From Acidobacteriota bacterium (lineage in GTDB: Bacteria; Acidobacteriota; Terriglobia; Terriglobales; Acidobacteriaceae): 64,000 nucleotides of DNA. The position numbers were made by a program, and so were the translations under genes. Position 1 is the first letter of the stretch; each line of letters begins with the position of its first letter. The DNA lies in assembly GCA_025359885.1 (NCBI GenBank), contig JANYDG010000095.1:1-64000 (forward strand), in the 5' to 3' direction. Below the pieces are notes generated by a model. It ran no database searches. It worked only from the letters and a program-made list of their open reading frames with translations, and was not told the DNA's origin. Shown one piece after another: positions 1 through 64,000 of this stretch.

Positions 1-67
1 TAACGCCAGCTTCTCCCTGCTTCAATATCCCGATGATCTGCTCTTCACTAAACCGACTCTTCTTCAT
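1..67 (-). CDS. IS3-family transposase OrfA, N-terminal fragment (cut by window edge)
   Basis: Only the first 22 codons are inside the window. They read MKKSRFSEEQIIGILKQGEAG, the typical start of the helix-turn-helix OrfA protein of IS3-family elements, which binds the terminal repeats and in these elements is usually extended to OrfAB by programmed frameshifting. The ATG is at 65-67 on the minus strand. Whether the whole gene is intact cannot be judged. Confidence 0.8.
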   Translation of the reverse strand, partial: MKKSRFSEEQIIGILKQGEAGV

Positions 68-140
68 CGCCTTCCGTCCTCTCCTTCACAGTACGAGAGA
101 ACTCCAGATTAAACTGGTAGAGTTTTCCGGGGGCAGGTCA
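1..140 (-). mobile_element. End of an IS3-family insertion sequence
   Basis: The left edge of the window is the terminus of an insertion sequence that continues outside it. Read on the minus strand, the element begins at about position 140 with TGACCTGCCCCCGG, a TG-start terminal repeat of the IS3-family kind, followed about 70 bases later by the start of the OrfA transposase. The other end, any target duplication and any second ORF lie outside the window. It borders the low-GC Fic module, consistent with a small mobile-DNA hot spot. Confidence 0.75.
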
Positions 141-216
141 CGGCTAGGGTGGGGACTTTGTCGATTTCGAGAGAAGCTCGACTGATTGCCAAGCTGCATT
201 GGGCGACAAGCGAGAA

Positions 217-816
217 TTAATCCAATTCAGTCAGTTGCCCCTTCAAGAGGTCAGACAGATATTCAGCAAGCGCATTTACATTGAAATTGCCTTCGTTCCA
301 ATGTCGATCTGCCTCTTCAAGAGCCGCGTAATAGCGTTCTCTATTCTCACGAATGCGTTCAGGTACTATTTTCTTACCAGGAAGTAATCTCCCTTGTCTC
401 ATGCAGATTAAGTAGTAACAGGCAGCTCTCGCTGTTCTCCCATTGCCTTCAACGAACGGATGTATCCAGTTCAATCTCCATAGAGCATATGCCGGCAGTA
501 GGGTAGGATGACCGAGCACATCCCAATTTTCATGAATGACGGAAATGAACCGGTCCATCTCATTGGAGACATCCTTGAAATGGGGAGGAAGGTGGTTACC
601 TACATATATCGGCTCTTCTCGATACCGTCCGCCGAATTGAGCTATATTCGCGACTGCTGCCGCGTTCAACGCCCATAGAGTGTATTTATCAAAAGACTCA
701 ATGCCTTTTTCCAAGCCAATCTCAATACAGTTCAATAGCAAATCATATTGGCGCAGAAGATTTTGTTCCTGAACCTTGGCGTAGAGTTGCGGATTGTCAT
801 TTTCCCGAACTGACAT
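217..816 (-). CDS. Fic-domain protein (probable AMP transferase)
   Basis: A 199-residue protein with a complete Fic active-site motif, HPFVEGNGRTAR, starting at residue 119. The His is the catalytic base and the GNGR loop binds the nucleotide phosphates. Fic proteins modify target hydroxyls, most often by AMP transfer, and often act as toxins or regulators. I see no obvious inhibitory [S/T]xxxE[G/N] motif at either end of this protein, so autoinhibition of class II or III type is not evident. A small ORF lies 17 bp upstream on the same strand and could be its partner. The module is clearly lower in GC than the neighbouring valS gene and sits next to an IS end, which suggests acquisition by transfer. 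The cellular target is unknown. Confidence 0.85.
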   Translation of the reverse strand: MSVRENDNPQLYAKVQEQNLLRQYDLLLNCIEIGLEKGIESFDKYTLWALNAAAVANIAQFGGRYREEPIYVGNHLPPHFKDVSNEMDRFISVIHENWDVLGHPTLLPAYALWRLNWIHPFVEGNGRTARAACYYLICMRQGRLLPGKKIVPERIRENRERYYAALEEADRHWNEGNFNVNALAEYLSDLLKGQLTELD

Positions 817-833
817 ATCGTAGGCAGTAACCT

Positions 834-1058
834 TTATTTACGTTCTGATCGAGCGGAGACCAAGAGTATATTTTTCGATGCGTGCCGTACACTTTCCTTC
901 GTAATACCGTTTGCGTTCAGCGAATTGCCAAAAGCAAAGCTGATTCTCTGTTCTCGCAGTTCATCCTCCGTCACAATCCGATTACGGGACTCGTTCAGAA
1001 TCAACATGAGAACCGCATCCGCTTCCGCTACGCCAAAAAATTGCTTTCGCTCCGCCAT
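834..1058 (-). CDS. Small protein upstream of fic, possible antitoxin or partner
   Basis: A 74-residue protein starting at the ATG at 1056-1058, chosen over an earlier in-frame start because a GAGG ribosome site lies just upstream of it. It begins MAERKQFFGVAEADAVLML and has a charged C-terminus. I do not recognise the family and do not see the Fic-inhibitory [S/T]xxxE[G/N] motif. It precedes fic by 17 bp in the same direction, so co-transcription is likely, and small cognate proteins are common in this place in Fic modules. The antitoxin role is inferred only from position. Confidence 0.55.
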   Translation of the reverse strand: MAERKQFFGVAEADAVLMLILNESRNRIVTEDELREQRISFAFGNSLNANGITKESVRHASKNILLVSARSERK

Positions 1059-1380
1059 AGTCCTTACCTCACTACTCACCGAATAATATCCCAATACCTG
1101 CGAACTGAGTGTCAAAAACAAACCTGTCTCTTTACAAGGTAGATGACCTCGGGCTGAAATTCAATTGGGCCTTCGGTGGCCGAAGGTTGTTCACGCATTC
1201 CCCAAAAGTGGTTACAAGACAGCCCGTTTTAGGATCCACCGCCAAGTTAGGATGTACTCAGCAAACGTTCTCAGAAGCTGCCCTGTGCTATCTTGAGGGG
1301 TTGGCCATCACGCGAAAAAGCCGCTGTTTCTTGGCCTTTTCGCGCCAAATCCGGCCCGCCGAAAACGAAGACCACAACCC
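1059..1380. other. Intergenic region between the Fic module and valS
   Basis: About 320 bases without a supported gene. It should hold the divergent promoters of the Fic module and valS. Two inverted repeats are visible: CCTTCGG/CCGAAGG at 1170-1186 with a 3-nt loop, and a longer imperfect pair at 1311-1322 and 1333-1344 (CGCGAAAAAGCC against GGCCTTTTCGCG) about 35 bases before the valS start. No T-box consensus was recognised. Confidence 0.5.
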
Positions 1381-4287
1381 ATGCCCCACGATCTGCCCAA
1401 AGCCTACGACCCCGCCGCCATTGAAGACAAATGGGCCGAATACTGGGTCCGCGAAAACCTCTTCGCCCAGCCCACCCCAACGGAATCCAGCTCCGCCGGG
1501 GTCCCCAACGACAGGCCTTCGTCGTTGGGGAGGTCGAAGCCTGCCGAAGGCGATCAAGGGGCCGGGACGGCCTTTACGATCCTGCTGCCGCCCCCCAACG
1601 TTACCGGCCGCCTGCACATGGGCCACATGCTCAACCAGACCGAGATGGACATCCTCTCTCGCTGGCACCGCATGTTGGGTGAAAAGACCCTTTGGCTCCC
1701 CGGCACCGACCACGCCGGCATCGCCACCCAGATGATGGTCGAGCGCCAGCTTACCGCCGAGGGCACCAGCCGCCAGGCCCTTGGCCGCACGGCATTCGAA
1801 GCCCGCGTCTGGCAGTGGCGCGACCAGTACGGCAAAGCCATTCTCGATCAGATGAAGCGCCTCGGCGCCTCCGTCGATTGGAACCGCGAATACTTCACCA
1901 TGGATTCCGGCCTCTCCATCGCCGTCCGCGAAGCCTTCACCCGCCTCTACGCCCAGGGCCTCATCTACCGCGGCGCCTATGTAGTCAATTGGTGCCCGAG
2001 CTGCCAGACCGCCGTCAGCGACCTCGAGGTCGTCCACGAAGAGACCCTTGGCAAGCTCTGGGAAATCCGCTACCCCGTCGTCGGCGAATCAAACGAGTCC
2101 TCCGGGGCCCCCAACGACAGGTCTTCGTCGTTGGGGTGGCTCACCGTTGCCACCACGCGCCCCGAGACGCTGCTCGGTGACGTCGCCGTAGCCATCCACC
2201 CCGAGGACGAGCGCTACCTGCACCTTCACGGCAAAAAGCTCCTGCTGCCCTTGCTGAATCGCGAAATCCCCATCGTCCTCGACACCTGGGTCAGCCGCGA
2301 CTTTGGCACCGGCGCGGTCAAGATTACCCCCGCCCACGACCCCAACGACTTTGCCCTTGGCCAGCGCCACAACCTGCCGTCGATCAACGTGATGGACGAC
2401 CGCGCCCACATCAACCAAAACGGCGGCCCCTACGCGGGCCTTGATCGCTATGTAGCCCGCAAACGCGTTTTAGAGGATTTGGAAGCCCTCGGCCTGCTCG
2501 GGGCAATCCACGACCATAAGCTCTCCGTCGGCCGCTGTGACCGCAGCAAAGATGTGATCGAGCCGCGCCTATCGACCCAGTGGTTCATCAAAATCCAGCC
2601 CCTCGCCGACCGTGCTATCCAGGCCGTCAAAGAGGGCCACATCCGCTTCACGCCCGACAATTACAAGAAGACCTACCTCAACTGGATGGAGAACATCCAC
2701 GACTGGTGCATCTCCCGGCAATTGTGGTGGGGCCACCGCATCCCCGCCTGGCACTGCGCCGCCTGCCACAAGATCACCGTGCCTCAACCAGGCCAGGCCG
2801 CAGACCCCGCAACCTGCGACTTCTGCCACAGCGCAGAAATCACCCAGGAAACCGACGTCCTCGACACCTGGTTCTCCTCCGGCCTGTTGCCCGTCTCTGT
2901 CTTCGGCTGGCCGTTTGCAGACGGAAAGCCCAGCGCGGATTTTTCAGCGTTTTACCCCACCGGCCTCCTCGTCACCGGTTTCGACATCCTCTTCTTCTGG
3001 GTCGCCCGCATGATCATGATGGGCTGCTGGTTCGCGGCAGACGTGCCCATGCCCGATGGCAGCAAACGCGAACTACAGGATTCGGTCCCATTCAAAGAGG
3101 TCTACATCCACGCCCTGGTTCGGGACGCCAACCGCGAAAAGATGTCCAAGACCAAGGGCAACGTCATCGATCCCATCGAGATCGTCAAAAAATACGGCAC
3201 CGATGCTGTGCGTTTCACACTTGCTTCGATGGCATCGCCGGGCACCGACATCGCCTTCAACGAAGCCAGAACAGAAGGCTACCGCGCCTTCGCCAACAAG
3301 ATCTGGAATGCTGCGCGATTTATTTTCATGAACGTCGACCGCGCCGCTGAGGCCGGGATCAAGGTCGATCCCAAGAGCTTAGGCAAAATGCCTGCAGCTT
3401 CTGATGATGCACCACTAGAAGATCGTTCTGTGGTCGCAGAGTTGCATCGAAGTTCGACGGCAGTAAATGAAGCGCTAAGTAATTACCGATTCGATGAGGC
3501 TGCGGCGCTAATCTATCAGTTCTTCTGGGGTACATTCTGTGATTGGTATCTCGAAATTGTGAAGCGACGTCTCGACTTTTCGGACACTAGCGATAAAGCA
3601 GAAGTCGGCCCTGCGCTGACTACGTTGCTTCAAGTTTTCGAAGCCTCATTGCGATTGCTTTCACCATTCATGCCTTTTATCACTGAGGAAATCTGGCATA
3701 AGATTCACGACGGTGACTCCTTGGCTGCTTCCATTGCGCTGACAGATTATCCAGCGGGTCTCCCGATCTATGAAATGGGCGAACCGGAAGTAAATGAACG
3801 GACCATCTTCGATTTTCTAGATACGGAGCACATAAGGCGCCTCGTCACTGAAATCAGAGCTCAGAGAAAAGCTAAAGGAGTTCCAGAGAAGGAAAGGGCA
3901 CCGGTGCAATTGTGGACTTCATCGCCTCCTGATTGGAAGTTCATTGAGGACAATGAGAAAGTAATCAAGTTCCTCTCAAACACCTCGGAGCTTCTGCTTT
4001 ATAAAACTGACGTCGGTAAACGGCCCGGAGCCAGAGAAAACCTCGGATGGGCCCTGGACGTAGAGTATGCAGTCACCATCGACATCCCAGCCGAGCGCGA
4101 CCGCCTGACCAAAGAAATCGCCAAACTCGAAAAAGCCCTCGTCTCCGCCAATCGCCAGTTAGGCAACGAAGCCTTCCTCGCCAAGGCCCCGGCAGCCATT
4201 GTTGAGGGCCTCAAAAAGCAGGAGAGCGAAAACCGCCAGCTCCTCGTCAAAGCAAAAGCAGCCCTGGCCGCACTCCCCCCGGAGTAA
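1381..4287 (+). CDS. valS: Valyl-tRNA synthetase
   Basis: A 968-residue class I aminoacyl-tRNA synthetase that charges tRNA-Val in the cytoplasm and proofreads threonine. The HIGH-type motif reads HMGH near residue 79 after the conserved PPPNVTG; the CP1 editing domain follows with the conserved ATTRPETLLGD; the KMSKS loop reads KMSKTKG near residue 587; an anticodon-binding domain and a C-terminal coiled-coil arm finish the protein. Length is normal for the family. Two features are odd. First, two almost identical palindromic DNA segments are inserted in frame in loops (about residues 36-60 and 239-252). Second, the segment from about 3380 to 4015 uses A/T-ending codons much more than the C-rich flanks, suggesting a recombined patch. 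The ATG at 1381 gives the normal N-terminus. Confidence 0.97.
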   Translation: MPHDLPKAYDPAAIEDKWAEYWVRENLFAQPTPTESSSAGVPNDRPSSLGRSKPAEGDQGAGTAFTILLPPPNVTGRLHMGHMLNQTEMDILSRWHRMLGEKTLWLPGTDHAGIATQMMVERQLTAEGTSRQALGRTAFEARVWQWRDQYGKAILDQMKRLGASVDWNREYFTMDSGLSIAVREAFTRLYAQGLIYRGAYVVNWCPSCQTAVSDLEVVHEETLGKLWEIRYPVVGESNESSGAPNDRSSSLGWLTVATTRPETLLGDVAVAIHPEDERYLHLHGKKLLLPLLNREIPIVLDTWVSRDFGTGAVKITPAHDPNDFALGQRHNLPSINVMDDRAHINQNGGPYAGLDRYVARKRVLEDLEALGLLGAIHDHKLSVGRCDRSKDVIEPRLSTQWFIKIQPLADRAIQAVKEGHIRFTPDNYKKTYLNWMENIHDWCISRQLWWGHRIPAWHCAACHKITVPQPGQAADPATCDFCHSAEITQETDVLDTWFSSGLLPVSVFGWPFADGKPSADFSAFYPTGLLVTGFDILFFWVARMIMMGCWFAADVPMPDGSKRELQDSVPFKEVYIHALVRDANREKMSKTKGNVIDPIEIVKKYGTDAVRFTLASMASPGTDIAFNEARTEGYRAFANKIWNAARFIFMNVDRAAEAGIKVDPKSLGKMPAASDDAPLEDRSVVAELHRSSTAVNEALSNYRFDEAAALIYQFFWGTFCDWYLEIVKRRLDFSDTSDKAEVGPALTTLLQVFEASLRLLSPFMPFITEEIWHKIHDGDSLAASIALTDYPAGLPIYEMGEPEVNERTIFDFLDTEHIRRLVTEIRAQRKAKGVPEKERAPVQLWTSSPPDWKFIEDNEKVIKFLSNTSELLLYKTDVGKRPGARENLGWALDVEYAVTIDIPAERDRLTKEIAKLEKALVSANRQLGNEAFLAKAPAAIVEGLKKQESENRQLLVKAKAALAALPPE
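1490..1533 (+). repeat. In-frame palindromic insert in valS, copy 1
   Basis: A palindrome with arms CCCCAACGAC (1503-1512) and GTCGTTGGGG (1521-1530) and loop AGGCCTTC. Together with the upstream CCGGGG-like flank it matches copy 2 over about 40 bases. It is read in frame as roughly AGVPNDRPSSLGR, in the loop before the first Rossmann strand of ValS. Confidence 0.85.
2098..2140 (+). repeat. In-frame palindromic insert in valS, copy 2
   Basis: The same palindrome, arms at 2109-2118 and 2127-2136 with loop AGGTCTTC, one base different from copy 1 in the loop. It is in the same orientation and reading frame (GAPNDRSSSLGW) and sits in the editing domain just before the conserved ATTRPETLLGD strand, where related synthetases have only a short turn. 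Confidence 0.85.
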
Positions 4288-4381
4288 ACTGAAACCGCAA
4301 CCACGACGGTCGGCGATCCTTGACTCCTCCGACCGCACACCATCCACTGATCTCTGACCCCTGACCCCTGATAACTGCCTT

Positions 4382-5317
4382 ATGGACTGGAAAAACCGCC
4401 GCATCGACGCCCTGCTCGAACAGGCGCTCATCGAAGACAAAGCCGCCAGCGACACCACCACCAATCTCACGATTGACCCCGACCTGCGCGCCACCGCCAC
4501 GATTCTCGCCCGCCAGGAAATGGTCGTCGCAGGCCTTGGCTGCATTCCCCGCATCTTTGAAATCTTCAGCCACCTCGATGCGCGCGGCCCCGCCCAGACG
4601 CGTTTTGAAGTCATCAGCCACCCCGAAGTCTTCGACGGCGTCCGCGTCCATGACGGCCAGGCCCTTGCCGTCATCCGCCACAACGCCCGCGCCCTGCTTA
4701 GCTGCGAACGCGTCATTCTCAACTTAATGCAGCACATGAGCGGCATCGCGACATTGACCAGGAGCTTCGCAGATGCACTTGCAGGCACGAAAGCCCACGT
4801 GCTCGACACCCGCAAAACCGTCCCCGGCCTGCGCGCTCTCGACAAGTACGCGGTCACCTGCGGCGGCGGCACCAACCACCGCCTCGACCTCTCTGACGGC
4901 ATCCTCATCAAAAACAACCACATCTCCCTCGGCGGTGGCGTCAAACAGGTGCTTGGCAAGGCCCTCACCGGCCGCAAACCTGGCCAGCGCGTCCAGATCG
5001 AGGTGCGCACCATGGCGGAGCTCGAAGATGCCCTCAAATACGGCGCCGAAGCTCTCCTGCTCGACAACATGACCCCCGAACAGGTTGCCGCCGCCGTAAC
5101 CCGCATCAAGGCTGAAGAAGCTAAACACGAGACGGAACACCCTACCCCCGAAGGCAAAAAGAAGCGATTCATCCCCACCGAAGCCTCCGGCGGCATCGTC
5201 CTCGAAAACATCCGCAGCTATGCCCTCACCGGCGTCGACTTCATTTCTGTGGGAGCGCTCACCCACTCCGCCAAGGCCGCCGACATCAGCATGCGCATTA
5301 CCGCCGAAACCCGCTAG
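4382..5317 (+). CDS. nadC: Nicotinate-nucleotide pyrophosphorylase (carboxylating)
   Basis: A 311-residue quinolinate phosphoribosyltransferase, the enzyme that converts quinolinate and PRPP to nicotinate mononucleotide in de novo NAD synthesis. The family signature is clear: DTRKTVPGLRALDKYAV, then CGGGTNHR and LIKNNHI, which contribute quinolinate- and phosphate-binding residues, and a C-terminal TIM-like barrel ending in SVGALTHS. There is a modest charged insert (residues about 240-265) before the EASGGI segment. It starts 94 bp after valS in the same direction; nadA and nadB are not in the window. Confidence 0.96.
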   Translation: MDWKNRRIDALLEQALIEDKAASDTTTNLTIDPDLRATATILARQEMVVAGLGCIPRIFEIFSHLDARGPAQTRFEVISHPEVFDGVRVHDGQALAVIRHNARALLSCERVILNLMQHMSGIATLTRSFADALAGTKAHVLDTRKTVPGLRALDKYAVTCGGGTNHRLDLSDGILIKNNHISLGGGVKQVLGKALTGRKPGQRVQIEVRTMAELEDALKYGAEALLLDNMTPEQVAAAVTRIKAEEAKHETEHPTPEGKKKRFIPTEASGGIVLENIRSYALTGVDFISVGALTHSAKAADISMRITAETR

Positions 5318-5390
5318 CGGCCAGCTCGCCGTTGCTGCTTTTGCCGTTGCTTTTCTTTTGTCATTCCTGAAGGGAATCTGCTTTCAAGCC

Positions 5391-6227
5391 ATGCGGGACT
5401 GCAACCAGATTGATCCCTCAGCAATCGAGTCAGCCCTCGCAGGCACCCCCTTCGCCCGCGGTCTCCATCACTTTGCCACCATCGGCAGCACCAACACCCA
5501 TGCCCTCGAACAAGCCCGCACCGATCCAGCCGAGGGCGGCGCCCCCCACGGCAGCTTCTACGTCGCCGATGAACAATCCGCCGGCCGCGGGCGCAGCGAC
5601 CACCACTGGCATTCCGCTTCAGGCGCGGGCCTGTACCTCAGCGTCCTCCTCCGCCCGCAAATACCCATTGCAGATCTTGTCTGGCTTCCGCTCCTGGCCG
5701 GTCTCGCCACCCACCGTGCCATCCAGCAGGTCATCGGCCTTGAGCAAGATCAAATTGATCTCCGCTGGCCGAACGATATTCTCATCGGCCCTCGCAAAGT
5801 CGCAGGCATCCTCGTCGAGGCTCAAACCGATTCAAATCGCGTCACCGCCGCAGTCGTCGGCATTGGCATCAACCTCCACCAACGCGCCTTCCCGCCTGAC
5901 CTCGCCACTCCAGCCACCTCGCTCGACCTTGAAACCGGCCTCACGGTCAGCCGCCAGCACCTGCTCATCGCCCTGCTGCAATCCCTTCACACCGAGATCG
6001 CCGCCCTCGATTCAGCCCCCAGCCGGGCAGCGACCTTTGCCGCCATCCCTGACCGCATCGAAGCCATTTCCAGCTGGGTCCGCGGCCGCCGAGTTCAGGT
6101 CCACGGCCCGCAGCAGCTCTTCGGCGAAACCGCCGGCCTTAACGCAAAAGGCTTCCTCCGCCTTCGCACCAGCGAGGGGCTGGTCACCATCACCACCGGC
6201 GGCCTGCGCGACCCAGGTGCGCCCTAA
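5391..6227 (+). CDS. birA: Biotin-[acetyl-CoA-carboxylase] ligase, catalytic form without HTH
   Basis: About 278 residues. It activates biotin as biotinyl-AMP and transfers it to the carrier lysine of carboxylases. Visible motifs are GSTNTHAL, the biotin loop SAGRGRSDHHW, RWPNDILI with the following KVAGILVE, and GIGINL. There is no N-terminal winged-helix domain, so it should not repress biotin genes. The ORF is open upstream into nadC; the ATG at 5391 was chosen because it gives the normal N-terminus and follows a GAAGGGA sequence. A small C-terminal SH3-like domain follows. The next gene, coaX, starts 46 bp downstream, so co-transcription is likely. Confidence 0.94.
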   Translation: MRDCNQIDPSAIESALAGTPFARGLHHFATIGSTNTHALEQARTDPAEGGAPHGSFYVADEQSAGRGRSDHHWHSASGAGLYLSVLLRPQIPIADLVWLPLLAGLATHRAIQQVIGLEQDQIDLRWPNDILIGPRKVAGILVEAQTDSNRVTAAVVGIGINLHQRAFPPDLATPATSLDLETGLTVSRQHLLIALLQSLHTEIAALDSAPSRAATFAAIPDRIEAISSWVRGRRVQVHGPQQLFGETAGLNAKGFLRLRTSEGLVTITTGGLRDPGAP

Positions 6228-6273
6228 CTCCACCAGCGCCGCCGACCCCGCTTTCTGCTACGCTGATTCTCGT

Positions 6274-7140
6274 ATGCTTCTCGCCCTCGACGTCGGCAAC
6301 ACCAACACAGTCCTCGCCCTCTACCGCCTCGATGGGCAGGCTGGAGCAGACAGCCTCGTCGCCCACTGGCGCGTCTCCACTCAACACACCCAGACCGCCG
6401 ACGAATACGGCGTCCTCTTCGTCAATCTCTTCAATCTGCATGGCCTCGCGACCGATCAGGTGCACCACATCATCATTTCCTCGGTCGTGCCGCCGGTCGA
6501 GAGCACCCTCCTCGAAGTCTGCGAAAGCTACTTCCACGTCAAGCCCCTCTTCGTCGAACCCGGCATCAAGACCGGCATGCCCGTCCTGGTCGACAACCCC
6601 TCGGAACTCGGCGCCGACCGCCTCGTCAACGCCATCGCCGCCTACGAAAAATACGGCGGCCCGGCCATCGTCGTCGACTTTGGCACCGCCACCACCTTCG
6701 ACGTCGTCTCCGCCCGCGGTGAATACCTCGGCGGCGTCATCACCCCCGGCCTCGGCATCAGTGCAGACGCGCTCTTTTCCCGCGCCGCCCGCCTCGGCCG
6801 TGTCGACATCAAGCGCCCCGCCAAAGTCATCGGCACCAACACCGTTGCCCACATCCAGAGCGGCCTCTACTACGGCTACATCGGCCTCGTCGACGGCATC
6901 CTCGAGCGCATGATTGCCGAAATGGCCACCGACCCCCGCTGCGCCACTCCGACAGCCACAGCCCCGAAAATCATCGCGACGGGCGGCCTCGCCGGTCTCA
7001 TCGCCGAAGATTTCCGCTATATCGCCATCGTCGACGACATGCTCACCCTCGACGGCCTTCGCCTGCTCTTTGACCGCAACCTGCCAGAAAAGGCCGCAGT
7101 CTCCGGGCCAAGCCGGCCGCGCAAGTCAAAGCTCCGATAG
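6274..7140 (+). CDS. coaX: Type III pantothenate kinase
   Basis: A 288-residue ASKHA-fold kinase for the first step of coenzyme A synthesis (pantothenate to 4'-phosphopantothenate). It opens with MLLALDVGNTNTVLALY, the ATP-binding loop of the family, followed by GADRLVNAIAAY and VDFGTATTFDVV with catalytic acidic residues, then GGVITPGLGIS and the ATGGLAGLIA nucleotide-binding segment. The open frame extends far upstream through birA in another frame, so the start was set at the ATG at 6274. It is co-directional with birA, both genes serving cofactor supply. Confidence 0.96.
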   Translation: MLLALDVGNTNTVLALYRLDGQAGADSLVAHWRVSTQHTQTADEYGVLFVNLFNLHGLATDQVHHIIISSVVPPVESTLLEVCESYFHVKPLFVEPGIKTGMPVLVDNPSELGADRLVNAIAAYEKYGGPAIVVDFGTATTFDVVSARGEYLGGVITPGLGISADALFSRAARLGRVDIKRPAKVIGTNTVAHIQSGLYYGYIGLVDGILERMIAEMATDPRCATPTATAPKIIATGGLAGLIAEDFRYIAIVDDMLTLDGLRLLFDRNLPEKAAVSGPSRPRKSKLR

Positions 7141-7162
7141 TTCACAATCCGCCAGGCCATCC

Positions 7163-7963
7163 GTGCAAAACTACTTCAACTACTTCACCGAGATCGAAGA
7201 GCACTTCCAGCGCCGCCGGGGTTCGCTTCTACTGCTTTCGACCCTCGACTGGGCCCTCATCGAGACGTGGCGCGACGCCGGCATTGCTCTCGAAGTCGTC
7301 CTGCGCGGCATCGACCAGGCCTTTGATAAGCACGATGCCCGCCAGCGCCGTGGCCCTCAGCGCCGCGTCAATGGCCTCGCCTGGTGTGCCCAGGCCGTGA
7401 TCGAGGCTGCCGAGCAGCAGCGCGAAGCTGCTATCGGAACTAGTCCGGCCCCTACGCCCGTTGCCTCCGACCCCAACTCCGGCTTTGAGGCTCAGCGTAT
7501 CGCCGACCACCTCGAAACCAATGCCCAGGCCCTCGACTCGGCCTCCATCGCCCTTGAACATCGCGAACCCGAGCTCTCGCACTGGGCCGCAGCCCTCGCA
7601 GCCCTTGCGCTCCGCCTGCGCCATCTCGCTGAGGCTGTCGTGGCCCCACCTGAAACTGCAGATACGCTGGACCCTGCCCATCACTTCCACGTCCGCGACG
7701 CCAGCTTGCGCAATCTCAACCTGGAGGAACTTGAACGCCAGCTCACTGTCCTCGAAGAAAAGCTCTTCGCCACCCTCACGACCCATGCTCCGGAAGAGCT
7801 GCTGGTGCGCTTCAAGTCCGACGCAGCTCGCGAACTGGCCTCCTACCGCAGCCGCATGTCCGCCGTGCAGCTTCGCCAGATCGAGCAGCAATTCGTCCAC
7901 AAGCGCCTGCTGGAGCACTACCAGATCCCCCGCCTCAGCCTGTTCTATATGAGGCAGGCATGA
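7163..7963 (+). CDS. Conserved protein of unknown function, helical
   Basis: A 266-residue protein starting at GTG 7163, the first sensible start after coaX, beginning VQNYFNYFTEIEEHFQRRRG. It is rich in charged helical segments, has no signal peptide or membrane segment, and shows no catalytic motif I recognise. Its stop overlaps the next start (ATGA at 7960-7963), so it is translationally coupled to the RNA methyltransferase gene. That coupling hints at a role in RNA metabolism or DNA handling, but this is only contextual. Confidence 0.8.
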   Translation: MQNYFNYFTEIEEHFQRRRGSLLLLSTLDWALIETWRDAGIALEVVLRGIDQAFDKHDARQRRGPQRRVNGLAWCAQAVIEAAEQQREAAIGTSPAPTPVASDPNSGFEAQRIADHLETNAQALDSASIALEHREPELSHWAAALAALALRLRHLAEAVVAPPETADTLDPAHHFHVRDASLRNLNLEELERQLTVLEEKLFATLTTHAPEELLVRFKSDAARELASYRSRMSAVQLRQIEQQFVHKRLLEHYQIPRLSLFYMRQA

Positions 7964-9264
7964 TTCTTACCCTTGAAAAGCCCACCTATGGCGGCGACTG
8001 CATCGCCCATCTGCCCAATAAAGGCGGCAAGCCCGGTAAAGCCGTCTTCGTACCCCTCACCCTGCCCGGTGAAATCGTCGAGGCGCAGATTACAGCCGAC
8101 AAGCGTAACCAAATCCAGGCCGAGGCCACCGGTCTCCTCGCCGCATCGCCCAATCGCATTGCCCCTGCGTGCACACACTACGGCCAGTGCGGCGGCTGCC
8201 ACTACCAGCACGCCGACTACTCCACGCAGCTCGCGCTCAAGCAACAAATCCTCAGGGAAACCCTGGAGAGAAACCGGGTTCCTTTTCCCAGCGAGATCCA
8301 GCTTCTAGCCGCCGACCCGTGGCACTATCGCAACCGTATTCGCCTTGCCTTTACGCCAGAGGGCGGCATCGGCTACCGCAGCCGCCGCAGCCACGACGTC
8401 GTTCCTATAGTTGAATGCCCTATAGCCGCTCCACTTCTCATTCGGGCAGGCCTGTCGGTGGCCAGGTTCCTGCACAGCTACCCGCTGGCCTTTCCCATCC
8501 CTGAAATCGAACTCTTCACCGATCCTGCCGAGTCGCAACTCCTGCTGACCCTCTACTTCAACCCGCCCACCACCGGCATCCAAACGCCAGAGATTCTCAA
8601 AGAGTTGCAGTCTGCGCTCGCTCGCGAGCTTCCCGTACCCAAGACCGGCATCTGGCTTCGCCTGCTCGACAACTCAATTGAGGCTCAATTCGCGGTAGCC
8701 ATGCCACCCCATACTCTGTTCTACCCCGCGGCTGGATTCACTTACCAGGTGGAACACGGAGCCTTTTTCCAGGTCAATCGGTGGCTGGTTGATGACTTTG
8801 TGGCGCTCGTAACCAGCGGTTACTCCGGCAATACCGCCTGGGACCTTTACTGCGGCGTTGGCCTGTTTGCCCGCCAGTTGACGGCAAGCTTCGCGCAAGT
8901 GGTCGCCGTTGAGTGGTCGCCGAATTCGCAGCATGAACTCAACGAGAATCTTGCTGGCAGCGCTGCCACGACCGTTCGCTCGACGACCCTCAAGTTTCTT
9001 CAGCAGAACCGGGAAAATCGCGAACCCCGCCCCGATCTCATCATCCTCGACCCGCCCCGCGCCGGCCTCGGAGACCAGGTCACCACCCTGCTCAACGCCG
9101 TCGGCGCACCCCGCATGGTTTACGTCTCCTGCGACCCCACCACTCTCGCCCGCGACCTCCGCGCCCTCACCGAGGAGCGCTACCAGATTGAGAGCCTTAC
9201 GCTGGTCGATATGTTCCCTCAGACCTTCCATATGGAAACCGTTGTAGTCCTCCGCCGATTCTGA
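7960..9264 (+). CDS. RlmD/TrmA-family RNA (uracil-5-)-methyltransferase
   Basis: A 434-residue SAM-dependent RNA m5U methyltransferase. An N-terminal TRAM-like domain (about residues 1-60) is followed by Cys residues in CTHYGQCGGC, with a fourth Cys in VECPIA, which fit the [4Fe-4S] site of RlmD-type enzymes. The SAM site is WDLYCGVGLFARQL; the catalytic region contains LDPPRAGL and the nucleophilic Cys in VYVSCDPTTLARD. The substrate, probably 23S rRNA, is inferred from the Fe-S cysteines. It overlaps the preceding gene by 4 bp. Confidence 0.93.
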   Translation: MILTLEKPTYGGDCIAHLPNKGGKPGKAVFVPLTLPGEIVEAQITADKRNQIQAEATGLLAASPNRIAPACTHYGQCGGCHYQHADYSTQLALKQQILRETLERNRVPFPSEIQLLAADPWHYRNRIRLAFTPEGGIGYRSRRSHDVVPIVECPIAAPLLIRAGLSVARFLHSYPLAFPIPEIELFTDPAESQLLLTLYFNPPTTGIQTPEILKELQSALARELPVPKTGIWLRLLDNSIEAQFAVAMPPHTLFYPAAGFTYQVEHGAFFQVNRWLVDDFVALVTSGYSGNTAWDLYCGVGLFARQLTASFAQVVAVEWSPNSQHELNENLAGSAATTVRSTTLKFLQQNRENREPRPDLIILDPPRAGLGDQVTTLLNAVGAPRMVYVSCDPTTLARDLRALTEERYQIESLTLVDMFPQTFHMETVVVLRRF

Positions 9265-9333
9265 TCGCGAAATCCTGATACGCTGGGTGCCAGATTTTCC
9301 ATGGCATTTTGAAAGCAACTCAAGGAGGAAGCG

Positions 9334-12051
9334 ATGCCCCCACCAGCTCTGCATCGGCCCGCCACTTCCTCCCCGGCGCTCGTTCCATTGCTCCACGCGG
9401 CGCTGCTCTTGATGGCGGGCATCGTCTTCACCCGCTATCTCTACCTCCGCCCCGGCCTGCTGCTGGCTGGTCTGCTGCCTCTGGCCGTCGTCGCTACGAT
9501 TGCCATCTTCAAAACCCCCCGCCTGGTCTGGCTCCCACTTGCCGCAGTATGGGTCCTACTCGGCTACTGGTCGGCGGAAACCGAACCCACTCCAGCCCCA
9601 GCCGCAGCCCTCGCGCCTCTCGCCGACGGACTCCTCCGCACCGTCGAAGGCACAGTCGTTTCGGCAGGCCCGCTGCGCGTCGCAGACGCCGGTGAAGAGG
9701 AACAGACCCTCCATCCCACCACCAGCCAGCTGCAGCAGATCGATCTCCAGGTCACTCGTGCCGAGGTCGTCACCGACGCCTCCGACCAGCTCGACTCGAT
9801 CCCCCAGACAGCCAACGCCCGCCTACGCCTCAGCATTCGCGCAGCCACCGGCTATCCCCTCATCGCCTGCGGACAGCAAATCCACGCCGTCGTCCGCTTT
9901 TTGCCTCCAGAGACATTTCACGACCCCGGAGTCTGGAGTCGCGCCGCCTATCTCGAATCCCAGGAAATCGCCGCGACCGGCTCGTTGAATCCAGCCCAGA
10001 CCGATGGAATCCTGCCCCGCCTCACCCTCCTCTCCACGCCACCAACCTCCTCCGCTCCCTGCCTGCTCAACGGTTGGCGCAACGCCGCCAGCGCCCGCAT
10101 TCAATCGCTGCCTGCGCTTACCCGCTGGCTCCCCGGCCCTCTTCGCGCCAGCCCGGCAGACGCCGCCATGCTCGACGCCCTGCTCATCGGCGACCGCACC
10201 TACCTCACCCGCAGCATTCGTACCGGTTTTGAACGCACCGGTTCCTTTCACCTCATCATCGTCTCAGGCCTGCATCTGGCCATCCTTGCTGGCATCATCT
10301 TTGCCCTCGCCCGCAGACTCCGCCTGCCGCAACTTCCCACCACCGCCATCACGATTGCCGTCACCCTCGCCTACGCCCTCTTCACCGGCTTCGCCGTCCC
10401 TGCCCAGCGTTCCTTCTGGATGATCGCTCTGTACCTGATAGGTCGCCTGCTCTACCGCAACCGCAGCCCGCTCAACGTCATCGGATTTGCCACTCTCTGC
10501 CTGCTCGCTGCCAGCCCGCGCAGCCTCTTTGACGCCAGCCTCCAGATGACCCTGCTCTCCGTTGCCAGCATTGCCGGCATCGCAATTCCCCTGCTTGAAC
10601 GCACCCTCCACGCCCGCATCCGCGCCACGGAAGACCTGCGCCTCATCAGCCTCGACCCCCGGCTTCCTCCCCGCATCGCCCAGTTGCGCGTAACCCTCCG
10701 AATCCTCGCCCAGGCTCTCGAATCAGCCACCAGCCCGCGCATCGCTTGGCGATGGTTTCCGTTCGCCGTACGGACCCTCTACCGCCTCGGAGAGCTCCTC
10801 TTCGTCACCATGGTCGTCGAACTCGCCCTCGCCCTTCCCATGGCCATCTATTTCCACCGCATCACCGTCTACGCGCTGCCCGTCAATCTCCTCATCCTGC
10901 CGCTGCTCGGCCTCCTGCTGCCGGCCGCCATGATCCTGCTGCTGGCCCTCGCCCTCTGGCCTGCCGCTGCTTTTATCCCAGCCGCCGCGTGCCTCGCCGC
11001 GCTCCATCTCAGCGTTGCCGCCGTCCGCTGGCTGGGTGCGCTCGCCCTCGGCGATCTGCGCATCCCCGAGCCGGGTCCGGTCCAGGTTTTAGCAGCAGCA
11101 GCCCTCTTTGTCGCGGCCATCTTTTTCGTCCGTAGTCAAACTCGGTTGCGCGGCTGCGCCCTTGTGCTCCTGCTGCTCATGGCCGCCGTATCCTTGGTCC
11201 CCCGTCCGGTCGAGCACCCCGCTCATACGCTTTTGTTTCAGGCGATCGACGTCGGCCAGGGTGACTCCCTGCTGCTGATCACCCCGGACGGCAAAACGCT
11301 TCTGGTCGATGCTGGCGGACTCGGCTTCACCGGCCCGCAAGCAACTAATGCCTCCCAATCCAAAGTTCAAACGAGTTTCGATATCGGAGAAGAAGTCGTC
11401 TCCCCTGTGCTCTGGTCCCGGGGTATCCGCCGCCTCGATGTCGTCGCCCTCACGCATGCCCATCAGGACCACATGGGCGGCCTCTCCGCCATCCTGCGCA
11501 ATTTTCGCCCCCGGCAGCTTTGGGTCGGCAGCAACCCGAAAATCCCCGCCTATACGGATTTAATAAGACAGGCATCCCTCCTCGGCATCGAAGTTCGTCC
11601 ACTCCACGCAGGCCAGACCCTCGCTCTTGGTCAGGTCAGCATCCGCGCACTCGCGCCCGCCGCAACCTACCAGCCCGGCGCTGAACCCAGCAACAACGAT
11701 TCGCTCGTTCTACAGGCTGGCTTTGGCGCAACCGCCCTTCTGCTTGAAGGCGACGCCGAAACGCCTGCGGAAAACTTCCTCCGCACCGAAGCAGGCCTGG
11801 CCAGTTCCGTCCTCAAGGTTGGCCATCACGGCAGCCTGTCCTCCACCGGCCCCGCATTCCTCGCGCAGGTCGCCCCGCAATGGGCCGTCATCTCCTGCGG
11901 ACGCCGCAACCGCTTCGGCCATCCCCGTGCCGAGATTCTCGCCGAACTCCAGACCGCCCACACCCGTACTTTCCGCACCGACATCGACGGCACCACCTGC
12001 CTCCTGCTCAATGGCAAATCCGTCACTGCCGAGCCCATGTGTATGCCATAG
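9334..12051 (+). CDS. comEC: ComEC/Rec2-family DNA uptake channel protein
   Basis: A 905-residue membrane protein. An N-terminal DUF4131-like region with several transmembrane helices (residues 1-220) is followed by the Competence domain with the conserved GLHLAILAG segment and many helices (about 230-600), then a C-terminal metallo-beta-lactamase-like domain with THAHQDHMGG near residue 708. In natural transformation this protein carries single-stranded DNA across the inner membrane. A strong ribosome site (AAGGAGGAAGCG) directly precedes the ATG. No other competence genes are in the window. Confidence 0.94.
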   Translation: MPPPALHRPATSSPALVPLLHAALLLMAGIVFTRYLYLRPGLLLAGLLPLAVVATIAIFKTPRLVWLPLAAVWVLLGYWSAETEPTPAPAAALAPLADGLLRTVEGTVVSAGPLRVADAGEEEQTLHPTTSQLQQIDLQVTRAEVVTDASDQLDSIPQTANARLRLSIRAATGYPLIACGQQIHAVVRFLPPETFHDPGVWSRAAYLESQEIAATGSLNPAQTDGILPRLTLLSTPPTSSAPCLLNGWRNAASARIQSLPALTRWLPGPLRASPADAAMLDALLIGDRTYLTRSIRTGFERTGSFHLIIVSGLHLAILAGIIFALARRLRLPQLPTTAITIAVTLAYALFTGFAVPAQRSFWMIALYLIGRLLYRNRSPLNVIGFATLCLLAASPRSLFDASLQMTLLSVASIAGIAIPLLERTLHARIRATEDLRLISLDPRLPPRIAQLRVTLRILAQALESATSPRIAWRWFPFAVRTLYRLGELLFVTMVVELALALPMAIYFHRITVYALPVNLLILPLLGLLLPAAMILLLALALWPAAAFIPAAACLAALHLSVAAVRWLGALALGDLRIPEPGPVQVLAAAALFVAAIFFVRSQTRLRGCALVLLLLMAAVSLVPRPVEHPAHTLLFQAIDVGQGDSLLLITPDGKTLLVDAGGLGFTGPQATNASQSKVQTSFDIGEEVVSPVLWSRGIRRLDVVALTHAHQDHMGGLSAILRNFRPRQLWVGSNPKIPAYTDLIRQASLLGIEVRPLHAGQTLALGQVSIRALAPAATYQPGAEPSNNDSLVLQAGFGATALLLEGDAETPAENFLRTEAGLASSVLKVGHHGSLSSTGPAFLAQVAPQWAVISCGRRNRFGHPRAEILAELQTAHTRTFRTDIDGTTCLLLNGKSVTAEPMCMP

Positions 12052-12187
12052 AAACCGGCATTGCCGTAATGCAGGCCCGGATTCCAGGCCAAAAATAGTC
12101 AGCAGTCTCCGCCCACGATCTGTTGTAGCATGCAGCAAAGCAGGTCCGCATCCGCATCGCATTTTGCCCCGGAGGCCCTTGTCGCGC

Positions 12188-12499
12188 ATGTCCTATACCC
12201 AAGCTCAGCCAGAACCCACCGCCCAGCCACTCACCCAATCGCAAAAAGCGCAGTCGAAGCAATCCGCTCAGGAAATGGCCGAAGAAGCAGAACGGATCCA
12301 GCGCCTTCAGAGAATGATGCACATGGTCATGCACGTCATTGAACAGGATTGCTCCCTGCCCGTAGAGCGCGCTTCTGCACTGGTCGCTGACGCCCGCCGC
12401 GCAGCGCTTGCTATGTTTCCTGACAAGGCAGGGGCCTTCGATCTCATCTATTGGCCGCGACTCCAGCGCACCATGCGCGAGCGCTACCGTATGCAATGA
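12188..12499 (+). CDS. Small conserved protein of unknown function
   Basis: A 103-residue protein, MSYTQAQPEPTAQPLTQSQK..., with a Gln/Ala-rich disordered start and a helical middle (AEEAERIQRLQRMMHMVMHV) containing a Met-rich stretch. The ATG at 12188 follows a GGAGG sequence. Its stop directly abuts the stop of the convergent DUF3108 gene, with no intergenic base. No family recognised; it is probably cytoplasmic. Confidence 0.7.
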   Translation: MSYTQAQPEPTAQPLTQSQKAQSKQSAQEMAEEAERIQRLQRMMHMVMHVIEQDCSLPVERASALVADARRAALAMFPDKAGAFDLIYWPRLQRTMRERYRMQ

Positions 12500-13318
12500 C
12501 TACTTATTTTCTATCGAGATGAGCCGGAAAGTAATTGTCCCCCAGAACAGCCGCGCCCGCATCTGCACTGGCACATGCCGTTCGTCGTCCGAATACCATA
12601 TCCAGATATTCCCGCGATTCTTAACCACCCCGGCATCTGCCGTTGGCTGCACCCGAATCGTCTGGAAAGTCCCAGCCGGGGTCTTCAACTCCTCGCGCCC
12701 CTCCGCCTTCATTGTCACAATGACCGTGCGCAGCGGGTCGACCACCGGCATGTCAAAGCTCTTGCCTACCTGCAGCACCTGCGAAGAGGCATAAAACACC
12801 CCCGTAAGCAGGTCCGTCAGGCATCCCGGAATCCCCGATTCCAAGTGCTTGGTCTGCCCATTCACTAGGTTCTTCTCGTCCAGAATCGACCGCCCCTGCG
12901 CATAATCCAGCTTCATGGTGGAGTTAATCTGCCTGCGTCCCTCGACCGTCTGCTTGTCAAACTCAGTCGTGCAGCCCTTTTCCCGGTCAAACGTCGATTG
13001 AAACTTGTCGCTCACATGAAACAGCAGGTTGATGGCGCTGATCGTCTCCGCATTTGCCGTAAGCCGTTCCTTGTTGCCATCCTGCTCGAAATGAAGCACC
13101 GCCGTGCCCGCTGGAAATACCCGCCAGTCTACAGAATACGAAAGCGTCTGATGAGCCGGAAAGCTGAAACCCAGCCGAGGCGGCGGAAGCACCGGAGCCA
13201 TCAGTGGGGCAGTTTGTTGCCCGTCAACAACTGCAACGGGCAGCATCGCCAGCATCGACACCGCCAGCGGAGCACACAAAAGCCCGCAGGGCATCCGCCG
13301 GAAAAAAACTCGTTGCAT
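12500..13318 (-). CDS. DUF3108 secreted protein
   Basis: A 272-residue protein with an N-terminal signal sequence (LLCAPLAVSMLAMLPVAVV) and a beta-rich body that fits the DUF3108 family of periplasmic or outer-membrane-facing proteins of unknown function: it begins with ...LSYSVDWRVFPAGTAVL and ends with WYSDDERHVPVQMRARLFWG. Family members may be involved in envelope or lipid-linked processes, but no mechanism is established. It runs in the same direction as the ICMT-like and GT9 genes upstream, separated by about 150 bases. Confidence 0.8.
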   Translation of the reverse strand: MQRVFFRRMPCGLLCAPLAVSMLAMLPVAVVDGQQTAPLMAPVLPPPRLGFSFPAHQTLSYSVDWRVFPAGTAVLHFEQDGNKERLTANAETISAINLLFHVSDKFQSTFDREKGCTTEFDKQTVEGRRQINSTMKLDYAQGRSILDEKNLVNGQTKHLESGIPGCLTDLLTGVFYASSQVLQVGKSFDMPVVDPLRTVIVTMKAEGREELKTPAGTFQTIRVQPTADAGVVKNRGNIWIWYSDDERHVPVQMRARLFWGTITFRLISIENK

Positions 13319-13467
13319 CAGCTTCAGGGCTTGCTCCTCGACTTAAAACACGGTTTCCGGCAGATGCCGAAGTCAATTCCAGATCTTTCAAAATCAGCCC
13401 ATTTACCTACAATGGCCGATGGCCAACGACGCCTGCGGAAATCATCCTTCCCGATTTCTCGAAACCG

Positions 13468-14094
13468 TTAGCGCCCCCAGGTTGAATGCAACAGCATCCC
13501 GAGCAACACGCTACAGTACAGCAGAGCGGCCCCTATAGCTGAATTGTACTCGCGATGCTTGCGGTAAAGCTCCAGCGAAAACCGTCCACCACCGCTGCCC
13601 GCAGCCGTCTCCACCATCCCCGGCGTCAACCGCGGCAACAGCCTCGGTACTCGACGGCAGTAAGCCTCAAACTCCGGAAACGTCCGCCGCAAAAAAGCCT
13701 CTTCTGAGGCAATGACAGGCACATAGATCACCGCAAATCCCACCACCAGCGTCAGCGCAAACGGCCAGCTCATCAGCGCTAAGGCAAATCCCGCAGCCAT
13801 CAGTATCGAACCCAGGTACAGCGGATTCCGCGTATGCGCGTACGGCCCGGTCTGGGTCAACTCGCGGTTCTTCTTCACATAACCCGCCGCATAGCTCCTC
13901 AACCAGCACCCCGGCAGCACCAGCAGCAGGCTCCACGCCACTGCCGCCGCCTGCGGACGGTGCACCGCTAGTTGCCACAGATATACCAGCGCCGCCACAA
14001 AACCCAGTGGCACACGAATCCGCCGCGCAATCTTCTGCCATCGCTCCATAAATGGCGCGACCGTTGGCGTTCCGCTGTATGTCGGCTCGGTCAT
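13468..14094 (-). CDS. Isoprenylcysteine carboxyl methyltransferase (ICMT)-family membrane methyltransferase
   Basis: A 208-residue integral membrane protein with about four to five hydrophobic segments. The family motif GPYAHTRNPLYLGS, the SAM-binding part of ICMT/PEMT-like enzymes, is present near residue 84, followed by EEAFLRRTFPEFEAY near the C-terminus. The substrate in bacteria is usually unknown and could be a lipid or isoprenoid. Its start overlaps the stop of the GT9 gene by 4 bp (ATGA type), so it is co-translated with a lipopolysaccharide-type transferase and may act on envelope lipids. Confidence 0.88.
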   Translation of the reverse strand: MTEPTYSGTPTVAPFMERWQKIARRIRVPLGFVAALVYLWQLAVHRPQAAAVAWSLLLVLPGCWLRSYAAGYVKKNRELTQTGPYAHTRNPLYLGSILMAAGFALALMSWPFALTLVVGFAVIYVPVIASEEAFLRRTFPEFEAYCRRVPRLLPRLTPGMVETAAGSGGGRFSLELYRKHREYNSAIGAALLYCSVLLGMLLHSTWGR

Positions 14095-15275
14095 CGCTGT
14101 CCCTCCTGTGTGTGAGCACTCCAGCCGGCAATCGGGCGCCCGTGCCGTCTGGCGAGCAGCAACTCGGCTGCCGCCGCCATCACCGCCTCTGGGGTGATCG
14201 TCAGCAGGCCGGCTTCCGGCTGTTCCCGCCGCGTGTGGTCCCGTCGGCTGTCCGGATTCCGCAGCACCCGAAAAAGGCTGCCATACGGCCCGTTGCGCTG
14301 CGGATCAGTCGGCCCATAAATCCCCACCACCGGCTTGCCCAGCGCGCACGCCAGGTGCAGCGGCCCCGTGTCCCCGCCAATCACCATCGAAACCCGCCTA
14401 GTCAGCTCGATGAGCTGCTCCAGAGAACTGCGCACCATCGTCGCCAGTCCATGCGCCGCCTCCACTACCTGCGCCGCCAGTGCTTCCTCGCCTGGCCCGG
14501 CGTTCACGACCACTGTCGCTCCGCGCGTCGCAAACTCCTCGGCCACCGCACCATAGCGACTCGCCGGCCAGCGCTTCGCCCCCCAACCCGCTCCAGGGTG
14601 AATCAACACGACCGGTTTGTTTGTCCAGCGCGCCGCGCGAAGCTCCGGCAGAGCCTCGCACCACTCCTCCGCCTGCAGGCTTACCGGCAGTGCCGGAGCC
14701 ATCGGCATCAGCAAATCCCCGGCAACCGCGCTCGCCAGCTCCACATCCTGCTCAATCACATGCGCCCCTGCCGTCTCCACTCGCTCGTGAAAAAGCCACT
14801 TCGCCGCCGCCTCGCGAGGCTTCGCTTCCCCCACAATTCGCCGACAACCTGAGAGCCGCGCCACCACCGACGACCGGATCGCGCCCTGTAAATCCAGCAC
14901 CGCCTCATACTCGGCCGCACGCAACTCCGCACGCAACAACCGAATCCCATCCAGCGTCTCTCGGCTCAAAGGGTTGCGCCCCCACACCTTGCTCGGCACC
15001 AGGTGAATCTGGTCCACCAGCGGGCGCGCCTCGCTTCTACCGCCATTCGCCACCCGCGTACCATCGCTACCTGTATTCCCGATATCCAGTGGAGCCTGCG
15101 AAAGCTGGTCCAACTCAGTTGCCAACAACGCCTGCCAGCGCGGCTCAATCGCCCAGCCAATCTTCCACGAGGGGTGCGCGCGCCGCAGCGCGGTGATGGC
15201 CGGCAAAGCATGGAGGATGTCCCCCATTGCTCCCAGTCGCACCACCAGCAATCGAAACTGAACCTGTTTACGCAA
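14091..15275 (-). CDS. Glycosyltransferase family 9 (heptosyltransferase-like)
   Basis: A 394-residue GT-B transferase. The N-terminus VVRLGAMGDILHALPAITALRR is the acceptor-side start of LPS heptosyltransferases such as WaaC; the C-terminal domain contains LIHPGAGWGAKRWP and GGDTGPLHLACALGKPVVG, which bind the nucleotide sugar. It probably adds heptose to the lipopolysaccharide inner core. An insert of about 25 residues follows residue 60. It is coupled to the ICMT-like gene. The region upstream is shared divergently with the redox cluster. Confidence 0.92.
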   Translation of the reverse strand: MRKQVQFRLLVVRLGAMGDILHALPAITALRRAHPSWKIGWAIEPRWQALLATELDQLSQAPLDIGNTGSDGTRVANGGRSEARPLVDQIHLVPSKVWGRNPLSRETLDGIRLLRAELRAAEYEAVLDLQGAIRSSVVARLSGCRRIVGEAKPREAAAKWLFHERVETAGAHVIEQDVELASAVAGDLLMPMAPALPVSLQAEEWCEALPELRAARWTNKPVVLIHPGAGWGAKRWPASRYGAVAEEFATRGATVVVNAGPGEEALAAQVVEAAHGLATMVRSSLEQLIELTRRVSMVIGGDTGPLHLACALGKPVVGIYGPTDPQRNGPYGSLFRVLRNPDSRRDHTRREQPEAGLLTITPEAVMAAAAELLLARRHGRPIAGWSAHTQEGQR

Positions 15276-15378
15276 GGCTCAATTTTCTCACATACGGTTT
15301 TTTCGCCTTAACGCGCCAGCCATTCGGAATGGTCAGTCCACAGCAAAACTCCATCCCCGGTCAGGTCCGCCATGTCGC

Positions 15379-15392
15379 GTGATGCGCATCAC
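15379..15392. promoter_or_regulatory. Perfect GTGA-N6-TCAC palindrome (CRP/FNR-family-type site)
   Basis: GTGATGCGCATCAC lies 76 bases before the start of the cytochrome-porin gene and about 100 bases before the divergent GT9 gene. The spacing matches CRP-type sites (TGTGA-N6-TCACA). A related palindrome lies upstream of the metal efflux operon at 51422-51437. The regulator itself is not in the window. Confidence 0.5.
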
Positions 15393-15468
15393 ATCCCATT
15401 TTCAGGCACTCCGGCAGAATCACGTTACGAATGAACGAAGGTAGCGAATCGAACCCCGAGGCATTTCT

Positions 15469-17052
15469 ATGAAATCAAAATGGCTTTCTCAAACGCTTTT
15501 TGTTGCTGTGGTGATGGGTCTCCTGCTCCCCAAGGTGGGTCTCGCGATTCCCGCGTTTTCGCGCCAGTACGGCACTTCCTGCACCACCTGCCACCTGGAC
15601 TTCCCAAAGCTCAATGATTTCGGCAAGGCGTTCAAGGACGCTGGTTTCAAGTTTCCCAAGGATGATGAGTCTTTTCTGAAGACTCCACCGATCCTTCTCG
15701 GCGCTCCCGCCCAGGCCGAGCTCTTTCCGCATACCGTCTATCCCGGCACTATTCCTGGCTTGCCGCCGATCGGGCTGCGCTACAACCAGTTCTACCAGCA
15801 GGTTAGTTCCAACCGGAATAACTTCAACCAGGTTTTACCTGCGGGAACGATTGGTACATTTATCCCCAAGTCAGACTTTCAACCCGGCCTCTTCAGCATC
15901 TTCACGGCCGGCAATTTCGGCACGGGCATCTCTTTCTGGGTTGACGACGATATCAGCGTGGCTGGCGCGAACGCCAACGGGGCATTGGGTGACGCTTATC
16001 TGAAATTCCACGACGTCAGCCGATTCCTCAAAATGCCCACTGACTCGGTAAATTTGCGCTTTGGCCAGTTTGAACTCGACCTCCCCTTCAGCCAGGCACG
16101 CTCCTGGAATCTCAGTGGATGGGACATCCTCGGAGAGGCCAATATCGGTGTGCAGAACGGAATCGGGCGACCTGAGAGCGTTAACAACGGCACCGGACTG
16201 GACGCAGCGGCAGACGGCATCGAAATCAGCGGCGGCCACTCTTACCAGGGCTATCACTACTCGCTCGCTGTGATGAATCAGAACACCAGCGGAGCCGCAG
16301 CCGCACCGCCCAATGTAGGTCCACAAAACGGCGTGGCCTTCAGCTCTGACTCCAACTTCAAAGACCTCTACGGCCGATTCGTCTATCGCTTCAATCTCGA
16401 AAAGAATCCCGAAAGTCGCGACGGAGTTCAGGCCGCTGGAGCGATGGGACCGCGTGATCACACCTTCTTCGCGCTCGGCACATTCGGCTTCTACGGACGC
16501 AGCGTTCAAACAGTGAGCGGGGTGCTCGCCGATGGTCAAACGCCAACCGTGCTGACAGCACGTGAACCCTTCTACCGCATCGGCGGCGACGTCAACTTTA
16601 ACTATCGTACGTTCAACCTCTTCGGTGTCTACGTGGCGGCCCACGACCATAACCTTGTGCCAGTCTCCACCGTCGAAAGTGGCGCCATCACCGGCTTCAA
16701 GCCAGAGAGCGCAGTCACCTTCAGCGGCGGATTTGCGGAAGCGGACTACCTTGCCCTGCCCTGGGCCATGAGTATTGTGCGCTGGGATCAGGTGAAGTCA
16801 ACCGCGGATCGGGTCAACTTCCTGATGTACGATCCAACCGCCCCGCCAGCGTCTTCCTTCTTCTCACCCTACCGGGCGACGCGTAACCGCTACACCCTCG
16901 GCGAGCAGTTCCTCATTCACGCCAACATCAAGGCATCGGTCGAATACCAGATTCCGCCGCAGCAGATTGTTTATGACCCGGCAACGGGCATCGCGATCAG
17001 CAAGCCATTCCGCACAAACGTGTTGGTTACTGGGCTCGAATTCGTCTACTAA
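15469..17052 (+). CDS. Fused monoheme cytochrome c-porin, Cyc2-like outer-membrane protein
   Basis: A 527-residue protein with a signal peptide (about residues 1-26), a mature start AFSRQYGTSCTTCH with a single heme site (C38, C41, H42), the conserved follow-on FPKLNDFGKAFKDAGF, and then about 450 residues of alternating, aromatic-rich beta-strand sequence ending in ...TGLEFVY, an aromatic C-terminus typical of outer-membrane barrels. Cyc2, known as an outer-membrane Fe(II) oxidase, has this layout: one heme at the N-terminus plugged into a porin. I infer an outer-membrane electron conduit; iron as substrate is not shown. A GAGG site lies 7 bases before the ATG. It leads a cluster of redox genes running in the same direction. 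Confidence 0.8.
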   Translation: MKSKWLSQTLFVAVVMGLLLPKVGLAIPAFSRQYGTSCTTCHLDFPKLNDFGKAFKDAGFKFPKDDESFLKTPPILLGAPAQAELFPHTVYPGTIPGLPPIGLRYNQFYQQVSSNRNNFNQVLPAGTIGTFIPKSDFQPGLFSIFTAGNFGTGISFWVDDDISVAGANANGALGDAYLKFHDVSRFLKMPTDSVNLRFGQFELDLPFSQARSWNLSGWDILGEANIGVQNGIGRPESVNNGTGLDAAADGIEISGGHSYQGYHYSLAVMNQNTSGAAAAPPNVGPQNGVAFSSDSNFKDLYGRFVYRFNLEKNPESRDGVQAAGAMGPRDHTFFALGTFGFYGRSVQTVSGVLADGQTPTVLTAREPFYRIGGDVNFNYRTFNLFGVYVAAHDHNLVPVSTVESGAITGFKPESAVTFSGGFAEADYLALPWAMSIVRWDQVKSTADRVNFLMYDPTAPPASSFFSPYRATRNRYTLGEQFLIHANIKASVEYQIPPQQIVYDPATGIAISKPFRTNVLVTGLEFVY

Positions 17053-17092
17053 CACTCTCTAACGGCATCAACTTTCCCACTCAGGAGTTCAC

Positions 17093-17674
17093 ATGAAACA
17101 CATCAATTTTGTAGCACTCATCGCGATCGCAGCATGCAGCACGGCAGCTTTTGCAGGCACAATTCACGGTAAGGTTTCAGGCGTCAGCGGCGTATCCGTC
17201 GTCTATGTTGAAGCAATTGCCGGCAAGACCTTCCCAGCCCCAACCCAACATCTGGTCATCGACCAGAAGGGGCTCATGTTCACGCCGCACATTGTGGCCA
17301 TCGAGCAGGGAACCACCGTCGAATTTCTCAACAGTGACAGCGTCGCGCACAACGTCTTCTGGATCTCGATCAGTGGTAACAAGAAGCTTGGGCACAATCT
17401 CGGCACCTGGCCCCAGGGGCAGAAGCAGAGCTTCAAGTTTGACAACCCCGGCTATGTGCCACTGCTCTGCAACGTTCACCCGGAAATGGCCGCTTATATC
17501 ATCGTTTCGCCCACGCCTTACTTTGCAGAAACTGACAAGTCAGGTGTCTTCAAAATCGACAATGTTCCTGATGGTGCCTACACCGTAACCGCATGGCACG
17601 AGGGTGCAAAGCCCAAATCCAATCCTGTCAAGATCGCAGGCGACACTGCTGCAGACTTCACCCTTTCGAAGTAA
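17093..17674 (+). CDS. Periplasmic cupredoxin with C-terminal carboxypeptidase-regulatory-like domain
   Basis: A 193-residue protein with a signal peptide (cleavage likely after STAAFA). The middle is a plastocyanin/azurin-like fold with type 1 copper ligands visible as His in SVAHNVFW and Cys, His and Met in LLCNVHPEM. The last 40 residues (KSGVFKIDNVPDGAYTVTAW) resemble a carboxypeptidase-regulatory-like beta-sandwich. It would act as a soluble one-electron carrier in the periplasm. Lying 40 bp after the cytochrome-porin, it is a natural partner between the outer membrane and the cytochrome bc-like complex. A hairpin follows it. Confidence 0.88.
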   Translation: MKHINFVALIAIAACSTAAFAGTIHGKVSGVSGVSVVYVEAIAGKTFPAPTQHLVIDQKGLMFTPHIVAIEQGTTVEFLNSDSVAHNVFWISISGNKKLGHNLGTWPQGQKQSFKFDNPGYVPLLCNVHPEMAAYIIVSPTPYFAETDKSGVFKIDNVPDGAYTVTAWHEGAKPKSNPVKIAGDTAADFTLSK

Positions 17675-17711
17675 CTTGCATCCCCGGCAATTCGAAAGCC
17701 TGGAACCACCA

Positions 17712-17731
17712 CGGGCGTGGAAACACGCCCG
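17712..17731 (+). terminator. GAAA-capped hairpin, possible attenuator within the redox cluster
   Basis: CGGGCGTG-GAAA-CACGCCCG followed by a pyrimidine-rich run (CTTTCTTCACTC), located between the cupredoxin stop and the oxidoreductase start. It lacks a clean T-run. It may reduce read-through or stabilise the upstream mRNA, so that the two OM/periplasmic genes are made in larger amounts than the membrane complex. This role is inferred. Confidence 0.45.
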
Positions 17732-17767
17732 CTTTCTTCACTCTTCTCCATGTCTGGAAGGTCATCC

Positions 17768-19750
17768 ATGCAACAACGCTTCATCAACAAAAAGGTTGAT
17801 CAGGAATGGTTGAATACCAACTTTCCCTGCATGATGGCCTGTCCCGCGCACACCAATGCCGGCCGCTATGTGGAGTTGGTCGCCGAGGGTAACTTCGAAG
17901 AGGCGTATCGCTACGCCCGCGAACCCAACCCGCTCGCCAGCATCTGCGGTCGGGTCTGCGCTCATCCCTGCGAAACAGCCTGCCGCCGCGGTGAGATTGA
18001 CAAGCCCATCGCCATCCGCGCACTCAAGCGATTCCTCACCGAGCAACATGGCCCCGAGTCACGCAATCCCATCGACGTAAACGCTGGACGCTTGCAACCC
18101 AGACTCAACCTCAGCGTGGCCATTGTTGGAGCGGGACCAGTGGGACTCTCAGCCGCTCACGATCTTGCCCTCATGGGTTATTCAGTGACGGTCTTCGAGG
18201 CTTCTCAGGTAGCAGGCGGCATGCTCTATCTCGGCCTCCCGGAGTATCGTCTGCCCCGCGATGTGGTCGAAGCGCAGGTACGAGAAATCCTCGCCACCGG
18301 GGATATTACCCTCAAGTTGAATCATGCCGCAGGTCGCGACTTCACCATCGCTGATCTGCGCAATCAATTCAACGCGGTACTCATCGCTGTGGGTGCGCAT
18401 CGCAGCCGCGACCTCACCATTCCGGGCGTCAACCTTGATGGAGTCTATAAGGGAATCGACTTTCTGCTCAATGTAAATCTGGGCTATCGCTTCACTATCG
18501 GCAAAAAGGTGCTTGTGATCGGCGGCGGTAACGTAGCTATGGACGTGGCCCGTTCCGCAGCCCGCGAAGTACTCAAGCAGCACGCTGCGGGAGTCGAGAA
18601 TTTTGAGCCTTCAAAGGACAGCGTCGATACTCTGGCGGCGCACGAAATGATGGATATATCGCTGTCAGCACTGCGACTCGGTGCCCAGGAAGTTCACCTC
18701 GTCTGCCTTGAAAATCGCGCCGAAATGCCCGCTGCCATGGAAGAGATTGAAGAGGCTGAAGAAGAGGGAATCATCATCCATGCCGGCTTCGGTCCCAAGC
18801 AGATTATCGGCAAAGATGGGCACGCCATTGGGCTTGAAGTACTCAAGACCAAGTCAGTTTTCGATGAGAACCGGCGCTTCAATCCAACCTTCTTTGAAAA
18901 CAGCGAAACGCTGCTCGAATGTGACACGATCATCATGGCCATCGGCCAGGCGGCGAATCTCTCCTTCCTCAGCCCTGATGACGGAGTTGGAGTTTCACCG
19001 CGCGGATTGGTCGCCGTAAATCCACAGTCACTGATGACATCGGCACCCGGAGTATTTGCCGGTGGCGACTGCGTCTTTGGCCCCCGTCTCATCATTGACA
19101 GTGTGGCTGACGGTAAGCGCGCCGCAGTTGGAATCGACGAATATCTGCGTGGTACCAAACACCCCGACCCGGTTATCGAAGTCGAAGTGATGGAGCGCTA
19201 TCACATGCCCCTCAACTTGCTCGATAAAACGCGCCCAGTTATCCCGATGCAGCCGCTCAAGCGCCGGACTGGTGTTACCGAGGTCGAGATTGGTTTTGAC
19301 GCTGAATCTGCAATGGCTGAGGCGCAGCGGTGCCTGCACTGCTGGGTGAATACCGTCTTTGAAGGTAATTCCGAGGACGCTACAGAGTGTATTCTCTGCG
19401 GCGGCTGCGTCGATGTTTGCCCGGAAAGTTGCCTCGAACTTGTAGCTCTTGAACGTATTTCATTTGACGAAACGACAACCACGCAACTTGGCAATATCCG
19501 TGATCTTCTCAGTGTCGAATTGAACGACATCCAGGCAGAAGAGTTAGGTATCATTTCCGGCTCTGCAATGCTCAAGGATGAGTCCCGGTGCATTCGTTGC
19601 GGACTCTGCGCAGCCCGATGCCCCGCAGGCACCATCACCATGGAGTCATACAACATTTTTTCAGTCGATCCCACCGGCTTAATTTCCCTGGAATCCATCG
19701 ACGGTCCCCTGCGAGCGAAGCCGCTCGTAGCTGCCGCGACTACGAGGTAA
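17768..19750 (+). CDS. FAD/[4Fe-4S] NAD(P)-type oxidoreductase (GltD/DPD-like) with C-terminal ferredoxin domain
   Basis: A 660-residue protein. Residues 1-100 form an N-terminal Fe-S domain of the dihydropyrimidine-dehydrogenase type (Cys21, 25, 60, 64, 68, 72; CGRVCAHPCETACRR). An FAD Rossmann site follows (VAIVGAGPVGLSAAHDLALM), then a second nucleotide site (VLVIGGGNVAMDVARSA) and GVFAGGDCVFGP. The C-terminus carries further clusters with CLHCW, CILCGGCVDVCP and CIRCGLCAARCP. The start is the ATG at 17768 because GGAAGG precedes it by 6 bases. Related proteins move electrons between NAD(P)H, ferredoxin and other carriers. Being 3 bp from the Rieske gene, it is probably a cytoplasmic subunit of the quinone-linked complex rather than a glutamate synthase; no GltB is present. 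Confidence 0.88.
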   Translation: MQQRFINKKVDQEWLNTNFPCMMACPAHTNAGRYVELVAEGNFEEAYRYAREPNPLASICGRVCAHPCETACRRGEIDKPIAIRALKRFLTEQHGPESRNPIDVNAGRLQPRLNLSVAIVGAGPVGLSAAHDLALMGYSVTVFEASQVAGGMLYLGLPEYRLPRDVVEAQVREILATGDITLKLNHAAGRDFTIADLRNQFNAVLIAVGAHRSRDLTIPGVNLDGVYKGIDFLLNVNLGYRFTIGKKVLVIGGGNVAMDVARSAAREVLKQHAAGVENFEPSKDSVDTLAAHEMMDISLSALRLGAQEVHLVCLENRAEMPAAMEEIEEAEEEGIIIHAGFGPKQIIGKDGHAIGLEVLKTKSVFDENRRFNPTFFENSETLLECDTIIMAIGQAANLSFLSPDDGVGVSPRGLVAVNPQSLMTSAPGVFAGGDCVFGPRLIIDSVADGKRAAVGIDEYLRGTKHPDPVIEVEVMERYHMPLNLLDKTRPVIPMQPLKRRTGVTEVEIGFDAESAMAEAQRCLHCWVNTVFEGNSEDATECILCGGCVDVCPESCLELVALERISFDETTTTQLGNIRDLLSVELNDIQAEELGIISGSAMLKDESRCIRCGLCAARCPAGTITMESYNIFSVDPTGLISLESIDGPLRAKPLVAAATTR

Positions 19751-19753
19751 TGC

Positions 19754-20245
19754 ATGCACGAGTTGAAACAATCACAAACAACAGCCCTGGGCGAAGAATT
19801 TGATCGCCGAGCCTTCTTCACCAAGGTTGGCCTCGGGTCACTGGGCATTGCCGCAGCAGGCACGGCTGTCTTCGCATATAACTACCTCTCGCCGAATGTT
19901 CTTTACGAGCCTTCGTCGATCGTCAATGCGGGCAAGCCGGAAAGTTTCCCTGTCGGACAGGTCAGCCTCGACGTGAACTCCGGGATCTACACCGTGCGCG
20001 CCGAAGAAGGCTTCTTTGCCCTCACCGCAGTTTGCACTCATCTGGGCTGCCTGACTGCGTGGAATCAGGACCTCGGCATCATCACCTGCCCCTGTCATGG
20101 CAGCAAGTTCAAGCGTACCGGCGAGAAAATCGAAGGCCCTGCGCCGAAGCCCCTGCCCTGGCTCAAAGTATGGCTCAGCGATGAGGGTGAACTCATGATC
20201 GACCGCTCCATCAACATTCCGTCGTTGCAGTACTTGAGGGTGTGA
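19754..20245 (+). CDS. Rieske [2Fe-2S] protein of a cytochrome bc-type complex
   Basis: A 163-residue protein with a Tat-like N-terminus ([10 protein letters not shown]) and one membrane anchor ([19 protein letters not shown]). The two Rieske boxes CTHLGC and CPCHGS (two Cys and two His bind the cluster) are spaced about 15 residues apart. It is the high-potential electron acceptor for quinol oxidation and passes electrons to a periplasmic carrier. It lies between the FAD/Fe-S oxidoreductase and cytochrome b, tightly spaced with both. No cytochrome c1 or f of ordinary type is present; the multiheme protein downstream probably takes that place. Confidence 0.93.
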
Positions 20246-20247
20246 GC

Positions 20248-21057
20248 ATGACCACGAAGACAACCAGGACTGACCAACTCATCGAGCAAGTCCGCGACAG
20301 CCGCGTGTGGCGCTCCGTCTTTCGCAGCGGCAGCGGCAACAGCACATTGCATCGCGCTCTCGCCATTCAGCAGAACGTCTTTCTGCATCTGTTCTCTGCC
20401 AAGGTGCGTAAGCGCATGGTCAGCTTCAGCGCGACCTGGTATCTCGGCACTTTGACGCTGGGTACTTTCCTTATTCTTGTCGTCACCGGCATTCTGCTCA
20501 TGCTGTACTACCATCCTTCAGTGCCGCAGGCCTACGCCGATATGAAGGATTTGCAATTCGTGGTTTCCTCAGGGCTCTTCCTGAGAAACCTGCATCGCTG
20601 GTCGGCGCAACTGATGGTCTTCCTCGTCTTCGCGCACATGTTCAAGGTCTTCTATCGCGGCGCCTACCGCACGCCCCGCGAATTCAACTGGGTCATCGGC
20701 ATTGTGCTGCTGCTGATTACTCTCTTGCTTAGTTACACCGGCTATCTGCTTCCTTGGGATCAGTTAGCATTCTGGGCTATTACCGTCGGTTCCAATATTT
20801 CATCAGCCGTTCCCATTGTCGGCAGCAAGATTCACTTTCTGCTCCTCGGCGGCAATCAAGTGAACGCAAACGCTTTGCTTCGCTTCTATGTCTTGCACTG
20901 CGTCGTCCTGCCGCTCACCGCGATTGTCTTCATCGCCATCCACTTCTGGCGGATTCGCAAGGATGGCGGCCTCTATGTGCAGCAGTCAGAGCCCAGGCCG
21001 GCATCGCCCGTCGTATCAGCGCCCGTTGCACCGCTCCCGGCAAAGGAGGCAAAATGA
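20248..21057 (+). CDS. Cytochrome b (b6-type N-terminal half)
   Basis: A 269-residue membrane protein with four main helices. The two heme-binding His pairs are visible as LHRW/AHMF with 13 residues between and LHCV/IHFW with 14 residues between; the latter spacing is typical of b6-type rather than mitochondrial-type cytochrome b. It has a quinone-site-like stretch [20 protein letters not shown]. The ATG at 20248 fits the GAGGG site better than the GTG at 20242. The Pro/Ala-rich C-terminal tail of about 25 residues is unusual. The stop overlaps the next start (ATGA). Confidence 0.93.
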
Positions 21058-21758
21058 GCACACCGAAAGACTTTATCGCTGGCGTTGACTCAGACCAGCG
21101 GCGCTCACCGACACGGGTCGTCTTTGTCACGCGGCGCACCTCTGCACAGGTCAAGGTAGCCCGTGAAGATGAGATGCAAACCTATCCAGGCGTACTCTTT
21201 CGCGCAGCTCTTGCGATCGAGTTACTGGCCATCCTGCTGGTCGTTGTCTCGCTGTTTTTCAACGCGCCGCTTGAGGGCATCGCAGACCCCACGCACACAC
21301 CCAACCCCGCCAAGGCACCTTGGTACTTCCTGGGTCTGCAAGAGCTGCTGCACTACTTTCCACCGGTTGTTGCAGGCGTTCTCGTTCCCACCATGCTCAT
21401 CGTCTCACTCATCGTCATTCCTTATTTCAACATCAACATCGAGGCGCAGGGCCTCTTTCTCAAAGATCGAACCAGGCGTCTCAATATCTTCTACAGTGCA
21501 ACCGCTGGGTTGATCCTGTTCCTCGTGTTCTTTCACGTCTATGTTGCCATTGCCCCGTCTATCATCGTCGCCATTGCAATGCTGATTGGTGCCAATAGCA
21601 CGCTGCAGTCACCTTCGCGGTGGCGTCGGTATCTTGCCTCGAAGCCATTCGCTTACTGGATCATGACGTGGTTTCTCTTTGAACTGATTGTGCTCACGGC
21701 AGTGGGTACATGGTTTCGCGGCCCCGGCTGGTCCTGGGTATTGCCCTGGAGGAGTTAA
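21054..21758 (+). CDS. Cytochrome b C-terminal half / subunit IV-like protein
   Basis: A 234-residue membrane protein. It carries the subunit-IV signature [21 protein letters not shown] (b6f subunit IV has a similar PDP...PEWY region completing the Qo site), after one N-terminal helix and before several more (about five in total), so it has extra helices compared with plant PetD. A near-perfect AAGGAGG site lies just before the ATG. A soluble N-terminal segment of about 45 residues ([20 protein letters not shown]) probably faces the cytoplasm and could contact the FAD/Fe-S subunit; this is inference. Confidence 0.88.
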
Positions 21759-23849
21759 GTGCAATTCATTCGAAAGTATCTATCCTCTGCGTGGCATACG
21801 CTTTTCGGCGATCCGGTGCGCGCCTTTGGCATCGTCAGCCTGGTGCTGCTGCTGGCGCTTGCTGTCACACCCACCAAGGAACATTTCAGCGAGTGGCATG
21901 GCTATCAGCGTAACTACCTTTCGCTGATTCGTGATCGCGGCGATGCGGTCTCCATGCGCCGTCGCTTTGAGCCCGGCATTCACCAGATATGGATGCCGGC
22001 ACTCGGCGTGGTTGACCGATGCACCACCTGCCATGTGGGCCTGAATGAAGCGAGCCTGGCCGACGAGCATCAGCAGCCATTTCGCAAGCACCCGGCTATT
22101 CCGCATCCCGTTGAAGGCTTCGGTTGCGTCATTTGTCATGGCGGCCAGGGCGCTGCCACGACGGTCTCTGAAGCCCACTTCAGCGAGCGTGATGGCGAAG
22201 CCCCGATCCTGCCCACTCGCTACATTGAGGCAGGCTGCGGCCAGTGCCATCAAAATGAGATGGCCGGCACGCCGCAACTCAATCTCGGCCGCACCATGCT
22301 CACCCGTTACGGATGCGTTCGCTGCCACTCCATTACCCGGCCTGATGGCTCCAAGCTGATGCCAACGGATCATCCACCATCGCTCATTCATATCGCCGAC
22401 AAGACTTCTCGAGAATGGATCTACAGCTGGCTCAAAGACCCGCAGGCCTACGCTGCCACCACCACCATGCCTAACTACAAGCTCAGTGACCAGGATGCAA
22501 GTGACATTTCCGCCTACCTGGTCAGTTCCAGCAAACCGCAGCCGGGCGATACTGCGGCAGTTGACGTCAAGACCGCATCAGCCGGTAAAGCAGGCAATCC
22601 GGCAGCGAAGCCAGCAGCGAATCCAGCAGATGGTGCCAGCCTCTACGGGCAGTCCTATTGCTCCTCGTGTCACGCAGTTCAGAATGCGGCGGGCAATGTC
22701 GTCGGCGGCAACGTGGGCCCCGAGTTGACCCGCATCGGTAACAAGGTCAAGCCAGAATGGCTCAACGCTTGGCTCAATAATCCACGCATCTACGACGTCA
22801 CAACGCCGATGCCGCACTACCGCTTTACCCCGCAACAGATTGCCACTCTATCGGACTATCTGCACAGCAAGTCCGATGCCGATTACGGCGCAAACGTGCA
22901 GCTTGCCGCGGCTACCCCGCAGCAGATTGCCCGCGGTCGCAGGCTCATTATTGACGGCGGATGCGCCGCCTGCCACGAAATCAACGGAGTTCAGACACCG
23001 CAGAACTTCGCGCCTGATCTCAGCAACATCGGCAGCAAGCCGCTCGCGCAGATTGCCTTCCTGCCCGGCATGCAGCACACAGTTTCAACCTACATCGTGA
23101 GCAAGATTCGCCAGCCGCGGGCATTCGGTGGTGCCGTGAAGATGCCACAATTCGCGCTCTCCAACGCGCAAACGGATGCTCTAACCACCGCACTGCTCGC
23201 GCAGACGGCTCGCAGCCGCACCATTCCAGACACGCTGCGTGTGGCCGCCACGGCAGACACCAACTACCAGCCCGCAGGCCACGCAGGCAAGCTGATGACC
23301 GAGCTCGCCTGCTTCAGTTGCCACCGTATCAACGGACGCGGCGGCGACATGGCCCCCGACCTTACCTACGAGGGCAGCAGTGTGCAGCGCCAGTGGCTGA
23401 CCGATTTCCTCAAAAATCCCAACACGCTGCGGCCGTCGCTCATCCGGCGCATGCCACGATTCAACCTCTCTGACAGCGACAACAAGGAACTCACGGATTA
23501 CATGCTCGCCGTCTACCAAACCCCCACCGTCGATCCCGACACAGCACCATCAGCCACCAATCCGGCCCAGGTTGTCGAACAGGGTCGGCAGCTCTTCTAT
23601 TCCAAATTTGCTTGCCAGTCCTGCCACATCGTCGATACCAAGACCGACAAGGGGTACATCGGACCGACTTTAACCCACGTAGGCTCGCGATTGACGCCAG
23701 CATGGACCTACGCATGGCTCAAAGATCCCCAGGCACTGCGCCCGGGCACAACCGAACCAAACCAGAAGATGAGTGACGACGATGCGCGCGCAGTGACGGC
23801 CTTTCTCATGTCGCTCAAAGGCACCGCTGGAATAGGAGCAAAGCAATGA
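21759..23849 (+). CDS. Eight-heme membrane-anchored c-type cytochrome
   Basis: A 696-residue protein starting at GTG, directly after the previous stop and preceded by GGAGGAG. One N-terminal anchor (FGIVSLVLLLALAVTP) is followed by eight CXXCH sites at about residues 88, 123, 160, 186, 301, 402, 518 and 619. The first three are close together like a small multiheme head. The last five each start a cytochrome c module, four of which contain an MP motif (for example TTTMPNYKLS) that can give the axial Met; in the last module the equivalent reads TTEPNQKMS, so its ligand may differ. It likely takes the cytochrome c1/f role and passes electrons to or from periplasmic carriers. Confidence 0.9.
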   Translation: MQFIRKYLSSAWHTLFGDPVRAFGIVSLVLLLALAVTPTKEHFSEWHGYQRNYLSLIRDRGDAVSMRRRFEPGIHQIWMPALGVVDRCTTCHVGLNEASLADEHQQPFRKHPAIPHPVEGFGCVICHGGQGAATTVSEAHFSERDGEAPILPTRYIEAGCGQCHQNEMAGTPQLNLGRTMLTRYGCVRCHSITRPDGSKLMPTDHPPSLIHIADKTSREWIYSWLKDPQAYAATTTMPNYKLSDQDASDISAYLVSSSKPQPGDTAAVDVKTASAGKAGNPAAKPAANPADGASLYGQSYCSSCHAVQNAAGNVVGGNVGPELTRIGNKVKPEWLNAWLNNPRIYDVTTPMPHYRFTPQQIATLSDYLHSKSDADYGANVQLAAATPQQIARGRRLIIDGGCAACHEINGVQTPQNFAPDLSNIGSKPLAQIAFLPGMQHTVSTYIVSKIRQPRAFGGAVKMPQFALSNAQTDALTTALLAQTARSRTIPDTLRVAATADTNYQPAGHAGKLMTELACFSCHRINGRGGDMAPDLTYEGSSVQRQWLTDFLKNPNTLRPSLIRRMPRFNLSDSDNKELTDYMLAVYQTPTVDPDTAPSATNPAQVVEQGRQLFYSKFACQSCHIVDTKTDKGYIGPTLTHVGSRLTPAWTYAWLKDPQALRPGTTEPNQKMSDDDARAVTAFLMSLKGTAGIGAKQ

Positions 23850-24598
23850 TGAAACGAGTCACTCCTCGAACCCTGCGATCATCGGCTTGCCTGGCGCTCC
23901 TTGCCGTCGTGGTGCTTGCAGGATGCAAACATCCCGGGCAATCCACCACAGCGTTAAAACCCACCGCCACGGGAGCCGCCATCGTCGAGACCAGCGGCGG
24001 CCACCAGCTCGGCTCCACCGGCACGGAGCTCAAAGACCCGCTGATTGTTCAGGTCAACGACGAGCAGGGCACCGCCGTTGCTGGCGCACTGGTCGAGTTT
24101 CAAAGCCCCGCAGGCGTCACCTTTGAGCCCGCAACCATGCTCACTGATGCGAGCGGACAAGCCACCACCGCCGTCACCCTGGGCTCGATAGCCGGGCGTT
24201 ACCAACTCGCCGCCTCCACCGCAGGCAAGTCAAAGCCGGTAGCTCTCGACATCGTCGAAACAGCTCTCGGCTATCAGCAGCGAGTGGGCTCCATTCTGGC
24301 CGACAAGTACTGCACCCGCTGCCACGATCCCGAGTCGTCTGCCGAGCGCGTCTCCAACTACGACAATCTCGAAACCAAGCCTCATCCCTTCACCGATAGC
24401 AACACTCTCAACAAGATGACGGATGCGGATCTGACCGCCATCATTCAATACGGGGGCCCCGCGCTGCATCGTTCGGCACTCATGCCGCCCTACGGAAAAA
24501 CACTCACCCTGGCAGAGGTTCGTGCGCTTATAGCCTATACTCGTGCTTTAGCTGATCCCCCGTATCAGCCAGCAGGGACGGTCTATGCGCATAAGTAG
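23846..24598 (+). CDS. Lipoprotein with bacterial Ig-like domain and C-terminal heme c
   Basis: A 250-residue protein with a signal peptide ending in a lipobox (VVLAGC), an Ig-like/Big_1 region (residues about 55-135: IVQVNDEQGTAVAGALVEF), and a cytochrome c domain with CTRCH at residue 156 and a C-terminal MPPYGKTLT segment that could give the axial Met. It is lipid-anchored, probably in the periplasmic face of a membrane. The start overlaps the octaheme stop (ATGA), so it is translated with it. The Ig-like part may hold it to the complex or to the outer-membrane conduit (inference). Confidence 0.88.
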   Translation: MMKRVTPRTLRSSACLALLAVVVLAGCKHPGQSTTALKPTATGAAIVETSGGHQLGSTGTELKDPLIVQVNDEQGTAVAGALVEFQSPAGVTFEPATMLTDASGQATTAVTLGSIAGRYQLAASTAGKSKPVALDIVETALGYQQRVGSILADKYCTRCHDPESSAERVSNYDNLETKPHPFTDSNTLNKMTDADLTAIIQYGGPALHRSALMPPYGKTLTLAEVRALIAYTRALADPPYQPAGTVYAHK

Positions 24599-25952
24599 CA
24601 CGGCTCTCGCAGCTATCCTCAGCATCATTGCAATATCAGGTGCGATTCCAGCTGCCGTCGCCCAGGCCGTGTCACCTGTCGAGATTCAGGAGCCCGACAT
24701 CCGCGCGCTTCAGCAGCACTCCATCAACGATCTCAACGCGGTCGGTCAAACCATTGCCGCGAATCACTTCAACTTCCCGTTCTATTTCAGCCGCAAGCTG
24801 GACATCGACGAGAAATTGCAGAAGCGCACAGACCAGCACTCGATTCGGTTCGAGCGCTACAACGGCGCAACTGTCCTTGCCATCTCCGGCAACTACTACG
24901 GAGCCTACGCTTCTGAGAAATTCTCGAGCGATCAGCGTGCCAAAGAGACCTTCATGTCGGTCGTGCTGCCGATCCTCAAGGTGGCGGTCCCTGCCTTTCA
25001 GAACAGTTCTGCGGTGCAGGGCTACGCTATCGAAGTCTCGCACCATGTCATCGGCAAAACCATGGGCATGCCCATTGAGCGCCCTGAAAACCTGATGGTC
25101 TACCTACCTCAGAGCGCCGCCCGCAAGCTTGTTGCAGCGCAGGGCAATCTTGCACAGCAAGTGGCCCTGGTTGATGCCGAGGTATTCCTGAACGCCAAGC
25201 AGATGACCCTGTGGCTCACAGAAGATGAGCAGCCAGGCCAAAGTGAAGCTCCTCCTGCCATGCTCGAAAGCTCCAGTACTGGTGCCCTGCAGCCCCCAGC
25301 GCAGGTTGCCGAGACAGCCTCGGCCCGCCCACCCTACACCCCGGCTGCAAACCCGCCACTGTCAGATTCACTACTGGCCGCCCAACCCGCAGCCGTGGCA
25401 CCCCCGCAGCCCGTCGCACCCCCGCCACCGGCTCTGCGCGATACCTCGCCACAGGCCCTGGCCGCATTGCAGACTTCCATTCAGGGCATCAGCAATCACA
25501 TGCTCAAGGAGCTCGAACCCGCAGCTCACTTTGTTGCCTATGCGCCTCCCGCATTCATCCCATTCCGCCATCAGGCTTATCTTGAGCTGTCGGTGACCAC
25601 CGCTCTTGCTGAGCCGCAAGGCGTCTCCCGCTACAAGGCCGCCGCCCTCGCGTTTGATGAACACATCTCGCCACTCATTCGTCGCGTCCTCGGCTACTTT
25701 CCCGGCGATCAGAATTTCGACGGCATCAGCTTCAGCACCACAGTCCGCGGACGCACCAAGCCCGGCGTCCCGGTAGCTGCGCCTTTGTCCGTCGAGTTCT
25801 TCTTTCCCATGGAAGTCCTTCGCAGCTACGAAGCCTACGATTGCACCGGGCAGCAGTTGATCGACGCCGGTGTCGTTCTCATCAACGGCGAGCGCGCCCG
25901 GCTTGATCTTGAACCAGCAGAAGGCAGCGCTCCATCCGCAGCCGGTCGTTAG
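24585..25952 (+). CDS. Secreted protein of unknown function with duplicated domain
   Basis: A 455-residue protein with a signal peptide (cleavage near AVAQA). Two halves, about residues 35-190 and 290-445, look like distant copies of the same domain: both have an LQ...I..hM/L opening, a long helix before VLPILKVAVPAF or ISPLIRRVLGYFP, then a G-containing strand and an LPxxxxxKL/FPMEVLRSY ending. A Pro/Ala-rich linker (PAAVAPPQPVAPPPPALR) joins them. No heme or metal motif is seen. It overlaps the preceding gene by 14 bp and closes the operon, so it is probably an accessory or scaffold protein of the redox complex. No family recognised. Confidence 0.75.
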   Translation: MRISSTALAAILSIIAISGAIPAAVAQAVSPVEIQEPDIRALQQHSINDLNAVGQTIAANHFNFPFYFSRKLDIDEKLQKRTDQHSIRFERYNGATVLAISGNYYGAYASEKFSSDQRAKETFMSVVLPILKVAVPAFQNSSAVQGYAIEVSHHVIGKTMGMPIERPENLMVYLPQSAARKLVAAQGNLAQQVALVDAEVFLNAKQMTLWLTEDEQPGQSEAPPAMLESSSTGALQPPAQVAETASARPPYTPAANPPLSDSLLAAQPAAVAPPQPVAPPPPALRDTSPQALAALQTSIQGISNHMLKELEPAAHFVAYAPPAFIPFRHQAYLELSVTTALAEPQGVSRYKAAALAFDEHISPLIRRVLGYFPGDQNFDGISFSTTVRGRTKPGVPVAAPLSVEFFFPMEVLRSYEAYDCTGQQLIDAGVVLINGERARLDLEPAEGSAPSAAGR

Positions 25953-25971
25953 GCCCCCAATCGCTCAAGGC

Positions 25972-26011
25972 CAAAAACAAGGCCCCGGGGAATCTGATTC
26001 CCCGCGGCCTC
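25972..26011 (-). terminator. Intrinsic terminator for csbD (minus strand)
   Basis: On the minus strand a strong stem (AGGCCGCGGGGAAT / ATTCCCCGGGGCCT, one central mismatch, CAG loop) is followed by TGTTTTTGG. It lies between the converging ends of the redox operon and csbD and may also block read-through from the plus strand. Confidence 0.75.
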
Positions 26012-26079
26012 GTGCATGCCTCGAACAAAAAATAATCACTGATGCTGGCAGACTCGCTCACACAGCCTGCAGGCTTAGA

Positions 26080-26262
26080 CTACTTGTTGACTACCTGCTT
26101 GATTTCCCCAATCTTCTTCTCGATGGTTCCCTGGATGCGTTCCGCAGTTCCCTCATCCTCAAGACTGGGGTTGTTGGTCATCTGACCGATCTTTTCCTTG
26201 ATGCTGCCTTTTACTTCGTGAACCTTGCCTTCAACCTGATCGTGCGTGCTCGTAGTCGTCAT
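26080..26262 (-). CDS. CsbD-family stress protein
   Basis: A 60-residue hydrophilic protein, MTTTSTHDQVEGKVHEVKGS..., with two repeated KG.IKEKIG/QGTIEKKIGE-like segments as in the CsbD family of general-stress proteins, whose molecular role is unknown. The ATG at 26260-26262 was preferred to an upstream start because it gives the usual CsbD start and a GGAGAAAC site precedes it. The terminator at 25972-26011 lies about 70 bases beyond its stop. Confidence 0.88.
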   Translation of the reverse strand: MTTTSTHDQVEGKVHEVKGSIKEKIGQMTNNPSLEDEGTAERIQGTIEKKIGEIKQVVNK

Positions 26263-26456
26263 GCTGTTTCTCCTTGTGAATTGTAGGCAATGTAAGCCAC
26301 TGCCGAACGCCGTCCTGCTCGGAACTGATCGAAATTCCGGATGCATCTGCGACGCAACTCTAAAGTATTGCTCTGCTGCACCCTTGACTGTCTCCAATTG
26401 GGCAGGGAGGCAGGTTTTCGCCATGCACGCCTCGCGAGGGCTGTCCCCGCGCCATG

Positions 26457-26512
26457 ACGGTTCCAGATTTACGTTTCCAGACTTACGGTTCCAGACTTAC
26501 GGTTCCAGGGTA
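26457..26512. repeat. Four tandem 14-bp repeats spanning a stop codon
   Basis: Units ACGGTTCCAGATTT, ACGTTTCCAGACTT, ACGGTTCCAGACTT and ACGGTTCCAGGGTA run in tandem. The TAA stop of the beta-helix gene (26497-26499) lies in the array; the last unit codes for its C-terminal residues LEP. Confidence 0.85.
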
Positions 26513-28767
26513 CTGATTGGCGCGCCCTGCTTTGCTGGCCGCAAAATGCCGCTCAAATGGCTCAATGCTTTGGCGGGCACGTCCGTAAGCCCCATGCCCG
26601 GCCCCTCCCACAGCAGGCGCGGGCTGCCCGGGCTCGTCGATTCCAGTGCCTCCAGCCGAAAGCTGTGCCGCCCTGCCCGCAGCCCAATCGACCCGTGGGC
26701 GTACCGCACTGCATTCAGCGGAGAGCCACAGACCTCAGCAAACGGAGGCCCCGTCTGCACCAGGGCTGTCCCGTCAATCATCAGACGCGCACCATCCCGC
26801 GCCATCAAGTTAAAGGTGTATCCACCATCCGCTGGAATCTCGACAAATCCGTCATAAGTAACCGCAAACCGGCTAAATCCACCCGAATAAACATCGGTCA
26901 GGTCGCTCGCAACATCATGGATGATCGGTGTTTCGGCCTTGAAATTGGGCAAATCCGGCCAGGATCCGGGAAAAATGGAGTAGAGCAGACCTGGCGCAAG
27001 ATCGACCCTCTCCTCCACTTCGGCGCCTGTTTTCAAGCCTCCCGAGGTCTCTGGCTGCGCCGCATGCCATCCACCGACGACCACCACGCTTTGGCTGGCC
27101 CAGTCCTGGTTCCCCGCACTGTCCTCCACATGCAGCAGCACCCTGAATCGCCCCGCACCCGTGCCGTCAAGCTCGGTGCCCAGCGCGTCCGGGAAGCGGT
27201 GCCGCACATGCTGGCCCTGCGCCGTGGTTCCATCTCCAAAAAGCCACGTATAGCGGGCATGGTTGCCTGTCACCGGGCTTGCGCTAAACTCCGCAGTCGT
27301 CCCCGGCTCCAGAACCGCCGGTTTTAACTGAAACTCCGCATGGACCTTCGAGTTAACCGGGTCATAGACTGGCTGTGGCGCATCGTTCACCAGCTCCAAC
27401 TGCAAATGGGCGTTCGAATCGGCGACCGTTTGGCCCAGTTTCACATTCTCCACCCGTACCCCCTCGACCGGTCCACTGATGCGTGAAACAACCAGCGGAG
27501 GCTGCTCCAGCGCCCAGATATTTCTGAAGGTGAAATCGCGCAGCTTTGCTTCATCCTGCTCCAACTGCAAAAGGGAATACCAGTCGTCGAGCCAGAGATT
27601 CTCAAATCGATACCCGCTGTGGTTCCCCTTGGTTCCCCGGGCCCCCCAGAACGTGAACAGCGCAAAAGGCGGCCCGCACGAACCAATGCCACCATGCAAA
27701 ATGTCAGAGTCGCGCAGGGTAAAGTTCCGCGAATTAAAGGTCTTCTCTGGCCATCCGGCGCGAACAACATTTGAAATGCTGGTTGAGAGCACACTATGCT
27801 CGACCAGGATATTCGCCACATCATTGCCCGGCTTCACCAGCTTGTCGTGCTCGTATCCATCCCAATTGCCCTGCAGCGCAAACACGTCGTCCGAGGCGCG
27901 AAAGAACGAATCCCGCACCACCGTATCTCCGCCCCCCAGCCAGTCCATCCCGTCCTGGTTGGCGTTGCCGGGGTTCCCGCCAATCACCCGCAGGTCGTCG
28001 TAGACCAGGTCGGTTGAATCCTTCATCTGGATCGACCAGGTCCGGCTCCGAACCAGGCAGGTCACCCCGCTGATGTGAATGTGATGCGCCTCGAGCGCTC
28101 CAATGCAATGCCAGTCCGGCTTCTGCATCCAGCCGTCATCGTCTTCCGGATTTTGCGGCCCGTCATAGACAATCACGCCCCGCCCCAGTACCGTGACGTT
28201 CTCCACTTTCCACAGGTTCAGGCTGCCAAAGATGACTGCCCCCGGCGACAGGTACCACGTCTCGCCACTTCTGGGATTCATACTCTCCCGATGCACCCCC
28301 GGCGGCACAAGATGGAAAAGCGCATCGGCCTTTTCTGGCGGTGCAGGGGCCGGGTGCGACATGAAAAGGAAAAGCATCTTCCCGTGATTCAGAAAGTCGC
28401 CAGGTCGCCCAATCGAGAGCTTCACAGGCCGGCCCGCGTCAAAGCTCAGTCGAAACTCGATGGTGTTCCCGGCCCGCGTCGGCCGAATGCCCAGCCGCCA
28501 TGGCTGAATATCGACCCCACACGCCCAGAAATCCTTCTCCGCCGCCGTGATGCTGACCTTCACCGGCCCGGTCGATTCAAGATTGACGTAGTCATAGCTC
28601 GCCGCAGCATGCGCAACGTCTATAGGTTTGCCATCAATCAGCACAGTGTAGGCGGCACTTCGCAGCTCCTGCGGTACAGGAACCGGCAGCACGCGCGCCC
28701 CAAGCAACGGGCCGCAGCACAGGGCGAGAGCGAAAATTGCCGTACGAATGAACTGAGATCGAAGCAT
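26497..28767 (-). CDS. Secreted right-handed beta-helix (GH28/pectate-lyase-like) protein with PKD and PA14 domains
   Basis: A 756-residue protein starting at ATG 28767 (the open frame runs further upstream into cysE, but this start gives a signal peptide FIRTAIFALALCCGPLLGA). A beta-sandwich start (about 25-150) is followed by a beta-helix region with polygalacturonase-like phrases (GQ/NQDGMDWLGGGDTVVRDS, FRASDDVFAL), a PKD domain (YTWLFGDGTTAQG near 560) and a PA14-type domain near the C-terminus (GGYTFNLMARDGARLMIDG). The Asp pair in DGMD and DDV fit GH28-type catalytic residues. It probably cleaves or binds a plant or microbial polysaccharide outside the cytoplasm; substrate unknown. Confidence 0.82.
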   Translation of the reverse strand: MLRSQFIRTAIFALALCCGPLLGARVLPVPVPQELRSAAYTVLIDGKPIDVAHAAASYDYVNLESTGPVKVSITAAEKDFWACGVDIQPWRLGIRPTRAGNTIEFRLSFDAGRPVKLSIGRPGDFLNHGKMLFLFMSHPAPAPPEKADALFHLVPPGVHRESMNPRSGETWYLSPGAVIFGSLNLWKVENVTVLGRGVIVYDGPQNPEDDDGWMQKPDWHCIGALEAHHIHISGVTCLVRSRTWSIQMKDSTDLVYDDLRVIGGNPGNANQDGMDWLGGGDTVVRDSFFRASDDVFALQGNWDGYEHDKLVKPGNDVANILVEHSVLSTSISNVVRAGWPEKTFNSRNFTLRDSDILHGGIGSCGPPFALFTFWGARGTKGNHSGYRFENLWLDDWYSLLQLEQDEAKLRDFTFRNIWALEQPPLVVSRISGPVEGVRVENVKLGQTVADSNAHLQLELVNDAPQPVYDPVNSKVHAEFQLKPAVLEPGTTAEFSASPVTGNHARYTWLFGDGTTAQGQHVRHRFPDALGTELDGTGAGRFRVLLHVEDSAGNQDWASQSVVVVGGWHAAQPETSGGLKTGAEVEERVDLAPGLLYSIFPGSWPDLPNFKAETPIIHDVASDLTDVYSGGFSRFAVTYDGFVEIPADGGYTFNLMARDGARLMIDGTALVQTGPPFAEVCGSPLNAVRYAHGSIGLRAGRHSFRLEALESTSPGSPRLLWEGPGMGLTDVPAKALSHLSGILRPAKQGAPISTLEP

Positions 28768-28846
28768 CAGAAAAGGGGTTCGCTGGTTTCGGGATTGCAA
28801 GTTGAAGTTTACCTGCCTGTACCTACCGCGTGCCCGCAAGCAACCC

Positions 28847-29596
28847 TCAGATTCCCTCACCCATCGAAACATAATCCCGCAACTGCTCCATCTCCAGCCG
28901 GTAAGCCGCGCGCTCTGTTTCCTCTTCCAAAAACGGGCTCGGAGCCTGCCGCACACTGCCGGTGCAGTCCTCCAGCTTGTCTACCCGCTGCGCCAGCGCA
29001 ATCAGTGCATCCGAGAGAGGGTCCTTCACATCGTGGGGATCGGTGATCAGCACCCGCTGTCCGTTGCGGTAGATCATGTGCGCCGGCACCCCAACCACCG
29101 TGGAGTTCGGCGGTACATCGTTCAGCACCACTGAGCCAGCGCCCACACGCGAGTTCTCGCCAATTGTGATATTGCCCAAAATATTGGCGTTGTTGCCCAC
29201 AAACACCCCGTCACACAGAGTTGGGTGCCGCTTCGGGCTCTTGTTGGCGCTCTTGCTTCCCGTGCCCCCCAGCGTCACGCCCTGGTAGAGAGTGACATCC
29301 GAGCCCACAATTGCGGTTTCACCAATCACCACGCCCATTCCGTGATCAATCAGTAGCCGCCGCCCCAGGCACGCGCCAGGATGAATCTCTACCCCGGTCC
29401 AAAATCGCGACCACTGAGAGAGAATCCGAGCCGTGAGCTTGAATCCATGTCGCCAAAGCCAGTGGTTCATCCGGTGCGTCCACACCGCATGCAGCCCCGG
29501 CGAACACAAAAACACCTGCAAGGCCGATTGGGCCGCCGGGTCGCGATCCATTACCGAACGAATATCTTCGCGAATCCGCGACAGCCATTCCATCAA
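28847..29596 (-). CDS. cysE: Serine O-acetyltransferase
   Basis: A 249-residue hexapeptide-repeat acetyltransferase that makes O-acetylserine for cysteine synthesis. The N-terminal helical domain ([20 protein letters not shown]) is followed by the left-handed beta-helix with [19 protein letters not shown], the active-site region with catalytic His/Asp, and the GVTLGGTG substrate loop. The tail (about 210-249) is longer than usual and rich in Glu. The partner gene cysK lies 175 bases upstream in the same direction, separated by an inverted-repeat element. Confidence 0.95.
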
Positions 29597-29600
29597 AGCC

Positions 29601-29765
29601 CCTAGCTCCTGGCCCTTAGCTCCTAGCTTGTGGCTAAAGCATTTTCAGGAATGGTAGAAAGAAGCCGCACCGCTGATTGGATTTTTCATCAAGAAAAATC
29701 CATCCTCGCGAAAGCTAGACCCTTCACAGTATTCCTGAAAATGCTCTAGGGCTAGGAGCTAAAGG
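29601..29765. repeat. MITE-like inverted-repeat element between cysK and cysE
   Basis: Terminal inverted repeats TTAGCTCCTAGC (29616-29627) and GCTAGGAGCTAA (29751-29762), and inner ones AGCATTTTCAGGAAT (29638-29652) and ATTCCTGAAAATGCT (29731-29745), enclose a central perfect hairpin GGATTTTTC-ATCAA-GAAAAATCC (29679-29701). Size and design are those of a non-autonomous mobile element or a folded RNA. A direct partial copy CTAGCTCCT precedes the left end at 29602-29610. Confidence 0.7.
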
Positions 29766-29771
29766 CTGCTC

Positions 29772-30743
29772 TTACAGATTCACCGGCTGAGTCGCGAGCG
29801 CGGCCATCTCGGCCCGCGTCGCCTCAAATAGCACACTCGACAGATACCGCTCGCCAAAGCTGGGAATAATCACCACAATCCGCTTGCCGGCATTTTCAGA
29901 CCGCGCCGCTACCTTCAGCGCCGCAAACACCGCTGCGCCCGAAGAAATACCCACAAACAGGCCCTCTTCGAGAGGCATGCGTTTGGCCGTCGCTACCGCT
30001 TCGTCATTCGAAACCAGGACGATCTCGTCGATCAGCTCCGGCTTCAAAATCGACGGGATGAATCCGGCGCCAATCCCCTGTATTTTGTGCGGCCCCGGCT
30101 TACCCCCGCTTAGCACTGGGCTGTCGGTCGGCTCCACTGCCACAATTTTGATCGCCGGGTTCTTCTCCTTCAGGTAGCTGGCGGTGCCGGTCAGCGTGCC
30201 GCCAGTACCGACCGCAGAGATGAAAACATCGACTTTGCCCTCAGTGTCTGCCCAGATTTCAGGCCCGGTCGTCGCATAGTGAATCGCCGGGTTGGCCGGG
30301 TTATCAAACTGCCCCAGGATATGCCCGTTTGGCGTCTGCGCCAGAATCTCGTTTGCTTTGGCAATTGCGCCCTTCATCCCATTCGGCCCAGGCGTCAGCA
30401 CCAGCTCGGCACCAAAGCTGCGCAGCACAATGCGCCGCTCCATGCTCATCGTCTCAGGCATGGTCAGAATGATCCTGTAGCCCTTCACCGCTGCGATAAA
30501 CGCCAGGCCAATGCCGGTGTTACCGCTTGTCGGCTCAATCAGCACCGTCTCGCCGGCCTTGATTGTGCCCTTTCGCTCAGCGTCCTCAATCATCGCCAGA
30601 CCGATACGGTCCTTCACACTACTCATCGGATTCTGGCTCTCCAGCTTCGCTACCACCTCGCCGGGCAACCCTGCGGTCATCTTGTTCAGCCGAACAAGCG
30701 GCGTCTTGCCAATTAACTCCGTCACGCTTGATGCAATATTCAT
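29772..30743 (-). CDS. cysK: Cysteine synthase A (O-acetylserine sulfhydrylase)
   Basis: A 323-residue PLP enzyme that replaces the acetyl group of O-acetylserine with sulfide to form cysteine. The PLP lysine is in [11 protein letters not shown], the substrate loop is [13 protein letters not shown], and the phosphate-binding Gly loop is [10 protein letters not shown]; the protein ends with the [10 protein letters not shown] segment typical of the CysK branch. The ATG at 30743 was chosen over an upstream in-frame start because a GAGGTG site lies 7 bases ahead. It forms a pathway pair with the downstream cysE. Confidence 0.96.
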
Positions 30744-30990
30744 TACACACACCTCGTCTTTCGTATCACGGTAAAGTGGTTTCAAAACTCATTCTGTTTT
30801 CTGAGATTGGCCGGGGCTCCAGGCCTCTGTCCCGAGCCATCGTATCAGAAGACCTGATCGAAGGCGGGCGCACATGTGCCTCGGCAAAAGTACCAGACCG
30901 GCACTAGCGACATCGAGACATGGGGAAAGACTAAGCTCCTCGGCCCGATTCGCGCAACCTCTTGTAGAGAAAAACAAGGAGGGACGCCTG

Positions 30991-31833
30991 CTAAACCGTC
31001 GACTGCTCCTCGACCTCCGACACAACGTAAAAATTGGTCAATGTCGAGCCTCCAAATGAAGTAAGAAACGCCACATCCGCCGCATCCCGCCCCGTCGCCA
31101 TCAGCACACGGCCCTGTCGCGGTACATTGTTGCGAGCATCAAACGCCCACCACTTGTGGTCCAGATACACCTCAAACCACGCGCTGAAATCCATCGGCAA
31201 ACGAAGTGGTACTCCAATGTCGCCCAGGTAGCCCGCAGCATACCGCGCCGGAATATTCATGCACCGGCAGAACGCCACCGCGAGATGTTGGAAATCCCGG
31301 CAAACCCCCACCCGCTCGGTAAACACATCCAGGGCTGTCTTCGTAGGCCGCGTCATCCCGTAATTAAAGGTCACCTTATTGTGTACCCAGTTACAAATGG
31401 CCTGCACTCGACCCCATCCCGGACTAATGTTGCCAAACAGCTCATAGGCAATCGCCGACAAGCAATCCACTTCGCAATAGCGGCTGTTGAGCAGAAACAC
31501 CAGCACTTCATCCGGCAACTCCGCCGTCGAAATCTCCTGCGCATCCCAGTTCACCGCATCCACCAGCCCGGAATCCTCAATCAGCGTCGTGCCCCAGATC
31601 TTCAAGTGACCCGCAGGTGCCACAAACCGCGTACAGATATTCCCATACCCATCGATGTACTCATGCGAATCGATCGGAGTCGTGCCCAGATAATTCGTGC
31701 TCTCCAGTTGGACAACGTCAGGCTCGCGCAACTCGGCCGCACGCGAAGAATGGACTCGGAGCTGGGCCACATACGTCAGCGGCGCTGGAACATCAAATTG
31801 AATGTCATACCCTAGACGAATAAACATGGTCAC
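30991..31833 (-). CDS. Transglutaminase-like protein
   Basis: A 280-residue protein with the bacterial transglutaminase-like fold: a beta-sandwich N-terminus (about 1-100) and a papain-like core. The nucleophile region is GVCRDFQHLAVAFCR near residue 178, and the Asp of the triad is in WWAFDARNN. At the place of the usual catalytic His the sequence reads MDFSAWFEVYL, that is Ser rather than His, so either the His is supplied elsewhere or activity is altered. No signal peptide is seen. It is divergent from thrS across about 280 bases. The cellular role is unknown. Confidence 0.85.
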   Translation of the reverse strand: MTMFIRLGYDIQFDVPAPLTYVAQLRVHSSRAAELREPDVVQLESTNYLGTTPIDSHEYIDGYGNICTRFVAPAGHLKIWGTTLIEDSGLVDAVNWDAQEISTAELPDEVLVFLLNSRYCEVDCLSAIAYELFGNISPGWGRVQAICNWVHNKVTFNYGMTRPTKTALDVFTERVGVCRDFQHLAVAFCRCMNIPARYAAGYLGDIGVPLRLPMDFSAWFEVYLDHKWWAFDARNNVPRQGRVLMATGRDAADVAFLTSFGGSTLTNFYVVSEVEEQSTV

Positions 31834-32112
31834 TTGGAAACTCCTGCATTTCCTTACGTTTCAGTTGAAGTTGGAAATCGGAGTGCAACGGACGAACCTA
31901 TCAATGCCCAGGCTGCGAAGACGAGCGAGCAGAGTACTCGCTGTTTAAGCATCATTTCATAAGATCGATCAGGTTTGGCGTCTGATTTGGCACACAAACC
32001 CGCTTCTTTCCCGACGAAAATGAAGCCGTGCAGGCATCCGGTATATCCTGAGAGGTTGCCGGTGCTGCCTAAGCAAAACCCGCATGAGACTTCAGAGGAC
32101 CTTCCTTTACCC

Positions 32113-34143
32113 ATGAGCACCCACACAATCGCCATCCATCTCCCCGACGGAGCCATCCGCGAAGTGCCGGCAGGCACCACGCCGCTCGACATCGCCACCT
32201 CCATCTCACCGCGCCTGGCCGCTGCCTGCGTCGTCGCGCGCATCACGCCAGTAGCCGCAACCCAGGCCGCTGCCGCCGCAGAAATCGAAGAGGATTCTGA
32301 CGCGGCCATGTACGCCGCCGCCGCAGGCCCGCGGCTGGTAGACCTGACCACTCCGCTTACCGAAGACACCCACCTCGCCCTCATCAAGGAAAACGACCCA
32401 GAGGCCCTCAAAGTCGTCCGCCACTCCGCCGCCCACGTCATGGCGACAGCGGTCCTTGAGCTCTTTCCAGAGACCAGGCTCGGCCACGGCCCCGCCACCG
32501 ATCAGGGATTCTTCTACGATTTTTTCCGGGAAAAGCCCTTCACCTCCGACGATCTCGCAGCCATTGAAGCCAAAATGGCCGAGGTCGTAGCCCGTGACGA
32601 GAAGTTCACCCGCGAAGCCACCCCCCGTGAAAAGGCGCTTGCCACCTTCGAGCATGACGGCGACTTCATGAAGACCCACTTCGTAACAAAGTTCACCCAG
32701 CCCGGTGACCAGGTCAGCTTCTACCGGAACGGCAACTTCCTTGACTTCTGCCGCGGCCCCCACGTGCCCTCCACTGGCCGCGTTAAAGCCGTCAAGGTCA
32801 CCAACCTCGCCGGCGCATACTGGCTGGGTGACGAAAAGAATCCGCAGCTCCAGCGCATCTACGGCACCGCCTACTTCTCCCAAAAGGACATGGACGCTCA
32901 CTTCGCACGCCTCGAAGAAGCCGCCCGCCGCGACCATCGCCTCCTCGGCAAGCAGCTCGACCTCTTTAGTATCCAGGAGCTCGCCGGCCCAGGCCTCATC
33001 TTCTGGCATCCCAAAGGCGCCATGATTCGCAAGATCATGGAAGACTGGATGAAAGACGAGTGCATCCGCCGCGGCTATTCACTCGTCAACACCCCCCACG
33101 TCGCCCGCGTCGATCTCTGGAAAATCTCCGGCCACGAGGGCTACTACTCCCAGAACATGTTCACCCCGATGAAGCTGGACGACGCAGACTATCGCATGAA
33201 GCCGATGAACTGCCCCTTCCACATCCTCATCTACAAAAACACCCCCAAGAGCTATCGCGACCTCCCCGTCCGCTACGCTGAGCTCGGCAACGTCTACCGC
33301 TACGAGCGCTCCGGGACCATGCACGGCCTCCTGCGCGTCCGCGGCTTTACCCAGGACGACGCCCACATCTTCTGTACCCCCGGCCAGATCGAGTCTGAAG
33401 CCATCGGCTGCATCGAGTTTGCCGAGGCCGTGCTCAAAACCTTTGGCTTTGCAGAATTCAAAGTCGAGCTCTCCATCTGGGACCCCGCCAATCGCGCCAA
33501 GTACGCCGGCAGCGACGAAAACTGGCTCCTCGCCATCGGCTCCCTTGAGCGTGCCCTCAAGAGCAAAAACATCCCGTACAAGACCATCCCCGGCGAAGCC
33601 GCCTTCTACGGCCCCAAGATCGACTTCAAGCTGGTCGACGTGCTCGGTCGGCTTTGGCAGCTCTCCACCGTCCAGTTCGACTTCACCCTGCCCGCGCGTT
33701 TTGAACTCGAATACGTGGGCGAAGACGGTGAGCGCCACCAGCCCGTGATGGTCCACCGTGCTCTCTTCGGCTCGGTTGAACGCTTCTTCGGCGTCCTCAT
33801 TGAGCACTACGCCGGAGCTTTCCCGCTCTGGCTCGCTCCCGTCCAGATCGGCCTCGTCCCCATCAGCGAACGCCATCATGACTACGCCAGCCAGGTTCAA
33901 GCCGAGCTCGAGGCGGCGGGATTCCGCGTAGAAATCGATAGCCGCAACGAAAAGATGAACGGCAAAATCCGCGACTTTGCCAACCAGAAAACACCCTACA
34001 TCCTCATCATGGGTGACAAGGAAGCCGAAGCCCACGCCGTCAGCGTCCGCACCCGCGCCAAAGGCGACCAGGGCTCCATCACCGTCGAAGCCTTCCTCGC
34101 AAAGGCGGCTGAGCTGGTCCAGACCCGATCAGTGGAACTCTAG
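32113..34143 (+). CDS. thrS: Threonyl-tRNA synthetase
   Basis: A 676-residue class II synthetase that charges tRNA-Thr. Domains in order: TGS (residues 1-65, IAIHLPDGAIREVPAGTT), an acidic Ala-rich insert (about 55-75), the editing domain with HSAAHVMATAVLELFP, the catalytic core with MKPMNCPFHI and RYERSGTMHGLLRVRGFTQD, and a C-terminal anticodon-binding domain (GLVPISERHHDYA). The frame is open upstream, but ATG 32113 gives the expected N-terminus. It is divergent from the transglutaminase gene and not linked to infC or rpmI as in some bacteria. Confidence 0.97.
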   Translation: MSTHTIAIHLPDGAIREVPAGTTPLDIATSISPRLAAACVVARITPVAATQAAAAAEIEEDSDAAMYAAAAGPRLVDLTTPLTEDTHLALIKENDPEALKVVRHSAAHVMATAVLELFPETRLGHGPATDQGFFYDFFREKPFTSDDLAAIEAKMAEVVARDEKFTREATPREKALATFEHDGDFMKTHFVTKFTQPGDQVSFYRNGNFLDFCRGPHVPSTGRVKAVKVTNLAGAYWLGDEKNPQLQRIYGTAYFSQKDMDAHFARLEEAARRDHRLLGKQLDLFSIQELAGPGLIFWHPKGAMIRKIMEDWMKDECIRRGYSLVNTPHVARVDLWKISGHEGYYSQNMFTPMKLDDADYRMKPMNCPFHILIYKNTPKSYRDLPVRYAELGNVYRYERSGTMHGLLRVRGFTQDDAHIFCTPGQIESEAIGCIEFAEAVLKTFGFAEFKVELSIWDPANRAKYAGSDENWLLAIGSLERALKSKNIPYKTIPGEAAFYGPKIDFKLVDVLGRLWQLSTVQFDFTLPARFELEYVGEDGERHQPVMVHRALFGSVERFFGVLIEHYAGAFPLWLAPVQIGLVPISERHHDYASQVQAELEAAGFRVEIDSRNEKMNGKIRDFANQKTPYILIMGDKEAEAHAVSVRTRAKGDQGSITVEAFLAKAAELVQTRSVEL

Positions 34144-34165
34144 CAACTGTGCCGCAGGTGCCGCC

Positions 34166-34723
34166 TCAATAGTCGAGCGGCAGCACCTGCGCCAGCGCCG
34201 CCTTCATCACCGCATACCCTGCGGAATTGGGGTGGACGCCGTCGCGAAAGTACTCCGGGTGGCCTGACATCGGCGTGTAATAGTCCACTAATTTGTAATG
34301 CTGCGTTTGCGCGAGATTCACAATGGCAACGTTCATTGCCTGCGCCCGAGCCTCCTCTCCTCGAAGAGGCGGAATCGTGCAAATCACAACGGTCAAATGG
34401 GCGGCTTGAGCCTGTGCGCCAATCTCCGTCAAATTGGCAATGGCTGTACTGACTGCACCCGCAAGTGGGTGTGTACCTGGCCGTACATCGTTGGTGCCGC
34501 CTAGAATGACGACCGCCTTGAACGAATGACGCGCCAATTCACCCGGAAATCTAGCCAGCATCTGACCAGCCGTATCCCCGGGTACCCCTAGATTGCTTGC
34601 GGGCAATGACCAGAATGCGGTAATTGAGTCGCCCAGAAAGGCAATATGGGCGTTCGCATGCTTCACATCGGAGCATCCTGTGACGCCGATAGACAACGCC
34701 AGCCCCAGGACACCCGGCAACAT
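34166..34723 (-). CDS. SGNH/GDSL-type lipolytic hydrolase, probable lipoprotein
   Basis: About 185 residues from ATG 34723. The N-terminus is a short hydrophobic segment ending in VTGC, a lipobox. SGNH blocks are visible: AFLGDSIT (nucleophile Ser), GGTNDV (block III with Asn) and DGVHPNSAGY (Asp and His of the triad). Substrate unknown; such enzymes deacylate carbohydrates or lipids. The start is uncertain: an upstream TTG at 34759 would add positively charged residues to the signal sequence and would overlap the upstream gene. Confidence 0.82.
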   Translation of the reverse strand: MLPGVLGLALSIGVTGCSDVKHANAHIAFLGDSITAFWSLPASNLGVPGDTAGQMLARFPGELARHSFKAVVILGGTNDVRPGTHPLAGAVSTAIANLTEIGAQAQAAHLTVVICTIPPLRGEEARAQAMNVAIVNLAQTQHYKLVDYYTPMSGHPEYFRDGVHPNSAGYAVMKAALAQVLPLDY

Positions 34724-34742
34724 CAGTCGCTGCCGGCCGATG

Positions 34743-34955
34743 CTACACCCCCATACCAAATTCAGAGGCCGTATGCGTTCCGGCGTTGACATAGAAGTCG
34801 TATGGGGTCCGATGATTAAACTGGTACCGCTTGCGGAGTTCGCGACCGACAACGATCCCGATCGCTGCAATGCCCACACCCAGTGAGACCCAACCAATGG
34901 CCTGCAAAGTGTTGTGGCCGGTTTCGGTAGGGGTGGATACTTCGGCTTCGGACAT
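34743..34955 (-). CDS. Small single-pass membrane protein of unknown function
   Basis: A 70-residue protein starting at ATG 34955 (MSEAEVSTPTETGHNTLQAI) with one hydrophobic helix (GWVSLGVGIAAIGIVVGREL) and a short tail with Arg/Lys and aromatic residues. A GGAG sequence precedes the start. It runs with the SGNH hydrolase gene about 20 bases downstream and may be co-transcribed with it. No family recognised. Confidence 0.65.
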   Translation of the reverse strand: MSEAEVSTPTETGHNTLQAIGWVSLGVGIAAIGIVVGRELRKRYQFNHRTPYDFYVNAGTHTASEFGMGV

Positions 34956-35036
34956 GGGGGAACTCCTTCTGAGCTCATCATAACGCACTATCAGCTTCCG
35001 CTGTCCAGCGCACAAACGGGTCAACTGTATGAGCCT

Positions 35037-36080
35037 TTAGTGCAATGATTCAATTTGGGCAAGCCAGTGCTCTTTCGCTGCTTTCGGCAAAAAACTCGCC
35101 CGGAACGAGTTGGACGCAAGTCTCTTCAAATCGTTAGGCCCAAATCCGTGCAGCGCATGCGCCAATCGATACTCATTTTCCACGTTCGAACCAAAAAACG
35201 CAGGGTCATCTGAATTGATCGTTACCATCAGCCCTGCATCAAAATACTGCCGCAGCGGATGATCTGAAAAAGATCCGCAGACCCCGGTGCGCACATTCGA
35301 GCTGGGATTCAACTCCAGCGGCGTCTGCCGCACCCGCAGTTCTTCGACAAGGGCTGCGTCGTCAATCGCCGACAACGCATGTCCCAACCGCTCTGAACCA
35401 ATGCTCAGAGCCTCCCAGATCGCCTCCGGCCCCGTCGTCTCTCCTGCATGGTTGGTCAGTCGTAACCCTGCTTCAGCCGCCTCGGCATACATGGCGCGAA
35501 ACGGCTCGGAGCCAGTCATGCGCTCATCCCCGCCCAGCCCAATGCCGATAATCGACGGATACTCCTGCTTCATGCGCGCCGCCAGCCTGAAAACTCGTTC
35601 CGCCTCCGGCACAGAAAAATGCCGCACCGCGTCAAAAATCCAATAGAGCGTTACCCCCAACTCCCGCTCGCCGCGCTCCCGCGCTCGTTCCAGACCGGCA
35701 AAGATCTTCTCAAAAAGCTGTGGGTCAAGAGCGTCCTCTTCCTTGCGCCAGAAGTAGACAACCCCCACAGAAATATAGACTTCCGCGTGCACCACACCCT
35801 GAGCTGCCAACTGCTCCAACATCCGCCACGCGGCAAGTTCATACTCGGCAGGGCCACGCAGCCGCCGCGTCACCGTCTTGAATGCGTTCAAAAATCCAGA
35901 AAAATCCTTGTACTGGTACAGCGATTCAGCCGCTTCGAGCGTCATCGGCTCCGCATCCGGGCCAACATCCACCCGCTCGCTCAGCTCCACCAGCGTCGCG
36001 GGCTCAATCGTGCCCTCCAGATGCAGATGCAACTCCGCCTTGGGCAACCGGCGTATGAAATCGTAGACTTCGTCAGACAT
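35037..36080 (-). CDS. add: Adenosine deaminase family protein
   Basis: A 347-residue metal-dependent TIM-barrel deaminase of the purine salvage type. Motifs: ELHLHLEGTI (two zinc-binding His), LTNHAGE (zinc His region and catalytic Glu), ERLGHAL and NSDDPAFF (zinc Asp). Length and motif order match bacterial adenosine deaminases; adenine or aminofutalosine deaminase activity is also possible in this superfamily, and the substrate cannot be fixed by eye. It is monocistronic by appearance. Confidence 0.9.
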   Translation of the reverse strand: MSDEVYDFIRRLPKAELHLHLEGTIEPATLVELSERVDVGPDAEPMTLEAAESLYQYKDFSGFLNAFKTVTRRLRGPAEYELAAWRMLEQLAAQGVVHAEVYISVGVVYFWRKEEDALDPQLFEKIFAGLERARERGERELGVTLYWIFDAVRHFSVPEAERVFRLAARMKQEYPSIIGIGLGGDERMTGSEPFRAMYAEAAEAGLRLTNHAGETTGPEAIWEALSIGSERLGHALSAIDDAALVEELRVRQTPLELNPSSNVRTGVCGSFSDHPLRQYFDAGLMVTINSDDPAFFGSNVENEYRLAHALHGFGPNDLKRLASNSFRASFLPKAAKEHWLAQIESLH

Positions 36081-36180
36081 ACCTCATTCTAGTGCGCCAA
36101 GTTCGCGATGTCTTGGCTCCGGTGATTTTGGATCGAGGGCAACCAGTGGAGATAGGAGCCTTCAAAACCATACTATTGAT

Positions 36181-37185
36181 TTATGGCTGTAAAAGATGTG
36201 TTGGAGGTATAGGACCGTTGCCTTCTGGCCAGACTTCGAAAATAAACACAGATGAGGGCTGTGGCTTGTTCACCAACACAGGTTTCCACTCTATACGGCA
36301 AAGACTGAGGCTACTCAAGATTGGGTCCGCTATGGGATGCCCAACCGACCACCAATCATTCGAAGGAAATGTGATGAGAATACCTTGGGGCTTGGGAACC
36401 TCATCCTTGACAGGTTGCACCTTTGGGTTGACTGGCCAGTTTTGGGAAGCAAGCGTGCTTCTAAGCTTTTCTGCGACAGCGCGAGAATTCTCATCCGAAA
36501 GGTCAGCGCGCACTTCAATTTGAAGAGGACTACTATTCGTGGACGATGGTAGTTCTAAGAAGGGCCGAAAAGCATCCTTAAGTTCCAGTGTTGTAAGCGT
36601 TCTATGAAATGGCGGTTTTTGCCCAATTCGCTCAGCAGTAACACTTAGCATGTAACCAATTGCCCTCGGGTCGTCTTTAGATATCGCCCAATCCAACGGC
36701 TCTAAATCTATCGTGTACCATTTCACCAAATCAGCTTTAAGCGCTAAGACCTCGGGCCAATAATAAGTCATAAATTCCTGTTTTGTCTTTTGATCGTAAT
36801 CATGCTTTCTCTGGAAGAAAGCTTGCCTTCCATTCGGGCGGTTCTTAATTGCGTCATCAAGTGATTGAACAATAGCTTCTCGTCTCCAACCATTCGCCGC
36901 GATATCCCGTGCGTTTATGAAATTGACTATCTCCTCGGCAAGAGCCAACGTTTGTTTTTTCAAATAGGCCTTCCGGTTCAACGGAGACAAATTTTCGACA
37001 ATGCAATCTTTAATAGTAATGACAATATTATTGCCCTGAGCGTTCACATCGCAGGGGCCAGTTTGCTTACTGCTGATGCTTGTCTGTGAACCGGCCGGAG
37101 AACTCAAGTCGGCTTTCGATTGCCCAAGCATCAGTGCGGCAGAATCCAACAGCAGTATAAAAAAAGCGACGTTAATATTACGCAA
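36181..37185 (-). CDS. Secreted protein of unknown function (low-GC pair, distal gene)
   Basis: A 334-residue protein with a signal peptide (INVAFFILLLDSAALMLGQS). After about 40 residues it carries a Cys-bracketed motif, PCDVNAQGNNIVITIKDC, followed by a helical segment and an alpha/beta C-terminal part. The same motif occurs in the protein encoded 3 bp upstream. Base composition is clearly lower in GC than its neighbours, which suggests acquisition. No family recognised; location should be periplasmic. Confidence 0.7.
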   Translation of the reverse strand: MRNINVAFFILLLDSAALMLGQSKADLSSPAGSQTSISSKQTGPCDVNAQGNNIVITIKDCIVENLSPLNRKAYLKKQTLALAEEIVNFINARDIAANGWRREAIVQSLDDAIKNRPNGRQAFFQRKHDYDQKTKQEFMTYYWPEVLALKADLVKWYTIDLEPLDWAISKDDPRAIGYMLSVTAERIGQKPPFHRTLTTLELKDAFRPFLELPSSTNSSPLQIEVRADLSDENSRAVAEKLRSTLASQNWPVNPKVQPVKDEVPKPQGILITFPSNDWWSVGHPIADPILSSLSLCRIEWKPVLVNKPQPSSVFIFEVWPEGNGPIPPTHLLQP

Positions 37186-37188
37186 TAG

Positions 37189-37506
37189 CTACTTGCTTTC
37201 CTTGTTGGATTTCTGGTCGACATTGCAGTCCGTGACTGTAACAACGTTTCCATTCCCAGATGCGCTTGCTTCGCACGGCGCTTTTTGCTCCGTTATTGAC
37301 GTGGTGGGGATCGCCGCCTCCACAGTTCTTTTATGACGAGCTTCGCTTGTTTTCCCGAGATAGATGAATCCGATATGCACGACTAACATGCTCAGTACGA
37401 TACATACAACCTCTGCGATCTTGGGATAGGGTCTCGCATAGTTGTCGTACAGCCAATATATTAAATCGACAAAATGCGACGACCAGTTCTTTGAATCTTC
37501 ACTCAT
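37189..37506 (-). CDS. Membrane protein sharing a Cys-bracketed motif with its neighbour
   Basis: A 105-residue protein with one transmembrane helix (IAEVVCIVLSMLVVHIGFIYL) and a C-terminal region containing APCEASASGNGNVVTVTDC, nearly the same motif as in the next gene. With the N-terminus in the cytoplasm, this motif would be periplasmic and could form a disulfide-closed hairpin. The two genes are 3 bp apart, in the same low-GC islet. Function unknown; the shared motif may mean they pair or recognise the same partner. Confidence 0.7.
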   Translation of the reverse strand: MSEDSKNWSSHFVDLIYWLYDNYARPYPKIAEVVCIVLSMLVVHIGFIYLGKTSEARHKRTVEAAIPTTSITEQKAPCEASASGNGNVVTVTDCNVDQKSNKESK

Positions 37507-37697
37507 CTAGAGCTCCATGCCTCTCAAAAGTAGCCTAAATTTTTTAGCGCAATTCAAGCAATCGACAAACCCCGTTGCCGGATAGCACAAGGTCCAGCAT
37601 GGCATCGATTAGACGCATTATCATTCCAGCCGCAATTACGAAACGGGAGAAATGGGCGGGTCTTAATTGCGACTTCATTCTCCTCTCTTCAACAGAC

Positions 37698-39248
37698 TTA
37701 CTTCCCCGGCGCAAACTCCGACCGGTGCCGACTGTAGAAGAAGTAGATCACCAGACCGATGACCAGCCAGACGAAAAACCGCATCCAGGTAATAATCGGC
37801 AGCCCGCTCATCAGCAGAATGCAGAAAACAATGCTCAGTGCCGGGATCACCGGCCCACCCGGCACCCGGAATCCCCGCCGCCGCTCCGGCTCACGGTAGC
37901 GCAGCACCAGCACCCCGATCGAAACCAGCACAAACGCAAACAGCGTGCCAATATTCGACAGGTCAGCCAGCGTTCCGATGTCGAAGAGTCCCGAGGGGAT
38001 CGCGACCACAAACCCCGCCACCCAGGTCGAAAACGCTGGAGTCCTGTATTTTTTATGGACCCGGCTGAAAATCTTCGGCAGCAGCCCATCCCGCGACATC
38101 GAAAACCACACCCGCGACTGGCCCAGCTGGTACACCAGCAGCGAAGAAAGCATGCCCGTCAGCGCACCAAACAACACCGCCAGCCTTACCCAGTGCAGCG
38201 GATGCCCATCCGGCGTCAGCGAAAGCTTCTTCAGCGCATTCACCACCGGCGCCGCATCGCCCACCATCGACTGCCACGGCACCAAACCGGTCAAACAAAC
38301 TGCCACCGCGACATACAACACCGTGCACACCACCAGAGTGGCGATAATGCCAATCGGCAGATCCCGCTGCGGATTCTTGCACTCCTCCGCCGCCGTCGAA
38401 ACCGAATCAAACCCGATGTAAGTAAAGAAAATAATCGACCCGCCCGCCAGGATGCCCGACACCCCATTCGGTGCAAAAGGATGCCAGTTCGTCGGATGGA
38501 TATATTCAAGAGCCGCAAAGATGAAAATCAAAATCGCAGTCAACTTCAACCCGACCATCACGTTATTGGCCTCTGCCGTCTCCCGGATGCCCCTCACCAG
38601 CACCACAGTCAGCAGCAGCACAATCAAAAACGCCGGTATATTGAACCCGAAATGCCACCCCGGCGCGTACAGATCATGGCCGGCGAGATCCTGCAACCCG
38701 GCCGGCAGATACGCAGGCGAAATCCAGCGCGCCGATGGATGCAGCCCAAACCAGTCCAGCAGATCCACCACATGCGCGGCAAACCCTACGCTCACCGTCA
38801 TGTTTGAACCCGCATACTCCAGAATCAAGTCCCAGCCAATAATCCAGGCCACCAGCTCGCCCAGCGTCGCGTAGGTATACGTGTAAGCCGACCCGGCAAT
38901 CGGTATCATCGATGCCAACTCGGCGTAGCACAGCCCCGTCAACCCACAGACAATCGCCACCAGCACCAGCGAAACCGCCAGCGCAGGCCCCGCCCCAGGC
39001 CGCCCCGCCAGCGCCGTATGCGTAATCAGGTAGTCCGCCAGCGGCGTGTTCAGCACGCTCGTCGCATCAAACTTCTCGCCCGAGATCGCCGTCCCGATCA
39101 CAGTAAAAATGCCCGAGCCAATGACCGCGCCAATGCCCAGCGCCGTCAGCGACCAGGGTCCGAGCGTCTTCTTCAGGCTGTGTTCCGGATCCTGGGAGTC
39201 CAGGATCAGCTTGTCAATCGACTTGCGCTTGAGTAGTTGGCTAGCCAG
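37698..39248 (-). CDS. Amino acid permease (APC superfamily), apparent CTG start
   Basis: About 516 residues with 12 or more membrane helices. The conserved first helix, SLTALGIGAVIGSGIFTVIG, lies upstream of the first in-frame GTG (39101) and is needed for a functional transporter. No ATG, GTG or TTG exists in frame between it and the upstream stop, but a CTG at 39246-39248 follows GAGGAG with a 7-base spacer and gives ASQLLKRKSIDKLIL as the start. I therefore place the start there. Other motifs fit cationic-amino-acid-type carriers (YAELASMIPIAGSAYTYTYATLGE). A start-codon mutation or sequence error is an alternative. Confidence 0.85.
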   Translation of the reverse strand: MASQLLKRKSIDKLILDSQDPEHSLKKTLGPWSLTALGIGAVIGSGIFTVIGTAISGEKFDATSVLNTPLADYLITHTALAGRPGAGPALAVSLVLVAIVCGLTGLCYAELASMIPIAGSAYTYTYATLGELVAWIIGWDLILEYAGSNMTVSVGFAAHVVDLLDWFGLHPSARWISPAYLPAGLQDLAGHDLYAPGWHFGFNIPAFLIVLLLTVVLVRGIRETAEANNVMVGLKLTAILIFIFAALEYIHPTNWHPFAPNGVSGILAGGSIIFFTYIGFDSVSTAAEECKNPQRDLPIGIIATLVVCTVLYVAVAVCLTGLVPWQSMVGDAAPVVNALKKLSLTPDGHPLHWVRLAVLFGALTGMLSSLLVYQLGQSRVWFSMSRDGLLPKIFSRVHKKYRTPAFSTWVAGFVVAIPSGLFDIGTLADLSNIGTLFAFVLVSIGVLVLRYREPERRRGFRVPGGPVIPALSIVFCILLMSGLPIITWMRFFVWLVIGLVIYFFYSRHRSEFAPGK

Positions 39249-39442
39249 GTTGAAGCTCCTCGTCCGATGAATTTCAACTCAGATAAAGCGTCTTCGGCAG
39301 ATGCCGGGGAATCACGTTTGCCCAACTATACAAGACTGCAAAGGGCTCCTGAAAAGAATCTCAGGAACCCCTTGCCCTACACATGCTGTCCGCGGGTGTC
39401 CCATCCTTGTCACGCACTTCGTGGCAAAGGTGGAAGACTCAC

Positions 39443-39601
39443 CTACTTGCGCTTGCTCTGGCCTCGCGCAGCCTTCTTCAGCTTCTGCTTGTTTTCGCCA
39501 CGTGCGCCCACGCGCGGGCCCTTTGGGGCGGCCGCCTTGCGTGCCGCGCGCTTCAGCTTCTTTCGTTCTTGTACGTCTTCAATTTTGGTGGTATCTGCCA
39601 T
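39443..39601 (-). CDS. Small basic protein of unknown function
   Basis: A 52-residue protein, MADTTKIEDVQERKKLKRAA..., ending ...AARGQSKRK. It is about 40 percent Lys and Arg with an Ala/Gly-rich middle, like a nucleic-acid-binding or ribosome-associated small protein. A purine-rich AGAGAAGA sequence precedes the ATG at 39601. It lies about 70 bases downstream of the helicase gene on the same strand, so it may be its last co-transcribed gene. Confidence 0.6.
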   Translation of the reverse strand: MADTTKIEDVQERKKLKRAARKAAAPKGPRVGARGENKQKLKKAARGQSKRK

Positions 39602-39673
39602 GGTCTTCTCTTCTCTTTTCGCTTGAAATCTTGTCCTGGGGAAATCTCACCCGCGATCTGCGTCCGCGCCCGT

Positions 39674-42568
39674 CTACATCTTCTCCAGTTGCGCAAACTT
39701 TTCGATGAGCTTCTTCACCCCAAATTTAACAAAGTGTACTGTCAGTTTCGCATCTTCTCCGTCTCCCTCGCGGAGAATAATGGTCCCTTCGCCATATTTT
39801 CCGTGCCGAACACGGCTTCCCTTCTTCAATCCCGCCACCACAGCCATCTGCGGAATCTCCATCTTCGGCCGCGCATACCCGCCGCCAACGCCACTTCCGC
39901 CGCCCCGCCCGCCAAAAAACTGCGCGATATTGTCGATCGAATCAGGCCCCTTCTCCGCCGGCTTCCCCGCCGACTGTCCCGCTGCACCAGCCCCGCTCGA
40001 TTTCAACTGCGGCGGCCAGACAGTCACTCCCGGCTTCGGATAGGGCGTCGCCCTCAATCCCCCAGACTTCCCTGCCGGCACCCGGCCCACCGTTGCCGAC
40101 CCGCTCTGGTCCTCATCCTCGTAGCTGTAATGCCCGCCAAAGTCGCCGCTGTCCAAATCTTCCCGGCCATACCCATACCCCGGCCCGCGCCCCGAAAACG
40201 AAGCATTTCCGCCATACCCGGTCGTTCCCCGCGGCGAACCAAGATTCTCCAGCAGCCGACCCGGTATCTCTTCCAGAAACCGCGAAGGCGTACTCCTCTC
40301 CGGAGCATCGTTGCCATACCGACGCCGGTATTCCGCCCGCGTCAGCACCAGCGTGTCCATCGCCCGCGTCATCCCTACATAGCAAAGCCGCCGCTCTTCC
40401 TCCAGGCCATTCGGGTCGTTCAGCGTCCGCGAATGAGGAAAAAGTCCCTCCTCAAGCCCCGCCAGAAATACCAGCGGAAACTCCAGCCCCTTCGCCGCAT
40501 GCAGGCTCATCAGCGTTACCCGTGCGTCCGCATCAAACTTGTCCATGTCAGATACCAGCGCCGCATGATCCAGAAATTCGCTCAAGCTCTCCCCGCGACT
40601 CTCCGCATCCTGCGCCGCATTCGCCAGTTCCTTTAGATTCTCGATCCGGCTGATTGCCTCCGGCGAACCCTCAGCCTCCAGCACCTTGATGTACCCGCTG
40701 CGGTCAATCAAAAAACGAATCAGCTCCGGCAGCGTAGCCCGCTCCCCAGGCTTCCTGAACCCGGCCGAAGCACCCAGGCTCACATCCAGAATTCCCCGCG
40801 GCCTGTCCTCCAGATCTGACTTGCTCAGCCGCGCAGCAATCTTCCGCGGAGTCACCTTTGCCGCGCTCTTGTGAAAGGGCGAAAGCATCAGCGCGTCCAT
40901 CATCGGCGTTGGTGCCTCTACCTCCGCCACCCCGCCAAAATCAAAATCCGTCGCGTCGCCAGCATCTCCAAAATCAAAACTCGTATTCTCCCCAAACCCA
41001 AAATCCACGTTCCCTTCAGCCTCGGCACCAGCCACAGTCTCAGCGGCCCCCGCCACCTCCGTGTTCACGTCCCCGTTCAGCCCCGCCGCAAGCGCCCCGG
41101 CAAAATCCGGATTCATCAGCGCCCGCGCATCCTTGATCAGCTGCTGAAACCCCTCCAGCGCCAGACACGCCCGAGCCGGAATCAGCTTCCCCCGTATCGC
41201 CTCGCCAATCGCCGCCCACGTCGAAACGCCCGTTTCCAGAGCCATCCTCTCCAGCGTCTCCAGCGTCGTCTTCCCAATGCCCCGCGTCGGCGTGTTCACC
41301 ACCCGCTGCAACGCCACCGAGTCATCCGGATTCTGCACCACCTTCAAATAACAAAGCATGTCCCGAATCTCGGCCCGCTCGTAAAAACTGAATCCGCCAA
41401 CCATCGTGTACTTGATCCCGTACCGACGCAGCGCCTCTTCCACCAGCCGCGATTGCGAATTCGTCCGGTAAAGCACCGCGCACTTCGCCTCATCCCGATG
41501 CTCGCTCGTCGCCTCGCGCAGGTACTTGTTGATCTTGTCGGCAATAAACAAGGCCTCGTTCTCCCCATCAGGAGCCTCGTAATACCCCACCATCGCCCCG
41601 CCGTCGCGCTCCGTCCAAAGCGTCTTGCCCTTGCGCTGCGCGTTGTTGGCAACCACCGCTCCAGCCGCTTCCAGAATTACCTGTGTCGAACGATAATTCT
41701 GCTCCAGCCTGACAATCTTCGCGTTCGGAAAATCCTGCTCAAACTCCAGAATGTTCCGAATATCCGCGCCGCGCCACGAATAGATGCTCTGGTCCTCATC
41801 GCCCACCGCGCAGACGTTCCTGCGCTCCCCGGCGAGCAGCTTCATCATTTCGTACTGCGGCCGGTTCGTGTCCTGATACTCGTCCACAAGCAGGTATTTG
41901 TAGCGCCGCTGGTACCGCTCCCGCACCTCGCTTGAAGACTTCAGCAGGCGCACCGTCTCAAGCAGCAGATCGTCAAAGTCCAGCGCATTGTTCTTCGCCA
42001 TCTCCTTGCGATACGCCTCGTAGATGTGCGCAATCCGCTCCGACCCAGGGTCAGAAGAGCCCAGGTAATACTCCTGCGGATCGATCATGTGGCTCTTCGC
42101 CCACGAAATCTTGCCCAGCACATTGCGCGGCGTCAACTGCTTCGTGTCCAGCCCCATCCGCTTCATGATCGTCTTGACAATAGCCTGCTGGTCGTTCTCG
42201 TCGTAGATGGCAAAATCCCTGGTCAACCCAACCGCCGTCGGTCCAGTCCCAATCCGCAGCGCCTCAATGTCCCGCCTCAGAATCCGCACACACAGCGAGT
42301 GGAACGTCGCAATCAGCGGCCTCGTCAGCGAACCGCGCTCGAGCAGCCGGTCAATACGCTCGCCCATTTCCTTCGAGGCCTTGTTCGTAAAGGTGACCGC
42401 CAGGATCGAATCCGGCGCAACCCCATGCTCCTGAATCAGATAAGCGATGCGAAAAGTAATAACGCGCGTCTTCCCCGACCCCGCACCAGCCAGAATCAAC
42501 ACCGGCCCGTCAACAGTCTCAACAGCCGCCCGCTGCTCAGGATTCAATTTGTCCAAAAGATGCTGCAA
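39674..42568 (-). CDS. UvrD/PcrA-family ATP-dependent DNA helicase
   Basis: A 964-residue superfamily 1A helicase acting in excision repair or replication restart. Motif I is ILAGAGSGKTRVITFR, motif Ia is AVTFTNKASKEMGERI, motif II contains LLVDEYQDTNR, motif III is GDEDQSIYSWRGAD, and motif V/VI includes SLHAAKGLEFPLVF and VGMTRAMDTLVL. The C-terminus has a PcrA-like RNA-polymerase-binding Tudor-like segment (VRHGKYGEGTIILREGDG). An acidic Gly/Phe/Asp insert (about 490-560, repeats of DFGF/FDFGD type) and a Gly-rich linker (about 790-880) make it about 200 residues longer than most PcrA proteins. Confidence 0.93.
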   Translation of the reverse strand: MQHLLDKLNPEQRAAVETVDGPVLILAGAGSGKTRVITFRIAYLIQEHGVAPDSILAVTFTNKASKEMGERIDRLLERGSLTRPLIATFHSLCVRILRRDIEALRIGTGPTAVGLTRDFAIYDENDQQAIVKTIMKRMGLDTKQLTPRNVLGKISWAKSHMIDPQEYYLGSSDPGSERIAHIYEAYRKEMAKNNALDFDDLLLETVRLLKSSSEVRERYQRRYKYLLVDEYQDTNRPQYEMMKLLAGERRNVCAVGDEDQSIYSWRGADIRNILEFEQDFPNAKIVRLEQNYRSTQVILEAAGAVVANNAQRKGKTLWTERDGGAMVGYYEAPDGENEALFIADKINKYLREATSEHRDEAKCAVLYRTNSQSRLVEEALRRYGIKYTMVGGFSFYERAEIRDMLCYLKVVQNPDDSVALQRVVNTPTRGIGKTTLETLERMALETGVSTWAAIGEAIRGKLIPARACLALEGFQQLIKDARALMNPDFAGALAAGLNGDVNTEVAGAAETVAGAEAEGNVDFGFGENTSFDFGDAGDATDFDFGGVAEVEAPTPMMDALMLSPFHKSAAKVTPRKIAARLSKSDLEDRPRGILDVSLGASAGFRKPGERATLPELIRFLIDRSGYIKVLEAEGSPEAISRIENLKELANAAQDAESRGESLSEFLDHAALVSDMDKFDADARVTLMSLHAAKGLEFPLVFLAGLEEGLFPHSRTLNDPNGLEEERRLCYVGMTRAMDTLVLTRAEYRRRYGNDAPERSTPSRFLEEIPGRLLENLGSPRGTTGYGGNASFSGRGPGYGYGREDLDSGDFGGHYSYEDEDQSGSATVGRVPAGKSGGLRATPYPKPGVTVWPPQLKSSGAGAAGQSAGKPAEKGPDSIDNIAQFFGGRGGGSGVGGGYARPKMEIPQMAVVAGLKKGSRVRHGKYGEGTIILREGDGEDAKLTVHFVKFGVKKLIEKFAQLEKM

Positions 42569-42730
42569 GATGAATGCGTCCAGAAGGGAAATGCCCTAAT
42601 CTAGTGTACCGTTGGTTGCGGCCGTAAGGCATCACCCTAGGCCTTGGACGATGCGTTGGAAAATAATGGATTCACGCCCAATGCATCTTTGCTTATTAGA
42701 GCGATAGCATGAGAATTGGAGATCAGCGAG

Positions 42731-43369
42731 ATGGGCGACAGCCATAATTTGTCCGAATACTTCAAGCAACACCAGCCAGCGGACCCTCAAGAAATCCAGC
42801 GCCTTCACCTGCTCCTCGATCGCGCAGATAAGCAAGTACAGAAAGTGGAGGCTGATATTGAACTGAATCAAATCGAATCAGCCAATGGGAGAGTGGATTT
42901 CTACGACAGAATCACCATCGGTTCGGGCGCCACAATTGCGGCTCTCGTGTCATTCCTCGGCGGCCACTCCGCGAAGCTGCAACCCGCATGGCTACTTCGC
43001 GGCGCGTTGATATCCCTAGTATTGGCAATGGCTGCAAGCCTTTTTCGAAACTATCGCTATCCAAATTATGTGCTTACGGTACATAAAATCTCATATATAC
43101 GAAGGCTCCGTTATCAAAAAAGTTGTCGATCCAACTTCATCAAAGCCGCTCCGGCGGCGATAGATGTACGCACGGGGCTACCAATCGACGTAGTTAAGAG
43201 TTCAAACGAATTTGAAAAATCTGACGCTGAACTAAAAAAGCTTGAGGATGAAAGAGTGAAATTAGCCGAACGCCTCCGAAAGGAATGGACCTATTCACAG
43301 AACTTCAGCATGACCCTTGCAATATGCGCAATGGTTTTCTTGGTTTGGCTAGCTATCGTCAACTTCTGA
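42731..43369 (+). CDS. Membrane protein with coiled-coil segments, unknown function
   Basis: A 212-residue protein. The ATG at 42731 was chosen over the upstream TTG because GGAG sits 9 bases before it. The layout is a helical start (RLHLLLDRADKQVQKVEADI), two hydrophobic helices (GSGATIAALVSFL; ALISLVLAMAASLF), a cytoplasmic charged helix (DAELKKLEDERVKLAERLRK), and a final helix (LAICAMVFLVWLAIV). It resembles the SLATT-type two-helix plus coil architecture seen near defence genes, but this is only a similarity of layout. Lower GC than the flanks. Confidence 0.6.
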   Translation: MGDSHNLSEYFKQHQPADPQEIQRLHLLLDRADKQVQKVEADIELNQIESANGRVDFYDRITIGSGATIAALVSFLGGHSAKLQPAWLLRGALISLVLAMAASLFRNYRYPNYVLTVHKISYIRRLRYQKSCRSNFIKAAPAAIDVRTGLPIDVVKSSNEFEKSDAELKKLEDERVKLAERLRKEWTYSQNFSMTLAICAMVFLVWLAIVNF

Positions 43370-43439
43370 TCGATGCTGAACGTCGAATCTCGCCGAATAT
43401 TGGCGACAACGATTACGCCCGAAAGGGCCATCATACTGA

Positions 43440-43540
43440 GACCACGCGCGAACCCGGAGGGAGCAGGGGCATTCATGCCCCTGAATAACCACACAAGAAG
43501 CCGGCTTTAGCCGCGGGCCTTCTGTCTTCAACCAAAAGAA
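43440..43540. repeat. Hairpin-rich repeat sequence
   Basis: A perfect stem CAGGGGCAT-TC-ATGCCCCTG at 43464-43483, followed by the partly self-complementary GAAGCCGGCTTTAGCCGCGGGCCTTC at about 43498-43522. The design is that of dispersed extragenic repeats and it directly precedes a PIN-domain remnant. No T-run follows, so it is not a clean terminator. Confidence 0.5.
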
Positions 43541-43544
43541 AAGC

Positions 43545-43699
43545 CGCGCCTTCCGCGACCCAAAAGACAACAAGTTCCTTGAACTCGCCGTCGACGGGCT
43601 GCCGACCTCATCCTTTCCGGCGATCTCGATTTGCTCGTCCTCAACCCCTTTCGCGGCATCCCCGTCGTCACCCCAACGCAATACCTCGCTGAAGACTGA
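43545..43699 (+). pseudogene. Frameshifted remnant of a PIN-domain toxin
   Basis: Two reading frames together give a PIN C-terminal half: first FRDPKDNKFLELAVDG (43551-43598), then, after a shift of frame near 43600, ADLILSGDLDLLVLNPF and IPVVTPTQYLAED followed by TGA at 43697-43699. These are the conserved Asp-bearing segments of VapC-like ribonuclease toxins. The N-terminal half with the first Asp is missing. It is a decayed toxin gene, 1 kb from an orphan Phd-type antitoxin. Confidence 0.75.
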
Positions 43700-43744
43700 C
43701 TACGGTATAGCCACCCCCACCCCGCAGGCCTCACAATAGAGTGC

Positions 43745-44155
43745 ATGATCAGACCTTGCTATATCGTGATCGACCGCGAAAGCTCAAGCGGCATCTCCAC
43801 ACGCAAACTCATCATCGAGACCGCAAAATTCAATGTCATCACCGCCTATAGCAGCAAAGAGGCCATCGCTACCCTCAAGAAATATCCAGCCCTCGACGGG
43901 GTCGTCATGGACGCGGGCCTGGAAGACATGCCCACCGAGGAGCTGATTGCCGCGCTCAAACAGCTCCAGCCGAAAATAGCCGTAGTCCTCGTCAGCAGCC
44001 CGCGCTACGTCCCCTGCCCCGACGCCGACTACAACGTGGAATCCTTCGATCCCAGGCGTCTCCTCGCGCTTCTCGAAAAACTTCATCCAGAAGCCATCGC
44101 CGCCATCGAAAAGCGCAACGAAGACCTCGAAGAGGCCCACTTCTTTCACAAGTAG
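43745..44155 (+). CDS. Single-domain receiver-like protein
   Basis: A 136-residue protein with a CheY-like fold: an acidic start (YIVIDRESS, Asp10), ITAYSSKEAIATLKKYP, the phospho-acceptor-like Asp in DGVVMDAGLEDMP, and IAVVLVSSPRY for the switch Ser/Thr strand. The Lys near the end of the fourth to fifth strand is not obvious, and the acidic pair is reduced, so it may be a degenerate receiver. It has no output domain. No kinase lies nearby. Confidence 0.7.
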   Translation: MIRPCYIVIDRESSSGISTRKLIIETAKFNVITAYSSKEAIATLKKYPALDGVVMDAGLEDMPTEELIAALKQLQPKIAVVLVSSPRYVPCPDADYNVESFDPRRLLALLEKLHPEAIAAIEKRNEDLEEAHFFHK

Positions 44156-44287
44156 GTTTCGCGACCGCAACTCGACTGCGGAAAAGAAGATCGCATGGGA
44201 CCGCATGGGTCTGGGCGACAGGGTACAACGTCCATGGTGCCCAAAGTAGACCAGACCATCCATGGCCGGCACAGCTATCCTCCCCGC

Positions 44288-44398
44288 ATGTTCAGATTCG
44301 GTAAACCCAGTACCGCAGGCCAATGGATCAGCCACATCATCGGAGCCCTCGTCGCGGTCTTCCTCATCGGGTGGCTGCTGCGAATTTACATCCTGTAA
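44288..44398 (+). CDS. Very small single-pass membrane protein
   Basis: A 36-residue protein, MFRFGKPSTAGQWISHIIGA..., that is mostly one hydrophobic helix (IIGALVAVFLIGWLLRIYIL). Earlier in-frame starts would only add an unlikely Gly/His-rich leader. Membrane miniproteins of this shape are easily missed; no family recognised, and the ribosome site is weak. Confidence 0.4.
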   Translation: MFRFGKPSTAGQWISHIIGALVAVFLIGWLLRIYIL

Positions 44399-44700
44399 CC
44401 ACCGGTCGGCGGGTAGCGCAGGTCTCAAAAGGAACAAGTCCGGGTGCCCAGGGTCTGGCTTTTCTGACCTGAGTCTCTCCAGCCAGGCAAATATTGGCTC
44501 CCACCTGCGTCAAGCCCAGGCTCCCAGCGTGGCAGACCGAGACCCCCCAAAACCGATTGCCGATAATTTCTACCAAATCCTCCATAATCGGAACCAGAAG
44601 TCAGAAGTCTGAAAATGGGCAAATTGCCCATAATCAGCGGTACCCCCCCTCCCCCCCCTCAAAATGGGCAAAATGGGCATTTTCCAGCGAGGTCAATTTC
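44399..44700. promoter_or_regulatory. Intergenic region with palindromic and direct repeats before an antitoxin gene
   Basis: No gene is supported here. A 17-base palindrome ATGGGCAA-A-TTGCCCAT lies at 44615-44631, and two more direct ATGGGCA copies lie at 44664-44670 and 44674-44680, ending 20 bases before the antitoxin ATG. Between them is a run of seven C, one T and eight C (44643-44658). The repeated ATGGGCA boxes look like operator sites, as expected for an autoregulated Phd-type antitoxin. Confidence 0.55.
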
Positions 44701-44925
44701 ATGCGCACCATGTCAGCTACTGAAGCCAAGCGAAAGTTCGCCGACCTGCTCGACATCTCTGCTCGCGAACCAGTCCTCATCCAGCGCCACGACCGCGAAA
44801 TTGCAATCCTCATAGCTCCACAATTGCTTCGAGCCCTCTGCCTTCACCTGCAGGCTCCCCCTGAAACCAGCCAGGCTCCTCTTGAGCCGCTCACTTCGCC
44901 AGCTCGCGCTCCCGCAGCCAGGTAA
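44701..44925 (+). CDS. Phd/YefM-family antitoxin, apparently orphan
   Basis: A 74-residue protein starting [20 protein letters not shown], followed by [18 protein letters not shown]; this is the DNA-binding beta-alpha core of Phd/YefM antitoxins. GAGG lies 9 bases before the ATG. No toxin follows: the tail is Pro/Ala-rich and its last 35 bases overlap the 3' end of the convergent cusA gene, so the original C-terminal toxin-binding part may have been replaced. A PIN-toxin remnant lies upstream. Probably a decayed toxin-antitoxin locus. Confidence 0.78.
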
Positions 44926-47900
44926 AGATCACCGGCGTCACGATCAGCACATGAATCAGCGAACTGACCATCCCGCCCAGCACCGGTGCGGCCAGAGGCC
45001 GCATAAACTCAGCCCCCGTCCGAGTTGACCACAGCAGCGGCAGCAACCCTGCCACCACAGTTGCCACCGTCATCACCTTTGGCCGCAACCGCAGCAGCGC
45101 CCCTTCGATCACCGCCGCATGCAGCCCGGCGCGGGTCAGCACGCCCTCAGCCGCAGTCCTCCGCGCGACTGCTTCTTCCAGATAGATCACCATCACCACG
45201 CCGGTCTGCACCGCGGTCCCAAAGAGCGCAATGAAACCGACCCACACCGCCACAGAAAAGTTCAGGCCCAGCAGCTTCACAAGAAAAATGCCGCCAGTCA
45301 GCGCAAACGGCACGGCGAGCAGCACATGCGCCGCCTCCTTTGCCGAACCGTAGGTGCGGTACAGCAGTACAAAAATCACCACCAGCACCACCGGAATCAC
45401 CATCTCCAGCCGCTTGCGCGCGCTGATCTGGTTTTCGTACTGGCCGCTCCAGGCAACGTAGTAGCCCTGCGGCATCTTCACCTGCTGGGCCACCGTGCGC
45501 TGGGCTTCGTCAACAAAACCGCCGACGTCCCGCCCGCGCACATTCATCAGCACCGTCCCGCGCAGCAGGCCGTTCTCGCTTGAAATCATCGACGGCCCCA
45601 TGCTTGTCTTCATCGTGACTACCTTGTTCAGCGGCACCTGCGCGCCGTTGCTTCCGGCCACGAGCACCTCGCCCAACTGCTCAGGATTTTCCCTGAAATC
45701 CCGCGCATATCGCACCCGTACTGGAAACCGCTGCCGGCCCTCAATCGTCGTCGTCAGATTTTTGCCCCCGATCGCGGTTTCAATCGCATCCTCAACGTCC
45801 GCCACATTCAACCCATAGCGGTCTGAGGCGGGGCGATCCACGGTCATCTCAAAATACGGCGAGCCAGACGTCCGCTCCGCATACAAGTCCACCGCGCCGG
45901 GAATCTTCCGCACCACTTCCTTGATCTCTGCCGACTTCTGCTCGATCACGTTGAGGTCCGGGCCAAACACCTTGATGCCCACCTGCGTGCGTATTCCCGT
46001 CGAGAGCATGTCGATGCGATTGCGAATCGGTTGCGTCCAGATATTCGTCACGCCGGGCATCTGGAGCGCTTCATCGAGACGGGCCAAAATCGCGTCGCGC
46101 GTCAGCCCAGTGGGCCATTGCTCCTGCGCTTTCAGCACCACGGTCGTTTCGCCCATGTTGATCGGCGCGGGATCGGTCGAGGTTTCGGCTCTTCCCACCT
46201 TGCCGACGACCATATCTACAGCAGGGTCGGCGGCGATAATCGCATCCTGTTTGCGCAGAATTTCGGTCGCCTTGGTCAACGAAATCCGCGGGTCAGTAAT
46301 CGGCATGAAGAGCGCAGTTTCCTCGTTCAGCGGCGGCATGAATTCAGAGCCAATCGTCGTCGCCGTGTAAACGGCTGCGCAAAACAGTGCCACCGCCGCG
46401 CCCAGCGTCAGAGCGCGATGGCCCAGCGCCCACCTGAGCACAGGCTGATACACCGCTCGCAGCAGCCGCATCACGGGGTTCTCGTCCTCGCGGTGCAGCT
46501 TACCGCGAATGAGAAAGGTACACAGCACCGGCACCAGCGTAATCGCCAGAATGGTCGAAGCTACCATCGCAAACGTCTTTGTAAAAGCCAGCGGGTGGAA
46601 CATCTTGCCTTCCATGCCGGTGAGTGCAAAGACCGGAACGAAGGCCAGGATGATGATCACCATGGCAAATGAAATCGGCCGGCCTACGAGTCGCGCGGCG
46701 TTCAGCGTGATTTCGCGGATGTGCTCGCGATAGTTACCGTGCTCCTCTTCGTATTGCTCTGCCTGGCGAATCACGTTTTCGGTCATCACGATGCCGGCAT
46801 CGACCAGCACGCCGATGGCGATGGCGATGCCGCCCAGTGACATGATGTTCGATGAAATGCCTGCGCCCTTCATGAAGAGAAACGCGCACAGCACAGCGAG
46901 AGGCAGAGGAATCGTGACCACCAGGATGCTGCGGAAGTGCCAGAGAAAGAGCACATGCGCCAGCGTTACCAGAATCAGCTCTTCAATCAACGCGTGACGC
47001 AGCGTATCCACAGCATGATCGATAAGAATGCCTCGATCATAAAAGGGAACGATCTTGACTCCCGCGGGCAATCCCGGCTCAATCTCGTGAATCTTTTGCT
47101 TGACCGCCTCAATAACCTCGCGCGCATTGGCTCCGTAGCGGATGATCACCACCCCGCCGACAGCCTCCTTTCCGCCCTTGTCGAGAACGCCGCGCCGGAA
47201 CTCCGGCCCCAGTTGCACACTGGCTACATTGCCCAGGGTTACAGGCGTTCCGTTGAAGGCACCCAGCGAAATGTCCTCAATATCCTTCAGTCCGCGGATG
47301 AGGCCAATGCCGCGCACCATTTCTTCGGTGTGGCCGTTTTCGACCACTTTCGCGCCTACGTTATTGTTGCTGCGCTCCACCTGCGCGACCACGTCCTTGA
47401 GCGAAACGTTGTAGGCGCGCAGCTTCATCGGGTCCAGATCCACCTGATATTGCTTCACAAACCCGCCAACGCTTGCCACCTCGGCCACACCCGGCACCGA
47501 GTTCAACTGGTACTTGATAAACCAGTCTTGAATCGAGTGCAATGTGCCGCTGTCGTACGGTCCCTCGACCGTGTACCAGAAGACCTGTCCCACGCCGGTC
47601 GCATCCGGGCCCATCATCGGCGTCACGCCGGCAGGCAAAAAGCTGCCCGCCAGGCTGAGCCGCTCCAGCACGCGGGTCCGAGCAAAGTAGATGTCCACCG
47701 AATCTTCAAAGATCACGTTGACCATCGAGAAGCCAAAAGCCGATGCCGACCGCACCGTGCGCACATGCGGCAACCCTTGCAGATTGGCGGTGAGGGGATA
47801 GGTAATCTGGTCCTCAACCTCCTGCGGACTGCGGCCTTGCCAATCGGTGAAGACGATCACCTGGTTTTCGCTGAGGTCAGGAATGGCATCGATGGGCGTA

Positions 47901-47998
47901 TGCAGCAGCGCCCAGTAGCCCCAGACGGCAATCCCGGCGTACAGACCCAGGATCAGCCAGCGATTCTTCATCGAGAATTCAATAATGCGGTTAATCAT
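44891..47998 (-). CDS. cusA: Heavy-metal RND efflux pump, CusA/CzcA type
   Basis: A 1035-residue inner-membrane proton-driven transporter, with the N-terminal helix, two large periplasmic loops and 12 helices expected. Signature stretches are [20 protein letters not shown] (helix 4, with proton-relay acidic residues), [20 protein letters not shown] and [20 protein letters not shown]. Metal specificity (Cu/Ag against Zn/Co/Ni) is not decidable by eye, but the first-loop wording and the presence of Met-rich partners lean to the Cus branch. It is the last gene of a four-gene operon, 8 bp after the adaptor gene. Confidence 0.93.
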
Positions 47999-48006
47999 GG
48001 CTTCTC

Positions 48007-49646
<1,640 letters not shown>

Positions 49647-49650
<4 letters not shown>

Positions 49651-50969
49651 TCTCGTGTCCTCTCAGGGCTGGTCGTGGGATTCAAGGCTGTTCCGATGGC
49701 CCGCTCCAACTGGGCCATTCCGGCGTCTCGTGCCGATGAAGCCTTGTAAAAAGCAGTCTGGATATCCAGCAGCAGGTTCTGGCTGTCGATGAGCATGGAG
49801 AAGTCAGCGCGGTTGTTTTCGTAGGCGGCCGTCGCAGCCTTGAATGCGGCCTCAGCCTGTGGCATCAGGGTGTCGCGGTAGATTTTGGTCCGCTTTTCTG
49901 CCGCCAGTATGCCGATTTGCGCCTGCCTCACTTCGAGAAATACGGCGGAGGTTTTCGCCTCCAGCTCGGCCTCGGCCACAGCGATGGTGGCGTCGGCCTG
50001 CTTGCCTTCGCCGGTGTGGCGTTCGCGGTTGAGCCAGGGAAGATTCATCGTCATTTCAGCCATGTAGGCGTTGCGGGCAAAGGAGCCGGAGGGCATCAGC
50101 ATGTATCCGGCAGCGACGGTGAAGTCGGGTTTCATGGCGAGCCGCGCGGTCTGTGCTTCATCGCGACGCCGGCCAATGACTGTGCGCAGTCCGGTGAGTT
50201 CAGGGCGGTGCCCGATGGCCAGGCGCTCCAGTTCTTCCAGGGGAGGGAGTTCGGCGCGAGGGGCGGGGTCGGCGGAAATCTGCAATGGCTGGTCGGCGGG
50301 GCGGCCCATCAGCACGTTCAGCTCTGCCCGCGCCTGGTCCTGCTCCTCATTCAGCTCGATCAGGTGCTCTTCAAGGCGGGTGACAGCCATTTGCGCGCGC
50401 AGCACGTCCGCCTGCGGCACGCGGCCAGTGGAGTACTGAGCCAGTGAAGCGGCCAGAGCCTCTTTGAGCAGCGCGGACTGACGATCGTGCAGTGTCATCT
50501 CTTCCGCATTGCGGCGCAGATCGGCGCAGGCCTTGCGGACCTCGGCTGCTACTTCCTGGCGCAAGGACTCGAGTTCGCTTGCGGCCACATCCACGTCGTC
50601 GCCGGCAATTTTGCTGCGGAGATTCCGTTTCTCTTTACTCAGAAAGGTCTGTTGGACGGAAAACATCAGCTGCGCCTGGTTCAGGTCCCAGGGCTTGGTC
50701 AGCGGCGTACCCCAATCCCGCACCATGAACATGGGGTCATCGAGGCTGTGCGCGGTGCTGATTTTCGATTGGGCCATCGACAGCCTTCGCACCGCTGTGC
50801 GAATCTGCGGGTTATCAGCAAGCGCCGCCGCGACCGCTTCCTCTGCCGAAAGGGGAACTCCTGCCAAAGTCATCCCCGGTTCTACAGAAGCAGATCCTGG
50901 ACTGCTCTGCCCCGGAAGCGCACAGCCGGGAATAAGCGCAAGAAACACAACAAAAAGAGGTATTTTCAC
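49647..50969 (-). CDS. TolC-family outer-membrane efflux protein
   Basis: A 440-residue protein with a signal peptide containing a lipobox-like IPGC near residue 16, then two OEP repeats of long helices and strands (LSAEEAVAAALADNPQIRTA at the start of the first; ELEAKTSAVFLEVRQAQIGI in the second). It makes the outer-membrane tunnel of the tripartite pump. It is co-translated with the adaptor gene (4-bp overlap) and follows the Cys-rich protein gene by about 80 bases. Confidence 0.9.
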
Positions 50970-51050
50970 TCGTCAACTCCGCGAAACAGACAAGAAGACC
51001 TTGGGCGCAGGCAAAAGCCTGCACCGGATATCCTGGGCGGAATTGAGAGT

Positions 51051-51395
51051 TTAGATTCTTAAATTGAAGGCGCCCGTAGGCGGAGACAGGGGCGGAATCA
51101 CCCCAGTTGTTGCGACGTCATGGAACGAGGGAATCTCTGCGCGTTCCTGAGACTGCTCCACCATCTGCAACGGGTTCTCGCCCGAAACAGCCGGTAACAC
51201 CGCCGCAGCCGGGGTCTTCGCCTTCACCACGCAGCAGTTGACCATCTGTGATGGCGTTTGTTCAAGCAGCATCGCGCAGCAACTGTGCGCGCTTTTCGCA
51301 GTTCGCTGCAGGCAGGCTCCAAACGGCGCAAGCATCACCACCATCATCAGTATGGCGAGTGCTCCGCGTTGAACCGACCCTCGTAACATGCCCAT
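51051..51395 (-). CDS. Small secreted Cys-rich protein heading the metal efflux operon
   Basis: A 114-residue protein with a signal sequence or membrane anchor (ALAILMMVVMLAPFGACL) and two CC pairs in SAHSCCAML and VNCCVVKAK, plus His and Met residues nearby, suited to metal binding in the periplasm. It is the first gene of the efflux operon, and the CRP-type palindrome at 51422-51437 is 27 bases upstream of its start. I know no named family. Sensor, chaperone or buffer for copper are all possible. Confidence 0.7.
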   Translation of the reverse strand: MGMLRGSVQRGALAILMMVVMLAPFGACLQRTAKSAHSCCAMLLEQTPSQMVNCCVVKAKTPAAAVLPAVSGENPLQMVEQSQERAEIPSFHDVATTGVIPPLSPPTGAFNLRI

Positions 51396-51421
51396 AGCCT
51401 ACCACGATCCTCGGATTCCTC

Positions 51422-51437
51422 GGTGACCCGCATCACC
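51422..51437. promoter_or_regulatory. GGTGA-N6-TCACC palindrome upstream of the metal efflux operon
   Basis: GGTGACCCGCATCACC is a 5-base inverted repeat with 6-base spacing, the CRP-family layout, 27 bases before the start of the Cys-rich protein gene and thus overlapping the likely promoter. It shares GCATCAC with the palindrome upstream of the cytochrome-porin gene at 15379-15392. Confidence 0.45.
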
Positions 51438-51462
51438 AATCAATCCGATCAGCTCAAACGCG

Positions 51463-51918
51463 TCAGCTCGCCTGCACCGACCGCGCCGCATTGCACTCCG
51501 CGCACTGGCAGTTCCGGCGCAAAAAGTCCCAGGAATAGATCCCGCTCGAGTGCCCGTCCTGCCAGTTGAACTGGATCGCATAGCGGCCCACCGCGTGAGC
51601 ACTCCCCGGCCGCGCTGGGGCCTCGTACATTTGCAACAGCTGTTTCGGCTGCGGCTTGGGAACTCCCGGCTCGCGCCCCTGCATCTTCCGCTCTTCCACG
51701 CATGTAGCGCAGGGGCAGGCGTTGCGCAGCCAGGCAAAGTGCCACTGGCTCCGATGACCGTCTTCCCAGTCAATCTCCATGCCCGTGCCCTCGGTCTTCA
51801 AAACGCGCACCTTGGCCGGCGTCAGCGCCGCTTTGGTCAGCGAGCTCGCGTGCTTTTCTTCCCGCTCGACCTTTGCCTGCTCTTCCTTGCTTATAAAACG
51901 AATGCCTTCGTGACTCAT
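51463..51918 (-). CDS. DUF971 (GBBH-like N-terminal) domain protein
   Basis: A 151-residue protein starting at ATG 51918. It contains the DUF971/GBBH-N pattern: VLKTEGTGMEIDWEDGHRSQW, then FAWLRNACPCATCVEERK, and a closing IQFNWQDGHSSGIYSWDFLR with CQCAEC. The CPCATC and CQCAEC Cys pairs could bind zinc or an Fe-S cluster; proteins with this domain are found near Fe-S and cofactor genes. The preceding TauE genes run in the same direction, 32 bases upstream. Confidence 0.85.
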   Translation of the reverse strand: MSHEGIRFISKEEQAKVEREEKHASSLTKAALTPAKVRVLKTEGTGMEIDWEDGHRSQWHFAWLRNACPCATCVEERKMQGREPGVPKPQPKQLLQMYEAPARPGSAHAVGRYAIQFNWQDGHSSGIYSWDFLRRNCQCAECNAARSVQAS

Positions 51919-51950
51919 ATCTCTATTCTGCCTGATACCTGAGGTTGGGG

Positions 51951-52799
51951 TTACGCGTAGTTCCTCCAGAAGAAATAAGCGGCCATGCCCAGCCCAATCC
52001 ACACTACCAGTCCGCGCAAAAATCGCTGGTTCAACCGCTGGGCAATCCGGGCCGAAAGGTAGCCGCCCACAGCGCAGGCCACCATCGCCGCCAGGCAGTA
52101 GCGCCACTCCACCTTGCCGCTGAAGGCAAACAAAATGCAGGCCATGCCATTGGCCATCGTGGTCGCCACAACTTTCATGGCGTTCATTTCGTTCAAGTCT
52201 TCGAAGCCGAAGAGCGAGAGCAGTGTAATGAGCAGAAATCCCGCCCCAGCGCCAAAGTAGCCAATGTAAAAGCAGACAACCGCCGTGGCCAGTGCCAGCA
52301 GCATAAAGCTTTTCGGCTTCTTTACAGGGGCATCGGCGGATGCGACGGACAGCTCGGCATTGCGTTGCGCCCGGCGCTCAAGCCACTTCATCACCGGGTC
52401 GCTCACGGCAAAAATAGTGGAGGCAAACAGCAGCAGCCACGGCACAAGATGGATGAAGGTCGCCGCGCGTGTATGCAGCAGCAGAATAGCTCCGCCCGAT
52501 CCGCCGAGCAAGCCAGCCAGCGCCATCCGCAGGGCAAGCTTTGGGCGCTTGCGAACCTCATCGCGGTACGCTGCAATCGAAAGCAACTGGCCAGGCCAAA
52601 GCGCAACCGTATTGGTCGCATTGGCCTGGATGGGCAGCAGGCCGATGCCAAGCAGCGCTGGAAAAGTAAGAAACGAGCCTCCGCCCGCCACAGCGTTGAG
52701 CGCCCCGCCGACAAAGGATGCAAAGATCAACCACGGCAAGCGCCAGTCGATTGCATTGAAGGTTTCCGCTATTGCTTCAGTCAATGGGAGCAAATGCAT
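51951..52799 (-). CDS. TauE/SafE-family membrane transporter, paralogue 1
   Basis: About 282 residues with 7-8 hydrophobic helices and the TauE/SafE family motifs LIFASFVGGALNAVAGGGSF near the start and CFYIGYFGAGAGFLLITLL in the second half. Family members export sulfite, sulfoacetate or related organic anions; the substrate here is unknown. The ATG at 52799 lies in the loop of a perfect hairpin (52783-52810); an upstream in-frame ATG at 52823 is also possible. Next to a close paralogue in tandem. Confidence 0.88.
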   Translation of the reverse strand: MHLLPLTEAIAETFNAIDWRLPWLIFASFVGGALNAVAGGGSFLTFPALLGIGLLPIQANATNTVALWPGQLLSIAAYRDEVRKRPKLALRMALAGLLGGSGGAILLLHTRAATFIHLVPWLLLFASTIFAVSDPVMKWLERRAQRNAELSVASADAPVKKPKSFMLLALATAVVCFYIGYFGAGAGFLLITLLSLFGFEDLNEMNAMKVVATTMANGMACILFAFSGKVEWRYCLAAMVACAVGGYLSARIAQRLNQRFLRGLVVWIGLGMAAYFFWRNYA

Positions 52800-52810
52800 C
52801 TGCTCCCATT
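52783..52810 (-). promoter_or_regulatory. Perfect hairpin enclosing the start codon of the downstream TauE gene
   Basis: AATGGGAGCA - GATGCATT - TGCTCCCATT on the minus strand: a 10-bp stem with the ATG in the 8-base loop and the GGAG ribosome site in the stem. It may regulate translation. A role as 3' hairpin of the upstream gene (stop at 52830) is the alternative; there is no T-run. Confidence 0.5.
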
Positions 52811-52829
52811 CTAAACAAGGCATTTCCAG

Positions 52830-53621
52830 CTATTTGGGACCGTAGGCACGCCAGAAAAAGTAGGCGGCAGTCACAAATCCGACGCTGGCGACGATGCGCC
52901 GCATCAGTTTTGGGTTCACACGTTTGCTGTAGCGGGCCGCCACGTAGCCGCCAATTCCCGCCAGAATCGCCATCTGCCAGCAATAGCTCCAGACGACGCG
53001 GCCGCTGTAGACAAAGACCGCAACCGCAATGCCGATTGAGACAACGGCGGTGACCACCTTCAGCGCGTTCATTTCGTGAATGTCAGTGACGCCGCATAAA
53101 CCAAACAGCGCCATCACCAGAAATCCGCCACCCGCGCCAAAGTATCCGACATAGGCGCTGACCACCACCATCCCGACAATCAGCCAAAGGTCAGACCGAG
53201 CCGCGTTGCCTCGGGTGGCAATCCATCTGCCCAGCGGTTCGCTCAGCACAAACATGACCGCCGCAAACAACAGCAGCCAGGGCAGCAGAAAGAGAAACCG
53301 GCTGCTCGGGGTGATGACCAGCAGCCATGCTCCGACCAGTCCACCGATCAGCGAAGCAATGCCCAGCGGTAGCAGCCGTTTCGCGTGTCGGCTCAGATTG
53401 TCGCGATACGCAAAGACTGACGTCAGTTGCCCCGGCCACAGAGCAACCGTGTTGGTGGCGCTGGCCGTCACCGAACTCGTGCCCGAGCCCTTCATCGCGC
53501 TCAGCAAAGCGGGCAGTGAAAGAAACGATCCGCCGCCGGCAACGGTATTCAGCGCTCCCGCCAGTAAGGAGGCCACAGGCAGCCAGGCAAGCTGCAAAGT
53601 ATGAAGAATTGGAGAATCCAT
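52830..53621 (-). CDS. TauE/SafE-family membrane transporter, paralogue 2
   Basis: A 263-residue paralogue of the next gene with the same motifs: SLLAGALNTVAGGGSFLSLP, ATNTVALWPGQL (shared almost exactly with paralogue 1) and VSAYVGYFGAGGGFLVMAL. The two encode nearly parallel proteins and arose by tandem duplication; both end in a ...AAYFFWR. tail. They could form a heteromeric pair or have diverged in substrate. The gene is divergent from the FKBP gene. Confidence 0.88.
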   Translation of the reverse strand: MDSPILHTLQLAWLPVASLLAGALNTVAGGGSFLSLPALLSAMKGSGTSSVTASATNTVALWPGQLTSVFAYRDNLSRHAKRLLPLGIASLIGGLVGAWLLVITPSSRFLFLLPWLLLFAAVMFVLSEPLGRWIATRGNAARSDLWLIVGMVVVSAYVGYFGAGGGFLVMALFGLCGVTDIHEMNALKVVTAVVSIGIAVAVFVYSGRVVWSYCWQMAILAGIGGYVAARYSKRVNPKLMRRIVASVGFVTAAYFFWRAYGPK

Positions 53622-53750
53622 ATCTCAATGTAAAGGCTTTAGCCAAAATCCAGAACTGAAATCGATGCCCAATCCGCATCCGGGTGCCCGGTCATCGGCG
53701 TGGCCTGTTAAACTCCCGGAGAAAGCTACTTTGGAGTCTTTGAACACCTT

Positions 53751-54533
53751 ATGAATCGAATCGCACTGATGCTCGCCCTCGCGGCCCCTCTCACGGCCAG
53801 CGCCGCCCAGACCGCACCTGCACCCGCGAAGCCTGCCACCAAGCCCACGATGGCTACCGCACCCAAGTCTGCAACCCTGCCGGGCGCAGTCAAAAAGCCG
53901 GCCGTCGCAGGCGCATCCGCCATCAAGCTGCCTCCCGGAGTTCCTGCCGCCAAGGGCCTGATCAAGACCGCCTTTGCCCTCAAATACCAGGACGTCACCA
54001 TCGGCACCGGCGCTCTCGCCGAAGCCGGCAAGCTCTACAAGGTGCACTACACGGGGTGGCTCGCCGCCGACGGAAAGAAATTCGACTCCTCCTTTGACCA
54101 CAAGACCCCGGTCATGGATAAGGACGGCAAGCCCGAGATGGATGCCGATGGCAAGCCCAAGATGGGCGAGGGCCAGCCGATTCAGTTTCCCCAGGGCCGC
54201 GGACGCGTCATTCCCGGCTGGGACCAGGGCTTTGAAGGTATGAAGATTGGTGGCAAGCGTCGAATCTTCATTCCTTACCAGCTAGCCTACGGAGCGATGG
54301 GCCGCCCGCCGATCATCCCCGCAAAGTCTGACCTCATCTTTGACGTGGAACTGGTGGACATCACCGACCTCCCGACTGCACCGCAGCAGGGCATGCCTGG
54401 AATGCCAGGCGGTCGCCCGATGCCCGGAGGCACGGCACCGAAACCGTCAGCTCCGGCTGCGCCCGCGAATACAGCCCCAGCAACAGCAGCGCCGCCGACA
54501 GACGAGCCAGCCGCCGCGCCGGAACCTAAATAG
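53751..54533 (+). CDS. FKBP-type peptidyl-prolyl isomerase, exported
   Basis: A 260-residue protein with a signal peptide (cleavage near ASAA), a Pro/Ala/Lys-rich linker, then the FKBP core: YKVHYTGWL, KFDSSFD, VIPGWDQGFEGMKIGGKRR and the terminal LIFDVELVDI. A hydrophilic insert between KFDSSFD and the core (MDKDGKPEMDADGKPKMG) has two DxDGKP repeats resembling Ca-binding loops. A long Pro/Ala/Gly-rich tail ends the protein. Acts on proline peptide bonds of exported proteins in the periplasm. Confidence 0.9.
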   Translation: MNRIALMLALAAPLTASAAQTAPAPAKPATKPTMATAPKSATLPGAVKKPAVAGASAIKLPPGVPAAKGLIKTAFALKYQDVTIGTGALAEAGKLYKVHYTGWLAADGKKFDSSFDHKTPVMDKDGKPEMDADGKPKMGEGQPIQFPQGRGRVIPGWDQGFEGMKIGGKRRIFIPYQLAYGAMGRPPIIPAKSDLIFDVELVDITDLPTAPQQGMPGMPGGRPMPGGTAPKPSAPAAPANTAPATAAPPTDEPAAAPEPK

Positions 54534-54548
54534 CTGGTTGAGCCGGAT

Positions 54549-55367
54549 TCACTTCGCCCACCCGGCGGTCACGTTTTCATGGTCGCCGGGCAGCTCAGGC
54601 GTAGCCGCAAGCAGTTGTCGCGTGTAGCCTTCCTGAGGATGCTCGCAAAGCGCCTCCGCCTCGCCAATCTCTACCAGCCGTCCCTTTTCCATCACCGCAA
54701 TGCGAGTGGAGAGATACCGCACCAGCGGCATCGAGTGGCTGATGAAGAGGTAGGTCAGACCGTGCTCCCGCTGCAAATGACGAAGCAGATTGATGATCTG
54801 CGCGCCAACGCTCACGTCAAGCGCCGAAACCGGTTCGTCCAGCACCAGGAACTGCGGCCGCAAGGCGAGCGCGCGGGCAATATTGATGCGCTGCTTTTGC
54901 CCCCCGCTAAACTCATGCGGATAACGCTCCAACGCGGACTCATCCAGCCCCACCGAAACAAGCAGAGCGCGGGCAGCCGCCTTGAGCGCGGGGATCCTTG
55001 TATCAATGCCTGCTGCTTTGCCGTGGATGACCAACGGTTCGGTGATGATTTCCAGCACGCGCATGCGCGGATTGAGAGCCGCTGCGGGGTCTTGAAAGAC
55101 CGGCTGCATCTGCCGCCGCAAACTCTGCGTCCGGCTCCCGCCAACTTCAACGCCAGCGACGCGAATCACACCGCTGGTGGGTTCGACGAGGCCGAGAATC
55201 ATCCGCGCCACAGTGCTTTTGCCGGAGCCGGATTCGCCGACCAGACCAAGGGTTTCACCCTCGGCGATTTGGAAGCTGACATCCCGGACGACAAATTGGT
55301 CTTCTGCCCGCAACCCCGCTCGGCGCGGGTAGTTCTTGCTCACGGCTTCAACTTCGACGAGCGCCAT
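54549..55367 (-). CDS. ABC transporter ATPase, dipeptide/oligopeptide (DppF/OppF) type
   Basis: A 272-residue ATPase with Walker A GESGSGKST, Q-loop FQDPAAALNPRM, signature FSGGQKQRINIARAL and Walker B LVLDEPVSALD. The Q-loop wording FQDP..LNPRM, and the C-terminal extension (HPQEGYTRQLLAATPEL), are typical of peptide-uptake ATPases. The partner ATPase, permeases and binding protein are not in the window, so it may be an orphan subunit. Its start lies just after the amidase stop in the same direction. Confidence 0.88.
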   Translation of the reverse strand: MALVEVEAVSKNYPRRAGLRAEDQFVVRDVSFQIAEGETLGLVGESGSGKSTVARMILGLVEPTSGVIRVAGVEVGGSRTQSLRRQMQPVFQDPAAALNPRMRVLEIITEPLVIHGKAAGIDTRIPALKAAARALLVSVGLDESALERYPHEFSGGQKQRINIARALALRPQFLVLDEPVSALDVSVGAQIINLLRHLQREHGLTYLFISHSMPLVRYLSTRIAVMEKGRLVEIGEAEALCEHPQEGYTRQLLAATPELPGDHENVTAGWAK

Positions 55368-55384
55368 GCTCTCATGCTAATCGC

Positions 55385-57277
55385 TCAATCCAGTTTAGGA
55401 TGCAGCTTGTGGAAGCCGGTCGCCTCCTGGTAGGCCCGTGCGAAGGAGCAGAGCCGAGCGTCCTGGAAGTGTCCCGCGAGAAAGGTAAGGCTTACTGGCG
55501 TTCCCGGCCCGCCAATATCGTCATTATTGCCGTCGTCGATCTTTGGCGGCCTCGGCGCGTCTGCTCCGCGAAGCCCGTTGGGCAGGATGAGCGCTGGATG
55601 CCCGGTCAGGTTTGTCGCGGTGAGTTGATCGCCAAACGTCGGTGTCACGATAATGTCCACTTGCTCAAAGACTTTGGAAAGCTCGCGGATAGCCAGAGTC
55701 CGCGCCCGGTTGGCCTGGATGTACTCGACCGCCGGATAGAAGCGGGCGATGCGAAAGGAGTTGGGCCAGTCCTCTTCGCCTTGCTCGGTGAGCAGCTTGT
55801 CGCGGCCTGAGATGGTCAAGTCATCAAAGGCGGCAGCCGCCTCGGCAGTCAGCAGCGGCGTCATCGCTCCATAGGGCAGTTTGGGCAGCTCGACGGGAAT
55901 GAGCGACATGCCCATTCCACGCAGCTTGTCCAGCGCGGCAGCTTCGTATTGCTGATCGTAGACCCGCCGCGCATTGGCTGCCGCGCGCTCCGCATTGCGG
56001 ATTTCGCGCTGCTTCTTCTCTTCTGCAGACTCGCCTGCCTTTGCGTCGTCAGCCTTGAAGGGCTTGATGGGGTCAAACTCGCTTTTGAAGTACCCCACCC
56101 TCAGCTTCTTCCAATCGTATTGCGCGTCCCAATTGAAGGACGCTTCGCGCGTCGCCTGGTCCTGCCCATCCGGCCCATGGATCGCGTTCAGAACGATGGC
56201 GCAGTCCTCAACAGCTCGGCAGATGGGGCCCAGCTTATCCATCGTCCAGCTCAGCGCCATGGCTCCGGTGCGAGGCACAAAGCCAAAAGTTGGCCTGAGT
56301 CCCGTATCGCCGCAGCGCGTCGAGGGCGAGGAAATCGATCCCAGCGTCTCCGAGCCAATCGCAAAGGCCACGCAGCCGGCCGCCACGGCGCTCGCTGAGC
56401 CGGCCGAAGATCCGCTTGAGCCCTGGTTGGGATTCCATGGATTGCGCGTCCTTCCGCCGAACCATTTGTCGCCCATCGCGAGCGCGCCCAAGGTGAACTT
56501 GGCCACCAGCACGGCTCCCGCAGCGTCGAGCCGCTCGACGACGACGGCATCTTCTTCAAACTGTTGATGCTCAAAGCCGCCCGCGCCCCACGTAGTCGGA
56601 TAACCCTTGACTGCCAACAAATCCTTCGCGCCCCAGGGAATGCCGTGCAGAGGGCCACGATATTTGCCCGCCGCAATCTCAGCGTCTGCAGCCCTGGCCT
56701 GCGCCAGCGCGCGCTCCTCGGTCAGGTTCACTACAAAATGCAGCTTCGCGTCGTAGCGCTTGAGCCGCGCCAGGTACATCTGCGTCAGGGCGAGGGAAGT
56801 GACCTTGCGGGTGCGGACGAGTTCCGCCAGTTCGCGAACCGGGAGGAAAGCAAAGCTTTCGATCTTCGTTTCGGTCCAAGCTTCGACTACCATCGGCTCG
56901 CTCAATCGCATATCTTGTCGAGCAGTCTCAACCCTGGCTCCCGGCGGCAGGGGATTGAAGACATACGCCGGAGCAATGCTGTTGGGCAGTTTGAGTGCAC
57001 GAATCTCCGCATAGGAATCGCGCTGATAGCCAATGCCCCCCAGCATCATCTTCTTCTGCTCCGCGGTCAGCGTGATTCCAGCAAGCACCGCCGCCTGGTC
57101 CAGCAGCTCTGGCGTGATTTTCGCTGGCTCGGGAGCCTTGCCGGATTCCTTGCTCGACTCGGCTGTTTGTGCCTGTGCGGCCTGCGTCGTCAATGTGTAC
57201 AGCACGCCGGGCAGCAGCGTAGACGCTACCCCGGCCCGGCTGCACGCAGCCAGAAATTCTCTACGGTCCAAAGTCAT
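55385..57277 (-). CDS. Tat-exported amidase-signature hydrolase
   Basis: A 630-residue protein with a twin-arginine start (MTLDRREFLAACSRAG) and a signal region. The amidase-signature Ser-Ser-Lys triad is visible as WGAKDLL (Lys), GSETLGSISSPS (the Ser region) and the GSSGSSAGSASAV core. Substrate is unknown; family members hydrolyse amides such as those in peptides or carbohydrates, some as amidotransferase subunits. A stop-gap insert (about 420-460, charged helix) interrupts the fold. It runs 17 bases before the ABC ATPase gene, so peptide turnover is a possible shared theme. Confidence 0.9.
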   Translation of the reverse strand: MTLDRREFLAACSRAGVASTLLPGVLYTLTTQAAQAQTAESSKESGKAPEPAKITPELLDQAAVLAGITLTAEQKKMMLGGIGYQRDSYAEIRALKLPNSIAPAYVFNPLPPGARVETARQDMRLSEPMVVEAWTETKIESFAFLPVRELAELVRTRKVTSLALTQMYLARLKRYDAKLHFVVNLTEERALAQARAADAEIAAGKYRGPLHGIPWGAKDLLAVKGYPTTWGAGGFEHQQFEEDAVVVERLDAAGAVLVAKFTLGALAMGDKWFGGRTRNPWNPNQGSSGSSAGSASAVAAGCVAFAIGSETLGSISSPSTRCGDTGLRPTFGFVPRTGAMALSWTMDKLGPICRAVEDCAIVLNAIHGPDGQDQATREASFNWDAQYDWKKLRVGYFKSEFDPIKPFKADDAKAGESAEEKKQREIRNAERAAANARRVYDQQYEAAALDKLRGMGMSLIPVELPKLPYGAMTPLLTAEAAAAFDDLTISGRDKLLTEQGEEDWPNSFRIARFYPAVEYIQANRARTLAIRELSKVFEQVDIIVTPTFGDQLTATNLTGHPALILPNGLRGADAPRPPKIDDGNNDDIGGPGTPVSLTFLAGHFQDARLCSFARAYQEATGFHKLHPKLD

Positions 57278-57408
57278 TGCGGAAGGCCCTCGTTCCAGTC
57301 AGGTTCAAGCGAAGTAGTCTTTTACGCAAACTACCGGGCCGCTCCCCATGAAAGCAAGGGGTATTCCGTAGCGGCTTTAATCCCGCTGCACATTGGCTGG
57401 GGTATTGC

Positions 57409-59070
57409 CTACCGCGTCGCAATCCTCAGTACGTAGGCGTACTTGCAGGGTGCCGTGGGGGGCAGCTTTACGTTCAGCGCTTCGGGGGTCTGCAGCCAGG
57501 TCAGCTTTTCGCTGGAACCGACCAGCTCAATCGAATCAATGACCAGCCCCTTGGCTTCCCGGGCCGTGCCCAGTGCGTGAATGGCGGCAAAGCTGGCCGC
57601 CGCGTCCGCAGGGCAGCCCATGCCGATCGCGTAAATGACTTTGCCCTTGGCCGTGAAGCGGAAGTCTTCAGTGGTGTAGGGCTTGGTGTCCTGGTCGTGG
57701 AATGCACCTTCAATGACCTTGGTTGGCCCTTCGCCGTATACCTTCCATGGCGTCGTGGCATAAATGGATTCGCCATTCGCTTTAAGCCAGACGCCCATCT
57801 CCTTGAGCGTCGCGACGATCGGGTCGGGAATTGTCCCATCCGGCTTTGGCCCGATGTTCAGCAGCAGGTTGCCGTTTTTGCTGACGATATCAATCAGCTG
57901 GTGCACCAGAAACTCCGGCGGCTGATACTGGTCGTTCTCAATGTATCCCCAGGAAAGCTTGCTGATGGATGTATCGGTCTGCCAATGGTCGGGTTCGATT
58001 ACGGCCAGTTGCCCGCGCTCAAAGTCGCGCACGCCTGACTTCCAATCCATCGAATAGTCTTTAAAATTGACGACGCCGGTGTAGCCGTGGGCGACGGCGA
58101 AGTTGTAATAGAAGGCGTCAAACTCCTGAACCCGTGAGCGGAAATTTGGCTGGCCAATCCACCAGTCGTAATAAACGATCTCTGGCTTGTACTTCTCGAC
58201 AAGCTCGGTGGCCCGCGCCAGCCAGTCCGCGGTCCATGCGGGATTCACGTAGGTCCAGTCGTTCACCATCGTATTGCCATTGGCCCCTTGCAGCCAGGCA
58301 TGCGCGGGGCCGTAGAGTGAGGCGTACTTCGGATCATTCACGTCGGACCTGATGGTGCGGCCGCCATCGAAGAAGAAATTGTGCTCGGCGCGGTGCGACG
58401 ACAGCCCAAAGTGCAGCCCCTCGGCGCGGACAGCCTTTGCGAGGTCGCCAACCACGTCCCGCTTTGGCCCCATCTTGACGGCGGTCCAGTCTGACAGGCC
58501 CGAGTCATACATTGAAAAGCCATCGTGATGCTCGGCTACCGGTACGACATACATTGCGCCGGCCTCTTTGAAGAGTGCTGCCCAGGCAGCCGGGTCCCAC
58601 CTTTCGGCTTTGAACTTGGGGATTAAATCCTTGTAGCCAAGCGCGTCTTTTTGAGCCGGGTCGGTGGAGGCAAAGTGAGCCTGGAAGTTCTTGTACGCGC
58701 CCTCTTCCGGCTTGTACATGTTGCGCGGATACCATTCGTTCTCTGCACCCGGCACCGAATACACGCCCCAGTGGATGAAGATGCCGAATTTTGCATCCTT
58801 GTACCACTGCGGCTGCTGGTACTTGCGCAGGCTCTCCCCGTCTGGCCGGAAGGGGCCGTCGTTGGCCTGGCGTTCGGCTTCCTTGACGAGGGCAGCGCGC
58901 TGGGTGTCGTATTTGGCGACAGATTTCTGCCATTCCAGGTCAATCTGGTCGGCCGACTTGGTGTCGTGTGTCGGCGCAAGCGGGTCGTTGACGGCGGGTG
59001 CCGTTTGGGCAGAAAGATGGGGCGCAGCCAACAGCAAAACTAAAGTGGCGAAACCGGGAAGATTCTTCAT
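57409..59070 (-). CDS. GH29 alpha-L-fucosidase
   Basis: A 553-residue exported glycosidase (signal sequence FATLVLLLAAPHLSA). The GH29 start is plain: KFGIFIHWGVYSVPGAENEW, then AEHHDGFSMYDS with substrate-binding His, and YYDWWIGQP with the catalytic nucleophile Asp. A C-terminal beta-sandwich follows (VYGEGPTKVIEGAFHD). It removes terminal L-fucose from host or plant glycans. The gene sits alone in the reverse direction; carbohydrate catabolism fits the secreted beta-helix protein elsewhere in the window. Confidence 0.93.
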   Translation of the reverse strand: MKNLPGFATLVLLLAAPHLSAQTAPAVNDPLAPTHDTKSADQIDLEWQKSVAKYDTQRAALVKEAERQANDGPFRPDGESLRKYQQPQWYKDAKFGIFIHWGVYSVPGAENEWYPRNMYKPEEGAYKNFQAHFASTDPAQKDALGYKDLIPKFKAERWDPAAWAALFKEAGAMYVVPVAEHHDGFSMYDSGLSDWTAVKMGPKRDVVGDLAKAVRAEGLHFGLSSHRAEHNFFFDGGRTIRSDVNDPKYASLYGPAHAWLQGANGNTMVNDWTYVNPAWTADWLARATELVEKYKPEIVYYDWWIGQPNFRSRVQEFDAFYYNFAVAHGYTGVVNFKDYSMDWKSGVRDFERGQLAVIEPDHWQTDTSISKLSWGYIENDQYQPPEFLVHQLIDIVSKNGNLLLNIGPKPDGTIPDPIVATLKEMGVWLKANGESIYATTPWKVYGEGPTKVIEGAFHDQDTKPYTTEDFRFTAKGKVIYAIGMGCPADAAASFAAIHALGTAREAKGLVIDSIELVGSSEKLTWLQTPEALNVKLPPTAPCKYAYVLRIATR

Positions 59071-59181
59071 AGCCCCGAATCGTAAACTGATTTACTCAGC
59101 TTCTGCAAACGCTTTCACGATGGTATCGCTGACATTGCGCAAATCTCATTCAATATCCTTCAACATCGATTGCCGCACGGC

Positions 59182-59213
59182 AAAAAGGGCTGATTCCCTA
59201 TAAGAATCAGCCC
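59182..59213 (-). terminator. Intrinsic terminator of gyrB
   Basis: On the minus strand GGGCTGATTC-TTATAGG-GAATCAGCCC is followed by TTTTTG. It lies about 26 bases beyond the gyrB stop and is a classic rho-independent terminator. Confidence 0.85.
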
Positions 59214-59238
59214 AACAATCCCTTCTCCATGTCATGTT

Positions 59239-62337
<3,099 letters not shown>

Positions 62338-62514
62338 ATGAAACTCACGTTACGACTGTCCGCCTTCATCCTGATCGTTTCCGCAACGATCGTTGGCAAC
62401 TCATTTCCCAAGGCAACCACGGTTTCTTCTGTCTCGTCGAGCAATGTTCCAGGACCCCTGCCGACCTGCAATCCGTTTACTCAGCGTTGCCCTCCTATTC
62501 GGAAAGGGCAGTAG
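62338..62514 (+). CDS. Small secreted Cys/Pro-containing peptide
   Basis: A 58-residue precursor starting at ATG 62338, after GAGGAAA with 9 bases spacing. The N-terminus is a clear signal sequence (MKLTLRLSAFILIVSATIVG), and the mature part ends in CNPFTQRCPPIRKGQ, with two Cys six residues apart that could form a disulfide loop. The function is unknown; a secreted signal or bacteriocin-like peptide is possible. The next gene, 119 bases downstream in the same direction, encodes a multi-helix membrane protein. Confidence 0.65.
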   Translation: MKLTLRLSAFILIVSATIVGNSFPKATTVSSVSSSNVPGPLPTCNPFTQRCPPIRKGQ

Positions 62515-62633
62515 GTTGACGAGCCCACCCTTAGCACAAAAGTGCTAGGCGTCGGTTACTGAATTGATTTGGTTCCGAGTCGGAAACGCGCTATTCTATT
62601 GGAACTCTTCTTAGAGTGCCCCGGAGCGGCTGC

Positions 62634-63506
62634 ATGGACTCGTCCCTCATTCAAGCGACGACCGTTAATCTCGACGCGCTGCTGTCGCTTGTTCTGTTCG
62701 CGGTTTTTTTCCGGCCAAGCTTGCGCAAGAACTTCCCGTGGATGTTCCGATACCTTTCCGTGCGTGCAATTACCGGGGTAATCGTCGTTTTTCTGCTATC
62801 TGGACCGGAAATTGCCAGTCCAACCACATACGACAAGATCCACTTTGTGGTTTATTGGGCCAGCTACCTGGTGACAGCAGTTCTGCTTTTCCTTAGTTGC
62901 CTCGACGTGTACAAGCAGGCCATGGCTCCTCTGCCGGGTCTCGTCCGGATGGGGACCACAATCTTCCGATGGGCCGCGCTGGCCTCCATCCTGGTAACGG
63001 CAACCACGTTCACCTCGGTCACAGTGGGCCCTGACATGCTGGTAGGAATCGGCATCCAGCTGATGCGATGCGTTGGCACCGCGGAACTGTGCCTGCTGGC
63101 CTTCCTGCTGCTGAGCATGAAAGCGATCGGCCTGTCGCCTCGGAGCCGTCCTTTCGGCCTGGCACTCGGCATGGGAACGATGGCGGCCGCAGATTGTGTC
63201 CAGTCGATCGTCGCCACAATGCATGTGACCATAAACCCGACCCTTGACGCAGCGTTTGAATGGGTCTCGATTTTGGCGCTCGGTTTGTGGACTGTGTATG
63301 TCGCGCTGCCCGAGCAAGTTCGCAAGCCGGTGACGTTGCCTGTAAATTCGGCCATCTATAAGTGGGACCAGATCGCCTCAGCCCTCGGACACAAGGGTAC
63401 GCAGGTGGCTCTCGAGCCAGCTCCCAGCTTCTTCCTGGTGGATGTCGAAAAGGTGGTCGAGCGCGCTTTCGTGCGAACCCTCAAGGGCAAAGAGTCTGAG
63501 TCCTAA
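62634..63506 (+). CDS. Multi-pass membrane protein of unknown function
   Basis: A 290-residue protein starting at ATG 62634, with about seven hydrophobic helices (LDALLSLVLFAVFF; VIVVFLLSG; IHFVVYWASYLVTAVLLFL; WAALASILVTATTF; GTAELCLLAFLLLSM; MGTMAAADCVQSIVA; WVSILALGLWTVYVAL) and a short charged C-terminal tail in the cytoplasm. An alternative GTG start at 62616 adds six residues. It has no kinase, HAMP or enzyme domain, but a 7-helix membrane sensor or scaffold fits. It directly follows the small peptide gene. Confidence 0.75.
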   Translation: MDSSLIQATTVNLDALLSLVLFAVFFRPSLRKNFPWMFRYLSVRAITGVIVVFLLSGPEIASPTTYDKIHFVVYWASYLVTAVLLFLSCLDVYKQAMAPLPGLVRMGTTIFRWAALASILVTATTFTSVTVGPDMLVGIGIQLMRCVGTAELCLLAFLLLSMKAIGLSPRSRPFGLALGMGTMAAADCVQSIVATMHVTINPTLDAAFEWVSILALGLWTVYVALPEQVRKPVTLPVNSAIYKWDQIASALGHKGTQVALEPAPSFFLVDVEKVVERAFVRTLKGKESES

Positions 63507-63547
63507 GGACTCCCCGTCGCAACTCTTCCCGAATTCGAAAACACAAA

Positions 63548-63577
63548 AAAGGCCGACCCCTAGGGGGTCGGCCTTTT
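63548..63577. terminator. Bidirectional intrinsic terminator
   Basis: GGCCGACCCC-TAG-GGGGTCGGCC flanked by an A-run on the left and TTTTCCC on the right. The A-run gives the T-run for the minus strand, so it ends both the membrane protein gene (plus) and rpmA (minus). Confidence 0.92.
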
Positions 63578-63601
63578 CCCTCTCGCTGAATCGAAGCGAA
63601 C

Positions 63602-63865
63602 TTAGACGACTGCGAGCGGCTCGACGAATGCGAAACGCCCTTTGTTGCCACGATCGCGAAACTGGACTGTGCCGCTGATCTTCGCGAACAGGGTGTCGTC
63701 CTTGCCGATGCCGACGTTCAGGCCCGGCTTGATCGGTGTCCCACGCTGCCGAACGATGATGGTACCGCCGGTTACCACTTGGCCGCCAAAAGCCTTGACG
63801 CCCAGTCGCTGAGCATTGGAGTCGCGTCCGTTTGTTGAACTACCGCCACCTTTTTTATGTGCCAT
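63602..63865 (-). CDS. rpmA: Ribosomal protein bL27
   Basis: An 87-residue 50S subunit protein located near the peptidyl-transferase centre. It starts [20 protein letters not shown], the classic L27 N-terminus, followed by [22 protein letters not shown]. It is the second gene of the rplU-rpmA unit, with about 80 bases between them, and ends before the bidirectional terminator. Confidence 0.98.
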
Positions 63866-63945
63866 TACAAAAATCCTTTCGAAACCTGAAGGTCAAAATC
63901 GAGGGCTATTGCCCGTAGTCAGGGAAGCGTCTTCGTCCTGGGAGC

Positions 63946-64000
63946 TTAAACCGCCGCGCTCACCGCGACGCCATCCACTTCGATCGACTTGATGCGGACT
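63946..64000 (-). CDS. rplU: Ribosomal protein bL21, C-terminal fragment (cut by window edge)
   Basis: The final 17 codons of a protein ending VRIKSIEVDGVAVSAAV then TAA (63946-63948). The sequence and the position just upstream of rpmA fit the L21 C-terminus, which ends in a V.I..I strand. The rest lies outside the window. Confidence 0.7.
   Translation of the reverse strand, partial: VRIKSIEVDGVAVSAAV

Follow-up and report, generated by a model that had tools for sequence, protein, structure and literature searches.

The DNA analysed here, which we call the window, is a stretch of 64,000 nt covering positions 1-64,000 of contig JANYDG010000095.1 from an Acidobacteriota bacterium (GCA_025359885.1; genome G000). 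Our ORF check of the window finds nine tightly packed ORFs at 15469-25952, all on the + strand, at the coordinates given in a preliminary description of this DNA. In order, they encode a putative Cyc2-like cytochrome-porin, a cupredoxin, an FAD/Fe-S NAD(P) oxidoreductase, a Rieske protein, a b6-type cytochrome b, a subunit IV-like protein, an octaheme cytochrome c, a monoheme lipoprotein and a secreted protein (gene 9). The porin and cupredoxin genes are separated by 40 nt, and the cupredoxin and FAD genes by 42 nt if the longest-ORF start is used for the latter. The seven genes from the FAD gene to gene 9 do overlap or abut as had been claimed, with a gap of 3 nt, two overlaps of 4 nt, one abutting pair, and overlaps of 4 and 14 nt. 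The start of subunit IV is corrected from the longest-ORF start 20754 to 21054. For the FAD protein, a relative (locus L021) suggests a start at Met18 (17768), which leaves 93 nt behind the cupredoxin gene. Between the cupredoxin gene and this likely start lies the stem of a GC-rich hairpin (17712-17731, +), possibly a processing site. Terminator-like hairpins in the region number 7, against a mean of 9.0 in shuffles, so there is no excess over chance.

The CXXCH motif occurs once in the porin, eight times in the octaheme protein, once in the lipoprotein, and in none of the other six gene products. A Pfam search (E up to 0.1) reports Copper-bind, Pyr_redox_2/Fer4_20/Fer4, Rieske, Cytochrome_B, Cytochrom_B_C, Cytochrom_C and CBB3 in the cluster, and zero matches for the porin and for gene 9. 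The proposal of a single complex made of all nine products is not supported: the porin and the cupredoxin belong to other compartments, and some clusters lack gene 9 or the FAD gene.

The cytochrome-porin

The first gene (15469-17052, +) encodes a protein of 527 aa with a signal peptide, a AIPAFSRQYGTSCTTCHLDFPKL heme domain and a predicted 16-strand barrel, and sequence comparison makes a fused monoheme cytochrome-porin of the Cyc2 kind its best reading. Its single CXXCH is N-terminal (aa 38-42), and both Cys and the His are invariant in 46 aligned rows. Upstream of the heme, the available text of Keffer 2021 gives AXPXFAR[Q/K][T/Y] as the Cyc2 motif; the window porin has AIPAFSRQY, with Ser for Ala. 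As to the Cyc2-like heme/porin start described before, the porin has the single N-terminal CXXCH, a homologous heme domain and PXL after the heme; the strict motif is missed by one residue. Among the 73 porins of the window kind, all are at least 365 aa long and 72 have PXL four residues past the heme; 13, the window's own (FSRQY) excluded, carry the strict motif, a count that speaks against the electron wire proposed below.

A second set of monoheme porins has a homologous heme domain (hhalign probability 98.0 with the whole protein and 98.7 with the heme domain alone, where the best of 20 column-shuffled profiles reaches 1.9). This second lineage consists of Cyc2-like porins, 5 of 10 with the strict published motif, and contains no experimentally proven Cyc2 sequence. 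No sequence homology is found between the barrels of the two lineages (hhalign probability 0.9). The porin profile has no match in the PDB, and the window porin has none in plasmids.

Folding the window porin together with 45 of the 72 usable porins gives a model with 16 long strands (mean pLDDT 64.7). When this model is compared to the PDB, OprP (2o4v) ranks first and OprO (4rjx/4rjw) ranks 8 and 12; these are the templates named for Cyc2 in the available text of Keffer 2021. The barrel that the preliminary description had called for is thus predicted, although ordinary trimeric porins fit nearly as well: the best TM-scores lie between 0.47 and 0.59, with the solute porins BpsOmp38 and OmpF almost equal to the top, which we also count against the wire. 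The heme domain part of the model has pLDDT below 50, so a heme plug in the barrel is a candidate only.

In this architecture, one N-terminal CXXCH joined to a (here predicted) 16-strand OprP/OprO-like barrel, the window porin resembles Acidithiobacillus Cyc2, Mariprofundus Cyc2 and Leptospirillum Cyt572, as it does in the PXL and in its heme domain, which is homologous to that of porins carrying the Cyc2 motif. It differs in the Ser of its own motif and in its barrel, whose sequence shows no homology to the Cyc2-like proteins used for comparison, no proven Cyc2 being among them.

The Rieske/b6/NAD(P) genes

The FAD gene (17717-19750, +; 660 aa from the likely start) encodes a GltD/Nfn-like FAD/Fe-S NAD(P) oxidoreductase whose C-terminal part carries 4Fe-4S ferredoxin motifs. 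It is followed by a Rieske [2Fe-2S] protein of 163 aa (19754-20245, +), identified by Pfam and PDB matches; a b6-type cytochrome b of 271 aa (20242-21057, +) with heme ligands H118/H132/H219/H234; and a subunit IV-like protein of 234 aa (21054-21758, +) with an APWY motif and, by a simple scan, four hydrophobic segments. Across the whole PDB, the top two matches of the Rieske protein are 9rk4 (1.3e-25) and 9rk3 (6.9e-19), both from Kuenenia (Kuste4569 and Kustd1480). This homology to the NAD(P)-linked Rieske/b6 complexes of anammox bacteria lends support to the putative quinone and NAD(P)H link suggested before.

Two features of the b6 protein bear on the comparison. The position of Cys35, the mark of heme cN, when placed by alignment is Tyr or Phe in 59/59 rows and never Cys. 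The N-terminal H49, a candidate for the His that would bind a heme b at the dimer interface, is present in 59/59 rows; as a mark of an exit to the FAD subunit this conserved His fails, since it is also found in three clusters that lack the FAD gene. These three (L148-L150) are among 19 b6-holding loci examined. Outside the cluster, G000 has further Rieske/cytochrome b and COX1-family genes.

The remaining genes

The type 1 copper protein (17093-17674, +; 193 aa; Pfam Copper-bind) has a C-terminal carboxypeptidase-regulatory-like domain, and its copper ligands H86, C126, H129 and M132 are intact in 73/73 aligned rows. One locus (L151) has a small monoheme cytochrome c in place of the cupredoxin gene, a swap that fits the role of a soluble carrier. 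The octaheme cytochrome c (21759-23849, +; 696 aa), identified by its CXXCH count and Pfam, has an N-terminal hydrophobic anchor, and all eight motifs are kept in 55/55 aligned rows. The lipoprotein (23846-24598, +; 250 aa) has the lipobox LAGC, a Big_1 domain and a monoheme cytochrome c domain. In gene 9 (24585-25952, +; 455 aa), the duplicated domain noticed before is borne out by an internal profile comparison: hhalign aligns the two halves with probability 96.9 (E 1.8e-10), and the best of 20 column-shuffled controls is 10.7. Its model, folded from the window protein and 36 of the 54 gene 9 relatives that were usable, has no PDB match at E <=0.001. Gene 9 is found only adjoining close orthologs of the window porin.

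Conservation of the gene order

The named loci are the best 80 of 127 relatives. For 56 of them, 8.5 kb or more of downstream sequence is available, and at 52 of these 56 all eight downstream genes follow in order. We score L071 as not keeping the order: its first set is intact from porin to octaheme, but there is no gene 9, and a second cupredoxin and another Rieske/b6 set come after it. The other 24 of the 80 named loci have less than 8.5 kb downstream and are left out of that count; 18 of them fit as a prefix (six with no downstream gene), and six have the cupredoxin and gene 9 without Rieske/b6. In all, 9/80 named loci among these best 80 of 127 have porin and cupredoxin without the Rieske/b6 genes, and this we count against the wire. 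By taxon name, 79 of the 80 loci are Acidobacteriota; L107, on a 7 kb contig, is labelled Ignavibacteria. The words bog, palsa or fen occur in 27/80 isolate names of the same set.

Starting from the b6 gene instead, in 396 Acidobacteriota genomes and among the matches listed, the 36 closest b6 genes include 27 that are near a Cyc2-like porin, 2 that are not, and 7 undecided cases. This count uses the upper part of the listed b6 matches, with one row per porin gene and second pieces dropped; none of the 52 remaining listed rows is on a contig with an unlinked porin place. At 6 of the 27 porin-linked places among the matches listed, the porin is of a different lineage, so that one protein has been exchanged for another of the same kind. 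Weaker porin relatives are less often near b6 (just 15/30 in the middle range and 2/59 of the weak ones), which again counts against the wire. Linkage between the porin and the Rieske/cytochrome b genes, on which the preliminary description had staked its reading, is conserved across the phylum. The order at 52/56 named loci (best 80 of 127) and the related clusters phylum-wide refute the idea that these are chance neighbours in one genome, whose probability we take to be negligible.

Comparison with known systems

Each half of the cluster resembles something described. The Acidithiobacillus rus operon (cyc2-cyc1-cup-coxBACD) and pet operon also comprise a cytochrome-porin, a periplasmic copper protein and a bc complex, and there they serve one iron chain. 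In the window, by contrast, porin, cupredoxin and a bc-type complex with an NAD(P) subunit are in one cluster, and there is no COX: Pfam gives no COX1, COX2 or COX3 match among the nine genes, which excludes membership in the rus operon type. The order of the rus operon, as the available text of PMC10654088 gives it, is matched by a paralogous Acidobacteriota locus (L038), where the genes downstream of a strict-motif porin encode, in this order, a diheme cytochrome, a cupredoxin homolog, COX2, COX1 and COX3. According to the same text, the iron genes of Leptospirillum are unclustered. The Kuenenia complexes Kuste4569-4574 and Kustd1480-1485 have the nearest Rieske protein, b6 and subunit IV, a multiheme cytochrome and an FAD/Fe-S NAD(P) oxidoreductase. 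The window cluster differs from them in a b6 without the Cys for heme cN, in the cytochrome-porin and cupredoxin attached, and in having no HAO-like octaheme enzyme among its nine genes.

The third comparison, to Geobacter extHIJKLMNOPQS (selenite/tellurite), amounts to a rival explanation, namely that the cluster is an Ext-type oxyanion system. There too a porin and Rieske/b6/subunit IV are in one cluster (PMC5877670, available text), and the best NCBIfam matches of b6 and subunit IV are ExtP and ExtQ, with the octaheme protein matching ExtS. All three scores are below the curated cut-offs (259 bits against 290, 49 against 150, and 68 against 100), ExtJ and ExtM reach only 15 and 18 bits on the cluster, and no rhodanese is among the listed Pfam/NCBIfam matches of the nine genes. 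The window porin carries a heme motif, unlike ExtI, which has none in the available text of PMC5877670. We reject Ext membership on these grounds, and an Ext-like function is very improbable.

In the literature searched, including searches on Ext and anammox, we find no description of a cytochrome-porin and cupredoxin combined with a Rieske/b6-NAD(P) complex. Within that literature, the cluster is indeed not a described named pathway, both halves being known separately.

Discussion

With somewhat better than an even chance, we propose that the cluster encodes an electron wire, running in either direction, that joins the cytochrome-porin to an anammox-type Rieske/b6-NAD(P) complex by way of the cupredoxin and the octaheme cytochrome. 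At the cell surface, the porin would trade single electrons with a dissolved metal, most probably iron; the cupredoxin would carry them across the periplasm to the anchored octaheme cytochrome, presumably a part of the Rieske/b6/subunit IV complex; and that complex would exchange electrons with menaquinone and, through the cytoplasmic FAD/Fe-S subunit, with NAD(P). The wire is supported by the match of the heme domain to Cyc2-like porins and the 16-strand OprP-like model, by the Kuenenia structures as best PDB matches of the Rieske protein, and by a gene order and a kind of porin that are kept, the latter despite the swaps.

Given the wire, inward flow with Fe(II) oxidation is slightly ahead of outward flow. 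It is favoured by the rus-like order with a strict-motif porin at L038. No RuBisCO (PF00016) is found on the contigs of G000, which makes Fe(III)-type export nearly as likely as Fe(II) uptake. The same result makes it uncertain whether NAD(P)H has to be supplied by reverse electron flow, and in that respect counts against the wire itself. In the outward-only alternative, menaquinol is oxidised at Rieske/b6, with one electron passing through the octaheme cytochrome, the cupredoxin and the porin to Fe(III) or Mn(IV) outside the cell and the other driven to NAD(P)+ by bifurcation; its probability is a share of that given to the wire, and we regard it as a possible though doubtful account. PF00016, which RuBisCO-like proteins also match, is found in 4 of 34 cluster-bearing genomes, so most of them are unlikely to be Calvin-cycle autotrophs. 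The available texts also report Fe(III) reduction by Acidicapsa and Acidobacterium strains and by isolates near Acidobacteriaceae, a proposal of Cyc2 as ferric reductase in Acidithiobacillus (both PMC8790237), and a proposal that the nearest, anammox, complexes make NAD(P)H from quinol with electron bifurcation (PMC12954380). Against it, the Cyc2 proteins named as biochemically tested in the available text of PMC8406198 are Fe(II) oxidases, the COX-linked L038 suggests uptake, and the absent heme cN and the His shared with FAD-less clusters make a poor fit to the anammox model. A related reading, which we offer tentatively, is a bifurcating Rieske/b6-NAD(P) complex with its high-potential arm at the surface: menaquinol would be split, one electron passing via the porin to an extracellular metal and the other making NAD(P)H, or the reverse.

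An explanation without surface contact is that the porin admits a small solute, with the heme as gate or sensor, and that Rieske/b6 serves an ordinary periplasmic chain to oxidases. The best structural matches of the model are solute porins, its heme domain is modelled at low confidence, and 34/34 cluster genomes have a match to the COX1 family, to which NO reductases also belong. G000, however, already has other Rieske/cytochrome b and COX1-family genes elsewhere, and if no electrons were transferred it would be difficult to see why one Cyc2-like porin should be exchanged for another; we consider this explanation improbable.

Acidobacteriota abound in peat and other soils. If the wire operates as we propose, these bacteria would share a means of trading electrons with soil iron. 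The wire also offers the NAD(P)-linked Rieske/b6 complexes, which in anammox bacteria have an unsettled role, a partner that can be tested, and it cautions that Cyc2-type marker genes may not mean lithoautotrophic iron oxidation. Should the bifurcating reading with its arm at the surface be true, the cluster would supply a kind of high-potential partner for this type of complex, of which Kustd1480-1485 has none assigned, and would form a respiratory module common to soil Acidobacteriota in which the porin is exchangeable.

The gene cluster and its conservation

All nine plus-strand open reading frames are present where the preliminary description placed them, and Pfam and NCBIfam back its names for genes 2 to 8; the porin (15469-17052) and gene 9 (24585-25952) match neither database. 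Subunit IV starts at 21054. The FAD/Fe-S oxidoreductase, whose longest frame is 17717-19750, most probably begins at Met18 (17768), the start seen in the related locus L021, whose protein is 94% identical. From this gene through gene 9, neighbours abut or overlap. The duplicated domain reported for gene 9 is a genuine duplication; the model of this protein has a mean pLDDT of 83.6 and no PDB match at E ≤0.001, and it may be a new fold associated with the genes for porin and cupredoxin. Beside the cluster lies a small minus-strand ORF (26080-26424) with a sequence we take to be CsbD-like.

The proposed linkage between porin and Rieske/cytochrome b genes is borne out. Among the best 80 of 127 relatives in a collection of 84,980 species genomes, all eight downstream genes are in order at 52 of the 56 loci with at least 8.5 kb downstream; nine of the 80 pair porin with cupredoxin but lack Rieske/b6. 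The 396 Acidobacteriota genomes contain 13 close porin orthologs (E <1e-150), 11 of them within 12 kb of a b6 gene; the remaining two are near a contig end (G259) and in the form without Rieske/b6 (G026). Of the 36 b6 genes most similar to the window's (E up to 2.3e-109), 21 have a window-related porin nearby, and another six have a porin of a second lineage, other Cyc2-like monoheme porins (genomes G022, G169, G328, G333, G087, G113). Two are porin-free despite room (G086, G292), and seven are ambiguous or at a contig end (G259, G411, G155, G363, G366, G294, G189). More distant porins (E 5e-42 to 6e-21) have b6 near 15 of 30, and weak ones 2 of 59; the linkage is therefore a property of one large porin group, not of all. 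Gene 9 is present in 8 of a set of 40 loci examined. Loci L171 and L172 have Rieske/b6/FAD sets with no porin or cupredoxin match nearby.

A Cyc2-like porin

The Cyc2 family is described by the motif AXPXFAR[Q/K][T/Y], with PXL after the heme, and was screened at a length of at least 365 aa (Keffer 2021, PMC8406198). The window porin has AIPAFSRQY, one residue off; among porins of its kind, 13/73 have the strict motif, 72/73 PXL and 73/73 the length. Its single CXXCH comes after the signal peptide, and in 46 aligned rows the cysteines and histidine of the heme site are conserved, as are many barrel residues. We compared window-type porins, profile against profile, with eight second-lineage porins, four of them from clusters (L159-L162) and four encoded on plasmids of Acidithiobacillus, Caballeronia, Methylocystis and Ideonella. 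The probability is 98.0 over the heme domain and 98.7 for the heme domain alone (best of 20 shuffled controls, 1.9); the barrels do not match (0.9). The strict motif occurs in 5/10 second-lineage porins (the eight plus cluster porins L169 and L173). Because those compared include no proven Cyc2, we call the window porin Cyc2-like.

The expected heme-plugged barrel is recovered in its barrel part: the AlphaFold2 model (pTM 0.65, mean pLDDT 64.7) has 16 long strands, and Foldseek puts OprP (2o4v) at the top and OprO at ranks 8 and 12 (TM-scores 0.44-0.59). The heme domain (residues 23-98), however, has pLDDT <50, and ordinary solute porins follow close behind. OprP and OprO are also the templates named for Cyc2 (Keffer 2021, PMC8406198).

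An Acidithiobacillus ferrooxidans plasmid (L163) carries a Cyc2-like porin with an FAAQT motif variant (7926-9293), annotated as 'hypothetical protein' and followed by a c-type cytochrome gene. On the Caballeronia plasmid (L164), the annotated start of a 'cytochrome C' gene excludes the heme motif; the DNA just upstream of 7061 encodes the strict Cyc2 motif.

The Rieske/b6 complex

Ligands are fully conserved for cupredoxin copper (H86, C126, H129, M132; 73/73 rows), Rieske (60/60) and the b6 hemes (59/59), and all eight CXXCH of the octaheme protein are present in 55/55. Nfn enzymes bifurcate, and Nfn-named flavoproteins are among the best PDB matches of the FAD protein. The quinone-site motif, APWY, presumably suits menaquinone. 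The b6 N-terminal histidine H49 is invariant, and the genome's other cytochrome b lacks it; H49 also occurs in three clusters that lack the FAD gene, which rules it out as a marker of the FAD link. Directly after the L071 cluster lies a second Rieske-cytochrome b set (19669-21470), with a b6 lacking this histidine. The window's genome has further Rieske/cytochrome b and COX1-family genes elsewhere, so the cluster complex is an extra one.

Against 177,635 distinct PDB sequences, the Rieske protein best matches 9rk4 (1.3e-25) and 9rk3 (6.9e-19), with the third at 4.5e-16; both come from Kuenenia, as Kuste4569 and Kustd1480 respectively (PMC12954380). The Kuenenia complexes, as that paper describes them, combine b6 and subunit IV with a cytochrome of six or eight hemes and an NAD(P) oxidoreductase carrying an Fe-S cluster chain, the same set of parts as here, and are proposed to produce NAD(P)H through quinol bifurcation; its passages on Kustd1480-1485 propose no high-potential reaction. 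Unlike in Kuenenia, the heme cN cysteine is Tyr or Phe in 59/59 rows.

Variant clusters

In L148-L150 the FAD gene is missing, and at L151 the cupredoxin position is occupied by a small monoheme cytochrome c. A short form (L031-L036, five of six from the window's genus) consists of porin, cupredoxin, six-heme cytochrome, heme lipoprotein and gene 9, with no Rieske/b6/FAD matches; in several, a membrane-protein-like ORF of ~210 aa is next in line. L038 (6739-13143) encodes a Cyc2-motif porin, diheme cytochrome c, cupredoxin homolog and Pfam-confirmed COX2, COX1 and COX3, matching the order of the Acidithiobacillus rus operon (given in PMC10654088); its cupredoxin homolog keeps the copper ligands though it has no Pfam copper-domain match. 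In L040 (4416-11569) the order is likewise rus-like, with putative COX genes. Just upstream of the porin in L148-L152 and L156 is an ORF whose start resembles, by eye, that of a two-component response regulator; none was seen adjoining the window cluster.

Direction and novelty of the proposed pathway

Inward flow, from surface metal such as Fe(II), has a slight lead. In its favour, the Cyc2 proteins named as tested by Keffer are Fe(II) oxidisers (PMC8406198) and L038 is COX-linked. Both points count against export to Fe(III), which we place slightly behind. In favour of export, acidobacterial isolates reduce Fe(III), a ferric reductase role has been proposed for Cyc2 (both PMC8790237), and PF00016 (RuBisCO large subunit) was not found in the window's genome (125 contigs, 4.2 Mb, completeness 94.8%) and was found in 4/34 cluster genomes, one match being partial; RuBisCO-like proteins match this family too, so not all are necessarily RuBisCO. 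A COX1-family match occurs in 34/34.

Acidobacteriota MAGs with Cyc2 genes are already published (PMC10367259), and Cyt572 homologs in Acidobacteria are mentioned in PMC10654088. In the literature searched, the main texts of open-access papers, no Cyc2-type porin is described as lying next to genes for an NAD(P)-linked Rieske/b6 complex, and within that scope the claim that the combination is not a described named pathway held. The two were known separately; within the same literature, their clustering is new. The strongest genomic sign that electrons pass from porin to complex is that porin lineage and carrier are swapped while the rest stays constant, a sequence pattern that suggests such a transfer.
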